Source of the DNA: Qipengyuania sp. JC766
GTDB taxonomy: Bacteria > Pseudomonadota > Alphaproteobacteria > Sphingomonadales > Sphingomonadaceae
Length of the DNA: 64,000 bases
Assembly (NCBI RefSeq): GCF_040717445.1
Contig: NZ_JBFEFL010000001.1
Location: 1,178,001-1,242,000 of the forward strand
Direction of reading: 5' to 3'
This document shows, piece after piece, positions 1-64,000 of the stretch (positions are counted from its first letter, which is position 1; each line of letters starts with the position of its first letter). The notes under the pieces are model-generated. The model worked only from the letters and a program-made list of their open reading frames with translations, was not told the origin of the DNA and made no database searches. The position numbers and the translations under genes are program-made.

Positions 1-797
1 CGCTCGACTTCGCCGGGCTTGACGCGAACATTTCCGACCGGCTCGAAACCGGCGCGATCGAGATCGCGATCGTCGGTGATTTCGAGGAAGATGACGCGAT
101 CCGCTACGTGGCGCAGACCTTCGGGGCGCTGCCGCAGCGCGAAGAGGATTTCCGCGCCTACGAAGACCGGCGCCAGCGCGCCTTCACCGACGACCGCCGG
201 CGCTACACGCTGACCCACGAGGGCGAGCCCGACCAAGCGATCATCCAGCTGGTCTGGCCGACCACCGACGATGACGACTGGCAGCGCACGTCCGAGCTGG
301 AAATGCTGTCCGGCGTCGCCCGCCTGCTGCTGCTGGACAAGTTGCGCGAAGAGCTGGGCCAGACCTATTCGCCGTCCGCTTCGGCCAGCCAGTCCAACGT
401 CTATGACGATTACGGGACCTTCAGCATGGGGGCGGCCGTCGATGTCGGCGATCTCGACGCCACTTACGAGGCGATGGTCGAAGTGGTCGAGGCGCTGCGT
501 TCAGGGAGCGTGGACGAGGACCTGCTGCAGCGCGCGCGCCAGCCGATCCTGGAAAGCCTCGACAACCGCCTGAAGAACAATGGCGGCTGGATGGTCCTGG
601 TCGACCGGGCCCAGTCGCGCAGCGAGGACATCGAACGGTATCTGACCGCCAAGGACCGCTACAGCGCAATCACGCCGGAGCAGGTGCGGGCGCTGGCGGT
701 CGAATACCTGACCCCGGCGCAGGCGGTGGAAATCCGCGTCGTCCCGTCCGAGGAAGCGATGGCAAAGGCTCAGGCGGGTGCGGACGTCGGGGGATAG
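1..797 (+). CDS. M16 family (insulinase-like) peptidase, C-terminal part
   Basis: The reading frame is open from the left edge (codons in phase with position 3) to a TAG at 795-797, so this is the 3' part of a longer gene; about 265 residues are visible. The fold pattern matches the C-terminal domain of M16 zinc peptidases: a [15 protein letters not shown] stretch followed by a helix-rich tail ending at [20 protein letters not shown]. The zinc motif HxxEH belongs to the N-terminal half and lies outside the window. M16 proteins of this class are usually periplasmic processing peptidases. A 114-nt gap separates it from purS, so it is probably its own transcription unit. Family assignment is firm; substrate is unknown. 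Confidence 0.85.
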
Positions 798-911
798 GCC
801 GCGCGCCAGCGGCCCACAGGCAAACATCCGCACGGGTTGGCGCGTATCGGCGCGCTCGCTATAGGAGCGCGCCAGATTGCCTTCGCCCAGCCCATCCTGC
901 GGGAGCCACCG

Positions 912-1148
912 ATGAAAGTTCATGTCCACGTCTCCCTCAAGCCCGGCGTGCTCGATCCCCAGGGTCGGGCGATCCACCACGCGCTGGAAGGTCTGGGCTT
1001 CGAAGGCGTGGAGGATGTGCGCGCGGGCCGGCTGATCGCGCTCGACGTGGCCGACGACACCTCAGACGAGACGCTGGACGAGATGTGCCGCAAGCTGCTC
1101 GCCAACATGGTGATCGAGAACTACCGCATCGAGAAGGTCGCACCGTGA
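912..1148 (+). CDS. purS: Phosphoribosylformylglycinamidine synthase subunit PurS
   Basis: This 78-residue protein is the small structural subunit of the three-part FGAM synthase (PurS-PurQ-PurL) of purine synthesis. The family signature is clear: [18 protein letters not shown] at the N-terminus, then a helix with [17 protein letters not shown] and the C-terminal [10 protein letters not shown]. The ATG at 912 was chosen because GGGAG at 901-905 lies 6 nt upstream and the conserved protein begins there. The frame stays open 25 codons further upstream, but that part has no family similarity. The stop overlaps the purQ start in a GTGA, so the two are translationally coupled. purL is not next to them here. 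Confidence 0.96.
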
Positions 1149-1822
1149 CTCTGCGCGCGGCCGTCGTCACCTTTCCGGGATCGAACTGCGACCGGGACAT
1201 GGTCGTGGCGATCGAGCGGCTGGGCGGGACGAGAGTGGAGAACGTCTGGCATGGCGAGACCGCCCTGCCCGACCGGCTCGACCTGATCGCCCTGCCCGGC
1301 GGATTTTCCTACGGCGACTACCTGCGTTCCGGCGCGATGGCCGCCCGCAGCCCGATCATGGCGGCCGTGATGCGCGAAGCGGAGCGCGGCGTGCCGGTGC
1401 TGGGGGTCTGCAACGGCTTCCAAGTGCTGACCGAATGCGGCCTGTTGCCGGGCGCGCTGATGCGCAACGCGGGCCAGCGTTTCCTCTGTCACACCGTGCC
1501 CCTGCGCGTAGAAAGCCGGACCGGGCCTTTCCTGTCCGGCTTCGAAACGGACGAAACGATCCATATTCCGGTCGCGCATCACGACGGTAACTACTTCGCC
1601 GACGATGCGACGCTGGACCGGCTGGAAGGCGAAGGGCGCGTGGCCTTACGCTACCTGGAAAACCGCAACGGGTCGCAGCGCGACATTGCGGGCATCGTCA
1701 GCGAGAATGGCAATGTGCTGGGCATGATGCCGCATCCCGAGCGTGCCGTCGACGCGGCGCATGGCGGCACCGATGGCAGCCGCATTTTCCGGAACGTGAT
1801 CGAAAGCTTGGCGAACGCCTGA
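1145..1822 (+). CDS. purQ: Phosphoribosylformylglycinamidine synthase subunit PurQ (glutaminase)
   Basis: This 225-residue class I glutamine amidotransferase releases ammonia from glutamine for FGAM synthase. The nucleophile Cys lies in [12 protein letters not shown] (about residue 89). The oxyanion region [12 protein letters not shown] is present, and the catalytic His/Glu pair is in [10 protein letters not shown] near the C-terminus. The start is GTG at 1145, overlapping the purS stop by 4 nt; the protein then begins [18 protein letters not shown], as in family members. The stop TGA lies in a perfect palindrome shared with the stop of the convergent gene. Length is normal for the stand-alone alphaproteobacterial form. 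Confidence 0.96.
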
Positions 1823-1835
1823 CGCGCGTCAGGCG
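1816..1835. terminator. Perfect 20-bp palindrome spanning two convergent stop codons
   Basis: CGCCTGACGCGCGTCAGGCG reads the same on both strands. It contains the purQ stop (TGA at 1820-1822) and the stop of the convergent GGDEF-EAL gene (TGA on the minus strand at 1829-1831). In RNA it would form an 8-bp stem with a GCGC loop in either direction. There is no U-tract, so if it ends transcription it would need Rho or act only as a 3'-end stabiliser. Confidence 0.45.
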
Positions 1836-4192
1836 CTGATCCTTTCGCGCGGGCGGCGCGGCTGGCGGAATATGTCCTGCACATCGTCGGCGGCCATCGG
1901 CCTGCCGAAATAATAGCCCTGGATCTTGGTGCAGCCCATGGTGCGGACCATTTCCGCCTCCTCCGCATCCTCGACCCCTTCGGCTGTCGTGCTCATACCG
2001 AGGCTGTCCGCCATCGCGACCACGGCCCGGATGATGGCAATGCTTTCCGCGCTTTTCTGCGCCGCGCCCTGAACGAAGGTCCGGTCCACCTTGATGGTCG
2101 AGAAACTGAGCTTGCGCAGGTATCCGAGCGAGGAATAGCCGGTCCCGAAATCGTCCAGCGCGACCGTGCAGCCCAGATCCATGACCTGCTGCAAGGCAGT
2201 GCTCGCGATGTCGGCATCGCGCAGAAAGATGCTCTCGGTCACTTCGATTTCCAGGCGATGTGCCTGCAGTCCGCTGGCGGAGAGCGCGCGCACGACGGTG
2301 GTCGTGAAGTCGGGTTCGATCAGCTGCTCGGCGGAGACGTTGACGGCGACCCGCACGTGCGGCGGCCACTTGACTGCTTCGCGGCAGGCTTCCTCCAGCA
2401 CCCAAGTGCCGATGGGCACGATGAGGCGGGTATCCTCGGCCAGCGGGATGAACTTGCCGGGGCTGACGAAGCCGTGGTCGCGGCTGTTCCAGCGCACCAG
2501 CGCCTCGAAGCTGACAAGCTGTTCGTTGTTCGCGTCGACCACCGGCTGGTAATTGAGGACCAGTTCCTCCTTCGCGATCGCATGGCGCAGCGACGCCTCG
2601 AGCTGCCTGCGTTCCTCGGCATGCTTGTGCAGGGTCGGCTCGTATTGGAAATGCGCGCCGCCGCCATCGTCCTTGGCGCGATAGAGCGCGAGGTCGGCAT
2701 TGCGCATCAGTTCTTCCACGGTCTTGCCGTCACGCGGTCCGATGGCGGACCCGACGCTGGCGCCGACATAGAGCGTGTGATTGTCGATGTCGTAGGGCTG
2801 CGACAGGCGCGAGATCATGCTGCGCGCCAGCTTGTCGACGACCTGCCGGTCCGACGCGTCGCGGATGACGATCGCGAACTCGTCTCCGCCCAGACGCCCG
2901 CAGATGGCATTCTCGTCCATCAGATCCTTCAGCCGCTCCGATACCTCCGCCAGCATCTGGTCGCCCACCATGTGACCGAGCGAATCGTTGACCGCCTTGA
3001 AACGGTCGAGGTCGAGCATCAGGAAAGCGCAGCGCGTGCGCCATTTCTCGGAGAATTTCAGCGCATCGCGCAGCGCCTCGTTCAGCATGAGCCTGTTGGG
3101 CAGGCCGGTCAGCGTGTCGTACCGCGCGAGGTAGGCGATCTTCTCGTTCGACTTGCGCTGCTCCGTCACGTCCGACCCGACCCCGCGGAAACCCGCATAG
3201 GCGCCGTAATCGTCGTGGATCGGCGTGCCGGACAGTTCCCACCAGCGTTCCTCCCCATTGATGACGACGAGGACGATCAGGTTGGAGAAGTTCTCGCGCG
3301 ACTTGATCCGCTCGGCCAGGTCGCGAAGCGTCGGGGAGAATTCACCCGATTCCCAGCTCTCGCCCGCGATCTGCTGCAGGAAGGGCTGCCCCTCGACCTG
3401 TTCCGGCAAGCGCCCGAGCGCATAGGCGAAACGCGGCGAGACGGAACGGATGCGGCGCGACACGTCGATCTGCCACAGCCAGTCCGCCTGGTTTTCCTCG
3501 AATTCGCGCAGGAGCATGGAGACGACTTCCTCCTGCTCGGCCACGCCGACGCGCGCGAGGTGCGCGACCATGAAGGTACGACCGTGCTTCAGCGCCCCTA
3601 CGGTCACGATGCTCGCGAATGTCAGGAAGAGAAGCGCGATGTCGAAACGCTGGAGATAAACGGCGCAACCCGTCCCCACGAGGCCGGTCAGGCTCGCAAA
3701 CACGATCGTCGAAAGCGGGGCGAAGGGCTGGAAAAGCGCCGCTGCCACCATGAGGCAGGCCACGATACCCCACACGAGCGCAAGGTCGCTCGCCGAACCC
3801 ATGATGCTGATGGCGATGATCGGCATGCACCAGACGAACGACGTGACAATCATGGTGCTCAGTTGCCGCCGGACGTCCGATCTTTCGACCGACCGGAACT
3901 CGATTTCGCCCAGCTTCTTCGTGTTGCGAAGGCCGAACGCGATCGCGGCGACCAGCAGGACGGACCATACGCCAATCAGCAGCGGACCGGTGATCTTGAA
4001 ACACGCCCAGGCGGTGAGAACCGCGCCGAGCGCCTGGAGCAGGATGCGAAGCAGACCCGACTTGGCGAACTGCTGGTACTGCATCGTCCGCAGCGACGAT
4101 TCGTCCCCGGACTTGGGCGCCGAGAATCCCAGCACCATAGCCCGTGGAAGCCGCTCGACTTCGCTCGCCTGTTTTGGGTTGGTCCCGCTCAC
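1829..4192 (-). CDS. Membrane PAS-GGDEF-EAL cyclic-di-GMP enzyme
   Basis: This 787-residue protein has about six membrane segments in residues 45-210, a PAS-like sensor region (about 240-350), a GGDEF domain (about 375-525) and an EAL domain (about 545-780). The cyclase motif is intact (GRLGGDEFAIV). The product-inhibition RxxD five residues before it is absent (DENA instead). The phosphodiesterase set is complete: FEALVRW, VNVSAEQL, EVTES, DDFGTGYSSL, VDRTF, TAEGVE and QGYYFG. It could therefore make or break c-di-GMP; the full EAL set favours breakdown, with GTP binding at GGDEF as a possible regulator (inference). The start is GTG; ATG at 4138 is an alternative but would leave the membrane region intact. 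Confidence 0.93.
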   Translation of the reverse strand: MSGTNPKQASEVERLPRAMVLGFSAPKSGDESSLRTMQYQQFAKSGLLRILLQALGAVLTAWACFKITGPLLIGVWSVLLVAAIAFGLRNTKKLGEIEFRSVERSDVRRQLSTMIVTSFVWCMPIIAISIMGSASDLALVWGIVACLMVAAALFQPFAPLSTIVFASLTGLVGTGCAVYLQRFDIALLFLTFASIVTVGALKHGRTFMVAHLARVGVAEQEEVVSMLLREFEENQADWLWQIDVSRRIRSVSPRFAYALGRLPEQVEGQPFLQQIAGESWESGEFSPTLRDLAERIKSRENFSNLIVLVVINGEERWWELSGTPIHDDYGAYAGFRGVGSDVTEQRKSNEKIAYLARYDTLTGLPNRLMLNEALRDALKFSEKWRTRCAFLMLDLDRFKAVNDSLGHMVGDQMLAEVSERLKDLMDENAICGRLGGDEFAIVIRDASDRQVVDKLARSMISRLSQPYDIDNHTLYVGASVGSAIGPRDGKTVEELMRNADLALYRAKDDGGGAHFQYEPTLHKHAEERRQLEASLRHAIAKEELVLNYQPVVDANNEQLVSFEALVRWNSRDHGFVSPGKFIPLAEDTRLIVPIGTWVLEEACREAVKWPPHVRVAVNVSAEQLIEPDFTTTVVRALSASGLQAHRLEIEVTESIFLRDADIASTALQQVMDLGCTVALDDFGTGYSSLGYLRKLSFSTIKVDRTFVQGAAQKSAESIAIIRAVVAMADSLGMSTTAEGVEDAEEAEMVRTMGCTKIQGYYFGRPMAADDVQDIFRQPRRPRERISA

Positions 4193-4276
4193 GGGATTTC
4201 CGATAAGCGCGATTGGTTAGGAGTGAGTAAAGCCTGTCGGAAATTTCATAACAATTTCAGGATGGTTTATAATCGC

Positions 4277-6100
4277 TTACTCGACTGTCACCGACTTGGC
4301 GAGATTGCGTGGCTGGTCCACGTCGGTGCCCTTCGCGACCGCCACGTGATAGGCCAGCAATTGCACCGGAACGGCATAGACGAGCGGCGCGATCAGCGGG
4401 TGTACCTTGGGCATGCAGATCGTCGCCATGCAGTCCCGGCCCGCACTGCGCAGGCCTTCCTCGTCCGAGATCAGCACGACCTTTCCGCCCCGCGCGCGCA
4501 CTTCTTCCATGTTGGACACGGTCTTCTCGAACAGCGGACCGGACGGCGCGAGGACCACCACCGGCACGTCCTCATCTATCAGCGCAATCGGACCGTGCTT
4601 CATCTCTCCGCTGGCGTAGCCTTCGGCATGGATATAGCTGATTTCCTTCAGTTTCAGCGCGCCTTCCAAGGCGAGCGGGAAATCCGGGCCGCGGCCCAGG
4701 TAAAGGACGTCGCGCGCCGGTGCGATGAGGTGCGCCATGGCGGCGATGTCCTCGTCATGGTCCAGCGCCGCGTTGAGGCAGGCCGGCGCCTCCAGCAGGT
4801 GGCGAACCACCTCCTGTTCTTCCGATCGGGACATCTTGCCCTTCACCACGGCGAAATGCGCGGCGAGCGCAGCCAGGACCGCCAGCTGGCACGTGAAGGC
4901 CTTGGTCGATGCGACACCGATTTCAGGTCCGGCATGGGTCGGAAGCAACAGGTCCGCCTCACGCGCCATCGTGCTGGTGGGCACGTTGACCACCACGGCG
5001 ATCGTCTGACCTTCCGCCTTGCAGTGGCGCAGCGCGGCGAGCGTATCGGCCGTCTCCCCACTTTGAGAGATGAATAGCGCCAGCCCGCCTTCCTCCAGCA
5101 CGGGATCGCGATACCGGAACTCGCTCGCGACATCGAGGTCCACCGGGACCCGCGCGAACTGTTCGAACCAATATTTCGCGACCATCGCGGCATAGTACGA
5201 CGTGCCGCATGCGACCATCGTCACCCGGCGAATGGCGGAAAGGTCGAAATCGAGCTGCGGCAGGGCGACGGTCTCGTCCGCCTGCCGGACGTAACTCGCC
5301 AGCGTCTGTGCGACGACCGTCGGCTGCTCGAAAATCTCTTTCTGCATGAAGTGGCGGTAATTGCCCTTCTCGACCGCGGCGGCCGAAGCGCCGGACGTGG
5401 TCACCTCGCGCTCTGCCGGATTTCCGTCCGCATCGTAGATCGTGGCGGACGTGCGCTCGATAGCGACCCAGTCGCCTTCCTCCAGATAGCAGATGTCCTG
5501 CGTCAGCGGCGCCAGCGCGAGAGCATCGGAACCGAGATACATCTCCCCCTCCCCGTAACCGACGACAAGCGGGGAACCGAGGCGCGCCCCGATGAGTAGC
5601 CCGGGATGGTCGCGAAACGCGATGGCCAGCGCGAAGGCGCCCCGCAGGCGCGGCAGGACGGCACGCACGGCATCGTGCGGCGATGCACCGTTCTCGATCT
5701 CGCGCGACACGAGATGGACCACGACCTCGCTGTCGGTCTCGCTTTCGAGCCGGCGGCCTTCGCCTTCCAGTTCCTCGCGCAATTCGCGGAAATTCTCGAT
5801 GATCCCGTTATGGACCAACGCAACCCGGTCGGTGGCGTGCGGGTGGGCGTTGTTCGCGGTCGGGGCACCGTGGGTGGCCCAGCGGGTGTGGGCTATCCCG
5901 ATCTCGCCAGGCGCACCGGACCGTTCCAGTTCCGCGACGAGGTTCGAAAGCTTGCCCTGCGCGCGCCGCCGGATCAGTTGCCCGTCATCTATCGTGCACA
6001 CGCCAGCGCTGTCGTATCCCCGGTATTCCATGCGCTTCAGGCCGTCGACCAGACGGTCCGCGACCTGCGTTTTTCCGACGATACCAATAATTCCGCACAT
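4277..6100 (-). CDS. glmS: Glutamine--fructose-6-phosphate aminotransferase (isomerizing)
   Basis: The 607-residue GlmS makes glucosamine-6-phosphate from fructose-6-phosphate and glutamine, the entry to UDP-GlcNAc for peptidoglycan, lipid A and glycans. The start is fixed by MCGIIGIVG, because Cys2 must be N-terminal after Met removal. The glutaminase domain covers about 1-220 (HTRWATHG, HNGIIENF). Two SIS domains follow (ACGTSYYAA, SQSGETADTLAAL, SYIHAEGY), and it ends in the typical AKSVTVE. The frame is open for another 295 codons upstream, but that is antisense to the neighbour. No ribozyme or riboswitch is visible in the 77-nt leader. The EamA gene lies upstream on the same strand. Confidence 0.97.
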   Translation of the reverse strand: MCGIIGIVGKTQVADRLVDGLKRMEYRGYDSAGVCTIDDGQLIRRRAQGKLSNLVAELERSGAPGEIGIAHTRWATHGAPTANNAHPHATDRVALVHNGIIENFRELREELEGEGRRLESETDSEVVVHLVSREIENGASPHDAVRAVLPRLRGAFALAIAFRDHPGLLIGARLGSPLVVGYGEGEMYLGSDALALAPLTQDICYLEEGDWVAIERTSATIYDADGNPAEREVTTSGASAAAVEKGNYRHFMQKEIFEQPTVVAQTLASYVRQADETVALPQLDFDLSAIRRVTMVACGTSYYAAMVAKYWFEQFARVPVDLDVASEFRYRDPVLEEGGLALFISQSGETADTLAALRHCKAEGQTIAVVVNVPTSTMAREADLLLPTHAGPEIGVASTKAFTCQLAVLAALAAHFAVVKGKMSRSEEQEVVRHLLEAPACLNAALDHDEDIAAMAHLIAPARDVLYLGRGPDFPLALEGALKLKEISYIHAEGYASGEMKHGPIALIDEDVPVVVLAPSGPLFEKTVSNMEEVRARGGKVVLISDEEGLRSAGRDCMATICMPKVHPLIAPLVYAVPVQLLAYHVAVAKGTDVDQPRNLAKSVTVE

Positions 6101-6177
6101 TCGATCAGTCCCGCTTCTGGGTTGGAAGGGCGGCCCATGGGCGCCCGGTAATGAGAATTTCGTGTAGCGATGCCGGA

Positions 6178-7083
6178 TCAGGTTGCAACGCGCACCTTCG
6201 GCACCCGGCGTCCCGACCGCCAGAGATAGAGGCCGGCGCCGATAATAATCGCCGCGCCGCCCAGCGTGCCGAGATCCGGCACGTCCCCGAACCACCACCA
6301 TCCCAGCGCACTGGCGATGAGCAATTGCACATACGTCATCGGCGCCACGCTCGATGCGCCGGCGCGTTCGGTGCCCCGGTAGATGAGCCAGTGCGCGCTG
6401 CTGGCCGTCACGGCGACGATCGCGCAACGCGCGGCGACGTCCCAGTCCAGCGGCCCGATCTCCAGCAGCGGGATGCCGCTCGCCCAGCCGGCCAGAGCCG
6501 CCAGCGCCAGGATCGGCGCCGCAACCAGGGCCACGAAGACCTGCATCGAAAGCGCGCTGCCCTCCCCGGCGACGGCCCTGTTGGTGATGACCATGCCGCT
6601 GAAGAAGGCCGCGGAGCACAGCGGCAGGCAGGCCGCCCAGCCGATCTCTGCCACATTGGGGCGAAGGACGATCACCACCCCGGCGAACGCCATGGCCGAG
6701 GCGATCCAGGTTGCCCTGCGCACCTTCTCGCCCAGCACCGGCCCGGCCAGCAGCGCCGTCAGGATCGGTGAAATGAACACAAGCGCGGTCGCGGCGGCCA
6801 GCGGAATCAGGAAGATGCTGGAGAAGAAGAACAGCGTCGCCATCGCCAGGCATGTGCCGCGCACGACCTGCAGCAGCGGCCGCCGGGGCCGGAACGCGCC
6901 GCTGCCCTCGTGGCGCCACAGCAGGACGCTCAACCCCGCTGCGCCGATCGCGAAACGCAGCGCTGCCACCGCCAGCGGCGACCATTGCCCCGCCATCGTC
7001 TTGATGACGGCATCGCCCGTCGCCAGCAGCGCAAAACCTGCCAGCGCGAACAGCAAACCTTTTGATAAATCGTCGTTCTGCAT
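6178..7083 (-). CDS. EamA/DMT-family 10-TM transporter
   Basis: This 301-residue, very hydrophobic protein has two EamA repeats of about five membrane helices each (first repeat about 10-140, second about 150-290). The repeat hallmarks are visible: VIKTMAGQWSPLAVAALRF in the first half and GTERAGASSVAPMTYVQLL in the second. DMT carriers export amino acids, nucleotide bases or other metabolites, and the substrate cannot be read from sequence. ATG at 7083 (MQNDDLSKGLL) is chosen because the first helix begins just after it. A start at 7155 would add a non-hydrophobic arginine-rich leader and run into the divergent intergenic region. It may be cotranscribed with glmS (77-nt gap). Confidence 0.88.
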   Translation of the reverse strand: MQNDDLSKGLLFALAGFALLATGDAVIKTMAGQWSPLAVAALRFAIGAAGLSVLLWRHEGSGAFRPRRPLLQVVRGTCLAMATLFFFSSIFLIPLAAATALVFISPILTALLAGPVLGEKVRRATWIASAMAFAGVVIVLRPNVAEIGWAACLPLCSAAFFSGMVITNRAVAGEGSALSMQVFVALVAAPILALAALAGWASGIPLLEIGPLDWDVAARCAIVAVTASSAHWLIYRGTERAGASSVAPMTYVQLLIASALGWWWFGDVPDLGTLGGAAIIIGAGLYLWRSGRRVPKVRVAT

Positions 7084-7190
7084 AGTGTCCGAAACGCGGT
7101 TATCGCCCCCTAGTGATGCGCCGCGCGCTTGGCCAGTCCCGCATGTCCGCCGCATCGGCCGAATGCTGCAGCAAATCTTACGCGGCGTGG

Positions 7191-7205
7191 TTTACGCTTC
7201 CTTAA
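7191..7205. promoter_or_regulatory. Near-consensus CtrA site (TTTA-N7-TTAA)
   Basis: TTTACGCTTCCTTAA matches the alphaproteobacterial CtrA pattern TTAA-N7-TTAA with one mismatch. It lies 70 nt before the first glycosyltransferase of the glycan cluster, in the 191-nt divergent gap with the EamA gene. Chance occurrence is possible, since the pattern is short. Confidence 0.3.
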
Positions 7206-7274
7206 AGCCTGCTGCGGCACAGCATCGCCAGACGCGGTCGCGAGGCGCCGTGTGCGGGGGCAAAGAACGCGAGC

Positions 7275-8279
7275 ATGACCAAACTCATCGTCCAGATACC
7301 GTGCTTCAACGAAGCGGAGGATCTGCCCGAGACGCTGGCGCGGATACCGCGGCGCATCGACGGAATCGACACGGTGGAAATCCTCGTGATCGACGACGGG
7401 AGTTCGGATGGCACCGCCGACGTGGCCCGCCTCTGGGGCGTCCACCACATCGTCCGGCACCGCCGGAACCGCGGCCTCGCCCATGCCTTCAGGTCCGGCG
7501 TCAAGGCGGCGCTGGCACAAGATGCCGACATCATCGTCAACACCGACGCGGACGGCCAGTACGAAGGCGCCGACATCGCGCGGCTGGTCGCTCCGATCGT
7601 GGCCGGAGAGGCCGACATCGTCATCGGCGACCGCGGGGTCGCGGACAATGCCCATTTCGGCCCGGTGAAGCGCAAGCTGCAGCGACTGGGCAGCCATGTC
7701 GTGCGGCGCCTGTCGCGCACCGACATCACCGATGCCGTCAGCGGCTTTCGCGCCATGACCCGCAGCGCCGCGCAGCAAATCAACATCACGACCGATTTCA
7801 GCTACACCACCGACATGCTGATCCAGGCCGGCCGCAAGCGTCTGGCCATTGCCAGCGTGCCGGTGCGCACCAACAGGACCCTGCGCCCCTCGCGCCTGTT
7901 CACGTCGATCCCGCGCTTCATCGTCAACACCGGCATCACCATCGCCCGCGCCTACACAACCCACAACCCGATGCGGGTGTTCGTGGGAGGGGGAATGGTT
8001 CTGGCGCTCCTCGGAGCATTGCCGATCCTGCGCTTCCTGGCCTACTGGGCCGCTGGCGACGGGGACGGCCATGTCCAGTCGCTCGTTATTGGCGGCGCAT
8101 TGCTGGTGCTGGGAACGCTCGTGGCGATCCTTGGTGTCCTGGCCGACCTTGTGGCCGCCAACCGACGGCTCATCGAGGCCGCGCTTAGCGAGCTGCGCGA
8201 ACTGAACGACATCGTCGCGGCGCAGGAACGGGATCAGCCCCGCGACGAGCGCGCCGAGGCGCGGAGGCGACGGGCATGA
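7275..8279 (+). CDS. GT2 family glycosyltransferase with C-terminal membrane anchor
   Basis: This 334-residue GT-A fold enzyme resembles DPM1/DPG synthases. The nucleotide-binding and metal motifs are VQIPCFNEAEDLP, VIDDGSSDGTADVA and NTDADGQY (a DAD replacing DxD). They are followed by TDAVSGFRAMTR, the usual acceptor-loop motif. Two membrane helices at about 232-285 anchor it to the inner membrane, with a charged tail rich in Glu and Arg. Such enzymes load a sugar onto undecaprenyl phosphate, the donor a GT-C enzyme uses, and the next gene encodes a GT-C protein. The stop overlaps that start in an ATGA, so they are a coupled pair. Confidence 0.9.
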   Translation: MTKLIVQIPCFNEAEDLPETLARIPRRIDGIDTVEILVIDDGSSDGTADVARLWGVHHIVRHRRNRGLAHAFRSGVKAALAQDADIIVNTDADGQYEGADIARLVAPIVAGEADIVIGDRGVADNAHFGPVKRKLQRLGSHVVRRLSRTDITDAVSGFRAMTRSAAQQINITTDFSYTTDMLIQAGRKRLAIASVPVRTNRTLRPSRLFTSIPRFIVNTGITIARAYTTHNPMRVFVGGGMVLALLGALPILRFLAYWAAGDGDGHVQSLVIGGALLVLGTLVAILGVLADLVAANRRLIEAALSELRELNDIVAAQERDQPRDERAEARRRRA

Positions 8280-9931
8280 TCGCGAACGCCCTCTCCCCCG
8301 GGAGGGCCCTGCCGCAGGTCTGGAACGGCGAGCGGGCTCTTGCAGCGTCGCTGGTCGGGATCCTTCTTCTCCAGGCGTCCCTCGTGGCGACGCGCGCGAT
8401 CAACTGGGACGAGTACTTCTATTACTCGGAGGTGTGGGCGTTTGCGCAGGAAGGCACGCTAAACCGGGCGATCCAGACCTTGCACGTGCGACTGTTCGGC
8501 TGGGTCACCTTCCTGCCTGGCGACACCGTCGACCACATACGGATCGCACGCATTTTCATGTTCGGTTGCGAGCTTGTCACGCTCGGATCGATCTTCGCGA
8601 TTGCACGTCGGTTCGGATCGCGGGAGGCGGCCATCATCTGTGCTCTCGCCTACGTGTCTTTCGGTTACGTAATCCAGCACGGCTTCGCTTTTCGTACCGA
8701 TCCGATCGCCACGGCGGCCCTAGCCCTGAGCCTGGCGATTTTTGCCTGCAAGGATTTGCGTGCGCGCAACCTGTTGCTCATCGCTCTGCCTGCAGCTTTC
8801 GCATTCGCCATCACCATCAAGAGCGTCCTCTGGGCGCCGGCTTTCGCGGCAATGGCATTCCGGTACTGGCAGGACGCCGACTACTCGTCGGAAAAGGCGC
8901 TCCGCATTCTGGGACTCGGACTGCTCACAGGGGCGGCTGCGTTGGTCTTGATCGTCCTGCACGGGCTGGATGTACCGGCAGTGCAGGCTTCGGATACGGG
9001 TGCCTCGGTCGGCAACGCGGCGGACAAGATGTTTTCCCTCTCCGTCAATCCTTACTGGAAATTCTTCGGAAAAGGCTTGCTGATCGGTCTCCCGACCTTT
9101 GTCATGGTTGCAGCCTCCCTGATCCTCATCGCGCGGGGATCGGTAAGCAAACCCTGGCTATTCGCATTGCTGTTGTCGCCGCTGGCATGCCTCGTCTTTT
9201 ATCAGAACACCCTCCCCTACTTTTATGTTTTCATGATGGCGCCGGTGTGTGCGGGCCTGGTTCCCGCGGCGGAGTGGCTCTCGAAAAACAGGAAAGGCGT
9301 TCTGGTGGCAGTGGCGATGTTCGCAAATGCTGCGGCAGTCGTCGCCGTCGACGACAGGTCGACTCTCGCGCGGCAGAAGGAGGTGCACGCGGCTGAGCGG
9401 GCGATGTTCGAGCGTCCCGTGAAGTATTTCGATTTTCCGGACATGTTCGCGCGGCAAGACAAGGCGAACGGGTTCATGACGGCTTGGGGTCTCGACGGCT
9501 ATCTCAGGTCCGGTGAGCCTTTTTTCACGAGACAGCTTCAGGAGCAGCAGGTTCCGCTCGTGGTCGAAAATGGCACGATGTGGACGTCGTTATTGCGCGA
9601 ACGCGGACCTGCCCGGGAGTTCCATCCAGTCGACGCTGAGGTGCTCCGCGACACGTTCATCCATGCCTGGGGGCCCTTCTGGCTCGCCGGCTGGCAATCG
9701 GACACCCCTGCTACGATAAGATGGAAAATCCGCGTTCCCGGGGAATACGAGGTCCTCGAAGGCAAGATCGAACTCGATGGAAAGCCCTACGACACCGGCG
9801 ACCGCCTCTATCTCGACCGGGGTCCCGTGACCGTTCGTTCGACAACCGTTCCGGCCAAGCTGATCTGGGCAGAAGGGGTCTCCGTTCCCGAAACGGCCGA
9901 ACCGGAACTGTCGCTGTGGACCCTCTTCTGA
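8276..9931 (+). CDS. GT-C fold membrane glycosyltransferase (ArnT/PMT-like)
   Basis: This 551-residue protein has about 10-11 membrane helices in residues 20-365 and a soluble, probably periplasmic C-terminal domain of about 180 residues. The first periplasmic loop carries the acidic pair NWDEYFYYS, the place of the catalytic Asp/Glu in ArnT/PMT-type GT-C enzymes. It would move a sugar from a polyprenyl-phosphate donor to a lipid, glycan or protein on the outer face of the inner membrane. It is translationally coupled to the upstream polyprenyl-sugar synthase-like GT2. Base composition in this and the following genes looks more AT-rich by eye than the flanks. The acceptor is unknown. Confidence 0.78.
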   Translation: MIANALSPGRALPQVWNGERALAASLVGILLLQASLVATRAINWDEYFYYSEVWAFAQEGTLNRAIQTLHVRLFGWVTFLPGDTVDHIRIARIFMFGCELVTLGSIFAIARRFGSREAAIICALAYVSFGYVIQHGFAFRTDPIATAALALSLAIFACKDLRARNLLLIALPAAFAFAITIKSVLWAPAFAAMAFRYWQDADYSSEKALRILGLGLLTGAAALVLIVLHGLDVPAVQASDTGASVGNAADKMFSLSVNPYWKFFGKGLLIGLPTFVMVAASLILIARGSVSKPWLFALLLSPLACLVFYQNTLPYFYVFMMAPVCAGLVPAAEWLSKNRKGVLVAVAMFANAAAVVAVDDRSTLARQKEVHAAERAMFERPVKYFDFPDMFARQDKANGFMTAWGLDGYLRSGEPFFTRQLQEQQVPLVVENGTMWTSLLRERGPAREFHPVDAEVLRDTFIHAWGPFWLAGWQSDTPATIRWKIRVPGEYEVLEGKIELDGKPYDTGDRLYLDRGPVTVRSTTVPAKLIWAEGVSVPETAEPELSLWTLF

Positions 9932-9945
9932 CGGACGATGATCCT

Positions 9946-11004
9946 GTGGCTCTGATTGTCTTCGTCACCCGGAAATGGGCCCCCGCGATGGGAGGCATGG
10001 AAACGTGGTCCCACCGGGTCGCCGACGGGCTCGCCAGGACCGGCCCGCTCGAGACAATCGCGCTGCGAGGCAGAGAGAGTGGCTTGCCCCCGCGGGCAAC
10101 GGCTCTGGCACTTTTCCCATTCGTAATTCTTCGCCGGTTCCTTGAACTCGAGAAGAAGCCCTCCGGCGTCCTTATAGGAGATGTCGCGATGTGGCCGGTC
10201 GCGCTACTGGCGATGGCAATCTGGCGCCATGCGACGGTAGCCATCGCCGCCCATGGAACCGATATCGCCTACCACCGGCGCGGCGGTCTCAAGGGTCGTG
10301 CCTATGGCGTGTACCTCGCGCTCGGCGCGCGTCTTTGCCGCCGGTGCATCCTCATCGCCAATTCCCGCGCCACGGCCTCGGTCGTCGCGGACGCCGGCTG
10401 GACGCGAAGCGAAGTGCTCCTTCTCGGGACCGACCTGCACGCCGCGTCGATCGAGCGGCGCCACAACGGAAAATTGCTTTTTGCAGGCCGGCTCATCCCG
10501 AGAAAAGGCTGCGGCTGGTTCACTCGCGAAGTGTTGCCGAAACTGCCCGGCTCTATCTCCCTTCAGGTGGCTGGGACCGATTGGGGCGGCGAGTTGAGTC
10601 GCCTTCCCGAACCAGACCGCGTCGAATTTCTCGGCAATCTCAGTCCCCAGGATCTCGCCAAGGCCTATTCCCGCGCCCTTGCCGTCATCGTCCCGAATCT
10701 CGACGACGTGAACGGGGAATACGAAGGCTTTGGCCTCGTGGCGGCGGAAGCGGCGGCGTGCGGGGCAGTGGTCCTCGCATCCGACCACGGCGGACTGCGC
10801 GATGCCGTGCTTGACGGCGTTACCGGCCAGCTTCTGCCTCCGGGCGACGCTGACGCATGGGTGAATGCGATAGAGAAGGTCATGTCCTTGACTGCATCCG
10901 AGCGGGAAGAGCGCCAAGAGCGCGCACGGCAAGCCGCAATTCGGCGGTTCAGCTGGGACGCTTACGCGCTGGCAGTTTCCGACCTCCTGACAAACACTCG
11001 CTAG
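9946..11004 (+). CDS. GT4 family glycosyltransferase
   Basis: This GT-B enzyme of about 352 residues has the GT4 nucleotide-sugar motif: KAYSRALAVIVPN, then EGFGLVAAEAAACG (the E-x7-E pair), and DHGGLRDAV and GVTGQLLPPGD behind it. The N-terminal half has KWAPAMGGMETWSHRVADGLA, the usual GGxE acceptor-domain loop, and AAHGTDIAYH. The start is uncertain. GTG at 9946 lies 14 nt after the upstream stop and gives the natural beginning MALIVFVTRKW; GTG at 9916 would overlap the upstream gene by 16 nt. Its stop codon shares the CTAG at 11001-11004 with the convergent GT2 gene. The sugar is unknown. Confidence 0.88.
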   Translation: MALIVFVTRKWAPAMGGMETWSHRVADGLARTGPLETIALRGRESGLPPRATALALFPFVILRRFLELEKKPSGVLIGDVAMWPVALLAMAIWRHATVAIAAHGTDIAYHRRGGLKGRAYGVYLALGARLCRRCILIANSRATASVVADAGWTRSEVLLLGTDLHAASIERRHNGKLLFAGRLIPRKGCGWFTREVLPKLPGSISLQVAGTDWGGELSRLPEPDRVEFLGNLSPQDLAKAYSRALAVIVPNLDDVNGEYEGFGLVAAEAAACGAVVLASDHGGLRDAVLDGVTGQLLPPGDADAWVNAIEKVMSLTASEREERQERARQAAIRRFSWDAYALAVSDLLTNTR

Positions 11005-11795
11005 CTCCAGGTTCTGGCGCGAAGGACGGAGTTGTCCTGGCTCCTTGCAGCCAGCCTTCGCGCAAGGAATGTGTAGAAGAACCAGTCCATCAGGTTCTCC
11101 GGCAATATCTTGTAGAGTAGCCGCTCGAAAGGCGTCCAGCTTCGCTTGTCCGGTCCATCCCTCCGGTCGGACGCAAAGATTACATGATCGCGATCGTATA
11201 CCAGCTTGCCGAAGCGACCGATCCTGTTCACGATCTCATGGTCGAACAGAACGAACCGCCAGATAGTCTCGTCGAACCCGCCAGAGCGTTCGTAGGCGGA
11301 ACGGCGATAGATGTGGCCCGCCCCCCCGGCGTGGCACTTGTCCGGGAAAAACCTGATCTGCAGCCATCTGTCCGGTGGCATTCTCCGGTTTGTCCTCGAT
11401 CCAAGATTCACCGCCAGAACGGCTGCAGCCCGTTCTTCCTCTCTCGCCAGATCGATCGCACGGCCGACATAGCTGGGCGGGTAGTAAGTGTCGGCATCGA
11501 CCGTGCCGATGAGCTCCGCCGTCGTCGCTCCAATCCCGGTCTGCAGCGCGTAGAGCTGCCCAGGCCGCTCTTCCGTGAGCCAGGTCGTCGAAATTCCCGG
11601 GTAATCGGACAGCACCCGCTTCGCGATTTCCGTCGTTCCGTCAGTCGATGCGTTGTCGACGAGCACGAGTGAAAATTCCTGCCGGCGCTGAGCGATCAGG
11701 GACCGCAGCGTCGCCTCGATGAAGTTCTCCTCATTGTAGTACGGGAGGACCAGATCGATCTTCGCAGGGCCGGACGCTGAATGGGACATCGTCAT
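11001..11795 (-). CDS. GT2 family glycosyltransferase
   Basis: This soluble GT-A enzyme of 264 residues has VLPYYNEENFIEATLRSL, LVDNASTDGTTEIA and TVDADTYYPPSYV. Its C-terminal part, GHIYRRSAYERSGGFDE, is the acceptor-recognition region typical of family 2. No membrane helix follows. ATG at 11795 is used; ATG at 11789 (MSHSAS) is equally possible. The gene is convergent with the GT4 gene and shares a CTAG stop with it. It follows the next GT2 gene by 5 nt, so the two minus-strand transferases form a pair. Product unknown; it probably extends the same surface glycan. Confidence 0.87.
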   Translation of the reverse strand: MTMSHSASGPAKIDLVLPYYNEENFIEATLRSLIAQRRQEFSLVLVDNASTDGTTEIAKRVLSDYPGISTTWLTEERPGQLYALQTGIGATTAELIGTVDADTYYPPSYVGRAIDLAREEERAAAVLAVNLGSRTNRRMPPDRWLQIRFFPDKCHAGGAGHIYRRSAYERSGGFDETIWRFVLFDHEIVNRIGRFGKLVYDRDHVIFASDRRDGPDKRSWTPFERLLYKILPENLMDWFFYTFLARRLAARSQDNSVLRARTWS

Positions 11796-11800
11796 TCCTT

Positions 11801-12874
11801 TCAGATCAGGCGTCGGAGACCGATCGAGACGAGTTCTTTGCTGGACGAGAAAAACCGCCCCCGCATGAGCTCGCCCGCCATCTTCAATCGGTCCGTATAT
11901 CCCAAAGTTGCGCGCGACATCCCCTTCAGGAGGATGCCGGCAGTCAAGGACGGGATGCGCGAGATTTCCGTGGGCGCATCACGCTGCTGCGAGATCCAGC
12001 CTGCTTCGAAGTCGAATACCAGGTCCATCACCTTTCCGGCGGAGTACCGCCGATCCAACTCGCCGACGGTTACGAAGCGCGCCACGGCCTGCGCACCCTC
12101 GTCGCTCAAGGCCCCATTTTCGGCGAGGGAGCGTTGGGCAATCGCAATGGCGTTCTGCTCCTGTGCCGTGCGTCTGACGCGCGAGACACTGGTGTCGTGC
12201 TGGCGTAGCGCGACCAAGGTATCTCCCAGCCTTGCGCCCTTGCCGATCCGCAGCAGCCGTTGCCAGAAATCGAAATCCTGCGCGGTCACGAATTGCTCAT
12301 CGTAGCGAAGATCGTGGTCCAAAAGCGCCGATCTTCGGATCATGGCGGACGAGTGGACGATCGGCGGCGTAAAATTCGCGAGATACGCCGTCTCGGCGCT
12401 GGTCAGTGCGCCCCGCCCGCGTCGGACGGATCGGCCCGATGCGTCTACGACCTTTTCCCTGCTGCCGACGAAAACATGGTCCGGGTTCGCGTCGAGAAAC
12501 TCGGTCTGCCGCGCAAGCCTTTCCGGCATCGCCAGATCGTCGGCATCCAGGCGCGCAATGTATTTGCTTCTCGCCAATCCCAAGCCCCGATTGAGCGAAG
12601 CGGTGAGTCCGATATTTCGTTCATTCGGATAGACTCTGGTCCCGGGGTGATTTGCTGCATGGGCCGCGAGCATGTCCGCCGTCGCGTCGGTCGAGCCGTC
12701 ATCGATGACCAGCAATTCGAAGTCCCGCATCGTCTGGCTTGCCACACTTTCGAGCGCGGCCGGCAGGAACCGGGCGCCGTTGTGGACGGCCATCAGGATG
12801 GTGACGAGAGGCGAGGACACTTTTGATTTCGGCTCGTTCGAGAAAAGAAACCTTCCGGGCGCATCTGCTAGCAA
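11801..12874 (-). CDS. GT2 family glycosyltransferase
   Basis: This GT-A enzyme of up to 357 residues has TILMAVHNGARFLPAAL, VIDDGSTDATADML and ARLDADDLAMPERLARQ, followed by FVTAQDFDFWQRLL (the ED-like catalytic acid region). The start is not settled. The only upstream candidates in frame are TTG at 12874 and GTG at 12820 (V of KVSSPLVTI), and neither has a strong ribosome site. The C-terminal 120 residues carry no membrane helix and no recognised domain. It is followed after 5 nt by another GT2 gene on the same strand. The divergent methyltransferase starts 45 nt away, so a shared promoter region is very short. Confidence 0.85.
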   Translation of the reverse strand: MLADAPGRFLFSNEPKSKVSSPLVTILMAVHNGARFLPAALESVASQTMRDFELLVIDDGSTDATADMLAAHAANHPGTRVYPNERNIGLTASLNRGLGLARSKYIARLDADDLAMPERLARQTEFLDANPDHVFVGSREKVVDASGRSVRRGRGALTSAETAYLANFTPPIVHSSAMIRRSALLDHDLRYDEQFVTAQDFDFWQRLLRIGKGARLGDTLVALRQHDTSVSRVRRTAQEQNAIAIAQRSLAENGALSDEGAQAVARFVTVGELDRRYSAGKVMDLVFDFEAGWISQQRDAPTEISRIPSLTAGILLKGMSRATLGYTDRLKMAGELMRGRFFSSSKELVSIGLRRLI

Positions 12875-12919
12875 TCGCGAAACCAGTCGGATAGCATAAG
12901 GCCGGACCTAACACTCGTA

Positions 12920-13678
12920 ATGCTCCGTTTTGATCTTCTGCAAGGACTTGGGACCATCGATACCTCCGCCCAGCTGTATTCCCGTGGTTTTCATGATGAT
13001 CGTCATGCACGCACTCATCGCGCGGCGCTCGAGATACTCGGCTTTCTCCACCGGCTGGTCGAGTTCGAAAGCCTTTGCGATTTCGGCTGCGGGGTTGGAA
13101 GCTGGCTGGCGGCCGCAGAGGAAATCGGAATTTCGGACGTCCGTGGGTACGAAGGCACATGGGCCCGGGAAGCCGACATGGTTGTTGCGCCCGAAATCAT
13201 CGATCTCAGGGATTTACGCCAGCCGATCGGCACCGATCGACGCTTCGATCTCGCCATGACCCTGGAGGTGGCTGAACACCTGCCTGAGGATCGCGCTGCG
13301 ACCTTCGTGGCAGATCTCTGCGCACATAGCGACCTCGTCCTGTTTTCGGCGGCGATCCCGATGCAGGGCGGCGTAGGCCACATCAACGAGCGCTGGCCGA
13401 GCTACTGGGCCGAATTCTTTTCCGGCAACGGGTACGATCCGTTCGATATCGTCCGGCCGCATTTCTGGAACGAGCGGCACATTCCCTTCTGGTATCGCCA
13501 GAATACCCTTGTCTACGCGAAGCGAGGGTCTGAGAAGGTCGACCTGCTGGCGAAAGCGGATCCGGCCAGCCGGTCCCTGCTGGATCTCGTCCATCCGGAG
13601 CAATACGAATTTGCAGAGGCTGCACAGCCCAAGCGAGCGATAGCCCGAAAGGTCAGACAGGCCCTTGGACGGGGCTGA
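12920..13678 (+). CDS. Class I SAM-dependent methyltransferase
   Basis: The protein has 252 residues. Motif I is CDFGCGVGSWLAAA (about residues 53-66), motif II DVRGYEGTWA, and the post-motif FDLAMTLEVAEHLPED is typical of small-molecule methyltransferases of the Methyltransf_23 type. It ends with a basic tail. In a glycan cluster such enzymes often methylate a sugar or a sugar-phosphate cap that stops chain growth; here that is inference from location only. The last 26 nt overlap the 3' end of the convergent flippase gene. ATG at 12920 gives a plausible N-terminus; no clear ribosome site is visible. Confidence 0.82.
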   Translation: MLRFDLLQGLGTIDTSAQLYSRGFHDDRHARTHRAALEILGFLHRLVEFESLCDFGCGVGSWLAAAEEIGISDVRGYEGTWAREADMVVAPEIIDLRDLRQPIGTDRRFDLAMTLEVAEHLPEDRAATFVADLCAHSDLVLFSAAIPMQGGVGHINERWPSYWAEFFSGNGYDPFDIVRPHFWNERHIPFWYRQNTLVYAKRGSEKVDLLAKADPASRSLLDLVHPEQYEFAEAAQPKRAIARKVRQALGRG

Positions 13679-14963
13679 ACTGGCTCTCGCGTTTGCGCAA
13701 TTCGCGTAAGGTTGCGATCCAGCCATAGCCAAGCCAGACAACTTCGAACGCGATATGACCGAGGGCGAGCCCGACCAGTCCGAGCGGTCCCAACGCCAAA
13801 GCGGCCACGACAGCAAAAGCGACTGTCCCGGCAATGACGGCACCGAGGAAACGGCCCGAAAGGTCGATCGCAAGCATGACGGGCATCAGGGGCACCCCGC
13901 TTAAAAATAGTGTCCGCGCCCCGAACAGGAGGATCGCGACGAACGCCGCCAGCACGAACTCCGTCCCGAAGACCATTCGCATGATGCTCTCTGAGAACAG
14001 CGCGAAGCCAGCCGTTGCGATTATTCCTGCGACCATACCGACGACCGAAACGCCCATCGCCATACGTCTCAGGGACCTGAAGTCGCGCTGGGAAGCGAAC
14101 CGCGAAAGAGGCGCGCTCACCACTTGGCGCAACGGCCAGCCGAGCTGGCCCAGTGCTCCGGACAATGCCTTGGCCGCGCGAAGGAGGCTTGCCGCAGCCG
14201 GTCCCAGCAGTCCGCCGGCGATGAGAACGTCACCGTCCTGGGTCAGCATCCGCACGCCAAGCGAAGCGTTCGTCTGCCACAACTGCGACCAGAAATTCGG
14301 ACTCATGGCGACAGCGCCCCGGGCATCGGATCGCGCGATGTCGTAACTGGAGTGCGTCAACACCGACCAGGTCATACCGAGGAAGCAGAGGTTGGCGACG
14401 ATCTCACCTGCAATCCAGACCCCAAGGAGATCGACGACATCTCCTCCGAGCAACCAGACAGAGACTGTCCCGCAAAACACCAGCAAGGCGTGGAAGGTGG
14501 ACCGGCCACCAATCATCCAGAAGCGCCCCATGCATCGCAGGGCAGCCTCGGCGGCACCGAACAGCCGCGTCGGGATCACCAGACTGTAGACGATCGCGGC
14601 CACCAGCCATTCGTCGGCGAGGCCGAAGTACGAACCGACCAGGAAGAGCCCGACAATGGAAACCCCCATCGCCAGGACGGCGGTGGCGAGATCGATGATC
14701 AGCCCCGCCTTGATCAGTCCTGCGAACCATTCGTCGCGTCCGCTCTCTTCGGCTTCGCTCAGGAACCGGGTCAGCACGTTGACCGACTGGAAATTCAGCA
14801 AGCCGTCGACCACCCGGACCCATGTCTGGACAAGGATGAGCATGCCCAGTGCTTCTATCTCGAGCGCCCTCGCCGCGATGGCCAGCGTGCCTATTTGCAA
14901 CAGCGATGCCGCGGCATTGGAGCCGATCAGTTTCGCCCAGCCTTTTGCTACATCGAGGTACAA
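13653..14963 (-). CDS. Wzx-like polysaccharide flippase (MVF/MATE-like)
   Basis: This 436-residue protein has about 12 membrane helices and belongs to the polysaccharide-transporter (PST/Wzx) group. The N-terminal helix KLIGSNAAASLLQIGTL and the second-helix region RVVDGLLNFQSVNVLTRF are typical. It would flip the lipid-linked glycan made by the neighbouring transferases. The start is TTG at 14963, strongly supported by AAGGAG on the minus strand at 14970-14975 with a 6-nt spacer; no ATG or GTG lies in frame upstream before a stop. The convergent methyltransferase overlaps its end by 26 nt. I see no Wzy polymerase in the window. Confidence 0.86.
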   Translation of the reverse strand: MYLDVAKGWAKLIGSNAAASLLQIGTLAIAARALEIEALGMLILVQTWVRVVDGLLNFQSVNVLTRFLSEAEESGRDEWFAGLIKAGLIIDLATAVLAMGVSIVGLFLVGSYFGLADEWLVAAIVYSLVIPTRLFGAAEAALRCMGRFWMIGGRSTFHALLVFCGTVSVWLLGGDVVDLLGVWIAGEIVANLCFLGMTWSVLTHSSYDIARSDARGAVAMSPNFWSQLWQTNASLGVRMLTQDGDVLIAGGLLGPAAASLLRAAKALSGALGQLGWPLRQVVSAPLSRFASQRDFRSLRRMAMGVSVVGMVAGIIATAGFALFSESIMRMVFGTEFVLAAFVAILLFGARTLFLSGVPLMPVMLAIDLSGRFLGAVIAGTVAFAVVAALALGPLGLVGLALGHIAFEVVWLGYGWIATLRELRKRESQFSPVQGPV

Positions 14964-15098
14964 CGCGATCTCCTTGGCACGTCCATGCTTCGCCGGGGTT
15001 AGCTATCAAAGAGCCTTTGCAATTTGTTCACCAAGTTTTGCCATAGCCTCGCCGGACTTCAGATTTTGAAAGCTGTCGGGTCGGCAAGGGGTGAATAG

Positions 15099-16625
15099 AT
15101 GAGTGCATTCGGACGCAAGACCGGACCTGGCGGGATGAAACCGGGTTCCCGGCCCGCCTTCGGTGTCGCGCGCCCCATGCGCGGGGGGGACGGAAAACCT
15201 TCGGGCGCTCCGCAGGGGGGCGAACAGTTCCCGCCGCTGCCCGGACAGGGTGCCGAACCCGAAGACGTCGGGTCGCCCTCCGCTCCGAAGAAGGAAGACG
15301 CGATGACGCGTCTGGCGGACCGCGCCAACGCGATCCATGCCAACCAGTCGGAAGTCGGCGGCTTCGAAGCCAGCGTTCACAAGATCAAGGAACAGGTGCT
15401 ACCGCGCCTGCTCGAACGCGTCGATCCGGAAGCGGCCGCGACGCTGACCAAGGACGAGCTGTCGGAAGAATTCCGGCCGATCATCCTGGAAGTGCTCGCA
15501 GAGCTCAAGGTCACCCTCAACCGGCGCGAGCAGTTCGCGCTGGAAAAGGTCCTGATTGACGAGCTCCTTGGCTTCGGCCCGCTCGAAGAGCTGCTGAACG
15601 ATCCCGACGTGTCCGACATCATGGTCAACGGACCTGAACAGACCTACATCGAAAAGAAGGGCAAGCTGCAGTTGGCCCCGATCCAGTTCCGCGACGAAAG
15701 CCACCTGTTCCAGATCGCCCAGCGGATCGTGAACCAGGTCGGCCGCCGCGTCGACCAGACCACCCCGCTCGCCGACGCCCGTCTCAAGGACGGCAGCCGC
15801 GTCAACGTCATCGTTCCGCCCCTCTCTCTGCGCGGCACCGCGATCTCCATTCGTAAGTTCTCCGAAAAGCCGATCACGCTCGATAACCTCAAGGACTGGG
15901 GTTCGATGAGCGAGAAGATGTGTACGGCCCTGAAGATCGCGGGCGCCTGCCGGATGAACATCGTCATTTCGGGCGGTACGGGTTCGGGCAAGACGACGAT
16001 GCTGAACTCGCTGTCGAAGATGATCGACCCGGGCGAGCGCGTTTTGACGATCGAGGACGCGGCCGAACTTCGCCTGCAGCAGCCGCACTGGCTGCCGCTG
16101 GAAACGCGTCCCCCCAACCTCGAGGGCCAGGGCGCCATCACCATCGGCGACCTCGTCAAGAACGCCCTGCGTATGCGCCCGGACCGCATCATTCTGGGCG
16201 AAATTCGCGGCGCGGAGTGTTTCGACCTCCTCGCCGCGATGAATACGGGCCACGATGGTTCGATGTGTACGCTTCACGCCAACTCCCCTCGAGAGTGCCT
16301 CGGTCGTATGGAGAACATGATCCTGATGGGCGACATCAAGATCCCGAAGGAAGCCATCAGCCGTCAGATCGCGGAGTCCGTCGATCTCATCGTGCAGGTG
16401 AAGCGCCTTCGCGACGGTACGCGCCGGACCACCAATGTCACCGAGGTCATCGGAATGGAAGGCGACGTGATCGTCACGCAGGAACTCTTCAAGTTCGAGT
16501 ACCTGGACGAGAGCGAGGACGGAAAGATCCTCGGCGAGTTCCGTTCGAGTGGCCTGCGTCCGTACACGCTCGAAAAGGCACGCCAGTTCGGCTTCGACCA
16601 GGCGTACCTCGAAGCCTGCCTCTGA
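15099..16625 (+). CDS. cpaF: CpaF/TadA family type II/IV secretion ATPase
   Basis: This 508-residue ATPase drives Tad-type pilus assembly in its family. Residues 1-65 are a Gly/Pro-rich disordered leader. The N-terminal domain has LGFGPLEELLNDPDVSDIMVNG, Walker A is GGTGSGKTTML (about residue 292), the Asp box is TIEDAAELRLQQPH, Walker B is DRIILGEIRGAE, and the His box is HDGSMCTLHANSP. AAGGGG at 15086-15091 sits 7 nt before the ATG. It stands alone: no cpaB, cpaC, cpaE, tadB, tadC or pilin gene lies beside it, unlike the usual tad operon. It may power a pilus encoded elsewhere. Confidence 0.93.
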   Translation: MSAFGRKTGPGGMKPGSRPAFGVARPMRGGDGKPSGAPQGGEQFPPLPGQGAEPEDVGSPSAPKKEDAMTRLADRANAIHANQSEVGGFEASVHKIKEQVLPRLLERVDPEAAATLTKDELSEEFRPIILEVLAELKVTLNRREQFALEKVLIDELLGFGPLEELLNDPDVSDIMVNGPEQTYIEKKGKLQLAPIQFRDESHLFQIAQRIVNQVGRRVDQTTPLADARLKDGSRVNVIVPPLSLRGTAISIRKFSEKPITLDNLKDWGSMSEKMCTALKIAGACRMNIVISGGTGSGKTTMLNSLSKMIDPGERVLTIEDAAELRLQQPHWLPLETRPPNLEGQGAITIGDLVKNALRMRPDRIILGEIRGAECFDLLAAMNTGHDGSMCTLHANSPRECLGRMENMILMGDIKIPKEAISRQIAESVDLIVQVKRLRDGTRRTTNVTEVIGMEGDVIVTQELFKFEYLDESEDGKILGEFRSSGLRPYTLEKARQFGFDQAYLEACL

Positions 16626-16629
16626 GGCG

Positions 16630-16860
16630 CTAGCCGCGCAGCATCGCCGGCACGGCCATGGCCAGCAGACCGCCGCCGACCACTGCGCAAGCGAGGAAGA
16701 TCGGTGTCCAGTTTATCATGCCGACGCGGTCGAACCGCGTGCGCTTGCGCTGAAAGCGCTCTGCGAGGAGCGCCAGCGCGGCGAGGAGCAGGAACCCTCC
16801 GCCCCACAGCGCCATGATGGTCGCTTCGCTCGCGAAAGTGACGAAGTCGGGCAGTTTCAT
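16630..16860 (-). CDS. Small two-helix membrane protein, unknown function
   Basis: This 76-residue protein begins MKLPDFVTFASEATIMALW, with one membrane helix at about 14-33 and a second at about 53-72. An arginine/lysine-rich loop (ERFQRKRTRFDR) lies between them, which would sit in the cytoplasm. I recognise no family. It is convergent with cpaF (4-nt gap) and divergent from the entericidin-like gene. The hydrophobic pattern and normal codon use support a real gene. Confidence 0.6.
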   Translation of the reverse strand: MKLPDFVTFASEATIMALWGGGFLLLAALALLAERFQRKRTRFDRVGMINWTPIFLACAVVGGGLLAMAVPAMLRG

Positions 16861-16914
16861 GGCGCCCTATCTGGCGTTCGTTCGGCCGAGCGCAAGGCGT
16901 TGCGACGATGGTCC

Positions 16915-16939
16915 GGAACCGCCCGTGAAACGGAACGTT
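16915..16939 (+). promoter_or_regulatory. EcfG-type general stress promoter (GGAAC-N16-CGTT)
   Basis: GGAAC at 16915-16919 and CGTT at 16936-16939 with exactly 16 nt between them match the alphaproteobacterial EcfG consensus perfectly. The element lies 43 nt upstream of the entericidin-like ATG on the same strand. Confidence 0.7.
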
Positions 16940-16982
16940 CGGCTCGCAGGTGGGAATTCCAATCACTCGAAAGGAACAAGTC

Positions 16983-17114
16983 ATGATCCGCAAGATCGCT
17001 CTGAGCGTAGCCATCGGTGCACTGGGACTGTCGGCTACGGCCTGCAACACGGTCAAGGGCCTCGGCCAGGATGTCGAGTCCGTGGGCGAAGCCGGTGAAG
17101 ACGCTATCGATTGA
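16983..17114 (+). CDS. Entericidin-like small lipoprotein
   Basis: This 43-residue lipoprotein has a short signal peptide (MIRKIALSVAIGALG), the lipobox LSATAC with the lipidated Cys at residue 21, then NTVKGLGQDVESVGEAGEDA. That is the entericidin A/B pattern. AAGGA at 16971-16975 is 7 nt before the ATG. Entericidins are stress- or stationary-phase-induced envelope lipoproteins. A perfect EcfG promoter upstream and a strong terminator downstream make this a single-gene unit. Confidence 0.88.
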   Translation: MIRKIALSVAIGALGLSATACNTVKGLGQDVESVGEAGEDAID

Positions 17115-17137
17115 TCGCCATCGCCCGAATGTGAAAG

Positions 17138-17164
17138 CGCCCGCCCTGAAAAGGCGGGCGTTTT
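17138..17164 (+). terminator. Intrinsic terminator after the entericidin-like gene
   Basis: CGCCCGCC (17138-17145) pairs with GGCGGGCG (17153-17160) around a 7-nt loop and is followed by TTTT. An A-rich flank on the left means it may also work for the minus-strand DUF938 gene, whose stop lies 5 nt beyond. Confidence 0.85.
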
Positions 17165-17168
17165 CGTA

Positions 17169-17762
17169 TCAGGACCTGCGATAGACGAGAATCAGGTTGT
17201 TGGCCGGCATCGGGTAGCGCGCATTGCGGATGAACCCGTGTTCGTTCGCGACGGTATCGACATCGTCTGTGTTCCTCAGCCCCCAGTCCGGATTCCGCTG
17301 GCGAAGGCTGTCGTCAAACTGCAGATTGCTGTCTGCCGTTTCGACCCCTGCTTCCAGGAACGGACCATAGAGGATTAGCTTACCTCCGGTCTGCAGCACG
17401 ACTGCCGCCCCTGCAAACAGGCTCGTCGTGGCACTCCACGGACTGATGTGGAGCATGTTCACGCACAGGATCGCGTCGGCGCGGTCGATGGGCCATCGCT
17501 CCTCCGATGCATCGAGAGCGAGTGGCTCTGCGATGTTTCCCAGCCCGCTGTCCTCGGACCAGGCGGCAATCGATTCAAGTGCTTCCGTGTCGAGATCGGT
17601 CGGTTGCCAGACGAGGTGCGGGAACCGGCGCGCCAGGAACACCGCGTGTTCGCCGGAGCCGCTGGCGATTTCCAGCACCGTGCCCCGTTCCGGCAATTCC
17701 GTTTCCAGAACCCGTGCGATTGGTTCGCTGTTGCGTGCCGTGGCCGGGGCGTACCTCTTCAT
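17169..17762 (-). CDS. DUF938 family methyltransferase-like protein
   Basis: This 197-residue protein matches DUF938. It starts MKRYAPATARNSEPI, followed by the SAM-binding glycine loop EIASGSGEHAVFLARRFP, then QPTDLDTEALESIAAW and VNMLHISPW. It ends ANNLILVYRR. The fold is a class I methyltransferase; the substrate is not known for the family. The ATG at 17762 overlaps the upstream stop in an ATGA. The frame extends 32 codons further, but that part is a shadow of the upstream gene. It is the last gene of a three-gene unit with the Rossmann oxidoreductase and dGTPase. Confidence 0.9.
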   Translation of the reverse strand: MKRYAPATARNSEPIARVLETELPERGTVLEIASGSGEHAVFLARRFPHLVWQPTDLDTEALESIAAWSEDSGLGNIAEPLALDASEERWPIDRADAILCVNMLHISPWSATTSLFAGAAVVLQTGGKLILYGPFLEAGVETADSNLQFDDSLRQRNPDWGLRNTDDVDTVANEHGFIRNARYPMPANNLILVYRRS

Positions 17763-18451
17763 GCCGCCAGCTCGCCCAGTTCTCCGGCAGCACGGCGGAT
17801 CGCATCGTTGTCGTGCACGAAGCGGCCCGACGCCTTGCGCTTGGCAAGCGAGAGGCACGCTCTAGCCACAGTCGCGGCGGGGATCGACCTCGCCTTGGCG
17901 GCTCCGCCTTGCAGGAACAGGTCCACGACTGGACTGGCCAGCCGGCCGAGGCCTTCCAGCACACGCAGGTCGTTATCCCGCTTCCCGCGCAGCAGGCCCG
18001 GCCGCAGGATGTCGAGACGCTTGAACTGCAGGTGGGACAGGTCCCTGTCCGTCTCTCCCTTGACCCTCAGGTAGAAGGTCTTGGCGTTGTAGTCCGCGCC
18101 CACGGACGAGACAGCAACGAAGCGTGTCGCCCCCGTTTCACGGGCCGCCCTCGCCACTTCCATGACGAGGTCGTGGTCGACCGCGCGGAATGCTTCCTCG
18201 TCGCGCTCCGCCTTTTTCCAGGTGGTGCCGAGCGTGCTCACCACCACGTCCGGGCGCATCGTCCGAAGGATGTCGGTCCAGGCATCGCTCCCCGCCACGA
18301 TGAGCTCCATGTGCGCCCCGGCGGGAAGGCCGAACTCGCGCCGTGCGACGGCGGTGAGCCGGAGGTCGGCGCGGCCGACGGCCTCCCGGATGATCTGGCT
18401 GCCCACCAACCCGGTCGAGCCGAACAGGGCAATCCTGACCGGCTCAGACAT
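17759..18451 (-). CDS. NAD(P)H-binding atypical SDR (NmrA/Htatip2-like)
   Basis: This 230-residue Rossmann protein begins RIALFGSTGLVGSQIIREA, the NAD(P)-binding glycine motif of atypical short-chain dehydrogenases. It continues VSTLGTTWKKAERDEEAFRAVDHDL and FVAVSSVGADYNAKTFYLRVKGE, where Y...K may be the usual catalytic or binding pair. Proteins of this type (YbjT, Htatip2-like) act as redox sensors or reductases; the substrate is unknown. Its stop is coupled to DUF938 and its start overlaps the dGTPase stop by 8 nt. Confidence 0.85.
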   Translation of the reverse strand: MSEPVRIALFGSTGLVGSQIIREAVGRADLRLTAVARREFGLPAGAHMELIVAGSDAWTDILRTMRPDVVVSTLGTTWKKAERDEEAFRAVDHDLVMEVARAARETGATRFVAVSSVGADYNAKTFYLRVKGETDRDLSHLQFKRLDILRPGLLRGKRDNDLRVLEGLGRLASPVVDLFLQGGAAKARSIPAATVARACLSLAKRKASGRFVHDNDAIRRAAGELGELAA

Positions 18452-19604
18452 TGCTGAGGCCCTCGGGCTTGCGCCCGTAGATGGCGCGGTACTGGTCCAT
18501 GGCGAACCGGTCGGTCATGCCGGCGATGAAGTCCGCGATATGCCGCGTGCGGGCAGGTTCCGTTTCCGGCAGGGTCGCGCGCCACCCCTGCGTGAGCAGC
18601 GCCGTGTCCTGATCGTAGGCGGCATAGAGCCTCGCCACCACGTCGCGGGCGCGCTCCGCCGCGGCGAGCTGGTCTGTATGATGGTACAGATTGTCGTACA
18701 TGAAGCGCTTCAATCGCCGCTCCTGTGACGCCATCGTGGGCGAAAAGCCAGAGATCTGGCGCCCCGCCCCCCGGATATCCTCGACCGTTTTCAGCCCTTC
18801 CAGGTTCGCCCGCGTGTGCTCCAGCACATCGTTCACCATCAGCCCGATCTGGCCGCGCACCAGCTCGCGCAGCTTGCGATCGTGCGGCGCCTGCGGGAAG
18901 CGGCGTTCGACGTCGCGCCACTGGTCAGCGACGAAGTCCAGCGCCAGGATCTGGTCGAGCGTGATGAAGCCGGCGCGTAGGCCGTCGTCGATATCGTGGT
19001 TGTCGTAGGCGATGTCGTCGGCGACGGCGGCGACCTGCGCTTCCAGGCTGGGCCAGCGCGCCAGGTCAAGCGGGACTGCGGCGTCCAGTTCCTCCAGCGC
19101 CCAGTTCGACGCGGCGGTCGGTCCGTTGTGCTTCGCCATGCCTTCCAGCACTTCCCACGACAAGTTCAGGCCGGGATAGGCGCAATAGGGGCTTTCGAGC
19201 CGCATCAGCACGCGCAGCGACTGCGCGTTGTGGTCGAAGCCGCCATGGCGCGCGGTCGCCTGGCTGAGCGCCTTTTCCCCCGCATGGCCGAAAGGCGGGT
19301 GGCCGATATCGTGCGCCAGGCACAGGGCTTCGGTCAGGTCCTCGTCCAGCCGCAGTGCGCGGGCAAGTACGCGGCCGATCTGCGCGACTTCCAGGCTGTG
19401 AGTCAGGCGGGTGCGGTAATGGTCGCCATCGGGCGCGATGAAGACCTGCGTCTTGGACCGCAGGCGGCGAAAGGCGATCGAGTGGATGATCCGGTCGCGG
19501 TCGCGCTGGAAGGCGGAGCGCGGGCCGCGGGGGCCGTCCCGTTCCTCGGGAAATTCGCGGCCGCGGCTGTGCGCAGGATCGGAGGCGTAGGGGGCACGGT
19601 CCAT
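18444..19604 (-). CDS. dgt: Deoxyguanosinetriphosphate triphosphohydrolase-like protein
   Basis: This 386-residue HD-domain enzyme hydrolyses dNTPs to nucleoside and triphosphate. The metal site is visible as RLTHSLEVAQIGR, then CLAHDIGHPPFGHAGE (HD pair), and VADDIAYDNHDIDDG later. The N-terminal FQRDRDRIIHSIAFRRLRSKTQVF is diagnostic. ATG at 19604 is preferred over a TTG at 19643. It heads the dgt-SDR-DUF938 set, with 8- and 4-nt overlaps. Assignment to the short alphaproteobacterial dgt subfamily is firm. Confidence 0.93.
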   Translation of the reverse strand: MDRAPYASDPAHSRGREFPEERDGPRGPRSAFQRDRDRIIHSIAFRRLRSKTQVFIAPDGDHYRTRLTHSLEVAQIGRVLARALRLDEDLTEALCLAHDIGHPPFGHAGEKALSQATARHGGFDHNAQSLRVLMRLESPYCAYPGLNLSWEVLEGMAKHNGPTAASNWALEELDAAVPLDLARWPSLEAQVAAVADDIAYDNHDIDDGLRAGFITLDQILALDFVADQWRDVERRFPQAPHDRKLRELVRGQIGLMVNDVLEHTRANLEGLKTVEDIRGAGRQISGFSPTMASQERRLKRFMYDNLYHHTDQLAAAERARDVVARLYAAYDQDTALLTQGWRATLPETEPARTRHIADFIAGMTDRFAMDQYRAIYGRKPEGLSNV

Positions 19605-19691
19605 TGTGGCTGGCGATCTATGCGATGTGCGATTCGGCGACAATGCCGGGTGTGCCGGCCGTGCCGGAAAGGCGGGCGACCGGGCGCGTTT

Positions 19692-20390
19692 TTACGACCG
19701 CTCGCCGAAAATCCAGTCGACCGCCGCTTCGCAGTGGATGCGCGCGGAGTCGTAAATCGGCAGCACGTTGGCGTCGATGTCCACCACCAGTTCCAGCTCC
19801 GTGCAGGCGAGGACGATCGCCTTGGCGCCTTCCTGCTCCTTGCGCGTGATGACCGTCTTCAGCAGCCGTTCCGCGTCGCGGGTCGCCTTGCCTAGCATCA
19901 GCTGTTCGTAGATCAGCGCGTCGACGCCATCGACCGTTTCCATGTCGGGCGGCAGCAGCTCGATGCCGTGGGCGACGAGCCGCTCGCGATAGAAGCTCTC
20001 CGTCATGACGTTGCGCGTGCCGATCATGGCGGCGCTGGTCACTTCGTCCTGCGCCATGCGCTGGCCCACGCAGTCCGCGATGTGGAGGATCGGGATCGAG
20101 ACCGCTTCGGCCACCCGGTCGTAGACGCGGTGCATCGAGTTCGCGCAGATCGCCAGGCCTTCCGCGCCCGCCCGCTCCAGCCGCCGGGCGGAATCGATCA
20201 GCACGCCCGCCGCACGGTCCCAGTCTGCGCCATCGCGCAGGCCGTAGAGCGTGCGGAAGTCGAGGCTCTCGATCAGCAGCGGCGCGCTCGCCATCGGTTC
20301 GGCGCGGCGTTGCACCTTGCGATTGATGGTCTCGTAATAGGTACGGGTGGAAACCCAGCTCATCCCCCCGATCAACCCAAGCTTGCGCAA
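19692..20390 (-). CDS. Aspartate/glutamate racemase family protein
   Basis: The 232-residue protein begins LGLIGGMSWVSTRTYYETIN, the signature of aspartate/amino-acid racemases of the YgeA type. Two catalytic cysteines are visible: AICANSMHRV (about residue 83) and VLACTELELV (about 196). Such enzymes interconvert L- and D-amino acids without a cofactor. The start is TTG at 20390. AAAGGA on the minus strand at 20398-20403 with a 7-nt spacer supports it, and no other start exists before the conserved GLIGGMS. Substrate cannot be told from sequence. Confidence 0.9.
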   Translation of the reverse strand: MRKLGLIGGMSWVSTRTYYETINRKVQRRAEPMASAPLLIESLDFRTLYGLRDGADWDRAAGVLIDSARRLERAGAEGLAICANSMHRVYDRVAEAVSIPILHIADCVGQRMAQDEVTSAAMIGTRNVMTESFYRERLVAHGIELLPPDMETVDGVDALIYEQLMLGKATRDAERLLKTVITRKEQEGAKAIVLACTELELVVDIDANVLPIYDSARIHCEAAVDWIFGERS

Positions 20391-20468
20391 TTCGTCATCC
20401 TTTCATCATCGCATGGCACCGGCGGATGGAATGCGGGCCGTGCTTCATTGCCGGTCAACAGACAGGGT

Positions 20469-21455
20469 TTACGTGGCCCCGTCGATAGCTTCCGCGCCGT
20501 TTTCCCGAAGCGTGTCGAGCCAGAGTTGCAAATCCGCCACGCTGCGTTCGGCGGCCTCCTCCATCGGCAGGTGGCCGATGCCCGGATAGACGACCGGCGG
20601 CGCGCTGCGCGGCAGGCGCTCGGCGAACCAGTCCGCCGCCTCCACCGGGATCAGCGCATCCTCATCGCCCCAGATGATCAGCGCCGGCACGTCGATCGAG
20701 CCGAGCTCCGCATCGGTATAGGGCGTGCGATCGCGGGTGGAGAAGCGGTCCACCGTCGCCTGCCGGTTGCCGGGATAGCGCAGCAGTTCCCAGTACCGGT
20801 CGACGGCTTCGGGCGTTACGATCGCCGCGTTGGACACGCTCTGGCGCAGGCTGCTTTCGACCAGCGAGCGCGGCGTGACCTGCGTCATAAGCCAGCTCGC
20901 CCCCGGTGTCTGCGCGATGGCGAAGCCGATATTGCCCTGCGTCTCCCGCAGTTCAGGCGCGCCCGCCGCGTCGAGCAGCACGATACCGTCAAGCCGGTCG
21001 CCATGGTCGAGCGCGTAGGCGAGCGTCACCCAGCCGCCCATCGAATTTCCGCCGAGGACGAAGCGGCCCAGCCCCAGCGCGTCCGCCACCGCGTCGACAT
21101 CCGCGGCAAAGGCGGCGCGGTCGTATCTCCGGTCGGGCGCGGGACCGGTCAGGCCGTGCCCACGCTGGTCGAAGCGCACGACGCGGTAGTTGTTGCGCAG
21201 GGCTTCCGCCCATGGCTCCCAAGTGTGGAGATCCGAATTGGAGCCGTGCAGCAGCACGATGGCGGGCGCATTGCGCGGCCCCTCGTCCCTCACATGCACT
21301 TCGCGCCCGTCGGGCAGTGTCACGAACTGCGAAGGCGGGCCGCCATACTTCGCCCGCATCGCGGCGGGATCGGTGTCCGGCGTGCGCAGGACGAGGAACG
21401 CGACTACCAGTACGATGGCCAGCACTGCCGCGACTCGCAGGGCCCATTTCAGCAC
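20469..21455 (-). CDS. Alpha/beta hydrolase with N-terminal membrane anchor
   Basis: This 328-residue protein has a hydrophobic helix at residues 3-25 (ALRVAAVLAIVLVVAFLVL), so it is anchored or secreted. The hydrolase fold follows: VLLHGSNSDLHTWEPW, DQRGHGLTG, nucleophile Ser in GGNSMGGWV, acid in IIWGDEDALIPVE, and His in YPGIGHLPMEE. The start is GTG at 21455, preceded by a purine-rich ribosome site (GGAGGGGAGGG region). A longer frame to 21539 would put charged residues before the helix. It could be an esterase or epoxide/haloalkane-type hydrolase. The 204 nt upstream to the cytochrome stop show nothing recognisable. Confidence 0.85.
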   Translation of the reverse strand: MLKWALRVAAVLAIVLVVAFLVLRTPDTDPAAMRAKYGGPPSQFVTLPDGREVHVRDEGPRNAPAIVLLHGSNSDLHTWEPWAEALRNNYRVVRFDQRGHGLTGPAPDRRYDRAAFAADVDAVADALGLGRFVLGGNSMGGWVTLAYALDHGDRLDGIVLLDAAGAPELRETQGNIGFAIAQTPGASWLMTQVTPRSLVESSLRQSVSNAAIVTPEAVDRYWELLRYPGNRQATVDRFSTRDRTPYTDAELGSIDVPALIIWGDEDALIPVEAADWFAERLPRSAPPVVYPGIGHLPMEEAAERSVADLQLWLDTLRENGAEAIDGAT

Positions 21456-21659
21456 CCCTCCCCTCCTTCCGTCGCGGCCGAACGGGGAGACATGGACCGC
21501 ATGGACCACTGTCCTGGCAAAGAAAAATCGGCCCCACATGACCGCCCGCCAAGGGCAGTCGGAAGAGGCGTGAAAGACGGCATCGTGTCCATGGCCGCGA
21601 CATTATCACCGAAGGGCCTTTGTAGGACAGATCGAACCGCACCGGCAGGATGCGTCAGC

Positions 21660-22667
21660 TCAGGAAGCGGGCATTCCCTCTATCCAGCGACGCACCGCTG
21701 CTACGCCGTCCGGATCGACCGTCGACTTGCCCAGTTCCGGCATGGCCACACCCGGTTCCACGCTGTCCATCCGGTGGACCATGATGGACCGGTCCGGTTC
21801 GCCCGGCAGGATGGAGAATTCGTGCCCGCCCGATCCGCGCCCGGCCGCGACCGGGCGCTTCAGGATGCCGAGCGCGATCGCGCCGTCCTGCTCCCAGCGC
21901 AGGTCCAGACCGGAATTGGACGCGGTCGCCGCGGGACGATGGCAATGGGCGCAATTCACGTCGAGATAGGCACGCGCCACCTGCTCCGCGTCCGCATCGG
22001 CGCGGTCTTCCCAGACCGGCAGAGTGTCGGCCCCCTCGGGCATGCGGTCGAGCGCGCCCGCCTCGACCATCTGCGCCAGCCAGCCATGCGCCATGTTGCG
22101 CGCCTTCGGCCCGATCGGGACGACCGCGCCGTTGAGGCCATGACATTCCTTGCACTGGTTCTTGTTCGGCACGCGGTAGCTGATCGTGTCCCCGCCCGGC
22201 CGCTCGACCTCCAGCCGAGCACCAGCCAGCGCCAGCGTGGCGTCGGTCTGTTCCTCGTTCCACTTGTAGGGGAGCGCCAGCCAGCCATCCGCACGGTGCA
22301 GCAGCAGCCGCGTCTCTATCAGGCGCCGGTCTGCCCCTTCCCCGAACGCGAAAGTCTTGATGATCGCGCTGCCGACCGGGAATTGAAGCAGCCCTTCCCC
22401 GTCCGCCGCCAGGCTCTTCCCGTCGGGCAGGAAGACGAAGCGCAGCTTTTCCGCACCGTCCGAATAGAGCGGCATGTTGAGCCGGTAGGGCGTGACTTCG
22501 AAATTGGGCTGTTGCCCGGCGAGGTCGGTGAAGAAATTATATTCGGACAGCGCGCGCCGCGTTCCTTCCATGACCGCATCGTCGTTCACCGGCGCTGGCG
22601 AGCGCGCCAGTCCGGTGGCCGCGATGAAGCTGGCGACCGCGAGGCAGAAGACACCGCGTCCTATCAC
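21660..22667 (-). CDS. SO2930-family diheme c-type cytochrome
   Basis: This 335-residue secreted protein has signal peptide VFCLAVASFIAATGLARS and two heme motifs, CKECH (about residue 165) and CAHCH (about 225). Other family stretches are YNFFTDLAGQQPNFEVTPY and MPELGKSTVDPDGVAAVRRW. The start is GTG at 22667, overlapping the upstream beta-helix stop in a GTGA; the frame upstream is a shadow. Family members sit beside a parallel beta-helix protein, as here. The proposed role is periplasmic electron transfer linked to an unknown substrate of the partner. Confidence 0.9.
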   Translation of the reverse strand: MIGRGVFCLAVASFIAATGLARSPAPVNDDAVMEGTRRALSEYNFFTDLAGQQPNFEVTPYRLNMPLYSDGAEKLRFVFLPDGKSLAADGEGLLQFPVGSAIIKTFAFGEGADRRLIETRLLLHRADGWLALPYKWNEEQTDATLALAGARLEVERPGGDTISYRVPNKNQCKECHGLNGAVVPIGPKARNMAHGWLAQMVEAGALDRMPEGADTLPVWEDRADADAEQVARAYLDVNCAHCHRPAATASNSGLDLRWEQDGAIALGILKRPVAAGRGSGGHEFSILPGEPDRSIMVHRMDSVEPGVAMPELGKSTVDPDGVAAVRRWIEGMPAS

Positions 22668-23884
22668 CGCAGGCGCGCTTCCAGTTCGACCGGTGCACCG
22701 ATGCCGGCCATGTCGAAATCCGCGGCGGGGGATGCCGCTTGCAGGGGTGCCGGCCTCGCCGCGGCGAAATCCTGTCCCGGCTCGGTCAGGCCGAGAGTCC
22801 AGCCCGCCTGTCCGTCCGCCACGCGCAGGCCCGGATCGTCCGTCATCTCGGAAATGCCGTCCCACATGATCGGGGGCAGGCTGCCGCCGAAGGCCGCCAG
22901 CAACATGTCCTTTCCGTCGAACTGCGGATCGTCCCCGCCGCGCCCGAAGGCATTGGTCCCGATGACCACGTTGCGGGCATAGGGGTTGTAGGTCTCGTCA
23001 TCGAACGGCTGCGTGTAGGCGATCACCATCACATGGGCGGTCGGATTGTTCTCGAACACGTTGTCTTCGACCAGCACGTTCTCGTTCGCCATCACCAGCA
23101 CGCCGGTGCCGCGGCGCACGCTGGCGACAATATTGCCCGCCGGGGCGAAATTGGCGGTGTCGTTCGCGACCACGAGATTGCGGCGGACGATCACGTTGCC
23201 CCCGCCCATCACCGGCAAGTTGGGCAGGTCGAACACCAGGATGCCGCCGGTGTTGCGGGTGGCGATGTTGTTCTCGACCAGCGCGTTGCGGCTGTTCTCG
23301 ATCTCGATCCCGGCGACGTTCGCTTCCACGATGGAATTGCGCACCGTGATCCGGTCGCTCTGCCCGACATAAATCCCGGCATCGGATGCGCCGGACACCT
23401 TGGACCCGTCCACCAGCACGCCGGTGCTTTCGACCGGGTAGATGCCGTAGGCGCCGTTGTTCTCGTCCGGCCCGTTGGTCCAGGTCACGCGGATGCGGTG
23501 GTAGATGATGTTGTCCGCGCCCTTGGACTTGACCCCGTCCCCCTTGGGGTTTTCCAGCGCGAAATCCCGCAGCAGGACGTTGTCGCTCGTCACCAGCAGG
23601 CCTTCGCCCGCGCCCTGCTGTCCGGTGAAGTCCAGCACGGTTTCGTCCATGCCGGCCCCGCGCACGATCACGTCGTCCACGTCGAGGCTGAGCCCATCGG
23701 TCAGGGCGAAGGTCCCGGCGCCCAGTTCCACGACGTCGCCCGGCTCGGCCAGGATCAGGGCCTCCTGTAGCCGTTCCTGCGCGCCGTCCCCCGGTTCGAC
23801 CGCGATGGTCCGGGCGGCGAGCGGGGCCGAGATTGCGGTTGCGGCCATCAGGGCCGCGGCGAGCGCGCGTGATGTCGGTTTCAT
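22664..23884 (-). CDS. Secreted parallel beta-helix repeat protein
   Basis: This 406-residue protein has signal peptide MKPTSRALAAALMAATAISAPLAA. Right-handed parallel beta-helix repeats follow, with regular turns such as ADNIIYHRIRVTW, SDRITVRNSIVEANVAG, SRNALVENNIATRNTGG and NVLVEDNVFENN. The fold is that of pectate-lyase-like carbohydrate-active or adhesive proteins. The family is found paired with the diheme cytochrome encoded next, to which it is coupled by GTGA. The substrate is not known. ATG at 23884 starts the signal peptide. Confidence 0.88.
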   Translation of the reverse strand: MKPTSRALAAALMAATAISAPLAARTIAVEPGDGAQERLQEALILAEPGDVVELGAGTFALTDGLSLDVDDVIVRGAGMDETVLDFTGQQGAGEGLLVTSDNVLLRDFALENPKGDGVKSKGADNIIYHRIRVTWTNGPDENNGAYGIYPVESTGVLVDGSKVSGASDAGIYVGQSDRITVRNSIVEANVAGIEIENSRNALVENNIATRNTGGILVFDLPNLPVMGGGNVIVRRNLVVANDTANFAPAGNIVASVRRGTGVLVMANENVLVEDNVFENNPTAHVMVIAYTQPFDDETYNPYARNVVIGTNAFGRGGDDPQFDGKDMLLAAFGGSLPPIMWDGISEMTDDPGLRVADGQAGWTLGLTEPGQDFAAARPAPLQAASPAADFDMAGIGAPVELEARLR

Positions 23885-23987
23885 GCTATGGTCATCCTCT
23901 CGCGCACAGTATGCGCCACTAATCGCCCGAAACCAAGGGCTTGCCCAGTGCGTTGACCGGACGACGCCGCAATTCGAGGAATTTTCC

Positions 23988-24407
23988 ATGCGACACACTG
24001 CCGCGATCACCGCCCTGGCAGGCGCAACGCTGGCCTTCGCGGGCCCCGCCCACGCCGCGCCTGAATCCATTGCCGGAAACTGGAAGACCGACGACGGCAA
24101 CGCGATCGTCAACTTCTACAAGTGCGGATCGGGCATGTGCGGCAAGATCACCCGCTTCCTGGTCGCCGAACCGGAAGGGGGCGAGCGCGACCGCAAGAAC
24201 CCGGACAAGTCCAAGCGCGACCGACCTGTGAAGGGCCTGACCATCTTCTGGTCGCTAACGCCCGACGGGGACGAATGGGACGGCAAGGGATACAGCCCCA
24301 AGGAGGGCCGTTATTTCAACGCGGAACTCCAGAAGGTCGGCAACCGGCTGAAGATCAAGGGCTGCGTCGCGGTGTTCTGCCGAACCGCCTATTTCACGAA
24401 AGCGTAA
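23988..24407 (+). CDS. DUF2147 secreted protein
   Basis: This 139-residue protein has signal peptide MRHTAAITALAGATLAFAGPAHA and the DUF2147 domain: ESIAGNWKTDDGNAIVNFYKCG, MCGKITRF, KGLTIFWSL and GYSPKEGRYFNAEL. Four cysteines (KCGSGMCG and GCVAVFC) may form two disulfides. GAGGA at 23976-23980 lies 7 nt before the ATG. The function of DUF2147 is unknown; it is periplasmic and widespread in proteobacteria. It is divergent from the beta-helix gene (103-nt gap) and convergent with the following lipoprotein gene (6-nt gap). Confidence 0.9.
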   Translation: MRHTAAITALAGATLAFAGPAHAAPESIAGNWKTDDGNAIVNFYKCGSGMCGKITRFLVAEPEGGERDRKNPDKSKRDRPVKGLTIFWSLTPDGDEWDGKGYSPKEGRYFNAELQKVGNRLKIKGCVAVFCRTAYFTKA

Positions 24408-24413
24408 GGCAGG

Positions 24414-24730
24414 TCACTCCGCCAGCCCGATCTGGCACAGGGCGGCGGACGTGCTGGTCACCGTCAGCACCTCGGCATCGCCCACCCGGGCAACGCGGTC
24501 GAGATAGTCTTCCAGGCTATCCTCTTCCGCGTCGTCGGCGGGCTTCTTCAACTCTTCCAGCTTGCGCAACTGGTCGATCGTGAGGCGGTCGACCATCCGG
24601 CCCGCCATGCACCCGGCAGTCCGGTCACCGACGCCCGCATCGACCAGCGCGGAGCGGACACGGGATTCGGCGATTTGGGTGATGCAGCCGGACAGGACCA
24701 GCGCGCCGGCGAGCAGCAGGGCACCGCGCA

Positions 24731-24731
<1 letters not shown>
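24414..24731 (-). CDS. Small lipoprotein, unknown function
   Basis: This 105-residue protein has lipoprotein signal MRGALLLAGALVLSGC (lipobox LSGC, Cys16) and a helical mature part with an acidic stretch (DDAEEDSLEDYLDRV). I recognise no family. Its ATG shares one base with the pntB stop (TGATG), so it is translated from the transhydrogenase message as the last gene. A role tied to the transhydrogenase is not established. Confidence 0.72.
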
Positions 24732-26172
<1,441 letters not shown>

Positions 26173-26176
<4 letters not shown>

Positions 26177-26457
26177 TTGCCCTCCTTCTTCTTGTACATC
26201 GCGAGCATCCGCTCGGTCACCGCGAAGCCGCCGAAGATGTTGATGCTGGCGAGCACCACGCCCGCCAGCCCGAGCCACTTGGCGACCGCGCTACCCGCTT
26301 CCGCGCTGGCGATCAGCGCGCCGACGATGATGACCGAGGAAATCGCGTTCGTCACCGCCATCAGGGGCGTGTGAAGCGCGGGCGTGACCGACCAGACCAC
26401 GTAATAGCCGACGAAACACGCCAGCACGAAAATCGACAGGATGGTTATGAAATCCAA
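26173..26457 (-). CDS. pntA2: NAD(P) transhydrogenase subunit alpha part 2 (membrane domain)
   Basis: This 94-residue protein has three membrane helices and is the N-terminal piece of membrane domain II in species where PntA is split. The signature is YYVVWSVTPALHTPLMAVTNA and INIFGGFAVTERMLAMYKKK. The start is TTG at 26457 (MDFITILSIF), supported by AAGGAG with a 7-nt spacer; the frame further upstream has no similarity. It is coupled to pntB by ATGA. A strong terminator lies just upstream, so pntA2-pntB probably has its own promoter, separate from pntA1. Confidence 0.93.
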
Positions 26458-26525
26458 CGCCCCTCTCCTTCGGGAAAGGGTTGTGCAACAGCCACGCCGC
26501 CATGTCGAGGCTCCGCGTGACATAC

Positions 26526-26553
26526 GAAAAACCCGGAGCTTTCGCCCCGGGCT
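26526..26553 (-). terminator. Intrinsic terminator after the fasciclin gene
   Basis: On the minus strand a 10-bp stem (with three G-U pairs) closes a GAAA tetraloop, is built on CCCGG/CCGGG, and is followed by TTTTT. It lies 31 nt past the fasciclin stop and before pntA2, dividing the pnt genes into two transcription units. Confidence 0.85.
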
Positions 26554-26584
26554 TCCCGTTTCGTCATTGCTGCTTTGGCGGCGA

Positions 26585-27220
26585 TTACATCGCCGGCATC
26601 AGCACGCCGTCGATCACGTGCACGACGCCGTTCGACTGGCGCACATTGGCCTGCGTCACCGTACCCATGGAGCCGTTCTGGCCCATGACGACGATGTTGT
26701 TGCCCTGCTTGCGGAAGGTCAGGTTGCCGCCACTCACCGTCGGAAGCGTGGCGGTGCCGCCACCGTTCTCGATCAGCGAGTTGAGCGCGGCCGCATCGAC
26801 GTTGCCCGATACCACGTGATAGGTCAGCACGCCCTGCAGCATCTGCTGGTTTTCCGGCTGCTGGAGCGACTGGACGGTCGCGGCCGGCACCTTCTGGAAC
26901 GCGGCATTGGTCGGCGCGAAGACCGTGAACGGACCCGGTCCCTGCAGCGCCTGCGCCAGGTCGGCCGCCTGCACGAGACTGACGAGCGTGGTCAGGTTCG
27001 ACGCTTCGCTGGCGTTCTGGACGATGTTGCGCGACGGCAGCATCTGCGCCCCGCCGACGACCGGGATGGAGGCTGTGGTGGACGTGGAAGCGGTCGTCTG
27101 CGTGGAAGTTTCCGTGGCCATGTCGTCGTCCATGGAATCGGCCATGCCGTCATCCATGGTGGTGCACGCCGCAGTGGCGAGTGCGAGGGCGGAAATGGCT
27201 GCGATGGAACGGAGGTTCAT
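26585..27220 (-). CDS. Fasciclin (FAS1) domain lipoprotein
   Basis: This 211-residue protein has signal MNLRSIAAISALALATAAC, with lipobox-like ATAAC (Cys19). An acidic Met/Asp-rich and then Thr/Ser-rich linker (to about 55) leads to one FAS1 domain (about 65-211). FAS1 hallmarks are TTLVSLVQAADLAQAL, GPFTVFAPTNAAFQ, LTYHVVSGN and GVVHVIDGVLMP. FAS1 proteins act in adhesion or stress survival at the cell surface. Both a GGAAC-N16-CATT element and an FNR-like box lie upstream. It sits between pnt genes but has its own terminator. Confidence 0.93.
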   Translation of the reverse strand: MNLRSIAAISALALATAACTTMDDGMADSMDDDMATETSTQTTASTSTTASIPVVGGAQMLPSRNIVQNASEASNLTTLVSLVQAADLAQALQGPGPFTVFAPTNAAFQKVPAATVQSLQQPENQQMLQGVLTYHVVSGNVDAAALNSLIENGGGTATLPTVSGGNLTFRKQGNNIVVMGQNGSMGTVTQANVRQSNGVVHVIDGVLMPAM

Positions 27221-27259
27221 GTGGCAAGTCCCTTTGTTGCGTGGCGTTAACAGGCCATC

Positions 27260-27284
27260 AATGGGATTGCGCGGTGCTTGTTCC
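27260..27284 (-). promoter_or_regulatory. Possible EcfG-type promoter upstream of the fasciclin gene
   Basis: On the minus strand GGAAC (27280-27284) is followed after 16 nt by CATT (27260-27263), one mismatch from the EcfG -10 CGTT. The -10 lies about 40 nt from the fasciclin ATG. Confidence 0.4.
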
Positions 27285-27297
27285 TGATTTTAATCAA
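27284..27297. promoter_or_regulatory. FNR/FixK-like box
   Basis: CTGAT-TTTA-ATCAA matches the TTGAT-N4-ATCAA box of FNR/FixK regulators with one mismatch. It lies in the 99-nt gap upstream of the fasciclin gene, overlapping the -35 side of the EcfG-like element by one base. Confidence 0.35.
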
Positions 27298-27319
27298 TAG
27301 CCCGCGGCGGTCCGGCTGC

Positions 27320-27679
27320 TCAGCCGCGCAGCTTTTCCGCCATCAGAGACTGCAGCCGGCTGACGTCGGACTTGCGCCCGATCTTGAACTGGATCGGCTG
27401 GTGACCGGACAGGTAGATCTTGATCTCGGCATCCAGGTCGAACGTCCCGGCGCTCTCGATCGCGAAGGCGGTCACCGATTTGTAGGGGACGGAGAAATAC
27501 TGCCGCTTGCTGCCGGTCAGCCCCTGCACATCCATGTGCAGCACGCGCCAGTCGGTGAAGACGATCCAGTCGCGCATCGTCTTGTAGGCGACCCACACGC
27601 GTTCCCCTTCGGTCAGCGCGTGCGCATGATCGTGCGCGAATTCCTCCGGCGAGGCTTCGGTCGCGTTGAGCAGTCCCAT
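27320..27679 (-). CDS. Bacterial PH domain protein
   Basis: This cytoplasmic protein of 119 residues corresponds to one bacterial pleckstrin-homology domain (bPH/YvbH type). The beta-strand series is visible in WVAYKTMRDWIVFTDWRVLHMD, KRQYFSVPYKSVTAFAIES and IKIYLSGHQPIQFKIGR. A C-terminal helix ends SLMAEKLRG. The role of these domains in bacteria is mostly unknown; they are often stress-linked. It lies 19 nt after the lipoprotein gene on the same strand, so it is likely on the pntA1 message. Confidence 0.88.
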   Translation of the reverse strand: MGLLNATEASPEEFAHDHAHALTEGERVWVAYKTMRDWIVFTDWRVLHMDVQGLTGSKRQYFSVPYKSVTAFAIESAGTFDLDAEIKIYLSGHQPIQFKIGRKSDVSRLQSLMAEKLRG

Positions 27680-27698
27680 ATCCCTGTCCCCTGTCCCC

Positions 27699-28118
27699 TC
27701 AGGCCGCGCCGGTCAGGCGCGCCAGCCTATCCAGCCGGGCCTGCGCATCGGCAAGGTCGGCGTCCAGCCGTTCGAGTGTTTCCGGCGTGTCCGTCTCGCC
27801 GCATTCCACCGGGACACCCGCCCAGTAATGATCGTGATCGGCCTCGACCGAAGCGAAATCCACCGCACGGGGGGAGTCGGCGACCGAGGCCTTTATTTGC
27901 GCATAACGCGCGCGCTGCGCTTCGTAACGCGCAAGCTGGTCCGGGTCTTCGGTATAGCCGCACACGGGGTTCAGGATGCCGTACACCTCCCGGACCTCGG
28001 CCCGGATAGCCGCGCCTTCGCGCGCCTTTGCCGGACCATAGGCGTCAGCTGTGTCCGCCGGGCCGGAGTTGCAGGCGGCCAGCACGGCGATCGGCATGAC
28101 CGCGAGGATTGCCCTCAC
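27699..28118 (-). CDS. Lipoprotein of unknown function
   Basis: This 139-residue protein has signal MRAILAVMPIAVLAAC (lipobox VLAAC, Cys16). The mature protein is helical and charged, with ETLERLDADLADAQARLDRLARL at the end forming a likely coiled coil. I recognise no family. The start is GTG at 28118, overlapping the pntA1 stop in a GTGA, which both fixes the start and ties its translation to pntA1. Confidence 0.72.
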   Translation of the reverse strand: MRAILAVMPIAVLAACNSGPADTADAYGPAKAREGAAIRAEVREVYGILNPVCGYTEDPDQLARYEAQRARYAQIKASVADSPRAVDFASVEADHDHYWAGVPVECGETDTPETLERLDADLADAQARLDRLARLTGAA

Positions 28119-29236
28119 CCGAGCAGTCTTTCGTTCACCACCTTGCCGTCGCGGGTGAGGCGCACCGCACTGCCGATCTCGTCGTCCAGCACGGGTCCGC
28201 CCTGCTCCTCGTCCCAGAAGGCCGACAGGAAATTGTAGAAGTTGCGCGACAGCAGCGCGCTCGCATCCGCTGCGAGATGGCTGGGCGTGTTGGAATAGCC
28301 CATGATCGAAACGCCGTGCCGCTCCACGATCTCGTCCGTCCTCGAACCTTCCACGTTGCCGCCCTGCGCCACGGCGAGGTCGAAGATCACGCTGCCCGGC
28401 TTCATCGTGGCGATCTGCGCATCGCTGATCAGGCGCGGCGCGGCCCGGCCTGGGATAAGCGCGGTGGTGATAACGATGTCCTGCTTGGAGATATGCGCGG
28501 ACACGAGCTCGGCCTGCGCCGCCTTGTACTCGTCGCTCATTTCCGTGGCGTAGCCGCCGGCACCCTCGCCCTCGATCCCGGCGACCTTCTCCACAAAGAT
28601 CGCCTTGGCGCCCAGGCTTTCGATCTGCTCCTTCGTCGCGGCGCGCACGTCCGTCGCGGAAACCTGCGCACCCAGCCGGCGACCGGTGGCGATCGCCTGG
28701 AGCCCGGCGACACCGACCCCCATCACGAACAGCTTCGCCGCGCTGACCGTGCCCGCGGCGGTCATCATCATCGGGAAGGCGCGGCCGTAGGTATCGGCCG
28801 CCGCGAGCACGGCCTTGTATCCCGAAAGGTTGGACTGGCTGGACAACACGTCCATGCTCTGCGCCCGGGTGATGCGCGGCATGAATTCCATCGACAGCGC
28901 TTCCAGCCCGGCGGCCGCGTAGGCATCAACCGTCTCGCGCTTCTGGAACGGGTCGAACAGGGCCGCGACCTTCGCGCCCGGCCGCACATTGCCCAGCAGG
29001 CCGGTATCGGGCGCCTGCACGCCCAGCACGATGTCCGCGCCTTCGGTCGCCTGCGCGACCGGCGCGACATCCGCCCCGGCTTCGCGATAGGCTTCGTCGG
29101 CAATGGCGGCATGGCGGCCTGCGCCCTCTTCCACCGCGACGGTGGCGCCCAGCGCGATGAACTTCTTCACCGTCTCGGGCGTGGCGGCGACCCGCCGTTC
29201 CCCGGCGGCGCGTTCGGCAAGGACCGCGATGCGCAA
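28115..29236 (-). CDS. pntA1: NAD(P) transhydrogenase subunit alpha part 1 (NAD-binding domain)
   Basis: This 373-residue soluble domain I, homologous to alanine dehydrogenase, begins MRIAVLAERAAGERRVAATP. It has the NAD-binding GVGVAGLQAIATGRRLGAQV (about residues 170-190) and VVITTALIPGRAAPRLIS. It feeds NADH hydride to PntB. The start is TTG at 29236, the only start that gives the conserved N-terminus. It is separated from pntA2-pntB by three unrelated genes and a terminator, unlike the usual pntA1-pntA2-pntB order. The aa3 oxidase subunit IV gene ends 9 nt upstream. Confidence 0.95.
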   Translation of the reverse strand: MRIAVLAERAAGERRVAATPETVKKFIALGATVAVEEGAGRHAAIADEAYREAGADVAPVAQATEGADIVLGVQAPDTGLLGNVRPGAKVAALFDPFQKRETVDAYAAAGLEALSMEFMPRITRAQSMDVLSSQSNLSGYKAVLAAADTYGRAFPMMMTAAGTVSAAKLFVMGVGVAGLQAIATGRRLGAQVSATDVRAATKEQIESLGAKAIFVEKVAGIEGEGAGGYATEMSDEYKAAQAELVSAHISKQDIVITTALIPGRAAPRLISDAQIATMKPGSVIFDLAVAQGGNVEGSRTDEIVERHGVSIMGYSNTPSHLAADASALLSRNFYNFLSAFWDEEQGGPVLDDEIGSAVRLTRDGKVVNERLLG

Positions 29237-29245
29237 CCGACCGAC

Positions 29246-29368
29246 CTAGTCGGCGATCAGGATGACGACGACCAGCGCAATGATCGCGATCAGCGGCACC
29301 GTCCATTTGAGGGTGCCCATGAAGCTGTCATACGTCTTCCGAGCCTTTTCGATATCGTTGGTGGCCAT
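29246..29368 (-). CDS. aa3-type cytochrome c oxidase subunit IV
   Basis: This protein has only 40 residues: MATNDIEKARKTYDSFMG, then a single membrane helix (about 19-39: TLKWTVPLIAIIALVVVILI) ending AD. This is the small alphaproteobacterial subunit IV of cytochrome aa3 (PF07835-type). It is far from any other oxidase gene in this window and sits 9 nt before pntA1, so the two are probably cotranscribed. No strong ribosome site is visible before the ATG. Confidence 0.88.
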   Translation of the reverse strand: MATNDIEKARKTYDSFMGTLKWTVPLIAIIALVVVILIAD

Positions 29369-29530
29369 TGCAGGTCGTCCCCAGGAAAGCTGAACTCTAT
29401 TGCCGCGACCTATCGCGCGGACGCGACGGCATCAAGCCATTCCGCGCGTTCCCACAGGCTTAATCGGACCTTTACCGCTTCGCCCTAATGCTTCGGTTCT
29501 GTGCCGCAACGGGACGGTTTTGTGGGGACT

Positions 29531-30952
29531 ATGGCAAGCGAAGACACGCGCCTTCTGATGTTGATCGACGACGAGCCGGCGCAGAGCCGGCTGATCACCG
29601 CGCTCGCCGCGCGCGAGGGGTGGCGTACGCTGGTGGTCGCCGATCCGGAAACCGCGATCGCCACGCTGGGCACGCGGCAGGGCATGCAATTGTCCGCCAT
29701 CATCCTCGACCAGTGGGTGCCGGGCGAAGATGCCTGCAGCCTGATCCACGAACTGAAGACACGCCGGCCGGCCATGCCGATCCTGATGCTGACGGCGAGC
29801 ACCAGCCCGCTGCTGGCAGTCGAAGCCATGCGCGCGGGCGCCACCGACTACCTGATCAAGCCGATCGCGCCCGACCGCCTGATGAGCGCGCTGCGCAGCG
29901 CGACCAAGCGCGAGGCGCCCAAGGACGAGTTGCAGCCGCTGACGGAGAAGATGCCGGCGGTCCTCGATTTCGACGCCATGATCGGCACCGAACCAAAGTT
30001 CCGAGCGGCGTTGGCCAAGGCGGCGAAGGCCGCGCGCGGCCATGGTCATGCCCTGATCCAGGGCGAAAGCGGCACCGGCAAGGAGATGCTGCTGCGCGCG
30101 ATGGTTGCCGCCAGTCCGCGTTCCAAGGCGCCGTTCCGGCTGATCAACGTGTCCGGCGTTCCGGCCAACTCCATCGAATCGCTGCTGTTCGGCCACGAAC
30201 AGGGTGCCTTTGCCGGCGCGTTCGACCGCCAGGTCGGCGCGATCCAGCATTGCGACGGCGGCACGCTGGTGCTCGACGAGATCGACCGCCTGCCGCTCTC
30301 GCTCCAGACCAAGCTGGCCGAAACGCTGGAAAGCCGCATCGTACGCCCGCTGGGCGCGACGCACGGCTTCAAGATCGACATCCGGGTCATGGCGGCGAGC
30401 GACCTTCCGCTGGACGCGCTGGTCGAACAGGACGGGTTCGACCGCGATCTGCTGGCCGCCATATTCGCCACCCGGATCGAGCTGCCGCCGCTGCGCGAGC
30501 GGCCCGGCGACATTACTGCGCTGACCCGCCATTTCCTTTCCCGCATCGGGGAGCAGCCGGGCCTGCGACACCTGTCGATCACCGACAGCGCGTTGGCGCT
30601 GCTGGCCGCGTTCGACTGGCCGGGCAATGTCCGCCAGTTGCAAGCCGTGCTGTTCCGCGCCGCGGTGTTCTGCGACGGCGAATCGCTGACGGCGGACCAC
30701 TTCCCGCAGCTGTCCGAACTGCTGGGCGAGATCGACAGCGATTACGCCAATCCGCTGCAGGAAGGCGTCGGCGTCATGCTTTACACGCCCGACGGCAATC
30801 TCCGCCCGCTGGAAGACATCGAGGCGGACGTCATCCGCCTCGCCATCGGCCACTACCGCGGCCGCATGACCGAAGTGGCGCGCCGGCTCGGCATCGGGCG
30901 GTCCACGCTCTACCGCAAGCTGGGCGACTTGGGCATCGACAACGCCGCCTGA
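29531..30952 (+). CDS. NtrC-family response regulator with altered sigma-54 loop
   Basis: This protein of about 473 residues has a receiver domain (about 5-125; acidic pocket LIDDE, phospho-Asp60 in ILDQWVPG, Lys in YLIKPIAP). An AAA+ domain spans about 150-390 (Walker A GESGTGKE near 178, Walker B LVLDEID). A Fis-type HTH is at the C-terminus (RMTEVARRLGIGRSTLYRKLG). The loop that binds sigma-54 is GAFAGA (about 225) in place of GAFTGA, so sigma-54 contact may be weakened or lost. ATG at 29531 is preferred to GTG at 29501. No histidine kinase is adjacent. Confidence 0.9.
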   Translation: MASEDTRLLMLIDDEPAQSRLITALAAREGWRTLVVADPETAIATLGTRQGMQLSAIILDQWVPGEDACSLIHELKTRRPAMPILMLTASTSPLLAVEAMRAGATDYLIKPIAPDRLMSALRSATKREAPKDELQPLTEKMPAVLDFDAMIGTEPKFRAALAKAAKAARGHGHALIQGESGTGKEMLLRAMVAASPRSKAPFRLINVSGVPANSIESLLFGHEQGAFAGAFDRQVGAIQHCDGGTLVLDEIDRLPLSLQTKLAETLESRIVRPLGATHGFKIDIRVMAASDLPLDALVEQDGFDRDLLAAIFATRIELPPLRERPGDITALTRHFLSRIGEQPGLRHLSITDSALALLAAFDWPGNVRQLQAVLFRAAVFCDGESLTADHFPQLSELLGEIDSDYANPLQEGVGVMLYTPDGNLRPLEDIEADVIRLAIGHYRGRMTEVARRLGIGRSTLYRKLGDLGIDNAA

Positions 30953-30971
30953 GCGTCTAAGCGTTTCGGCC

Positions 30972-31733
30972 ATGACCGAAGGCTACGATTTCGCAAACCG
31001 CACCGCGCTCGTCACGGGCGCCGCATCCGGCATCGGCGCGGCCTGCGCCCGCTGGCTGGACCGGCACGGCATCGGCCGGCTGGTCCTCGTCGACAGGGAC
31101 CGCGAGGGTCTCGACGCGCTCGATCTGGGCTGCACCGTCGAAGCGCACGGCGCGGACGTGGCGGACCCCGATTTCTGGAGCACGCTCGAAGGCAGCATCG
31201 GCCGGCTCGACCATGCGGTGGTCAATGCGGGCATCGGCGAAGGCGGCCCCATGGCGGAGCAGAGCTTCACCGACTGGCGCCGCGTGATGGCGGTCAATCT
31301 CGACGGCGCGTTCCTGACCCTGGGCACCGCGTTGCGGCGCATGCAGGCCGGCGATGGCGGCAGCATCGTGCTGACCGCATCGGTCACCGGGATGAAGCCC
31401 GTTCCCGGCATCGGCGCCTATGGCGTGTCCAAGGCAGCGGTGGCGCACATGGCGCGGATCGCCGCGGCGGAGAATACCGGCAAGGGCATCCGGGTGAACG
31501 CGATCGCGCCGGGCGGCGTCGATACCAACATCTGGAACAGCTCGCCCCAGTTCCTCGCGGGCGTCGAGGCGCACGGGCGCGACGCGACATTGCAGGCGAT
31601 GGCCGCGACCACGCCGCGCGGCCGCTTCGCGACGCCGGACGAACTGGCCCGCGAGATCGGCTTCCTGCTGAGCGATGCCGCCGCGAACGTGACCGGCACC
31701 GTGCTGGTCAGCGACGGCGGCTTCACGCTCTAG
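30972..31733 (+). CDS. Short-chain dehydrogenase/reductase
   Basis: This classical SDR of 253 residues has the cofactor motif TGAASGIGAA (about 15-24), VNAGIGEGG (the NNAG position), catalytic Ser in LTASVTG and Tyr/Lys in YGVSKAAVAHM. The C-terminal VTGTVLVSDGGFTL is typical. The Asp in VLVDRDREG after strand 2 suggests NAD preference. It follows the NtrC-like regulator by 19 nt and is convergent with folP. Substrate unknown. Confidence 0.92.
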   Translation: MTEGYDFANRTALVTGAASGIGAACARWLDRHGIGRLVLVDRDREGLDALDLGCTVEAHGADVADPDFWSTLEGSIGRLDHAVVNAGIGEGGPMAEQSFTDWRRVMAVNLDGAFLTLGTALRRMQAGDGGSIVLTASVTGMKPVPGIGAYGVSKAAVAHMARIAAAENTGKGIRVNAIAPGGVDTNIWNSSPQFLAGVEAHGRDATLQAMAATTPRGRFATPDELAREIGFLLSDAAANVTGTVLVSDGGFTL

Positions 31734-31752
31734 TCCGGGCGCCCCGCCTCTC

Positions 31753-32880
31753 TCACATCGGCGGCAGGTCCGCGAAGTCGGTCAGCGCCGCATCGCGCAG
31801 ACCCCGCCAGACATTGCGCGCCTGGACCGTCTCCGCGACGTCGTGCACCCGCAGCAGCTGCACGCCCGCATTCATGCCCGCAATCGCCAGCGCGATGCTT
31901 CCGCCGAGCCGCCGGTCCGCCGCCGCCTCGTTCGACAGTGCGCCGATCATCCGCTTGCGGCTGGCCCCCAGCAGCAGCGGATGGCCGAGCGCGTGATAGA
32001 GCGGCAGCGCGTTCAGCACGGCGAGATTGTCCGCCACCGATTTTCCGAAGCCGATACCGGGATCGAGCACGATGTGCTCCGGCGCGATGCCCCCCTCCAC
32101 CGCCGCATCGCGCAAGGCGCGCAGGCCGTCGAAGACGTCGAACGCGACGCTCTCGTAACCGCCCTCGGAATGCAGGTCCTGCCCGTCGCCCGGCGCATGC
32201 ATCAGCACGACGGGCACGCCTGATCGCGCGACCAGTTCACGGCTGCGCGGATCGTGGCGCAGGCCCGACACGTCGTTCACCAGGTGCGCACCCTTCGCGA
32301 GAGCCGCTTCCATCACTGCCGGGCGGCGCGTGTCGATGCTGAGCGCGGCCCCCATCGCGGCGCAGTATTCGACTGCCGGGACCACGCGTTCGAGCTCGTC
32401 CCCTTCCCATGTCGCCGCCGCGCCGGGGCGCGTGCTTTCGCCGCCAATGTCGATGATGGCCGCGCCGGCTTCCACCATCGCCGCCGCATGGGCTCGCCCG
32501 GCGTCCTGGTCGTCGAGGAACTCGCCCCCGTCGCTGAAGCTGTCCGGCGTCACGTTGAGGATGCCCATGACCTGCGGCTGGTCGAGCCGCACGGTCCGTT
32601 CTCCCAGCTGCAGCGGCGCGTGGGCCTGGCGCAGGTTCGACCACTGGCGCTCCGCCTCGCTCGCGGCATCGTCCCCGAAGGCATCGGCCAGCTCGCCAAA
32701 GGCCGCCACCGCATCGGGCGGCGCGAACATCCGCCGATGTACCACCGCCCCGCCCTCGCGTACCACCAGCACGAACTCGCGCGCATAGACCATCCCGCCC
32801 GCCAGCCGCACCGCATCGCCCTCGGCAACCTGCGGACCGGCGACGGTGCTAACCGGCCGGACATAGACCCGCGGAGTCAT
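31753..32880 (-). CDS. folP: Dihydropteroate synthase with N-terminal extension
   Basis: DHPS joins p-aminobenzoate and hydroxymethyldihydropterin diphosphate in folate synthesis. The 375-residue protein has the DHPS barrel from about residue 104: VMGILNVTPDSFSDGG, IIDIGGESTRPGA, LSIDTRRPAVMEAAL, NDVSGLRHDP, LDPGIGFGKS, and LLGASRKRMIGAL. The first 100 residues are an extra domain not found in E. coli FolP (282 residues), including VYAREFVLVVREGGAVVHRRMF. The ATG at 32880 overlaps the stop of a small upstream frame in an ATGA. Confidence 0.94.
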   Translation of the reverse strand: MTPRVYVRPVSTVAGPQVAEGDAVRLAGGMVYAREFVLVVREGGAVVHRRMFAPPDAVAAFGELADAFGDDAASEAERQWSNLRQAHAPLQLGERTVRLDQPQVMGILNVTPDSFSDGGEFLDDQDAGRAHAAAMVEAGAAIIDIGGESTRPGAAATWEGDELERVVPAVEYCAAMGAALSIDTRRPAVMEAALAKGAHLVNDVSGLRHDPRSRELVARSGVPVVLMHAPGDGQDLHSEGGYESVAFDVFDGLRALRDAAVEGGIAPEHIVLDPGIGFGKSVADNLAVLNALPLYHALGHPLLLGASRKRMIGALSNEAAADRRLGGSIALAIAGMNAGVQLLRVHDVAETVQARNVWRGLRDAALTDFADLPPM

Positions 32881-33060
32881 CGTGCGACCCCGGCAGACAT
32901 GGACCGCTCGACCGGTCCGGAAAGAAACCCCGATCCGGCCCAATCAGTCTGCAATTTCAATCGCTTGCGGATCGGACCTGCAAGCAATGTGTGGCCTTTG
33001 CCCGAGGCGAAGGAGACGCCCTGCACCGCAGCAGGATCGAAGGGAAACGAAGCTTTCATG
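32877..33060 (-). CDS. Possible small protein upstream of folP
   Basis: A 60-residue frame (starting MKASFPFDPAAVQG) ends in an ATGA overlap with the folP start, the coupling style used all over this window. It has no recognised family, no signal peptide and no membrane helix. If it is not real, the 323-nt stretch 32881-33203 is a gap with nothing else recognisable. Confidence 0.3.
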
Positions 33061-33203
33061 CAGCCGGCATAGCGATCCGCGCGCCTGTAGGACAGCACAA
33101 GCCCTGCAGAGATTTCGGACCGCAATGTGGACGGCCGACCAGAACGCGCTAACCCGATGGAAACGACCGGTCAGCTAATGGCGCTCCGACGGGGAGAATG
33201 CGC

Positions 33204-33338
33204 ATGCCGATGTGGCTGTTCGATTTCATCGACGAGATTTTCATGCCCAACCCTGAGAAGGACGATGGAGCACGGCGGCTCAAGCGGCTGGTGCTCATCG
33301 TCGTCCTGGCGATCGTGGTGGTCTGGCTGTTCGACTGA
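33204..33338 (+). CDS. Small single-helix membrane protein
   Basis: This 44-residue protein begins MPMWLFDFIDEIFMPNP, has a short charged middle, then one membrane helix (LVLIVVLAIVVVWLF) ending FD. GGGGAG at 33191-33196 lies 7 nt before ATG 33204, which favours it over ATG 33198. Its family is unknown. It lies 103 nt upstream of the flavin reductase-like gene on the same strand. Confidence 0.5.
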   Translation: MPMWLFDFIDEIFMPNPEKDDGARRLKRLVLIVVLAIVVVWLFD

Positions 33339-33387
33339 TCATCCGGAAGCGCCGTAGCGCGCATCTGCCGTCGGGGCACGAAGTGAG

Positions 33388-33413
33388 GGGAACCCGCGCG
33401 GTATCGCGTCCAT
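33388..33413 (+). promoter_or_regulatory. Weak EcfG-like element before the flavin reductase-like gene
   Basis: GGAAC at 33388-33392 is followed after 17 nt by CATT at 33410-33413, one mismatch from CGTT. It lies 28 nt upstream of the ATG at 33442. Confidence 0.3.
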
Positions 33414-33441
33414 TGGTCGCGAAAGACCAGGAGCCCCCGCA

Positions 33442-34113
33442 ATGCCGCACACATTGAAGCTGCAGTCGATCCGACCGATCACGCACAACGTCAACGAACT
33501 CACCTTTCCCCGCCCGGACGGCTACGACTGCACGCCGGGACAGGCCACGGAGCTGGCGATCGACCGTGACGGCTGGCGGGACGAGAAGCGGCCCTTCACT
33601 TTCACCTCCCTACCCGATGCCGACCACCTGCAGTTCACCATCAAGTCCTATCCCGACCATGACGGTGTGACCGAGCAGATCGGGCAGTTCGAGGGCGGCG
33701 AGACGGTGCTGATCGAGGATCCGTGGGGCGCCATTGAGGACAAGGGCCCCGGCACCTTCATCGCCGGGGGAGCAGGCCTGACGCCGTTCCTGTCGATCCT
33801 GCGCGCGAGACAGGCACGGGACGGCACGCTGGACGGATATCGCCTGATCTTCGCGAATTCGCACGAGAAGGACATCATCCTACGCGAGGAACTGGAAGGG
33901 ATGCCCGGGCTGAAACTGGACCTGGTCCTGAGCAAGGAGAAGGTCGATGGCCTGCACCACGGCCAGGTCGACGCCGATTTCCTGGACGAAGCCGGTCTCG
34001 ACTTCGGCGACACATTCTACCTGTGCGGCCCCCCGCCCATGGAAGAGGACGTCAGCACCCTGCTGAAACTGCGCGGCGTCACCGACGACCGGCTGGTCCG
34101 CGAAGAAGACTGA
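33442..34113 (+). CDS. FNR-superfamily flavin reductase / ferredoxin reductase-like protein
   Basis: This 223-residue protein has an FAD-binding barrel with KRPFTFTSLP (the RxxS/T motif), then the NAD(P)-binding half with FIAGGAGLTPFLSILR and the C-terminal YLCGPPPMEEDV. It would move electrons between NAD(P)H and a flavin or partner protein. It lacks an added 2Fe-2S domain, so it is the short stand-alone type. It is convergent with ccrM (24-nt gap). The partner is unknown. Confidence 0.88.
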   Translation: MPHTLKLQSIRPITHNVNELTFPRPDGYDCTPGQATELAIDRDGWRDEKRPFTFTSLPDADHLQFTIKSYPDHDGVTEQIGQFEGGETVLIEDPWGAIEDKGPGTFIAGGAGLTPFLSILRARQARDGTLDGYRLIFANSHEKDIILREELEGMPGLKLDLVLSKEKVDGLHHGQVDADFLDEAGLDFGDTFYLCGPPPMEEDVSTLLKLRGVTDDRLVREED

Positions 34114-34137
34114 CGGCGCAGAACGCGCGCCCGCGTA

Positions 34138-35295
<1,158 letters not shown>

Positions 35296-35460
35296 TTATC
35301 CACAGGGTGAGTCCAAGCGGACTCCGCGTCAAGCACGAAGTCATCGCAGCGTATGGTTAACGCCGCGATAACCAGAGGGAACGAAAGGAGTCCGGCACAA
35401 GATGTTGAGTCCGCCTCACTCTGCAGGACTCGACATCTGGGGGTGTTGCGCCGGGGACTC
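35296..35460. promoter_or_regulatory. ccrM upstream region: DnaA box, six GANTC sites, CtrA-like site
   Basis: A perfect DnaA box TTATCCACA lies at 35296-35304. GANTC sites start at 35309, 35320, 35388, 35407, 35427 and 35456: six in 152 bp. TTAA-N7-ATAA at 35357-35371 is one mismatch from the CtrA pattern. All lie within 190 nt upstream of the ccrM ATG (minus strand), with no gene between. In Caulobacter ccrM is controlled by CtrA and by methylation of leader GANTC sites. Confidence 0.7.
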
Positions 35461-35480
35461 AGCCGAGCGGTCGTGTGGGA

Positions 35481-36416
35481 TCAGGCTGGTGCGAGCTCCG
35501 GGTCGATGCCGGTCAGTTCGATCGACTTGTCCCAAAGGCGTTTCGCAAGCTCCGGATCGCGCGCGGTCTTGGTGGCGTAAGCCCTGCCCGAGCGTTTGCC
35601 GCTCATTTCGCGGAAACCGTAGGGGCCGTAATATTCGCCGCCTTCGGCCTCCGGATCGGTCGCTGCCTGCAATGCGGGCAGCGCACCATGCGCAGCGGAA
35701 TTGAGCACCAGGCCGACGAACGAGCCGAACACACCGCCCAGCGGGCCCATGTGCCGCGTCAGGTCCGTCTGCGCGATGCCGGGATGGCACGCCATGGACC
35801 GCACGCTCGATCCGGCGGCAACCAGCCTTCGGTCGAGTTCCTTGGCGAAGAGCAGGTTGGCAAGCTTGCTCTGGCCGTAGAACTCGCCCTTGGCATAGCC
35901 TTGCTCGGCGTCGAGATTGTCGAAGTCGATATCCGCGCCCTTGTGCGCGATGGAGGACTGGGTGACCACGCGCCCGCCCCCGTCCTGCGACAGCTTGTCC
36001 AGCAGCAGGCTGGTAAAGGCGAAATGGCCCAAATGATTGACGGCAAACTGCATCTCGCACCCGGCGGTCGCATGGCCGAGCGGCGGGAACATGATGCCGG
36101 CATTGTTGACCAGAATGTCGATCCGGTCTTCCTTTGCCGCCTTTTCCGCTGCGTCGCGCACCGAGGCGATGTTGGCGAGGTCGAGCGGGAGGAATCCGGT
36201 ATCGGCGCGTTCCGGGCCCGATCCGATGTCGGCCTGCGCCGCGGCCGCCTTGTCCGCATCGCGGCAGGCGAGCAGCACGCGGGCGCCCTTGCGGGCCAGT
36301 GCGCGGGCGATTTCCAGCCCTATGCCGGTATTGGCACCGGTGACGATGGCGGTCTTGCCGCCGAGTTCGGGAATGTCGGAATAGGAAAAGGGCACGGCGG
36401 GGGATACTCCTGGCAT
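35481..36416 (-). CDS. Short-chain dehydrogenase (retinol dehydrogenase-like SDR)
   Basis: This 311-residue SDR has TGANTGIGLEIARALARKGA (cofactor), VLLACRDADKAAAA (Arg after strand 2, NADP type), LVNNAGIM, VTQSSIAHKG and YGQSKLANLLFAKEL (catalytic Tyr/Lys). The pattern is that of eukaryotic-like retinol/WW-domain oxidoreductases. ATG at 36416 is used, but GTG at residue 8 has a better-placed GGAG; the N-terminus is uncertain. It lies downstream of the antiporter genes with a 62-nt gap. Confidence 0.9.
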   Translation of the reverse strand: MPGVSPAVPFSYSDIPELGGKTAIVTGANTGIGLEIARALARKGARVLLACRDADKAAAAQADIGSGPERADTGFLPLDLANIASVRDAAEKAAKEDRIDILVNNAGIMFPPLGHATAGCEMQFAVNHLGHFAFTSLLLDKLSQDGGGRVVTQSSIAHKGADIDFDNLDAEQGYAKGEFYGQSKLANLLFAKELDRRLVAAGSSVRSMACHPGIAQTDLTRHMGPLGGVFGSFVGLVLNSAAHGALPALQAATDPEAEGGEYYGPYGFREMSGKRSGRAYATKTARDPELAKRLWDKSIELTGIDPELAPA

Positions 36417-36478
36417 GGGGATATGCCAGACCAATGGCCGGCCCGCCCGCGCGTTCCGCGAGCGCCGCCGCGCGCGTC

Positions 36479-37417
36479 TTAGTTGTAGAGGACCACCATC
36501 GCGGTATTGGCGACGAACCCGGCCAGCAGCAAAGCGCCCATGACCCGTCCGATCCGCTTTCCATAGGCACACAACAGATAGACGAGAACGGCCGCCGCAA
36601 CCATGACGGGCCATTCGATATCCAGCAGCTCGCTCGGAATTGCCGTCGGCGCGATGGTCATGGTCGCGCCGCCGATCAGCAGCAGGTTGAAAATGTTGGA
36701 GCCCACGACATTGCCTATCGCCAGGCCCGACTGGCCGCGCAGGGCCGCCGCGACGCTGGCCGCGAGTTCGGGAAGCGACGTTCCCACCGCCACGATGGTG
36801 AGACCGATCACGGTTTCGGCGATCCCGGCATTTTCCGCCAGTTGCACCGCGCCTGTCACCAGCCACTGCCCGCCAAAGACGAGCGCTGCGACACCGGCTG
36901 CAAAGACCGGAACGGCAACGACGAGGCGCGTCGGCGCACCCACGTCCTCTTCCGCGTCCTCCACCAGGGTCTTCGCCGGGTGGCGGATGCGCCAGATGAC
37001 GTAGATCACGATCAGGGCCAGCAGTACCGCGCCGATCCAGCCCGCGGCCCAGCCCGACCACGCGATACCCCAGACCAGCGCGCCGGCCAGAACGCCGACC
37101 ACCGCATCGCGCTTGCCCGCGCCCGTCAGCGCGATCGGCGCGACCATTGCCGCGGCGCCGAGGATCAGGAGCGAGTTCGCGATATTGGACCCGGCAATGT
37201 TGCCCCAGGCGATTTCCGGCGAGCCGGTCAGCGCGGCCTGCACGCTGGCGACCATTTCCGGCATGGACGTTGCCGATCCGACGATCACGACGCCCGTGAC
37301 CAGCGTCGAGATGCCGAGCCGCTGCGCGATGCCGACACTGCCGCGCACCAGCAGTTCGCCGCCGATAGCGAGGCCGGCGAGCCCCGCCAGGATCAGGATC
37401 GCGATGGAGAGCGTCAC
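36479..37417 (-). CDS. Calcium/sodium antiporter, CaCA family (YrbG-like)
   Basis: This 312-residue protein has ten membrane helices with the two inverted alpha repeats of CaCA exchangers: GSATSMPEMVAS ... GNIAGSNIAN and GTSLPELAAS ... GNVVGSNIFN, whose Glu residues bind the cation. A short acidic loop (VEDAEEDVGAP) separates the halves. The GTG start at 37417 overlaps the nhaA stop in a GTGA, so the Na+/H+ and Ca2+/Na+ antiporters are one unit. It is probably an inner-membrane exchanger using the sodium gradient. Confidence 0.93.
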   Translation of the reverse strand: MTLSIAILILAGLAGLAIGGELLVRGSVGIAQRLGISTLVTGVVIVGSATSMPEMVASVQAALTGSPEIAWGNIAGSNIANSLLILGAAAMVAPIALTGAGKRDAVVGVLAGALVWGIAWSGWAAGWIGAVLLALIVIYVIWRIRHPAKTLVEDAEEDVGAPTRLVVAVPVFAAGVAALVFGGQWLVTGAVQLAENAGIAETVIGLTIVAVGTSLPELAASVAAALRGQSGLAIGNVVGSNIFNLLLIGGATMTIAPTAIPSELLDIEWPVMVAAAVLVYLLCAYGKRIGRVMGALLLAGFVANTAMVVLYN

Positions 37418-38607
37418 GCTTTGCGTCCGCGCAGCAGCAGCAGGACGCCGAGAATGGCCGCGACGATCGAACCGGACAGCACGCCCAGCTTCACCGCGTT
37501 GATCTGCGCCGGATCGGCAAAAGCAAGGTTGCCGATGAACAGGCTCATGGTGAAGCCGATACCGGCGATCAGCGACAGCCCCCAGACCTGCGACCAGCCG
37601 ATGCCACGCGGCAATTTCGCGATCCCGCTCTTCACGGCGAGCCAGGCGAAGCCGACGATGCCGATCTGCTTGCCCAGCAGCAGGCCGAGCGCGATGCCCA
37701 GCGGCAGCGGTGCGAGGACCGCGGCCGGCTCCATGCCTTCGAAGGAAACGCCCGCATTGGCGAGCGCGAAGATGGGCACCACCAGGAACGCGACCCAGGG
37801 GTGCAGGTCATGCTCCATGCCCTCCAGCGTCGGATTGCCGCGCCGGTCCTCCAGCGGGATGCACATGGCGAGCGCCACGCCCGCGAGCGTCGCGTGGACG
37901 CCCGACTTGAGGACGAAGAACCAGAGCGCGACGCCCAGGATCATGTAGGGAATGGCGGACCCGAACCGCATCCACCCGCAAAAGGCGAGAACGGCGAGGA
38001 CGATGGCGGCGTAGCCCAGCATCACCGTCTCGACACCGGGCGTGTAGAACAGCGCGATGATGGCGATCGCCCCGATATCGTCGATGACCGCGACTGCCAG
38101 CAGCAGCGCCTTCAGTGCGACCGGCACCCGGCTGCCGAGCAGGGCGAGCACGCCGAGCGCAAAGGCGATGTCGGTCGCGGCCGGGATCGCCCAGCCCTGC
38201 AGGTTTTCCGGCGATCCCAGGTTGACGCCGACGAAGATCAGCGCCGGCGCGATCATCCCGCCGATGGCGGCGAAGATGGGGAGCGAGGATTGCTGCCAGC
38301 TCGACAGCTGGCCGATCAGCACCTCGCGCTTCACTTCCAGCCCGACGAGCAGGAAAAACAGCGCCATCAGCCCGTCATTGATCCACAGCAATGCGGACTT
38401 GCTGACCCCTTCGCCGTTCACGGTCACCGATACCGGCGTGTCGAGGAAAGCGAGATAGGCAGGCGCGAGCGGGCTGTTGGCCCAAATCACCGCCACCGCC
38501 GCCGAAATCATCAGCAGGATGCCGCCGGCGCTTTCCTGTTGCAGGAAATCCTTCATCGACCGGGCAGCTCTGGCAAGGACGGCGGGCGGTTTGGGTGCGG
38601 GCGTCAT
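37414..38607 (-). CDS. nhaA: Na+/H+ antiporter NhaA
   Basis: This 397-residue protein has 12 helices. The sodium-site aspartate pair is in AVAVIDDIGAIAI, and the second-helix region has PAATDIAFALGVLALLG. The N-terminus has LLWINDGLMALFFLLVGLEVKREVL, typical of NhaA. It expels Na+ in exchange for protons. ATG at 38607 (MTPAPKPP) is preferred over a longer frame. The GTGA overlap with the calcium antiporter suggests a salt-handling operon, in line with a marine or brackish habitat (inference). Confidence 0.96.
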   Translation of the reverse strand: MTPAPKPPAVLARAARSMKDFLQQESAGGILLMISAAVAVIWANSPLAPAYLAFLDTPVSVTVNGEGVSKSALLWINDGLMALFFLLVGLEVKREVLIGQLSSWQQSSLPIFAAIGGMIAPALIFVGVNLGSPENLQGWAIPAATDIAFALGVLALLGSRVPVALKALLLAVAVIDDIGAIAIIALFYTPGVETVMLGYAAIVLAVLAFCGWMRFGSAIPYMILGVALWFFVLKSGVHATLAGVALAMCIPLEDRRGNPTLEGMEHDLHPWVAFLVVPIFALANAGVSFEGMEPAAVLAPLPLGIALGLLLGKQIGIVGFAWLAVKSGIAKLPRGIGWSQVWGLSLIAGIGFTMSLFIGNLAFADPAQINAVKLGVLSGSIVAAILGVLLLLRGRKA

Positions 38608-38664
38608 GGACGCAGTCCTTAGCCGCCTGAGCCGTTCAGGCAAGCAAAGTCGGAACCGCCGGAG

Positions 38665-39288
38665 TCAGAGCAGTTCCAGCTGCGCGACCGGCGCGAAACT
38701 GCGCCTATGGAGCGGGCTGGGCCCGTGCGAGCGCAACGCTGCCATGTGCTCCGCCGTGCCGTATCCCTTGTTGCGTTCCCAGCCGTACTGCGGATGGTCG
38801 CGCGCCGCCTCGCACATCAGCCGGTCGCGCCATTCCTTCGCTACGATGGACGCGGCCGAGATGCACGGCTCCAGCGCATCCCCGCCCACGATGGCGCGGG
38901 CGGGCCAGTTCCATTCGGCGCAGCGGCCGTGCGGCGTCATGTTGCCGTCCACCAGCACTTGGTTCGGCGGCGCGGAGGCACGGGTGCAGAGCGATGCCAC
39001 CGCGCGGGTCATCGCCAGCATGGTCGCGCCAAAGATGTTGATGCGGTCGATCTCTTCCGGCCCGACGACGCCGACGCCCCAGACGCAGTTCGCCCGGATT
39101 TCGAGGTCGAGCTTCGCCCTTCGCGCGGCGGTCAGCTTCTTGGAATCGTCCAGTCCCTCGGGGCACGGATCGCACAGCACTACTGCGGCGGCGACCACCG
39201 GCCCCGCCAGCGGACCCCGTCCGGCCTCGTCGACGCCCGCGATGCCCGGCGTGGCACCAAATAAACTTTTGTGCGTATTGGAGAGCAT
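38665..39288 (-). CDS. rnhB: Ribonuclease HII
   Basis: This 207-residue enzyme removes RNA from RNA-DNA hybrids, including single ribonucleotides. Catalytic acids are visible in [14 protein letters not shown] (Asp-Glu), then [18 protein letters not shown] (Asp), and [13 protein letters not shown] (Asp). The ATG at 39288 lies inside the same CATG as the divergent start of the PQQ dehydrogenase-like gene, leaving no leader on either side. No ribosome site is visible, so a leaderless or internal promoter is likely. Confidence 0.95.
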
Positions 39289-40528
39289 GAGCAGACCGTC
39301 GAACAGAACCTTCGCCCTCCTCCTTTCGCCTCTCGTGCTCGGTGCCGCAAGTTGCGACACCTCCGCGACCGGGGACAGCGCCGCCGCGCCGACCTCGACA
39401 CCCGGCCCCGCCACGGGCGGCGGAGGCGGCGAAGGCCCGCCCAATGCCGGCAATTCGCCGGTCACCGGCAACCCGCCCTTCGACCGGCGCACGGTCGGCA
39501 GCTTCGACGAGCCCTGGGCCCTGGCCTTTGCGCCGGGCACATCGAACCTGTTCGTGACCGAACGTCCCGGCACCATGAAATTCGTCGACACGCGCAGCGG
39601 CCAGGTCGGCACGGTCACGGGCCTTCCTGAGGTCGATTACGGCGGCCAGGGCGGCCTCGGCGATGTCGCCTTTCTCCAGTCCGAATCGAAAGCGGAGCTT
39701 GGCGGCCGGACGATCTACCTGAGCTGGGCCGAGGCTGGTTCGGGCGATACGCGCGGGGCCGTGGTCGGTCGCGGCACGCTCGAATGCGGATCGGCGACGT
39801 CGTGCAATGTGGAAGGCCTGCAGGTCATCTGGCGCCAGGATCCCAAGGTCACCGGGCGCGGCCACTATTCGCACAAGATCGCGTTCTCGCCGGACGAGCA
39901 GTACATGTATGTCGCCAGCGGCGATCGGCAGAAGCAGGACCCGGCGCAGGACACCTCCAATACGCTCGGTTCCATCGTTCGGCTCAACCTCGACGGCTCG
40001 CCCGCTTCGGGCAACCCGCTGGCGGGGCAATCCGGCGCTTCGGACGAGATCTGGTCCTACGGCCACCGCAACACGCTCGGCCTACAGTTCGACACGCAGG
40101 GCCGGCTCTGGAACCTGGAGCATGGCCCGGCGGGCGGCGACGAACTCAACCTCGTCGAGCGCGGGGTGAATTACGGCTGGCCAGTCGTCTCCTATGGCGA
40201 CAACTACAATGGCTCGCCGATTCCGCGCCACCCGACACGGCCCGAGTTCCGCGAGCCCGCGATCTACTGGACCCCGGTGATCGCGCCCGGCGATTTCATC
40301 TTCTACTCGGGCAACGCTTTCGATGCCTGGCGCGGCGATGCCGTCATCGCCAACCTCAAGGTAGAGAACATCGTCATCGTGGACGTCAGCGGGAATACAG
40401 CCCGCCAGACGGCGCGCTATTCTTTCGACCGCCGGCTTCGCGATATCGCGCAGGCCCCGGACGGGACGATCTGGATCGCCGCCGATGGCGACAACGCACC
40501 GCTCTACCACCTGACACCCAAGAACTGA
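39287..40528 (+). CDS. PQQ-dependent soluble aldose sugar dehydrogenase-like lipoprotein
   Basis: This 413-residue protein has lipoprotein signal ([17 protein letters not shown], Cys about 23), a Gly/Pro linker (about 30-60) and a six-bladed propeller of the GSDH/YliI type. Motifs include [60 protein letters not shown] and [21 protein letters not shown], the PQQ/calcium-site signatures. It would oxidise aldoses in the periplasm, passing electrons to the chain. Its ATG shares CATG with rnhB. Confidence 0.92.
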
Positions 40529-40581
40529 GCGGACGCAATTTCGTTCGACAGGCACGGCGCGCGTAATTAGGGGCGCGCGCC

Positions 40582-41145
40582 ATGTCTGCGCCCGCCATGT
40601 CCGCGTCCCATGCCAAGATAGTCCCGCTGGATGCGATCGATCCGGCGCTGATCGAGCAATTGCTCGATCGCGCCTTCGGCGAGGACAGGCACGCGCGCAC
40701 TGCCTATCGCATCCGCATCGGCACCGACTGGCTGCCCGGCCTGAGCTTCGCGGCGCTGGACGAGGAGGACTACCTCGCCGGGACCATCCAGTTGTGGCCG
40801 GTCGCGCTGACCGATCCGCAGCAACGCGCGCACCCCCTGCTGATGGTGGGTCCCGTAGCGGTCGTGCCGGAACGGCAGGGCGACGGTTTCGGCAAGGCGC
40901 TGATGCTGGCGGCGCTCGGCGCGATCGACACGCAGGCGGCCCTGCCGCAAGTGCTGATCGGGGACGAGGACTATTACGGCCGCTTCTTCGGCTTCACCGC
41001 CGCCCCCACCGGCGGCTGGCGCTGCCCGGGTGCGTGGGACCCGGCGCGCCTGCTGGTCCGGTGCGAAAACCCGGCCGTCCTCCCGCGCGAGGGAATGCTC
41101 GGCCCGTGGCCCGGCCCTTCGGCGCGCGAACCCTTGGCGGATTGA
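40582..41145 (+). CDS. GNAT family N-acetyltransferase
   Basis: This 187-residue protein has the GNAT core: LLMVGPVAVVPERQGDGFGKALM (acetyl-CoA P-loop Q/RxxGxG/A as RQGDGFG), then VLIGDEDYYGRFFGFTAA, typical of the YhbS-like group. The N-terminus contains DRAFGEDRHARTAYRIR. Substrate unknown. It starts a plus-strand run GNAT-DUF1285-nudix-cca. ATG at 40582 is used; ATG at 40597 is also possible. Confidence 0.88.
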   Translation: MSAPAMSASHAKIVPLDAIDPALIEQLLDRAFGEDRHARTAYRIRIGTDWLPGLSFAALDEEDYLAGTIQLWPVALTDPQQRAHPLLMVGPVAVVPERQGDGFGKALMLAALGAIDTQAALPQVLIGDEDYYGRFFGFTAAPTGGWRCPGAWDPARLLVRCENPAVLPREGMLGPWPGPSAREPLAD

Positions 41146-41169
41146 GCGCCAGCCACCATCTTCGCCACC

Positions 41170-41730
41170 ATGCCGTACGAACCGCCGCCGGGAATCGCGA
41201 ACCTCACCCTGTCACAGATCGCCGAGCAGGTCGCGGCCCGCAAGCTGCCGCCGGTGGAAGGCTGGGCCCCGCAGAAGACCGGCGACAGCCGGATGCGGAT
41301 CGCGGCGGACGGCACCTGGTTCCATGACGGCACGCCGGTGACTCGCCCGGCCATGGTGCGCGCGTTCTCCGGCCTGCTCTCGCGCGACGACCAGGGCCGT
41401 CACTGGCTGTTCTCCCCGTTCGAGAAGCTGTCGATCGAGGTCGAGGATGCCGCTTTCATCGCCACGGACGTGAGCGAGAACGAGGGCGCGCTCGCCTTCC
41501 GCCTCAACACGGACGATATCGTTGTCGCCGGGCCGGATCATCGTCTGGAGGCCCGCGGGGACGCGGAAACGCCCGCGCTCTATCTCCATGTCCGGCGCGG
41601 CTGCGAGGCACGCCTCAACCGCAGCACCTACGAACAGCTCGCCCGGATCGCGCTCGACCGGAGCGCCGGGGACGGCGACGAGTGGACCGTCACCAGCCAG
41701 GGCGAACGGTTCTCCCTCCTTCCTGCATGA
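41170..41730 (+). CDS. DUF1285 family protein
   Basis: This 186-residue protein matches DUF1285: PPVEGWAPQKTGDSRMRIAADGTWFHDGTPVTRPAMVR, RHWLFSPFEKLSIEVED, and the C-terminal LNRSTYEQLARIAL. It is cytoplasmic and likely a single compact domain. Function unknown; the conserved neighbourhood with the CoA-nudix and CCA genes, as here, is widespread in Alphaproteobacteria. The stop overlaps the nudix start in an ATGA. Confidence 0.92.
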   Translation: MPYEPPPGIANLTLSQIAEQVAARKLPPVEGWAPQKTGDSRMRIAADGTWFHDGTPVTRPAMVRAFSGLLSRDDQGRHWLFSPFEKLSIEVEDAAFIATDVSENEGALAFRLNTDDIVVAGPDHRLEARGDAETPALYLHVRRGCEARLNRSTYEQLARIALDRSAGDGDEWTVTSQGERFSLLPA

Positions 41731-42320
41731 GCGCCCTGTTCGACCGGTTGACCTGCCTGTTCGAGGAAGGGCACGGACAGGACCTGTCGGACCTCCTGAC
41801 CGACATCCGCTTTGCCGATGCGGCACGGTCCACCGACGCCGCCGTGCTGATCGCGGTGACGGACCGGCCAGAGCCCGGCGTCATCCTGACCCAGCGCCCG
41901 ACAACGATGCGCGACCATCCCGGCCAGGTCGCCTTTCCCGGCGGCAAGATGGAGGACGGAGAAGACGCCGTGACCGCCGCCCTGCGCGAAGCCGAGGAGG
42001 AACTGGCGATGCGGCCGGAGGACGTGCGGATCATCGGCACCACCGACCGGTACCAGACCGGTACCGGGTTCGAGATCACCCCGGTCCTGGGCGTCATCCC
42101 GCCCGATCTGCCGCTGCACGCCGATCCGCGCGAGGTCGAAAGCTGGTTCGAGGCGCCGCTGTCGCTGGTGATGGACCGCCGCAACTGGACCGAGAACGAG
42201 GTGTTCTGGAAGGGCGCGATGCGCCATTACCTCGAGATGGACCACCAGGGCTATCGCATCTGGGGCGTCACCGCGGCGATCATTTCCAACCTTTCGCGCC
42301 GGCTTGCCTGGGTCGATTGA
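41727..42320 (+). CDS. CoA pyrophosphatase (NUDIX, UPF0035 type)
   Basis: This 197-residue nudix hydrolase cleaves coenzyme A to phosphopantetheine and ADP. The CoA-specific signature TQRPTTMRDHPGQVAFPGG runs into the nudix box GKMEDGEDAVTAALREAEEEL; the box Gly near the end (EExG) is Ala here. The ATG at 41727 overlaps the DUF1285 stop by 4 nt, and the protein begins MSALFDRLTCLFEEG. An earlier in-frame GTG at 41682 would overlap the upstream gene deeply. Confidence 0.93.
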   Translation: MSALFDRLTCLFEEGHGQDLSDLLTDIRFADAARSTDAAVLIAVTDRPEPGVILTQRPTTMRDHPGQVAFPGGKMEDGEDAVTAALREAEEELAMRPEDVRIIGTTDRYQTGTGFEITPVLGVIPPDLPLHADPREVESWFEAPLSLVMDRRNWTENEVFWKGAMRHYLEMDHQGYRIWGVTAAIISNLSRRLAWVD

Positions 42321-42416
42321 GCGCTCCCGAACTTGTCTCGCGCCCCGTTTTGGACTTAGGCGCGTTTCCATCATGACCTGCCGCCCCGGCCCCCTCCCCT
42401 TTTCGCCGATGTCCGC

Positions 42417-43601
42417 ATGAGCGATACCGCCCCCATCCTTCCCGCCGCGCCCTGGACGAAGCGCGAGGATCTGGCGCAGCTTGCCTCGGTGCTGGGCATG
42501 GACAATGTCCGCTGGGTCGGCGGCGCCGTGCGCGACACGCTGCTCGGCCTGCCGGTGAAGGACATCGACGCGGCGACGCCGCTGCGGCCCGACACGGTCA
42601 TGGCCGAGCTGAAGACGGCAGGCATCCGCGTCATTCCGACCGGCATCGATCACGGCACGGTCACCGCAATCCTGCCGGGCGGTCCGGTCGAGATCACCAC
42701 GCTGCGCCACGACGTATCGACCGACGGGCGCCGGGCCACCGTCGCCTTTGCCGACGACTGGCGCGAGGATGCGGCGCGCCGGGACTTCACCATCAATGCG
42801 CTCTACGCCCATCCCGAAACGCTCCGGATCTCGGACTATTTCGGCGGCCTGGCGGATCTCGATGCGCGCCGGGTCCGGTTCATCGGCGATGCGCGGCAGC
42901 GCATCCGCGAAGACCATTTGCGGATCCTGCGATACTATCGCTTCCAGGCGCGCTTTGGATCGGATCTCGATGCGCAGGCGGAAGATGCCTGCGCCGAACT
43001 GGCCGGTACGCTGAAAGGCCTGAGCCGCGAACGCGTGGCGATGGAATTGCTCGCGCTGCTCGCACTGCCCGATCCTGCACCCACCGTGCTGCGCATGCGC
43101 CAGCGCGGCGTCCTCCCCGTCATCCTGCCGGAGACAGGGCCGCACGAGCTTGCGGGGCTCGACATCCTGCTCGCGGCGGAGAGGGATGCCGGAGTCGAAC
43201 CGCACGCCATCCGCCGGCTGGCCGCGCTGGTGCCGGCGCTGCCCAGCATCGCGGAAACGGTGGCGGCACGGTTGCGGCTTTCCAAGGCGCAGCGGGCCCG
43301 GCTGATCTGCGATGCGGAGCGCGGACGGACGGACGCGGAAGCCCCCCGCGCGCTGGCCTACGACGTGGGGATGGATTGCGCCGTCGACCGCCTGCTCCTG
43401 CTGGGAGAAAGCGTCGCGGAGTTCGACGGCTGGGACGTGCCGCGCCTGCCGCTGAAGGGCGGCGAGATCGTCGCCCGCGGCGTGTCGGCCGGGCCGGAAG
43501 TCGCGCGCACCCTTCGCGCGGTGGAAGCGGCCTGGGTCGCGGAAGGTTTTCCGGATCGTGCACGCGTGCTCGAATTGCTGGACCGCCAGATCGGCGGATG
43601 A
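42417..43601 (+). CDS. cca: CCA tRNA nucleotidyltransferase
   Basis: This 394-residue class II enzyme adds or repairs the 3' CCA of tRNA. Motif A is VRWVGGAVRDTLLG, followed by the metal-binding KDIDAAT; motif B is RRDFTINALYAH; then RVRFIGDARQRIREDHLRILRYYRFQAR, typical of the family head-neck region. The C-terminal part is helical. It follows the nudix gene by 96 nt. Alphaproteobacterial type without an HD domain. Confidence 0.95.
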   Translation: MSDTAPILPAAPWTKREDLAQLASVLGMDNVRWVGGAVRDTLLGLPVKDIDAATPLRPDTVMAELKTAGIRVIPTGIDHGTVTAILPGGPVEITTLRHDVSTDGRRATVAFADDWREDAARRDFTINALYAHPETLRISDYFGGLADLDARRVRFIGDARQRIREDHLRILRYYRFQARFGSDLDAQAEDACAELAGTLKGLSRERVAMELLALLALPDPAPTVLRMRQRGVLPVILPETGPHELAGLDILLAAERDAGVEPHAIRRLAALVPALPSIAETVAARLRLSKAQRARLICDAERGRTDAEAPRALAYDVGMDCAVDRLLLLGESVAEFDGWDVPRLPLKGGEIVARGVSAGPEVARTLRAVEAAWVAEGFPDRARVLELLDRQIGG

Positions 43602-43673
43602 TCCGCCGTTCAGCGCGCGGACACGCATCCTGCCGCATCGCGCGCATCAGACCAATTTCCTTGCGGAGTGACC

Positions 43674-44177
43674 ATGAAACCGATCGTCAGCACAATCGCG
43701 GCGCTTGCCGTCCTGTCCCTTCCCGCCTCCGCCGTCGCTCAGGACCAGGCCTGCCTTAGCTCCGCGGAAAACCGCGCGGTCATGGCTAACCTGATGCCCG
43801 CGCTGGTCGAACAGGCGGCCAAGCGATGCGCCCCCGTGCTCGACGGCAATGCCTATCTGACCCGCAATTCCGCGGCCATCGCGGCGCGCCAGAAACCCTA
43901 TGCCGACAAGTCCTGGCCCGCCGCCAAGCCCGCTTTCCAGCGCCTAGTGAAAATGAAACTGCCGGACAACGAAACCGTGCTCGAATTTGGGCGCCAGACG
44001 ATTGCATCCACCGTCGCGCGCGAACTGACGGCCGACCAGTGCGGCGTCCTGAGCCGCCTGATGCAGGAACTCGCCCCGCTGCCGCCGGAAAACTTCGCCC
44101 ATGTCGTGGCGCTGTTCGTCGAGGCGGGATCGGCCCAGGTGCCGAACGCGCCGATCAGGGTCTGCGAAAAGCCCTGA
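43674..44177 (+). CDS. Secreted protein of unknown function
   Basis: This 167-residue protein has signal peptide MKPIVSTIAALAVLSLPASAVA. The mature part starts QDQACLSSAENRAV and is helical, with four Cys (CLSSAEN, RCAP, QCGVL, VCEKP) that could form two disulfides. GGAG at 43665-43668 lies 5 nt before ATG 43674; GTG at 43668 is less likely. I recognise no family. It is convergent with parC (20-nt gap). Confidence 0.75.
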   Translation: MKPIVSTIAALAVLSLPASAVAQDQACLSSAENRAVMANLMPALVEQAAKRCAPVLDGNAYLTRNSAAIAARQKPYADKSWPAAKPAFQRLVKMKLPDNETVLEFGRQTIASTVARELTADQCGVLSRLMQELAPLPPENFAHVVALFVEAGSAQVPNAPIRVCEKP

Positions 44178-44197
44178 CTGCTTAGTAAGGCAGCTGC

Positions 44198-46507
44198 CTA
44201 GAACCGGTTGTCGCGGGGGAAGCCCTGCGGCGGCAGGCGGCCGGCCGCGCCGCGCGCGACCTTCCACTGCCAGATGTCGGTTTCCGTCCGGGTCCGGTCG
44301 CCCTTGCCGCCCATCTGCCAGCTGAGGCCGTCTTCCAGCTTGAAGGTCGTGGCGTCGGACAGGCCGCCGTCGCGATAGCGTTGCAGCATGACGCCCTGCC
44401 CGCGCGCGAGCGTGGGCACTTCTTCCAGGTTGAAGACGATCAGCTTGCGGTTGTCGCCCACCGCCGCGACGTGATCGTCCGCTTCCGCGATCGGGTGGAC
44501 CACGTTCAGGCGCGCATCCCCCTTCAGGTTGACCACCTGCCGGCCCTTCTTGGTTTCCGCGAGCAGTTCGCCCGTCTCCGCCACGAAACCCTTGCCCGTG
44601 GTCGCCGCCAGCAGCAACTTGCCGCCCGGGCGATGGACCAGCGCCGCCACGATCTGCGCGCCGTTGTCGATGTCCAGCGTGTTGCGCACCGGCTCCCCGA
44701 AGCCGCGCGCGCCCGGCAGCTTGTCGCAGCCCAGCGTGAAGAAGCGCCCGCTATCGGTCGCGAGCAGCAGCTTGTCGGTCGTCTGGGCATGGACCGCGAA
44801 GGCAGCTTCGTCGCCTTCCTTGTACTTGAAGTCCCCGCGCCCGTCCTCCGACGCGTCGAGATCGACATGGCCCTTCGCGCCGCGGATCCAGCCCTTCTTC
44901 GACAGGATGACCGTGATCGGTTCCTTCTCGATCATGGCGTCCATGCTGAATTCGACGGCGGGCGCGGCTTCCGCGATCGTTGTGCGCCTGCGGCCCAGTT
45001 CCGTTTCGGGGCCGTATTCGGCGCGCAGCTTTTCGAGGTCGCGGCGCATCCGCGTGCGCTGGCGGGCCGGGCTCGCCAGCAGTTTCTCCAGCCCGTCGCG
45101 CTCCTTGAGAAGCTCCTCCTTCTCGTTGCGCAGTTCCATCTCTTCCAGCTTGCGCAGGGAGCGAAGACGCATGTTGAGGATCGCTTCGGCCTGCCGGTCG
45201 GTCAGGCTGAATTCCTCCATCATCACCGGCTTGGGTTCGTCTTCGGTGCGGATGATCTCAATCACGCGGTCGAGATTGAGGTAGGCGACGATGTAGCCTT
45301 CGACCAGTTCGAGGCGCGAGGCGATCTGGTCCAGCCGGTGCTGGCTGCGGCGCTGCAGGATCTCGATCTGGCTGGCGATCCAGTTGCCGAGCAGTTCCTT
45401 CAGCCCCATCACCATCGGCGTCCGGTTCGCGTCGAGGACGTTGAGGTTGAGCCCGAAGCGGGTTTCGAGGTCCGTCAGGCGGTAAAGGCTTTCCTTCAGC
45501 AGCTCCGGATCGACATTGCGGCTCTTGGGGGCGAGCACGATGCGGATCTGCTCGTCGCTTTCGTCGCGCACGTCTTCCAGGATCGGGATCTTGCGGTCGC
45601 CGATCGCCTGCGCGATCTGTTCGATCAGCTTGCCCTTCTGCACCTGGTAGGGAATCTCGCTGATGACGAGCTGGTATCCCCCGCCCTTGATCCGCTCGAT
45701 CCCGGCCTCCCGGTCCACGACATTGTCGCTCTCCGCCGCGTGGAAGCGCGCGCGCACGCGCAGGCTGCCGCGCCCGGTCTCGTAGGCGTGCGAAATGGCC
45801 TCCGCGCTGTCGACCACCAGGCCGCCGGTCGCGAAGTCGGGCCCGCGGAACAGTTCCATCAGGCGGGCGTGCTCGACATGCGGATTGTCGAGCACCTCGA
45901 GCGAGGCGTCGATCACCTCGGCAACGTTGTGGCTGGGAATGTTGGTCGCCATGCCGACCGCGATGCCGCTGGCGCCGTTCGCCAGCAGGTTGGGGAACAG
46001 TCCCGGGAAGATCTCCGGTTCCTCGTCCTCGCCATTGTAGGTCGGGATGAAATCGACCGTCCCTTCGGACAGGCCCTCCATCAGGCGCAGCGCAGTCCTG
46101 GTCAGGCGCGCTTCGGTGTAGCGATAGGCCGCGGCGTTATCGCCGTCGATATTGCCGAAATTGCCCTGCCCTTCCACCAGCGGGTACCGCAGCGCGAAAT
46201 CCTGCGCGAGGCGCACCATCGCATCGTAAACGCTGGCGTCGCCATGCGGGTGGTACTTGCCGATCACGTCGCCCACGACACGGGCGCTCTTCTTGAACGG
46301 ATCGGTCGGGTTGAGCTTCAGCTGGCGCATGGCCCACAGCAACCGGCGATGGACCGGCTTCAGCCCGTCGCGCAGGTCCGGCAGGGACCGCGCCGTGATC
46401 GTGGAGAGCGCATAGACGAGGTACCGCTCTGACAGCGCCGCATCGAACGGGGCGTCGACAATTGCGTCGAAGGGGTCGGAATCGGGCGTATCGATCACAT
46501 CAGCCAT
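44198..46507 (-). CDS. parC: DNA topoisomerase IV subunit A
   Basis: This 769-residue ParC unlinks daughter chromosomes together with ParE. The active-site Tyr is residue 130 ([11 protein letters not shown]). The quinolone region is [13 protein letters not shown], with Ala91 and Asp95 at the places of E. coli Ser80 and Glu84. Coiled-coil and C-terminal beta-pinwheel regions follow. It is shorter in the C-terminal domain than GyrA, and the GyrA box (QRRGGKG) is absent, supporting ParC. parE is not in the window. Confidence 0.95.
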
Positions 46508-46546
46508 CGGCCCGCCCTATCATCGCCTCTTTCCGGCGGACAGCAC

Positions 46547-46572
46547 GGAACACAGCGATTTCCCCACGCGTT
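46547..46572 (+). promoter_or_regulatory. EcfG-type general stress promoter before the PfpI-like gene
   Basis: GGAAC at 46547-46551 is followed after 17 nt by CGTT at 46569-46572, within the accepted N16-17 spacing. The ATG is 33 nt downstream, with AAGGAG at 46594-46599. Confidence 0.6.
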
Positions 46573-46605
46573 GCAGGGACAACACGAAAATCCAAGGAGC
46601 ATCCC

Positions 46606-47151
46606 ATGACGAAACGCGTAATGATCCTCGCCACCGACGGCTTCGAACAATCCGAACTGTTCGATCCCAAGGCCAATCTGGAAGACGCCGGGTTCGAGAC
46701 CGAGATCGTCAGCCTCGAAAGCGGCGAGATCAAGGGCTGGGACGAAGACGACTGGGGCAAGAGCATCGCGGTCGACAAGACGGTCGACGAGATAGCGAAC
46801 TGCGAAGGCTACGACGCCCTACTGCTTCCCGGCGGCCAGATCAATCCCGACCTCTTGCGGGTCAACGAGCGCGCGGTGGCGATCGTGCGCGAATTCGATG
46901 CCGCCGGAAAGCCCATCGCAGCGATCTGCCACGCGCCGTGGCTGCTGATCGAAGCGGGCGTCATCGATGGCAAGACCGCGACCTGCTACACCTCGATCCG
47001 CACGGACCTGGAGAATGCAGGCGCGAAGGTCGTCGACCAGGAAGTGGCCGAAGACGGCAACATCATCACCAGCCGCAATCCGGACGACATCCCGGCCTTT
47101 TCTGAGGCTTTGATCGCCCAGTTGAAGTCGGACGTGCGCGAAGCCGCCTAA
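46606..47151 (+). CDS. PfpI/DJ-1 family protein (YhbO-like)
   Basis: This 181-residue type 1 glutamine amidotransferase-like protein has the nucleophile Cys in IAAICHAPWLLIEAG (about residue 106), Glu in DGFEQSELFDPKANLEDAG, and LLLPGGQINPDLLR. YhbO/PfpI proteins protect against oxidative, acid or glycation stress. AAGGAG lies 6 nt before the ATG. An EcfG-type promoter upstream and a strong terminator downstream make a stand-alone stress gene. The longer upstream frame overlaps parC and is rejected. Confidence 0.92.
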   Translation: MTKRVMILATDGFEQSELFDPKANLEDAGFETEIVSLESGEIKGWDEDDWGKSIAVDKTVDEIANCEGYDALLLPGGQINPDLLRVNERAVAIVREFDAAGKPIAAICHAPWLLIEAGVIDGKTATCYTSIRTDLENAGAKVVDQEVAEDGNIITSRNPDDIPAFSEALIAQLKSDVREAA

Positions 47152-47176
47152 ATACTGCACCGATGCAAATCGAGAA

Positions 47177-47206
47177 GCCCCGCCGCACCGCCGGCGGGGC
47201 TTTTTT
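47177..47206 (+). terminator. Strong intrinsic terminator after the PfpI-like gene
   Basis: GCCCCGCCG (47177-47185) pairs perfectly with CGGCGGGGC (47192-47200) around a 6-nt loop, followed by TTTTTT. Flanking AA on the left can extend the stem. Confidence 0.92.
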
Positions 47207-47215
47207 ATTTGCCGC

Positions 47216-47250
47216 TTGACCGCAGCCGGAAACGTGGCAAGATTGTGGCA
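47216..47250 (+). promoter_or_regulatory. Candidate promoter before DUF4349 gene, with sigma-54-like overlap
   Basis: TTGACC (47216-47221), 17 nt, AAGATT (47239-47244) fits a housekeeping promoter. Overlapping it, TGGCAAGATTGTGGCA (47235-47250) has the GG-N10-GC spacing of sigma-54 promoters and differs from TGGCACG-N4-TTGCA at two places. Which, if either, is used cannot be told from sequence. Confidence 0.4.
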
Positions 47251-47257
47251 TAAATAA

Positions 47258-47272
47258 GGCACCTCAGGTGCC
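47258..47272. repeat. Inverted repeat GGCACCT-C-AGGTGCC
   Basis: Seven-base arms with a single central C form an operator-like palindrome between the candidate promoter and the ATG of the DUF4349 gene (17 nt away). No U-tract follows, so it is not a terminator. Confidence 0.5.
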
Positions 47273-47289
47273 GCTTCGGGAGATGGCTT

Positions 47290-48198
47290 ATGCGTGCGTC
47301 CCTGTTGGCCCTGGCGGTAACGGCCGCTGCCCTCTCCGCCTGTTCCGGGCCGAGCGAAAGCACGGAGGCTGTCACCACGGCGGACATGGCCGAGCCGCCG
47401 CCTGCGAGCTTCGTCAATGCGGCCGATGGCGGAGACGGCGAAGCCGCCGAAATCCCGGTCAGCACCCCGCAGATCGCCTACACCTACCAGTACGGTTTTC
47501 GCGTCGCGAATGGTGCGATCGCGGGCCTGCAATCCCGCCATGTCGAACTGTGCGAAGCCAAGGGCCCGACTGTCTGCCGGATCATTTCCATGGAGCAGTC
47601 CGAGGACGAAGGCGATTACGGCTTCGGCACGCTGCAACTCGAAGTCGCTGCCCCGCAGGCTCGCAGTTTCGGAACCGAACTGGCGACTGTCGCCGAGCAG
47701 CAGGACGGCGAGCAGATCTCCGCCTCGATCGCAGGCGAGGACCTGTCCAAGCAGATCGTCGATACCGAGGCGCGCCTGCGTGCCCGAACCCTGCTGCGCG
47801 ATCGGCTGATGGAAGTGCTGCGCAACCGGCAAGGCACGGTGGCGGAGCTGGTCGAGGCGGAACGCGGCGTGGCGCAGGTCAACGAGGAGATCGACCAGGC
47901 GACCAGCTGGCTGGCGGAAATGCGCGGCCGGGTCGCCTTCAGCGATGTCACCGTGCGTTACAGCTCGGGCTCGCCCAGCTCGGGCGGCTTCCTCGAACCG
48001 ATCCGTTCGGTGTTCGGCGCGCTGGGCTCCATCCTCGGCACGGTCATCGCCGTCCTCATCGCGCTCATCGTCGTTGCCGTGCCGGTGGGGCTGGTGGTCT
48101 GGGCGATCGTCTGGGGCGTGCGCCGGATCCGTATCGCCGCGAGCCGCAAGCCCGGCCCCGACAATCCCAAGGAGGGCGAGACTGCCCCGCAACCCTGA
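47290..48198 (+). CDS. DUF4349 lipoprotein
   Basis: This 302-residue protein has lipoprotein signal MRASLLALAVTAAALSAC (Cys18), an acidic linker, and the DUF4349 domain (about 60-260). The domain includes a coiled coil (SKQIVDTEARLRARTLL ... VEAERGVAQVNEEIDQ) and GRVAFSDVTVRYSS. A membrane helix (SILGTVIAVLIALIVVAVPV) and a basic tail follow. A lipidated N-terminus plus a C-terminal membrane helix suggests attachment at both ends. Function unknown. GGGAG lies upstream of the ATG. Confidence 0.88.
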   Translation: MRASLLALAVTAAALSACSGPSESTEAVTTADMAEPPPASFVNAADGGDGEAAEIPVSTPQIAYTYQYGFRVANGAIAGLQSRHVELCEAKGPTVCRIISMEQSEDEGDYGFGTLQLEVAAPQARSFGTELATVAEQQDGEQISASIAGEDLSKQIVDTEARLRARTLLRDRLMEVLRNRQGTVAELVEAERGVAQVNEEIDQATSWLAEMRGRVAFSDVTVRYSSGSPSSGGFLEPIRSVFGALGSILGTVIAVLIALIVVAVPVGLVVWAIVWGVRRIRIAASRKPGPDNPKEGETAPQP

Positions 48199-48298
48199 AG
48201 GTCCGTCAGCTCTACTTGCGGTCCCATAAAAAAGGCGGACCACTACTCCGCTGTTAATCACTATTTATCGCGTGGTTAATAGAGGTGGGCGCCTAGAG

Positions 48299-50602
48299 AT
48301 GGGGTTGCACCGTTTCCTTTGCGCCTTTCTGGCCATTTTCTGTGCCGCGACAATGGTTTCGCCGGCGCTGGCGCAGCAGCGCGCAATCATTAACCCCTCG
48401 TTCGAATCCAACGATCCGAACGGGCCCGGAGCGCCCAGCTTCATCATCACGCCCAACGGGACCGTTGCCGGCTGGAACTCCACCACGGGCGAGATCGAGT
48501 TGTGGGATACGAACTTCAACGGCGTGCCGGCCTATCAGGGCAACGTCTTTGCGGAGATGAATGCTTCGGCCCCCGGCGCGCTCTACCAGACGATCTGCAT
48601 GGTCAATGGCGAGCAGATCGGGTGGCAGTTTGCCCACCGCGCGCGCACCGGCGGGGCCGCGACCCAGACGGCGTCCTTCCAGATCGCCAGCCAGACAGGG
48701 ACGCTGATCCAGAACCTCGCCACCCAGTCCTCGACCATCAACAATGTCTGGAACCTCAATACCGGCCAGACGACCTATAACGGCCCTTCGGGCATGCAGC
48801 GGGTGCAGTTCACCACGACCAATCCCGGGTCCTTCGGCAACTTCCTCGACGATATCCGGATCAACCTGAATCCGTTCGTGGAATTCAGCTCCAACGCGAC
48901 GACCGGTGTCGAATCCATTCCGACCGCGAACCTCCCGACGCTGATCGTCAGCGGTTCGATCTTCACCAGCCGGACGGTCACGGTGACGATCACCGGCGGA
49001 ACGGCCACGCGCGGCACGGATTATACGACGCCCGGCGGCGGCGCGACTTTCACCGTGACCATCCCGCCCGGCATCTACCAGCGTACGGCCGTGCCGCTGG
49101 GCATCACGATCATCAACGACAATGCGATCGAGAGCAGCGAGACGATCACGATGAGCCTCGTCGCCGGTAGCGGCTACACCATCTCGGGCACCAGCACGTG
49201 CGGGGGCACGCCGATTGCATCTTCCACCTACACCATCACCGATGACGACGCCCGACTGACCCTCACGAAATCGTGGGTCAACGGCCGCAACGGGGACTCG
49301 GTCGACCTGGCCATAACCGGCGGGTTCGGCGCCAGCCCGGGATCCTCGACCGTCGGGGGCAGCGCCACCAACGCGTCCTCCAACGCGACGGTCGGGCAGA
49401 CGATCACCTTCACCGAAACATTCACGTCCGGCAACGGCGCCAATTACGACACCAGTTTCGCCTGCATCAACAACAGCAACGGAAGCGCGATAACCACCGG
49501 AGGCAGCGGCCGAAGTCGCACCCTGACGGTTCCGCTCCTCTCCAACGTCACCTGTACCTACACGAACACCCGAAGATCGGCGCAGCTGACCTTGCGCAAG
49601 ACCTGGTCGCGCGCCCGCATACTGGATGCGGCGCAGCTCCAGAGCACGGGCTTGGCAAACAACGCCATCATCGACGCGGTGGCCAATACCGCGAACGAGA
49701 CGGATACTGCCACGCCGGTCACCGTCTATGCCGGCGACGTGGCGACGTTCAGCGAGACGTTCACCAACGGCAATGCGGCGAATTACAGCGCGACCTTTGC
49801 CTGTACCGGCAATGCGACGGCGGTGACGGGGACAACGCTGACGGTGAATGCGGCGGACACCGCGATCACCTGCACCTTCACCAACACCCGGCTGGCCGTC
49901 CAGCTCCAGCTGCGCAAGGTCTGGGTCAACGCGATAACCGGCAACACGGTCACCCTGCCCGCGACTACCGGATTCACCGCCAATACCGCCGCGTTCCAGG
50001 CAGTCGCAAACACGGCGAACGAGACCGATACGGGCACCGCCGTGACGGTTTATGCCGGCGATACGGGGACGATCAGGGCGGAAGTCTTCACGGTGGGCAC
50101 CGCGTCCGCCTACCAGGCCGTGCTGAACTGCACGGGCGGCACGTTGAGCGGGACCGACGCGCGGGCGAACAACACGCTCGCCATCAATGCCGCCGATGCC
50201 GGGACCACCATCGTGTGCAGCTACACCAACGCGCGCGTCACGCCGCTGACGGTGGTCAAGACGAGCAGCGTGGTGTCGGATGGGATCAACACGACGAACC
50301 CGATGGCTATCCCCGGCGCGATCGTGCGTTACTGCATCCTCATCACCAATCCGGGCAGCACCACTGCCGCCAACGTCATCGCCACGGACAGCCTGCCTGC
50401 GCGAACCACCTTTAATACGGGCTCCATGCGATCAGGCACGTCCTGCGCCGGCGCTGTCACGGTGGAGGACGAGAATGCCATCGGTCCGGACGAAAGCGAC
50501 CCGTTCGGCATGGCCCTTTCCGGCACCGTCGTGACCGGGGCCGCACCGAACCTTGCCGCCGGGGCCAGCTTCGCGATGGTGTTTACCGTTACCGTCAACT
50601 GA
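48299..50602 (+). CDS. Large secreted repeat protein (Calx-beta / DUF11-like)
   Basis: This 767-residue protein has signal peptide MGLHRFLCAFLAIFCAATMV...ALA. A carbohydrate-binding-like N-terminal domain (about 27-190) is followed by a Calx-beta domain (about 195-315, ending YTITDDD). Three tandem repeats of 105-115 residues each open with L[TQ]L[TR]KxW (about 320, 430 and 536) and hold a FTNT/YTNT strand, and a DUF11-like domain follows (about 650-767). Ser/Thr/Asn-rich, cysteine-poor, no C-terminal anchor, sorting or T9SS-like signal. Probably a surface or released adhesin-like protein. ATG 48299 preferred to GTG 48272. Confidence 0.82.
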   Translation: MGLHRFLCAFLAIFCAATMVSPALAQQRAIINPSFESNDPNGPGAPSFIITPNGTVAGWNSTTGEIELWDTNFNGVPAYQGNVFAEMNASAPGALYQTICMVNGEQIGWQFAHRARTGGAATQTASFQIASQTGTLIQNLATQSSTINNVWNLNTGQTTYNGPSGMQRVQFTTTNPGSFGNFLDDIRINLNPFVEFSSNATTGVESIPTANLPTLIVSGSIFTSRTVTVTITGGTATRGTDYTTPGGGATFTVTIPPGIYQRTAVPLGITIINDNAIESSETITMSLVAGSGYTISGTSTCGGTPIASSTYTITDDDARLTLTKSWVNGRNGDSVDLAITGGFGASPGSSTVGGSATNASSNATVGQTITFTETFTSGNGANYDTSFACINNSNGSAITTGGSGRSRTLTVPLLSNVTCTYTNTRRSAQLTLRKTWSRARILDAAQLQSTGLANNAIIDAVANTANETDTATPVTVYAGDVATFSETFTNGNAANYSATFACTGNATAVTGTTLTVNAADTAITCTFTNTRLAVQLQLRKVWVNAITGNTVTLPATTGFTANTAAFQAVANTANETDTGTAVTVYAGDTGTIRAEVFTVGTASAYQAVLNCTGGTLSGTDARANNTLAINAADAGTTIVCSYTNARVTPLTVVKTSSVVSDGINTTNPMAIPGAIVRYCILITNPGSTTAANVIATDSLPARTTFNTGSMRSGTSCAGAVTVEDENAIGPDESDPFGMALSGTVVTGAAPNLAAGASFAMVFTVTVN
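49588..50247 (+). repeat. Tandem coding repeats in the secreted protein
   Basis: Two of the three domain repeats (49588-49904 and 49905-50247) also show similarity at DNA level, for example the stretch encoding VANTANETDT[AG]T[PA]VTVYAGD near 49680-49740 and again near 50005-50065. The first copy (from about 49258) is more diverged. Confidence 0.65.
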
Positions 50603-50610
50603 CCCGAAAA

Positions 50611-50940
50611 TCAGCGACGCATGTCGTGGCTTTGCGCAGGGATGGCGACTTCGAGGCCATCCAGCCCCGGCTCCAGTTCGATCTGACAGGAAAGCCGGCT
50701 GGTCGGCGCGACCCCTGCCGCGAGGTCCAGCATGTCCTCCTCGTCCTCGCTCGCCTCGGGCAGGCGCGCGAACCACTCCTTTGCGATAATCACATGACAG
50801 GTGGAACAGGCCATCTGGCCTTCGCACGTTCCCTCCAGCGGCATTCCGGCCGCCTGCGCGGTTTCGAGGAGGGAGGCGCCGTCTGCGCCTTCCACCTCGA
50901 CCGCGTCGCCCTCGGCCGTGATGAAACGGACGCGCACCAT
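50611..50940 (-). CDS. 2Fe-2S ferredoxin (adrenodoxin type)
   Basis: This 109-residue ferredoxin begins MVRVRFITAEGDAVEVEG and has the cluster ligands in CEGQMACSTCH (C-x5-C-x2-C) and the fourth Cys in RLSCQIEL. This spacing is the ISC/adrenodoxin type, which can supply electrons for Fe-S assembly. Its ATG shares one base with the stop of the second desulfurase (TGATG), so it is on the same message. It is convergent with the repeat protein (8-nt gap). Confidence 0.94.
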   Translation of the reverse strand: MVRVRFITAEGDAVEVEGADGASLLETAQAAGMPLEGTCEGQMACSTCHVIIAKEWFARLPEASEDEEDMLDLAAGVAPTSRLSCQIELEPGLDGLEVAIPAQSHDMRR

Positions 50941-52016
50941 CAGATACCTTGCGCCTCTGCCGCGGCGTTGATTGTGCCGGCGGCCTTCTCGATATCCTCG
51001 ACCGCCGTGTAGCGGCCGAAGCCGAGCCGGATCGAGCTCTTCGCCTGCTTCTTCGAAAGGCCGATCGCCTCGAGCACGTGGCTGGTGCGGCCCGATCCGC
51101 TGGCACAGGCGGATCCGGCGCTGAACATGATGTCCCGGCAGTCGCTCATCAGGCGATTGACGTCGAGTCCGTCGCGCCGGATGTTCAGATTGCCGTGCCA
51201 GCGCGCATCGGCGCTGCCGTTCAGTTCCCAGTCGGCGAACAGCTCGCGCGACCGGTTCCACAGTTCCTCGATATGGTCCGCATCCTGCGCCATCCGCTCG
51301 CGCGCTTCCTGCGCCGCCGCGCCGAACCCTGCGCACAGCGCCGGGCTGAGCGTGCCGGACCGTAGGCCGTCCTCCTGCCCGCCGCCGGTCTGGACCTCGT
51401 CCAGTTCGACGCCCTGTCGGATCCACAGCGCGCCGATACCCTTGGGGCCGTGCAGCTTGTGCGCGCTGACCGCGATCATGTCCGCCCCGGTGACCTCGAT
51501 CCTGCCGTAGGCCTGCACCGCGTCACACAGGTAGAGCGCGTTGTTCTCCTTCGCCTTGCGATGCCATTCCACCGTGGGCTGGATCACGCCGATCTCGTTG
51601 TTGACCTGCATCAGGCAGACCAGCCTGGTATCGGCGGGCAGGTCCTGCTTCGTGTTGCACTGTCCGTCCTTCGCCACGTTCAGGACATGCGTCTTCCCGA
51701 GTGCGCGCGCCGTGTCGAGGACCGCCGCGTGCTCGATGGCGGATACGGAGACCGAACCGCCCGAGCCGCTGCCGCGCATGGCGAGGTTGATCGCCTCGGT
51801 CGCGCCGGAGGTGAAGATCACGCGCCCCCCGGCCGGGAACAGCTGCGCCACCTGGTCGCGCGCCAGTTCGACCGCGGCCGCGGCCTGCCTGCCCATCCGG
51901 TGGGGGCTATGCGGATTGCCGAAGCCGGTGCCGTCCGGCCCGTCCAGCCAGCGCAGCATGGCGTCGCGCGCTTCGGGCGCGAGCGGAGTGGTGGCCTGGT
52001 AGTCGAGATAGATCAT
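50940..52016 (-). CDS. Cysteine desulfurase (NifS/IscS-like), second copy
   Basis: This 358-residue PLP enzyme removes sulfur from cysteine. Motifs are MIYLDYQATTPLAPEAR, NPHSPHRMGRQAAAAVE, FTSGATEAINLAM, EIGVIQPTVEWH, PLP-Lys in SAHKLHGPKGIGALW, and the catalytic Cys loop SAGSACASGSGRTSHVL. All key residues are present. The ATG at 52016 overlaps the upstream desulfurase stop in an ATGA. It is a distant paralogue of its neighbour, not a recent copy. No scaffold (IscU, SufBCD) gene is adjacent. Confidence 0.94.
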   Translation of the reverse strand: MIYLDYQATTPLAPEARDAMLRWLDGPDGTGFGNPHSPHRMGRQAAAAVELARDQVAQLFPAGGRVIFTSGATEAINLAMRGSGSGGSVSVSAIEHAAVLDTARALGKTHVLNVAKDGQCNTKQDLPADTRLVCLMQVNNEIGVIQPTVEWHRKAKENNALYLCDAVQAYGRIEVTGADMIAVSAHKLHGPKGIGALWIRQGVELDEVQTGGGQEDGLRSGTLSPALCAGFGAAAQEARERMAQDADHIEELWNRSRELFADWELNGSADARWHGNLNIRRDGLDVNRLMSDCRDIMFSAGSACASGSGRTSHVLEAIGLSKKQAKSSIRLGFGRYTAVEDIEKAAGTINAAAEAQGI

Positions 52017-53074
52017 GCGGACTTCGCCATATCTATCCAGACCTCGCAGAAGCGTTCCACTTCTTCCCTCGTCGTATTCCAGCCGAGGCTGACGCGGATC
52101 GTGTTGGCTGCGATTTCGGGTTCCACATTCATGGCCTGCAGGACCGCGCTGGTCTTCATCGTGCCACTGGAGCAGGCCGAGCCTTGCGAGACCGATATTC
52201 CGGCCATGTCGAACCGCATCACCTGCGCGCTGGCCGAGATGCCGGGCATGGCGATTGCTTGGATATAGTGCACAGGATCGCACAGCCTGTCGGAAAGCCA
52301 GGTCCCGCCCCGGCTGCGGCATTCGGGCGCAAGGGCTTGCAGCGCGTTCATCGCCTCATCATTGAAATAGCCGTCGCCGGCCGCTTCCAGCGCGGCGACC
52401 ATGCCCAGCACGGCCGGCAGGTTCTCGGTCCCGCGACGATACCCGCGCTCGTGCCCGCCGGACGGTTCCAGCATCGCGAAGTCGCGGACCAGCAGCGCCC
52501 CCACCCCGATCGGGCCGCCGAATTTGTGCGCGGACACGATGCCCATATCCGTCGCCGCGAGGTTTCGCTTGCCCGCCGATTGCGCAAAATCGGTGAGGAG
52601 CACGCCCCCTGCCCGTCCGACCTCCCCGGCAATCGTCTCGACAATTTGGCGGTTACCGGTCTCGGAATTGACGTCCTGCACCGCCACCAGCGCGCCGGGC
52701 CCGTCGATCGCCTGGCGCAGGGCATCCAGATCGACCTGTCCGTCGGACAGGACCGGTATGCGCGTCGCGCCCGGCACCGCCTGCAGGATGCAGTCGTGTT
52801 CGACCGCGCTCACCAGCTTTGTGCCGGCTTTCGCCCGCGAAAGGGCGAGCGCGGCGGCTTCGCTAGCTCCACTGGTGAAGATCAGTTCGCCCGACCACCC
52901 GATCGAGCGCTTCATGCGCATCCTGGCGTCCTCCAGCGCGGCGCGGGCCTGCCGTCCTTCGGCATGCGGACTGCTGGGGTTCGCCCAGAGGCGGAAGCCC
53001 TCCTCCATCGCCGCCTTCGCTTCGGGACGAAGCGGCGTGGTGGCGGCATGGTCGAGATAGATGCGGGAGGCGAT
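52013..53074 (-). CDS. Cysteine desulfurase, first copy, apparent ATC start
   Basis: The PLP enzyme has all motifs: IYLDHAATTPLRPEA, NPSSPHAEGRQARAAL, FTSGASEAAALAL, SAHKFGGPIGVG (PLP-Lys) and SVSQGSACSSGTMKTS (Cys loop). The conserved N-terminus IYLDHAATTPL is upstream of the first ATG (53008). No ATG, GTG or TTG lies in frame between it and the TAG at 53114-53116. ATC at 53072-53074 would give MASRIYLDHAATTPL, a textbook N-terminus of 353 residues. Initiation at 53008 would drop about 22 residues of the fold. A start-codon mutation or base-call error is also possible. Confidence 0.85.
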   Translation of the reverse strand: MASRIYLDHAATTPLRPEAKAAMEEGFRLWANPSSPHAEGRQARAALEDARMRMKRSIGWSGELIFTSGASEAAALALSRAKAGTKLVSAVEHDCILQAVPGATRIPVLSDGQVDLDALRQAIDGPGALVAVQDVNSETGNRQIVETIAGEVGRAGGVLLTDFAQSAGKRNLAATDMGIVSAHKFGGPIGVGALLVRDFAMLEPSGGHERGYRRGTENLPAVLGMVAALEAAGDGYFNDEAMNALQALAPECRSRGGTWLSDRLCDPVHYIQAIAMPGISASAQVMRFDMAGISVSQGSACSSGTMKTSAVLQAMNVEPEIAANTIRVSLGWNTTREEVERFCEVWIDMAKSA

Positions 53075-53092
53075 CGGGCGTGCTCGAAATGA

Positions 53093-53120
53093 TTGCGATT
53101 TGAAGACGAAACCCTATATA
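53093..53120 (+). promoter_or_regulatory. Candidate sigma-70 promoter for the alpha/beta hydrolase gene
   Basis: TTGCGA (53093-53098), a 16-nt spacer, and TATATA (53115-53120) lie in the 101-nt gap between the divergent desulfurase and hydrolase genes. The ATG is 55 nt downstream of the -10. Confidence 0.4.
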
Positions 53121-53175
53121 GCCCGCCACTTCGCGCGCGCCACCCGCGCGCTGTCTCATCCCGCAGGACCCATCC

Positions 53176-53832
53176 ATGCCCACCGTCATTTTCCCCGGCC
53201 CCGAAGGTCGTCTCGAAGGTCGTTTCTCCCCCGCGCCGCGCCCCCGCGCGCCCGTCGCAATGATCCTGCACCCGCATCCGCAGGGCGGCGGAACGATGAA
53301 CGAGCAGATCACGCAAAAGCTCTACAAGACCTTCGTCGATCGCGGCTTCGCGACGCTGCGCTTCAATTTCCGAGGCGTGGGCCGCAGCCAGGGGAGCTTC
53401 GACAACGGCATCGGCGAATTGTCGGACGCGGCCAGCGCGCTGGACTGGATCCAGTCGATCCACGAAGAAGCGCAGGTGACCTGGGTCGCCGGCGTGAGCT
53501 TCGGCGCACTGATCGGGATGCAGTTGCTGATGCGCCGCCCCGAAATCCGCGGCTGGATCAGCATCGGCGCCCCGGCCAGCATGTACGATTTCAGCTTCCT
53601 CGCCCCCTGCCCCGCCAGCGGCATCTTCATCCACGGCGCGCAGGACACGGTGGTGCCGCCGCCCGCCGTAACCAAGCTCGTGGAAAAGCTGCGCACGCAA
53701 AAGCACATCACCGTGCATCACGAGGAAATCCCGCGCGCCAACCACTTCTTCGAGAACGAGCAGGACGAGTTGATGGCTTCGGTCAACAACTACCTCGACT
53801 TCCGCCTCGATCCCAACTGCCCCATCACCTGA
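53176..53832 (+). CDS. Alpha/beta hydrolase of the type linked to Fe-S cluster loci
   Basis: This 218-residue protein is close to the hydrolase often encoded in alphaproteobacterial suf operons: MPTVIFPGPEGRLEGRF, ILHPHPQGGGTMNEQI, FNFRGVGRSQGSFD, nucleophile Ser in WVAGVSFGALIG, acid in HGAQDTVVPPP and His in PRANHFF. No signal peptide. Its exact reaction is not known. It is divergent from the two desulfurase genes; sufB, sufC and sufD are not here. Confidence 0.9.
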   Translation: MPTVIFPGPEGRLEGRFSPAPRPRAPVAMILHPHPQGGGTMNEQITQKLYKTFVDRGFATLRFNFRGVGRSQGSFDNGIGELSDAASALDWIQSIHEEAQVTWVAGVSFGALIGMQLLMRRPEIRGWISIGAPASMYDFSFLAPCPASGIFIHGAQDTVVPPPAVTKLVEKLRTQKHITVHHEEIPRANHFFENEQDELMASVNNYLDFRLDPNCPIT

Positions 53833-53896
53833 CGTAACGGTCAGTCGTCGATGATTGACGCCGCGCAACAAGCTTGCGTGGCGAGAAATCAGGCGT

Positions 53897-53924
53897 TTGC
53901 AATATTGCCGTGATGTTGTATCAT
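53897..53924 (+). promoter_or_regulatory. Candidate sigma-70 promoter for tonB-like gene
   Basis: TTGCAA (53897-53902), a 16-nt spacer, and TATCAT (53919-53924) lie in an AT-rich patch 41 nt before the ATG at 53966. Confidence 0.5.
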
Positions 53925-53965
53925 TTCCGAAGCTCGCCGCCAGTGCGGGCAGAAGGAGAGGCATC

Positions 53966-54682
53966 ATGGCATACGTCGACAACACATCCGGATCCGAAAG
54001 AACCACCGCCATCGCGGGCGTCGCGCTCGTTCATGTCGGTATCGGTGCGGCATTGCTCGCAGGTCTCGCGACGTCCGTAATCGTCCCGCCGACCGCCCCC
54101 GCCCCGAAGGCGACGGATGTGTTCATCACCATCCCGCCCGCACCGCCCGAGCCGACGCAGACGGCAAGCGAGCGCGAGGTTCAGTCGCCCGACACGACGC
54201 CGCCCGTGCCCCACATTCCGCCTTCGACGAACGATCCGCTGACGGACACCCGGCAAACGACCGGTCCGGCACTTCCGAACGACGACTGGCTTTTCGAGGA
54301 CCCCGGGACCGGAACCGCCACCGGCACGCCCGGCCCGACCGGTACGCCGTCGAGCCGTCCAAGCCCGACGCCTTCGCCGTCCTTCGACCCCGTCTCGGCC
54401 AGGCCGAGCAACGACGCGTCGCGCTGGATCCGCGATTCCGATTTCCGGACTGCGTGGATCAACCGCGGATACGAGGGCACCGTCGGTTTCCGCGTTTCGA
54501 TCGATACGCGAGGCAGGGTTACCGACTGTGCCGTCACACGGGGCAGCGGATACGCGCCGCTCGACAGCGCGACTTGCAAGCTGGTCGCCGAACGCGCCCG
54601 CTTCACGCCTGCCCGCGACACGAAGGGTGCGACGGTATCCGGAACCTATACCGGCGCGGTGCGCTGGCAGGTTCCCAACTGA
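53966..54682 (+). CDS. TonB family energy transducer
   Basis: This 238-residue protein has an N-terminal membrane helix (about 14-40: TAIAGVALVHVGIGAALLAGL), a Pro/Thr-rich periplasmic linker (about 48-150) and a TonB C-terminal domain (about 160-238) with GTVGFRVSIDTRGRVTDCAVTRGSG, ATCKLVAERARFTPARD and a final GAVRWQVP. AAGGAG lies 7 nt before the ATG. It would transfer proton-motive energy to an outer-membrane receptor; exbB, exbD and a receptor are not in the window. Two Cys in the domain are unusual for TonB. Confidence 0.9.
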   Translation: MAYVDNTSGSERTTAIAGVALVHVGIGAALLAGLATSVIVPPTAPAPKATDVFITIPPAPPEPTQTASEREVQSPDTTPPVPHIPPSTNDPLTDTRQTTGPALPNDDWLFEDPGTGTATGTPGPTGTPSSRPSPTPSPSFDPVSARPSNDASRWIRDSDFRTAWINRGYEGTVGFRVSIDTRGRVTDCAVTRGSGYAPLDSATCKLVAERARFTPARDTKGATVSGTYTGAVRWQVPN

Positions 54683-54692
54683 CGGCGTTGCA

Positions 54693-54908
54693 TCAACCCT
54701 CCTGCTTGGCCGTCTCCGCTTCCAGCTGTTCTAGCGGAGACGTGCCGACAGGGGTCGGGATGGTCCAGAGCGCGATGTTGCCAAGCCCGACGATCGCCAG
54801 GATCACCATCAGCACGGCCTGCTTCCGCTTCCCCCGCCGCCAGACGAAGATTGCGGCGACGAGCAAGGTGACGACGGCCAGCATCACGATCGAGAGAACG
54901 AGGTCCAT
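54693..54908 (-). CDS. Small two-helix membrane protein, unknown function
   Basis: This 71-residue protein has two membrane helices (about 3-22, LVLSIVMLAVVTLLVAAIFV, and 31-50) joined by the basic loop WRRGKRKQA, so both ends face the periplasm. It ends with an acidic tail. I recognise no family. It is convergent with the TonB gene (10-nt gap) and 97 nt from the divergent DUF3597 gene. Confidence 0.6.
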   Translation of the reverse strand: MDLVLSIVMLAVVTLLVAAIFVWRRGKRKQAVLMVILAIVGLGNIALWTIPTPVGTSPLEQLEAETAKQEG

Positions 54909-55005
54909 CGCGCCTGACTAGCGCGGCGATGAAATTTCGCAACGCATTGCGGACCCCTCTCGCCATCCGGGCATTTCGGTAGGGCACGATCGATGGAGGA
55001 TCATC

Positions 55006-55407
55006 ATGGGAATTTTCAGCAGTATCAAGAACGCGATCTTCGGCAGCGACGAAGACGAGAAGGCTCCGGCCAAACCGGTTCCGACGCCGGCCCCGGCATC
55101 CGCGACGGCACCGGCGGCAACACCGCAGGCCGCGGCCGTGCGTACCAGCGAAGTAAGCACGGTGGATGTCGAGAACCGGCTTGATTCCATGCCCGGGGCC
55201 GACCGCCTCAACTGGCGGACGTCGATCGTCGACCTGATGAAGCTGATCAACGTCGATTCCGACTACGAAAGCCGCAAGGCGCTGGCACAGGAGCTGGGCC
55301 GCCCGGAATACGAAGGCAATGCGCAGGACAACCTCTGGCTGCATCGCAAGACGATGCAGGAACTCGCGCGTAACGGGGGCAAGGTCCCGGCGGAATTCCT
55401 CGACTGA
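55006..55407 (+). CDS. DUF3597 family protein
   Basis: This 133-residue protein begins MGIFSSIKNAIFGSDEDEKA, has an Ala/Pro-rich linker (about 20-45) and a C-terminal domain of about 85 residues: VDVENRLDSMPGADRLNWRTSIVDLMKLINVDSDYESRKALAQELG. This is the DUF3597 pattern, thought to be a peptidoglycan-binding-like or stress-linked fold. No signal peptide. GGAGG is in the leader before the ATG. Function unknown. Confidence 0.9.
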   Translation: MGIFSSIKNAIFGSDEDEKAPAKPVPTPAPASATAPAATPQAAAVRTSEVSTVDVENRLDSMPGADRLNWRTSIVDLMKLINVDSDYESRKALAQELGRPEYEGNAQDNLWLHRKTMQELARNGGKVPAEFLD

Positions 55408-55442
55408 TTGACTTGCGCGAACGAGCGGGCCACGCTCGCCCG

Positions 55443-57305
55443 ATGAGCAGACAACAGTTTGAAATCTCGCGCCGTCAGGCCCTTACGGGGCTTGGCGGCG
55501 TTTCCGTCATGGCGCTGGCATCGGGCTGCGTGCCGACCGGCGGCATCCGCGAAGGCGCGATCGGGGAGGCCAACCGGATCGGGGCGAACCGCCTCTTGGA
55601 ACAGGTGGCCTACAACCTGCTGGAGCACGAGCCGGAGCGGGCCACTTCGCTCGGCGTCGATACCGGGCAGTACGCATATATGCGCTCGCAGCTCGAGGAC
55701 CAGTCGCAGGCGGGGCAGGATGCCTTCGCCGCGACCATGCGGCAGGACCTGCAGCGCCTGCGGGCCTTCCCGCGCGAAGGGCTGGATGCCGAAACGGTCA
55801 CCAGTTTCGAAGTGACCGAAAGCGCCTACGAGCTCGCGCTCGACGGCATGGCACTGCCTTATGGCGACGTTCCCGTGGGCAGCTGGCGGACCGCGCCTTA
55901 CGTCGTTATCCAGAACGTGGGCAGCTATCTCGACTTGCCGCGCTTCATGGATTCTACGCATCCGCTCGAGGACGGCGACGATGCCGACGCCTGGCTGGCG
56001 CGCCTGGATGCGATACCCGACGTCCTTGCCGGAGAACTGGACAGGATGAAGGCCGCGCGCGGCATGGGCGTGGTCCCGCCCGACTTCCTGATCGCGAAGG
56101 CCGTGCCGCAGCTACGCAGCACGTTGCAGGATGCGATGAACGGCGAACTTTTCGTCGCACAGGCGCGCGAGCGGCTGGCGGACAAGCCGTTCGGCACCAC
56201 GACCCTGACCCGGGCGGAAGCCATCGTCACGGGTCCCGTCGCGCGGGCTCTCGAGGCGCAGCTGGCCGAGCTTTACGAGGAGCAGAAGACCGCGAAGAGC
56301 GATCCCGGCATGTGGGCGCAACCACAGGGCGAGGAGTGGTACGACTGGGCCCTTCGGTCGAGCACGACGACGACGCTGAGCCCCGACGAAGTCCATCGGC
56401 AGGGACTGGAGGAATTGCGCGTCCTGCACGCGCAGATGGATCCGATCCTGCGCGAGATCGGCTATACCGACGGGACCGTGGGTGCGCGCATGCAGGCGCT
56501 GAGCCAGGACGAACGGTACAAGTTCGCCGAGGGCGATCCGGGCCGGACCGAGATCATGGCCTTCATCCGCGAGCGGATCGACTGGATCACGGCGCAAATG
56601 CCGCGGGCGTTCAACACGCTCGTCGATCCGAACCTGGAAGTGCGCCGTCTGCCCCCGGCGGAGGAACCGGGCGCGCCGGGCGCCTATGGCGGCGCGGGCA
56701 GCAAGGACGGCACCATTCCCGGCCGCATGTGGATCAATTTGCGCACCACGGACCTGCACCGCAAGTACGATCTCGCGGACCTGACCTATCACGAGACGAT
56801 CCCGGGCCATGTCTGGGAGGGCGAATACTCGAACCGCCTGCCGCTCATCCGCAGCATCCTCGCCTTCAATCCCTTCAGCGAAGGCTGGGCCCTTTATGCC
56901 GAGCAGATCGCGGACGAACTGGGCGCATACGACGAGTTCAAGGTCGGTCGCCTCGGCTATCTCCAGAGCCTCGCCTTCCGCGCATGCCGCATGGTCGTCG
57001 ATACCGGGCTCCATTCGAAGCGCTGGAGCCGGGCCAAGGCGGTGGACTTCTTCGTGACCGAGAACGGTTCGAAGCGCGAGGAAGTCGAGAGCGAAGTTGA
57101 TCGCTACTGCAGCTGGCCGGGACAGGCGACCGGATACAAGCTGGGTCACAGCGAGATCGTGAACCAGCGTGGCCGCGCGCAGCAGGCGCTTGGCGAAGCC
57201 TACGATTTCAAGGGTTTCAACGACGCGGTGATCCTTGGCGGCAACGTCCCGATGAACGTGCTGACGAAGAACGTGGACCGCTATATCGCGAGCGGACGGA
57301 CCTAA
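55443..57305 (+). CDS. DUF885 secreted protein, Tat-type lipoprotein signal
   Basis: This 620-residue protein matches DUF885. The N-terminus has a twin-arginine motif SRRQALTGLGG and the lipobox LASGC (about residue 30), so it is probably exported by Tat and lipidated. The family core includes YHETIPGHVWEGEYSN (about 449, a zinc-peptidase-like HExxxxH), PFSEGWALYAEQIADELG and WPGQATGYKLGHSEI. The fold is that of a metallopeptidase, and reported members act as peptidases or esterases; the substrate is unknown here. ATG at 55443 starts the Tat signal; the frame is open 10 codons upstream. Confidence 0.9.
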   Translation: MSRQQFEISRRQALTGLGGVSVMALASGCVPTGGIREGAIGEANRIGANRLLEQVAYNLLEHEPERATSLGVDTGQYAYMRSQLEDQSQAGQDAFAATMRQDLQRLRAFPREGLDAETVTSFEVTESAYELALDGMALPYGDVPVGSWRTAPYVVIQNVGSYLDLPRFMDSTHPLEDGDDADAWLARLDAIPDVLAGELDRMKAARGMGVVPPDFLIAKAVPQLRSTLQDAMNGELFVAQARERLADKPFGTTTLTRAEAIVTGPVARALEAQLAELYEEQKTAKSDPGMWAQPQGEEWYDWALRSSTTTTLSPDEVHRQGLEELRVLHAQMDPILREIGYTDGTVGARMQALSQDERYKFAEGDPGRTEIMAFIRERIDWITAQMPRAFNTLVDPNLEVRRLPPAEEPGAPGAYGGAGSKDGTIPGRMWINLRTTDLHRKYDLADLTYHETIPGHVWEGEYSNRLPLIRSILAFNPFSEGWALYAEQIADELGAYDEFKVGRLGYLQSLAFRACRMVVDTGLHSKRWSRAKAVDFFVTENGSKREEVESEVDRYCSWPGQATGYKLGHSEIVNQRGRAQQALGEAYDFKGFNDAVILGGNVPMNVLTKNVDRYIASGRT

Positions 57306-57319
57306 CCTTCCGCAAGGAC

Positions 57320-57345
57320 GGAACGGAGACCCTCCGGCGCGCGTC
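57320..57345 (+). promoter_or_regulatory. Weak EcfG-like element before the DUF421 gene
   Basis: GGAAC (57320-57324) is followed after 17 nt by CGTC (57342-57345), one mismatch from CGTT, 28 nt before the ATG. Confidence 0.3.
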
Positions 57346-57373
57346 GCACCGGTGACGCAAGAAGGGGGAAATT

Positions 57374-57895
57374 ATGTTCGTCGACAACGCCACGCTCGAT
57401 GCGCTCATTAGGGGTGCGGTGCTGGGCGCCATCGCCCTCGTTTTCGTGGTCGTCCTCGTCCGGATCACCGGATTGCGCTCGCTGTCCAAGATGACGAATT
57501 TCGATTTCGTCATGACCGTCGCGCTCGGCTCGCTGGTGGCAGGCGGTGCACAGGCGACCGAGTGGACCACCTACCTCCAGATCGGGGCGGGCATGGTCGG
57601 CCTGTTCCTTACGCAGGTTCTGGCCGCACTCCTCCGCAGGTCCTCCGAGACCGCCGAATCGGCCATGCAGAACCAGCCGGTGCTGCTGATGCGCAACGGG
57701 GAGTTCTGCGAGACCGCGCTCGAATCCACGCGCGTCGCGAAGTCGGACGTCATTGCGAAGCTGCGCGAGGCGAACGTCCTCGACTACGCGCAAGTGCGCG
57801 CGGTCGTCCTGGAGACGACCGGCGATGTCAGCGTGCTGCATGGCGAGGATCTGGACGAGCAGATCATCGCCAATGTCGCGAACATGGAACGGTAG
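57374..57895 (+). CDS. DUF421 (YetF-like) membrane protein
   Basis: This 173-residue protein has three membrane helices in the first 90 residues (GAVLGAIALVFVVVLVRI and others), then the cytoplasmic YetF domain: QNQPVLLMRNGEFCETALES, VAKSDVIAKLREANVLDYAQV and VVLETTGDVSVLHG. RLSLSKMTNFDFVMTVALG-like segment (GLRSLSKMTNFDFVMTV) is the family marker. Function unknown; related proteins are stress- or spore-linked. It follows the DUF885 gene by 68 nt and may have its own promoter. Confidence 0.9.
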   Translation: MFVDNATLDALIRGAVLGAIALVFVVVLVRITGLRSLSKMTNFDFVMTVALGSLVAGGAQATEWTTYLQIGAGMVGLFLTQVLAALLRRSSETAESAMQNQPVLLMRNGEFCETALESTRVAKSDVIAKLREANVLDYAQVRAVVLETTGDVSVLHGEDLDEQIIANVANMER

Positions 57896-57914
57896 CGGAG
57901 CTTCCGCCGCGTTC

Positions 57915-58235
57915 CTACTTCTTGCCGAACAATCCGCCGGCCATGCCGAGGATGTCGTTCACCGGATTGCCGTCGCCATCCTTGTCCAGCATCGTCGAAA
58001 AGCGCGTCAGGCTTCCTTCGCCGCCGATCGCGTCCCTGATCTGGTCCAGGATCCCGGCATCGAGCCCGGTCTTCTGCGCCGCCAGTTCAACCGTGTCGCC
58101 GTCCTTCTGGTGGGATTCGCCAAGTGCCGCGACCGCCTTCGCCGCCATTTCCGGATCGATCCCGAACTTCTCGGCCATGTTGACGATTTCCGGATTGCCG
58201 GAAACCTGACCCAGTATGCTGTCAAAGAGACCCAT
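57915..58235 (-). CDS. Small protein, possibly DUF937/YidB-like
   Basis: This 106-residue cytoplasmic protein begins MGLFDSILGQVSGNPEI. It is helical and acidic, and ends in a Gly-rich ILGMAGGLFGKK. The start and the Gly-rich loop resemble YidB/DUF937 proteins weakly; I am not sure. A calcium-loop-like stretch DKDGDGNPVND (about residues 84-94) resembles an EF-hand core. It is convergent with DUF421 and downstream of pckA with two hairpins between. Confidence 0.6.
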   Translation of the reverse strand: MGLFDSILGQVSGNPEIVNMAEKFGIDPEMAAKAVAALGESHQKDGDTVELAAQKTGLDAGILDQIRDAIGGEGSLTRFSTMLDKDGDGNPVNDILGMAGGLFGKK

Positions 58236-58297
58236 GCTCGCACTCCATGATTTCGTTCGCGCCCCGCGGACGTCATGCCGCAGGTTCGCCACAGAGG

Positions 58298-58352
58298 AAA
58301 GGCCCCGCATCTGGTCGATGCGAGGCCCCCTCTCCCTACCCGCGTACGGGTA
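58298..58352 (-). terminator. Two hairpins downstream of pckA
   Basis: On the minus strand TACCCG/CGGGTA (58337-58352) lies just past the pckA stop. A second hairpin of 11 bp (58301-58311 with 58317-58327, 5-nt loop) is followed by TTT only. The second is the more likely terminator, but its U-tract is short. Confidence 0.55.
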
Positions 58353-58356
58353 GAAC

Positions 58357-59967
58357 TCAGGCGGCTTGCGGTGCCGCGTCGCGAACGCCCTGGTCGACAT
58401 GGCTTTCGAACTCGGCGAAATTGTCGACGAACAGCTGGACCAGCTTCTGCGCGGTCGCGTCGTACTCTTCCTTGTCCGCCCAGGTGCTGCGCGGATCGAG
58501 GATCGACTGGTCGATCCCGGCCTCTTCCAGCGCAGGAACGGAAACCGGAACCTCGAACCCGAAATTCGGGTCCTTGCGGAATTCGACGTCTTCCATCTTG
58601 CTGTCGAGCGCCGCGTTGAGCAGCACCCGCGTCGCCTTGATCGGCATGCGATGGCCCGTGCCGTACTTGCCGCCCGTCCAGCCGGTGTTGAGCAGCCAGC
58701 ACTGCACCCCGCCCTTCGCAATCCGCTCCTTGAGGAGATTGCCGTAGACGCTGGGGTGACGCGGCATGAACGGCGCGCCGAAGCAGGTGCTGAAAGTCGC
58801 TTCGGGTTCGGTCACGCCGATCTCGGTCCCCGCGACCTTGGCCGTGTAGCCCGAAAGGAAGTGGTACATCGCCTGGTCCGGCGTCAAGCGTGCGATCGGG
58901 GGCAGCACGCCGAAGGCATCGGCGGTGAGCATCACGACGTTGCTCGGCACCGGGCCGAGGTTCTTCTCGCTCGTGTTCGGGATGTACTCGATCGGGTAGG
59001 CGCCGCGCGTGTTCTCCGCGAGCGAGTTGTCGTCGAAATCGAGTTCGCGCGTGCTGGCGTCCATCACGACATTCTCCAGGACCGTGCCGAACATCCTGGT
59101 GGTCGCGTAGATTTCCGGCTCGGCTTCCTCGCTGAGGCGGATCATCTTGGCGTAACAGCCGCCTTCGAAGTTGAAGACCGCGGTGTCCGACCAGCCATGC
59201 TCGTCATCCCCGATGAGCGTACGGCTGGCATCGGCGCTGAGCGTCGTCTTGCCGGTCCCGGAAAGGCCGAAGAACACCGCCGTCTTGCCGTCGGGTCCGA
59301 TATTGGCGCTGCAATGCATCGGCATGACGCCGTCTTTCGGCAACAGGTAGTTGAGGATGCCGAAGACGCTCTTCTTCATCTCGCCGGCATACCGCGTCCC
59401 ACCGATTAGGATCAGCTTTTCGGACAGGTTCACCGCGATCACGGTTTCGCTGCGGCAGCCGTGACGTTCCGGATCGGCCCGGAAGCTCGGCAGGTCGATG
59501 ATCGTGTATTCCGGTGCGAAGTCCGCAAGTTCCTCGCGCGTCGGGCGGACGAGCAGCGTGCGGATGAAGAGATTGTGCCAGGCCAGTTCGTTGATCACCC
59601 GGACATTGACCCGGTGTTCCGGCTGCGATCCGCCGAACAGGTCCGCGACGTACAGCGCATCCTTGCCGCCCAGCGCGTCCATGAAGTCCGCCTTGAGGTT
59701 CGCGAAATGCTCCGGCGACATCGGCACGTTCACCTTGCCCCACCAGACGCTGTCCTCGGTTTCCGCATCGCGGACGATGAACTTGTCCTTCGCGCTGCGA
59801 CCGGTCTTCGCACCCGTTTCGACCACCAGCGCGCCGTGCTTGCTGAGGCGCCCTTCACCGTCCGCCACGGCGCGTTCCACGAGCTCGGCAGTGCCGAGAT
59901 TGGGGCGGATTTCGGCAGTGGTGCCGAAGCCCTGGTCCGACAGCGAAACATGAAGCGGCGTGGTCAC
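58357..59967 (-). CDS. pckA: Phosphoenolpyruvate carboxykinase (ATP)
   Basis: This 536-residue PckA converts oxaloacetate and ATP to PEP, the first step of gluconeogenesis. Markers are [24 protein letters not shown] (arginine), [11 protein letters not shown]-loop [13 protein letters not shown], and EGGCYAKMI. The start is GTG at 59967, with GGAG 6 nt upstream; the conserved protein begins there. It is divergent from chvI, a neighbourhood conserved in Alphaproteobacteria, where ChvI/ChvG can control pckA. The 162-nt gap is shared by both promoters. Confidence 0.96.
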
Positions 59968-60129
59968 ACTGATCTCCAGCAACGGTAAAGAGGATGGCAC
60001 CTGCGCGAGTCGCGTGCATAGGTATGCAGGAGCCGACGGGGTCCGCATAATGGGGCGTCGCGGGGCCGTCAAACCCACGCTTTGTTACGGCGCGTTGTTT
60101 TACCGCAATTTCCGTTCTAACTGCCGTGG

Positions 60130-60897
60130 ATGGACGAACCGCAGGGCACCCCGGCCGACGCCGCCTCCGAGAACCGGAACGCGCAAGTCATCGCGCTGGT
60201 CGACGACGACCGCAACATCCTGACCACGGTTTCCATCGCGCTGCAGGCGGAAGGCTATACCACCCGCCTCTATTCGGATGGCGAGGCGGCGCTGAAGGCG
60301 CTGCTAGAGAACCCGCCCGACCTGGCCGTATTCGACATCAAGATGCCCAAGATGGACGGGCTCGAACTGCTGCGCCGGCTGCGCGAGCATTCCGCCCTGC
60401 CGGTCATCTTCCTGACCAGCAAGGACCAGGAGCAGGACGAGGAAGTCGGCCTCGAACTCGGTGCTGACGACTACATCGCCAAGCCGTTCAGCCTGCGCCT
60501 CCTGCTGGCGCGGATCCGCGCGATCCTGCGCCGGGCGGACCCCCAGCCGGAAAGCCCGGAGGGCGAGCGCGCGCAGAGCGAACCGGAATCGGGCGGCAGG
60601 TTCGCGCGCGGCCGGCTTTCGATGGACCCGGCGCGCCACCACGTCACCTGGGACGGCAGGCCCGTGTCCCTGACCGTTACCGAGTTCCTGATCCTGGAAG
60701 CCCTCGCGGTGCGGCCCGGCGTCATCAAGTCGCGCAACCTTCTAATGGATGCCGCCTATCCCGACGACGTGTTCGTCGACGACCGGACCGTCGACAGCCA
60801 CATAAAGCGGATGCGCCGCAAGTTCCGCTCCGTCGATCCGGAATTCGGCGCGATCGAGACGCTGTACGGTGCGGGGTACAGCTTCACCGATGGCTGA
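60130..60897 (+). CDS. chvI: Response regulator ChvI (OmpR family)
   Basis: This 255-residue OmpR-type regulator has a receiver domain (about 18-135; ALVDDDRN, phospho-Asp in [12 protein letters not shown], Lys in YIAKPFS). The winged-helix DNA-binding domain is at about 160-253 ([37 protein letters not shown]). An acidic linker (about 140-155) is longer than usual. It is paired with chvG, whose start it overlaps by 8 nt. ChvI/ChvG senses acidity or envelope stress. Confidence 0.94.
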
Positions 60898-62458
60898 ACG
60901 GTCCATCGGCCAGCGGCTGGAGCGGCTGAGCTGGTCCGGCCGGATTTCGCTCACCTCCCGCATCCTCGCGGTCAACCTCCTCCCGCTGGCGCTGCTGGGG
61001 GGCGGCATCTTCTATCTCGACGGTTATCGCAAGCAGCTGCTCAACGAGCGGTACAAGCTGGCGCGGATCGAGGCGCAGATCACGGCCGAAGCGCTCGCCG
61101 GGGCCACGCGCGAAAGGCAGGATGCCCTGCTGGTCCAGATCGGCAAGGAACAGGGCATGCGCCTGCGCATGTTCGAGCCCGACGGCAACCTGCTGGCGGA
61201 CAGCTTCGTCCTCGACGAGCCGACCTTCACGCTGGCCGACCGCGAGCCTGACCAGTGGGAAGAAAACTTCGCGCTCTGGCTGGACAACGCAGTGAACACG
61301 GTCGTCTCCTCAAGGCCCATCCCCGACTATGTCGAACCGGAAGGCACCACGGCCGATGCCTGGCCCGAACTGGTGCGCGCCCGCGAACAGGGCCTCAGCC
61401 AGATCGAGTTGCGCGATCTCCCCGACGGCACGCCGGTCATCACCGCGGCGGCCCCTGTGGGCATACAGGGCGCGACACTGCTGACCACGCGTAACGCAGT
61501 CGACATCACGGAGTCCGTGCGCGCGGCCCGTTCCACGCTCGGCGTGTCGGTGCTGCTGGCCCTTTTCGCGTCAATCCTCCTTTCGCTCTACCTCGCCCGT
61601 ACCATCGTCTCGCCCCTACGCGCGCTATCGCGGGCGGCCGTGCGCGTGCGGCAGGGGCGCGACCGCGATGTCGAGGTGCCGCGCCTGCCGGAGCGCAAGG
61701 ACGAGATCGGCCTCCTGGCGCGCGCCGTTTCCGACATGACAGACGCGCTGCGCCACCGGATCGACGGCGTGGAGCATTTCGCGGCCGACGTAGCGCACGA
61801 AATCAAGAACCCGCTCGCCTCCTTGCGCAGCGCCGTCGAGTCGCTTGGCTCGGTCGAGGATCCGGAGCTGCGCCGGCAATTGCTCGACATTGCCAATCAC
61901 GATGTCCGGCGCATCGACCGGCTGGTCACGGAAATCTCCGACGCAAGCCGCATCGATGCGGAGATTTCCCGCACCGAATTCGAAATGGTCCAGCTGGACA
62001 CGCTGACCGAAGCGATCATCGAGAGGCGCGAGAACCGCGAGGAGAACGAGGGCCGCACCGTCGCCCTCTACACTTCGATGGAAAGTGCCGTGGTGCGCGG
62101 CGTGCCGATGCGGCTGGAGCGGATCGTCGAAAACCTGCTCGACAACGCCGTTTCCTTCTCCCCGCCCAAGGGCCAGATCGACGTGACGATCGCGATCCTC
62201 GACGAAGTGGTCACCCTTTCGGTCAGCGACGAGGGGCCCGGCATCGGCGTGGAAGCGCGCGACAAGATCTTCGACCGGTTCCACTCCGATCGTCCGGAGG
62301 CGGAGGACTTCGGCAATCACAGCGGCCTCGGCCTGGCGATCGCGCGGACCATCGCGGAAGCGCACGACGGGTCGCTGGAAGCGATCGATAGGCCTGACGG
62401 CAAGCCGGGCGCCTGCCTCCTGCTGACCCTGCCGAACCCGCGCAAGGGCCGCGATTGA
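60890..62458 (+). CDS. chvG: Sensor histidine kinase ChvG
   Basis: This 522-residue inner-membrane kinase has two membrane helices (about 27-45 and 215-237) flanking a periplasmic sensor of about 170 residues. A HAMP domain, the H-box [17 protein letters not shown] (phospho-His) and the ATP-binding N, G1 and G2 boxes follow ([29 protein letters not shown]). ATG at 60890 overlaps chvI by 8 nt. In most relatives hprK follows; here rapZ comes next after 73 nt. Confidence 0.95.
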
Positions 62459-62531
62459 CGGGCCCACGCCATCCGCCCGCAAGGGTTAAGGGCCTTTATT
62501 CATCCCGTCTCGTGGCGCACATCCGGTCGCG

Positions 62532-63467
62532 ATGATGCCCGATTCGCCATCCGATGACGATCCTCGCCAGCGTGTCCTGCTGGTCACGGGCCTTTCGGGC
62601 GCCGGCAAGACCACCGCCCTGCGCGTGCTGGAGGACATGGGCTGGGAAGCGATCGACAACTTCCCCATCCGGCTTCTGGGGCGCCTCGTCGGCAAAGGGA
62701 CCGAAAGTACCACGCGCGATCCGCTGGCGATCGGCTTCGATTCCCGGACCCGCGGCTTCGTGCCTTCCGCCGTCATAGACTCGGTCAAGCAGCTCGCCCG
62801 GCGCGAGGACCTGCTGGTCACCACCCTGTTCCTCGACTGCGGCAGCGGCGAGCTTGAGCGCCGCTACAACGAGACCCGCCGGCGCCATCCGATGGCACAG
62901 GGGCGTCCGGTGCGCGTCGGCATCCAGGCGGAGCGTGAACTGCTGGAGCCGCTGCGGCGCTGGGCCGACGCGGTGATCGACACGACCGACTTTTCCTCCA
63001 ACCAGCTGCAGCAGGCCGTGCGCGAGCAGTTCTCCGGCACCGCGCCGCAGGAAATGTCCGTCATCGTGTCCAGCTTCGGTTTCGCACGCGGCACACCGCC
63101 TCTTGCCGACCTCGTCTTCGACATGCGCTTCCTCGACAATCCGCACTGGGTGGAGGAACTGCGCGAGAAGACCGGGCTCGATCCGGAAGTGGGCGAACAC
63201 ATCGTGCAGGACGAGGCCTTCGACACCGTCTTCGGCCAGATCCGCGACCTCTTGCTGACACTGCTCCCGCGATACCGGGCGCAGGGGAAAAGCTACGTCA
63301 ACATCGCCTTCGGCTGTACCGGCGGGCGGCATCGCTCCGTCTTCACGGCGGAACGCATGGCGCAGGTCTTGCGCGAATCCGGCTTTTCGCCCACGGTCCT
63401 GCACCGCAATCTGGCTTCGCGCGCTGCGGACGAGATCGAACGACCTCAGCTTGGGCAAACTACCTAG
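62532..63467 (+). CDS. rapZ: RNase adapter protein RapZ
   Basis: This 311-residue protein has P-loop GLSGAGKTTALRVLEDMG (about residues 20-37) and AIDNFPIRLL, then RYNETRRRHP. The C-terminal domain binding glucosamine-6-phosphate has SFGFARGTPPLADLVFDMRFLDNP and FGCTGGRHRSV. In E. coli RapZ guides degradation of the GlmZ sRNA and so limits glmS. In Alphaproteobacteria it lies in the PTS cluster and its role is less clear. ATG at 62532 is used; the adjacent ATG 62535 is equal. Confidence 0.95.
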   Translation: MMPDSPSDDDPRQRVLLVTGLSGAGKTTALRVLEDMGWEAIDNFPIRLLGRLVGKGTESTTRDPLAIGFDSRTRGFVPSAVIDSVKQLARREDLLVTTLFLDCGSGELERRYNETRRRHPMAQGRPVRVGIQAERELLEPLRRWADAVIDTTDFSSNQLQQAVREQFSGTAPQEMSVIVSSFGFARGTPPLADLVFDMRFLDNPHWVEELREKTGLDPEVGEHIVQDEAFDTVFGQIRDLLLTLLPRYRAQGKSYVNIAFGCTGGRHRSVFTAERMAQVLRESGFSPTVLHRNLASRAADEIERPQLGQTT

Positions 63468-63485
63468 GACGTACTCCTTTTTCCC

Positions 63486-63899
63486 ATGATCGGATTGATC
63501 CTCGTCACTCACGGCCGGTTGGCCGAAGAATTCGTTCACGCCATGGAGCACGTGGTGGGCGGTCAGGATGCAATTGCCACGGTGTGCATCGGCCCGCAGG
63601 ACGACATGGAAGAGCGCCGCGGCGAAATCGCGTCCGCGATCGAGGCGGTCGACAGTGGCAGCGGCACGATCGTGCTGACCGACCTGTTCGGAGGCACGCC
63701 CAGCAATCTGGCGATTTCCCTGATGGAGCCCGGCCGGGTGGAAGTCATCGCCGGGATCAACCTGCCGATGCTGATCAGGCTGGCCGGCGCGCGCAAGGAA
63801 AACGACGTGCTGACGACGGTCCGCGCTGCGCGCGATGCGGGTCGCAACTACATCACCATCGCGTCTGAACTGCTCGGCGCGGATGCGGGGCGCGGATGA
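63486..63899 (+). CDS. PTS system IIA component, mannose family
   Basis: This 137-residue protein has the EIIA-Man fold with the phosphorylated His in LVTHGRLAEEFVHAMEHV (His9) and the FGGTPSNLAISLM motif. There is no IIB or IIC partner nearby, so it is probably regulatory rather than transport-linked, as in other Alphaproteobacteria. Its stop overlaps the HPr start in an ATGA. It would receive phosphate from HPr. Confidence 0.95.
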   Translation: MIGLILVTHGRLAEEFVHAMEHVVGGQDAIATVCIGPQDDMEERRGEIASAIEAVDSGSGTIVLTDLFGGTPSNLAISLMEPGRVEVIAGINLPMLIRLAGARKENDVLTTVRAARDAGRNYITIASELLGADAGRG

Positions 63900-64000
63900 C
63901 GGCGGTCACGTGCACCGTCACGATCGTGAACCAGCGGGGCCTGCACGCCCGGGCCAGCGCGAAGTTCGTCGGTGAAGTCGCCGCCCTGCCCGAAGGGACC
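63896..64000 (+). CDS. HPr family phosphocarrier, 5' part
   Basis: The first 35 residues are visible: TVTIVNQRGLHARASAKFVGEV, with the phosphorylated His in GLHARASAKF (about residue 16). The window ends inside the gene. It is translationally coupled to the IIA gene. The kinase-target Ser46 region lies outside the window. Confidence 0.92.
   Translation, partial: MTAVTCTVTIVNQRGLHARASAKFVGEVAALPEGT

Follow-up and report, generated by a model that had tools for sequence, protein, structure and literature searches.

The DNA upstream of ccrM in Qipengyuania sp. JC766 appears to be a real and strongly conserved ccrM promoter, and we infer from sequence comparison that it is methylation-gated and of the Caulobacter kind in its working. 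Its predicted architecture is a core with GANTC sites set into a -35/-10 geometry, found well beyond the family, to which lineage-specific additions are joined; the DnaA box and the upstream repeat appear to be family-specific.

The ccrM locus and its GANTC cluster

The gene in question encodes a CcrM-type orphan adenine methyltransferase with an N6_N4_Mtase domain (PF01555, E 5e-64) and a C-terminal RAMA domain (PF18755, E 4e-19), in agreement with the earlier note on this DNA, which had named it ccrM from the sequence. Its product is 77-87% identical to 80 Erythrobacteraceae homologues. Since the region of interest is flanked by ccrM and by a co-oriented upstream gene whose reading frame ends at 35481, it was treated as the ccrM promoter region (Table 1). 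In many other alphaproteobacteria, the DNA directly upstream of ccrM resembles the end of rnhB, as read by eye. Within the window (the whole 64,000-nucleotide stretch analysed), genes at 35481-39618, named by eye from their translations, are calcium/sodium-antiporter-like, NhaA-like, and SDR-like and separate ccrM from an rnhB-like gene (38665-39618). We compared the region with three sets: (i) 80 Erythrobacteraceae ccrM loci, (ii) 82 other family members, and (iii) 94 genomes across the class Alphaproteobacteria. The compared sequences share phylogeny; therefore, all locus counts given here overstate the independent evidence.

Table 1. Features of the ccrM promoter region, in window positions
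Feature	Position	Strand	Basis
ccrM, GANTC adenine methyltransferase, 378 aa	34138..35274	-	PF01555 plus RAMA domain; homologues
DnaA box TTATCCACA	35296..35304	+	Predicted -7 to +2; conserved in Erythrobacteraceae
Predicted -10 CACCCT (cAnnnT)	35304..35309	-	17-bp spacer; conservation
GANTC abutting -10, last base = predicted -12	35309..35313	-	14 bp after TTGAC
GANTC in -35/-10 spacer	35320..35324	-	Kept as unit, central base variable
Predicted -35 TTGACG (within CTTGAC)	35327..35332	-	Columns at least 99% identical, 81 sequences; class-wide motif
CtrA-type site TTAT-N7-TTAACCAT	35353..35371	-	TTAACCAT begins at -63; motif conserved
Upstream inverted-repeat block	35376..35460	-	GANTC 35388, 35407, 35427, 35456; 30 invariant columns

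Six GANTC sites, starting at 35309, 35320, 35388, 35407, 35427, and 35456, lie within 152 bp, and these, the perfect DnaA box, and the TTAA-N7-ATAA element were all found where the earlier note had placed them. The hexamer at all six sites is GAGTCC/GGACTC, which that note did not remark on. Its background rate of about one GANTC per 300 bp was not borne out: the window holds 72 sites (1 per 889 bp), whereas dinucleotide shuffles predict 322, a roughly 4.5-fold depletion. CcrM-bearing genomes have been reported to be GANTC-depleted (PMC3973325), and the depletion in the window is consistent with CcrM acting on GANTC. Because GANTC is depleted, six sites in 152 bp are unusual; at the rate seen in the rest of the window, 0.001 such clusters are expected per window, and any other 148-bp stretch of the window has at most two sites. 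The claimed strong excess thus stands at this rate, but not at the rate originally assumed, which gives 0.98.

Conservation is far better support for the cluster, as judged by comparing sequences, than the number of sites. GANTC sites are kept in the 80 Erythrobacteraceae loci, each having two to eight within 220 bp ahead of the aligned start (the locus with two has just 98 bp of DNA upstream), so the proposal passed its first test, that of conservation in close relatives. As to the second concern raised, that transcription might start downstream of all the sites, the predicted start at 35297 was counted inside the site cluster. The six sites do not, however, form the single uniform unit first described; two belong to the core promoter and four to an upstream inverted repeat.

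A core promoter with built-in GANTC sites

In an alignment of 81 sequences, the core CTTGAC-n-GGACTCAcCCTGTGGATAA is nearly invariant, and another block of conservation lies farther upstream. The core follows the pattern TTGAC-n14-GAnTCA-nnn-T, which we read as a predicted -35 element, a 17-bp spacer, and a -10 element of the form cAnnnT, placing GANTC within and beside the -35/-10 region, where it is expected in a GcrA-dependent, methylation-sensitive sigma70 promoter. Transcription from the predicted start would leave a 23-nt leader ahead of the ATG. The predicted -10 is probably weak and far from TATAAT, its placement following from spacing and conservation alone.

All 80 close relatives carry the core (TTGAC, 12-15 bp, GAnTCA), as do 65/82 other family members and 47/94 genomes of the class set, compared with 0.1-0.2 in shuffled sequences; the strict core is therefore missing from half of the class sample. 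In all three groups, the distance from TTGAC to GANTC peaked sharply at 14 bp, the exact value in all 80 Erythrobacteraceae, in 60 members of the wider family, and in 44 class genomes. With 14-15 bp allowed, 47 of the 94 class regions matched; a circular-shift control gave 2.6 (maximum, 10). When the -10 was taken as cAnnnT, the spacer measured 17 bp in 184/192 cores, and T occupied -7 in 46/47 class cores. A search of the whole genome with the pattern TTGAC-N13-15-GANTCA-nnn-T returned two matches, one at ccrM and the other at G000:C1:2160978-2161006 (L215), whereas the reversed pattern returned none; a sequence profile of the core matched at ccrM only.

A second GANTC falls inside the spacer in 157/192 cores, and its distance upstream from the first is nearly always 9-11 bp, roughly one helical turn. 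It is kept whole more often than independent columns would predict (57 versus 31.6, and 19 versus 3.3 in the class set), and its central base may be A, C, G, or T while GA-TC stays, with few one-off decayed sites. Retention of GA-TC as a unit around a varying center points to selection of a methylation motif rather than of a fixed protein site.

DnaA and CtrA sites

The DnaA box, which reads TGTGGATAA on the ccrM strand, has no other perfect copy in the window; allowing up to one mismatch gives five matches, against 3.2 expected. Spanning predicted -7 to +2, it overlaps the last base of the -10 and the start site. It was present in 78/80 Erythrobacteraceae (shuffle, 0.5), at -7 to -4 and in 67 cases exactly at -7, while the two exceptions differ by one change each (TGTGGATAG in L016 and AGTGGATAA in L018). 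Thus, the DnaA element of the earlier note proved to be a conserved box at a fixed promoter position, as a DnaA-regulated promoter would have. Beyond the Erythrobacteraceae, perfect boxes were found in 20/82 other family members (shuffle, 0.3) and 10/94 class genomes (shuffle, 0.7), some in the corresponding position, others at -1, -3, +6, -52, -80, or -125 to -176, in either orientation. These varied positions and orientations suggest that the box may have been gained repeatedly upstream of ccrM. Some sphingomonads (L135, L149, L150, and L163) have no start-site box; in these, the loop of the upstream inverted repeat contains a DnaA-like box instead. Because the box sits on the predicted start, the sequence favors repression by occlusion as the simplest reading. 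DnaA boxes can activate as well.

The TTAA-N7-ATAA element corresponds on the ccrM strand to the CtrA-type site of Table 1, with one mismatch in the first half-site, TTAT. Of the 80 Erythrobacteraceae, 43 carry the motif (TTAA-N7-TTAAC or TTAACCAT; shuffle, 0.4), mostly at -62 to -64; in the wider family it lies at -73 to -75, about one turn further upstream. The suggestion of a CtrA-like site was therefore upheld, the motif being conserved at a fixed position close to the promoter. CtrA was also considered as a stand-in for the core in the core-less class genomes and was rejected (6/47 versus 2/47, p 0.27; half-sites, 9 versus 6, p 0.57).

The upstream inverted-repeat block

The remaining four GANTC sites belong to what is, by its sequence profile, a separate, Sphingomonadaceae-type element private to ccrM: an 85-bp block with 30 invariant columns among 33 sequences and the consensus GAGTC-n-CACACC-n-GAGTC-n15-GACTCAACATCTTGTG-GGACTC-TTTCGTTC. 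The profile matched only this one copy in the genome, and it also matches its own reverse complement. Given this symmetry, our guess is that a dimeric protein sensitive to methylation probably binds the repeat and tunes the ccrM pulse. A second promoter in the block was considered, as GACTCAACAT resembles GANTCAnnnT, and was rejected by eye for want of a TTGAC 14 bp upstream. Among the more distant loci of the class, L189, L193, L201, L239, L253, L256, L257, and L266 have a similar stretch, AAGATnTTGAGTC or GACTCTAnAT, toward the 3' end of the gene upstream; the Sphingomonadaceae block may derive from such a stretch.

Proposed mechanism and alternative explanations

With GANTC sites within the promoter and a DnaA box on the predicted start, methylation and replication can plausibly both gate ccrM. 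In the reading we favor, at somewhat better than even odds, methylation of its own promoter gates ccrM, CtrA activates it, and DnaA blocks it at the start site. Methyl groups on the two core sites would alter the opening of the weak cAnnnT -10 by RNA polymerase, whether or not GcrA takes part. Once the replication fork has passed, these sites would be hemimethylated and ccrM could be transcribed, CtrA bound at -63 would activate it, and newly made CcrM would re-methylate its own promoter and end the pulse. Early in the replication cycle, DnaA at -7 to +2 would block the polymerase, keeping ccrM silent until DnaA is inactivated or removed. The methylation effect could go in either direction; in Caulobacter, methylation activates the ftsZ and mipZ promoters (PMC3708114).

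The region could also be a plain GcrA-sigma70 promoter like Caulobacter mipZ or ctrA P1, in which GcrA on (hemi)methylated GANTC recruits the polymerase and the rest is decoration. We hold this possible but clearly on the less probable side. It would explain GANTC between -35 and -10, GcrA is known to prefer methylated GANTC promoters and to recruit RNA polymerase (PMC3667746), and the genome encodes GcrA (PF07750 matches at G000:C1:2684972-2685586). However, the core was about as common in class genomes without detectable GcrA (10/17) as in those with it (37/77; p 0.59), and this promoter type was not confined to GcrA-bearing genomes among the 94. A permissive rescan of the 17 genomes, several of them 98-100% complete, gave no GcrA over the cut-off; "without GcrA" means none detectable, as a divergent GcrA or assembly gaps could hide the gene and other factors may replace it. 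Co-occurrence thus gives no support to GcrA as the universal reader of the core, and the GcrA reading proposed in the earlier note holds only as a possibility for this genome, not as something needed to explain the conserved core. Near-complete genomes with a CcrM homologue and no detectable GcrA, such as G363, G340, G435, and G410, are places where another methylation reader might be sought. Of similar, tentative standing is a broader view: a widespread, possibly ancestral alphaproteobacterial promoter in which m6A in the spacer and against the weak -10 regulates ccrM through RNA polymerase, with GcrA not needed and DnaA and CtrA sites added later in each lineage.

The methylation-gated reading must also be weighed against conservation of GANTC merely as part of fixed protein-binding sites (GAGTCC). 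All six sites in the window share that hexamer, and those of the upstream block are nearly always GAGTC on the left and GACTC on the right; for these four sites, the fixed-site reading is plausible on sequence grounds. It does not suit the core, where the central base varies, and for the region as a whole we consider it improbable. Less likely still is that the upstream block works at the RNA level, as a structured or leader element, and not as DNA. It does form an inverted repeat, but the consensus fold consists of five nearly invariant pairs with no compensatory changes, covariation between the arms does not exceed permutation in close relatives and is just weak in the wider family, and the predicted start lies downstream of the block. 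In Rfam, no family reached its gathering score (one sub-threshold match, 17.5 versus 36.7 bits). Chance clustering in a GANTC-poor, GC-rich genome, which at 1 site per 300 bp would yield one such cluster per 64 kb, is practically negligible, having been refuted by conservation at fixed spacing across family and class.

Relation to known systems

Methylation autoregulation of ccrM is already known from Caulobacter. There, as cited in PMC2217572 and PMC10073500, ccrM is described as CtrA-activated (as also in PMC3667746) and transcribed from a hemimethylated promoter with two GANTC sites, all points of likeness to the model proposed here. As far as these descriptions go, Caulobacter crescentus ccrM has neither a fixed start-site DnaA box nor a four-site upstream repeat, both of which are present here. 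The idea of a switch denser than the Caulobacter one therefore holds by virtue of the upstream block and not of the core pair, which is widespread. In Caulobacter, promoters with GANTC between -35 and -10 form a timing class of their own (PMC4287350), and ftsZ and mipZ depend on a conserved CGACTC (PMC3708114). The ftsZ, mipZ, and ctrA P1 promoters, all under CcrM/GcrA control, resemble what is proposed here in that a promoter GANTC controls activity; they differ in that here the gene is the methyltransferase's own, and its promoter combines a weak -10 with two GANTC sites in a fixed register. The gcrA promoter of Agrobacterium tumefaciens likewise has six GANTC sites, in 250 bp upstream, and is methylation-repressed; it serves a different gene, and the fixed core geometry is not described in the available part of that report (PMC11514494). 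Brilli et al. (2010) predicted DnaA motifs upstream of ccrM in several alphaproteobacteria, mainly without CtrA sites, the two being largely exclusive (PMC2877005), whereas many Erythrobacteraceae have both here, with the DnaA box at an exact promoter position. In the open-licence literature, searched mostly by keyword, we found no report of the class-wide core geometry, of the core in genomes without detectable GcrA, or of the start-site DnaA box.

How CcrM is confined to the end of replication in alphaproteobacteria is understood mainly from Caulobacter. Half of the class-wide sample has a core in which the sites of the encoded methyltransferase keep a fixed register; this is a concrete and testable element, and it separates the methylation control of ccrM from GcrA. 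In the Erythrobacteraceae, the DnaA box at the predicted start would tie DnaA directly to the methylation clock.
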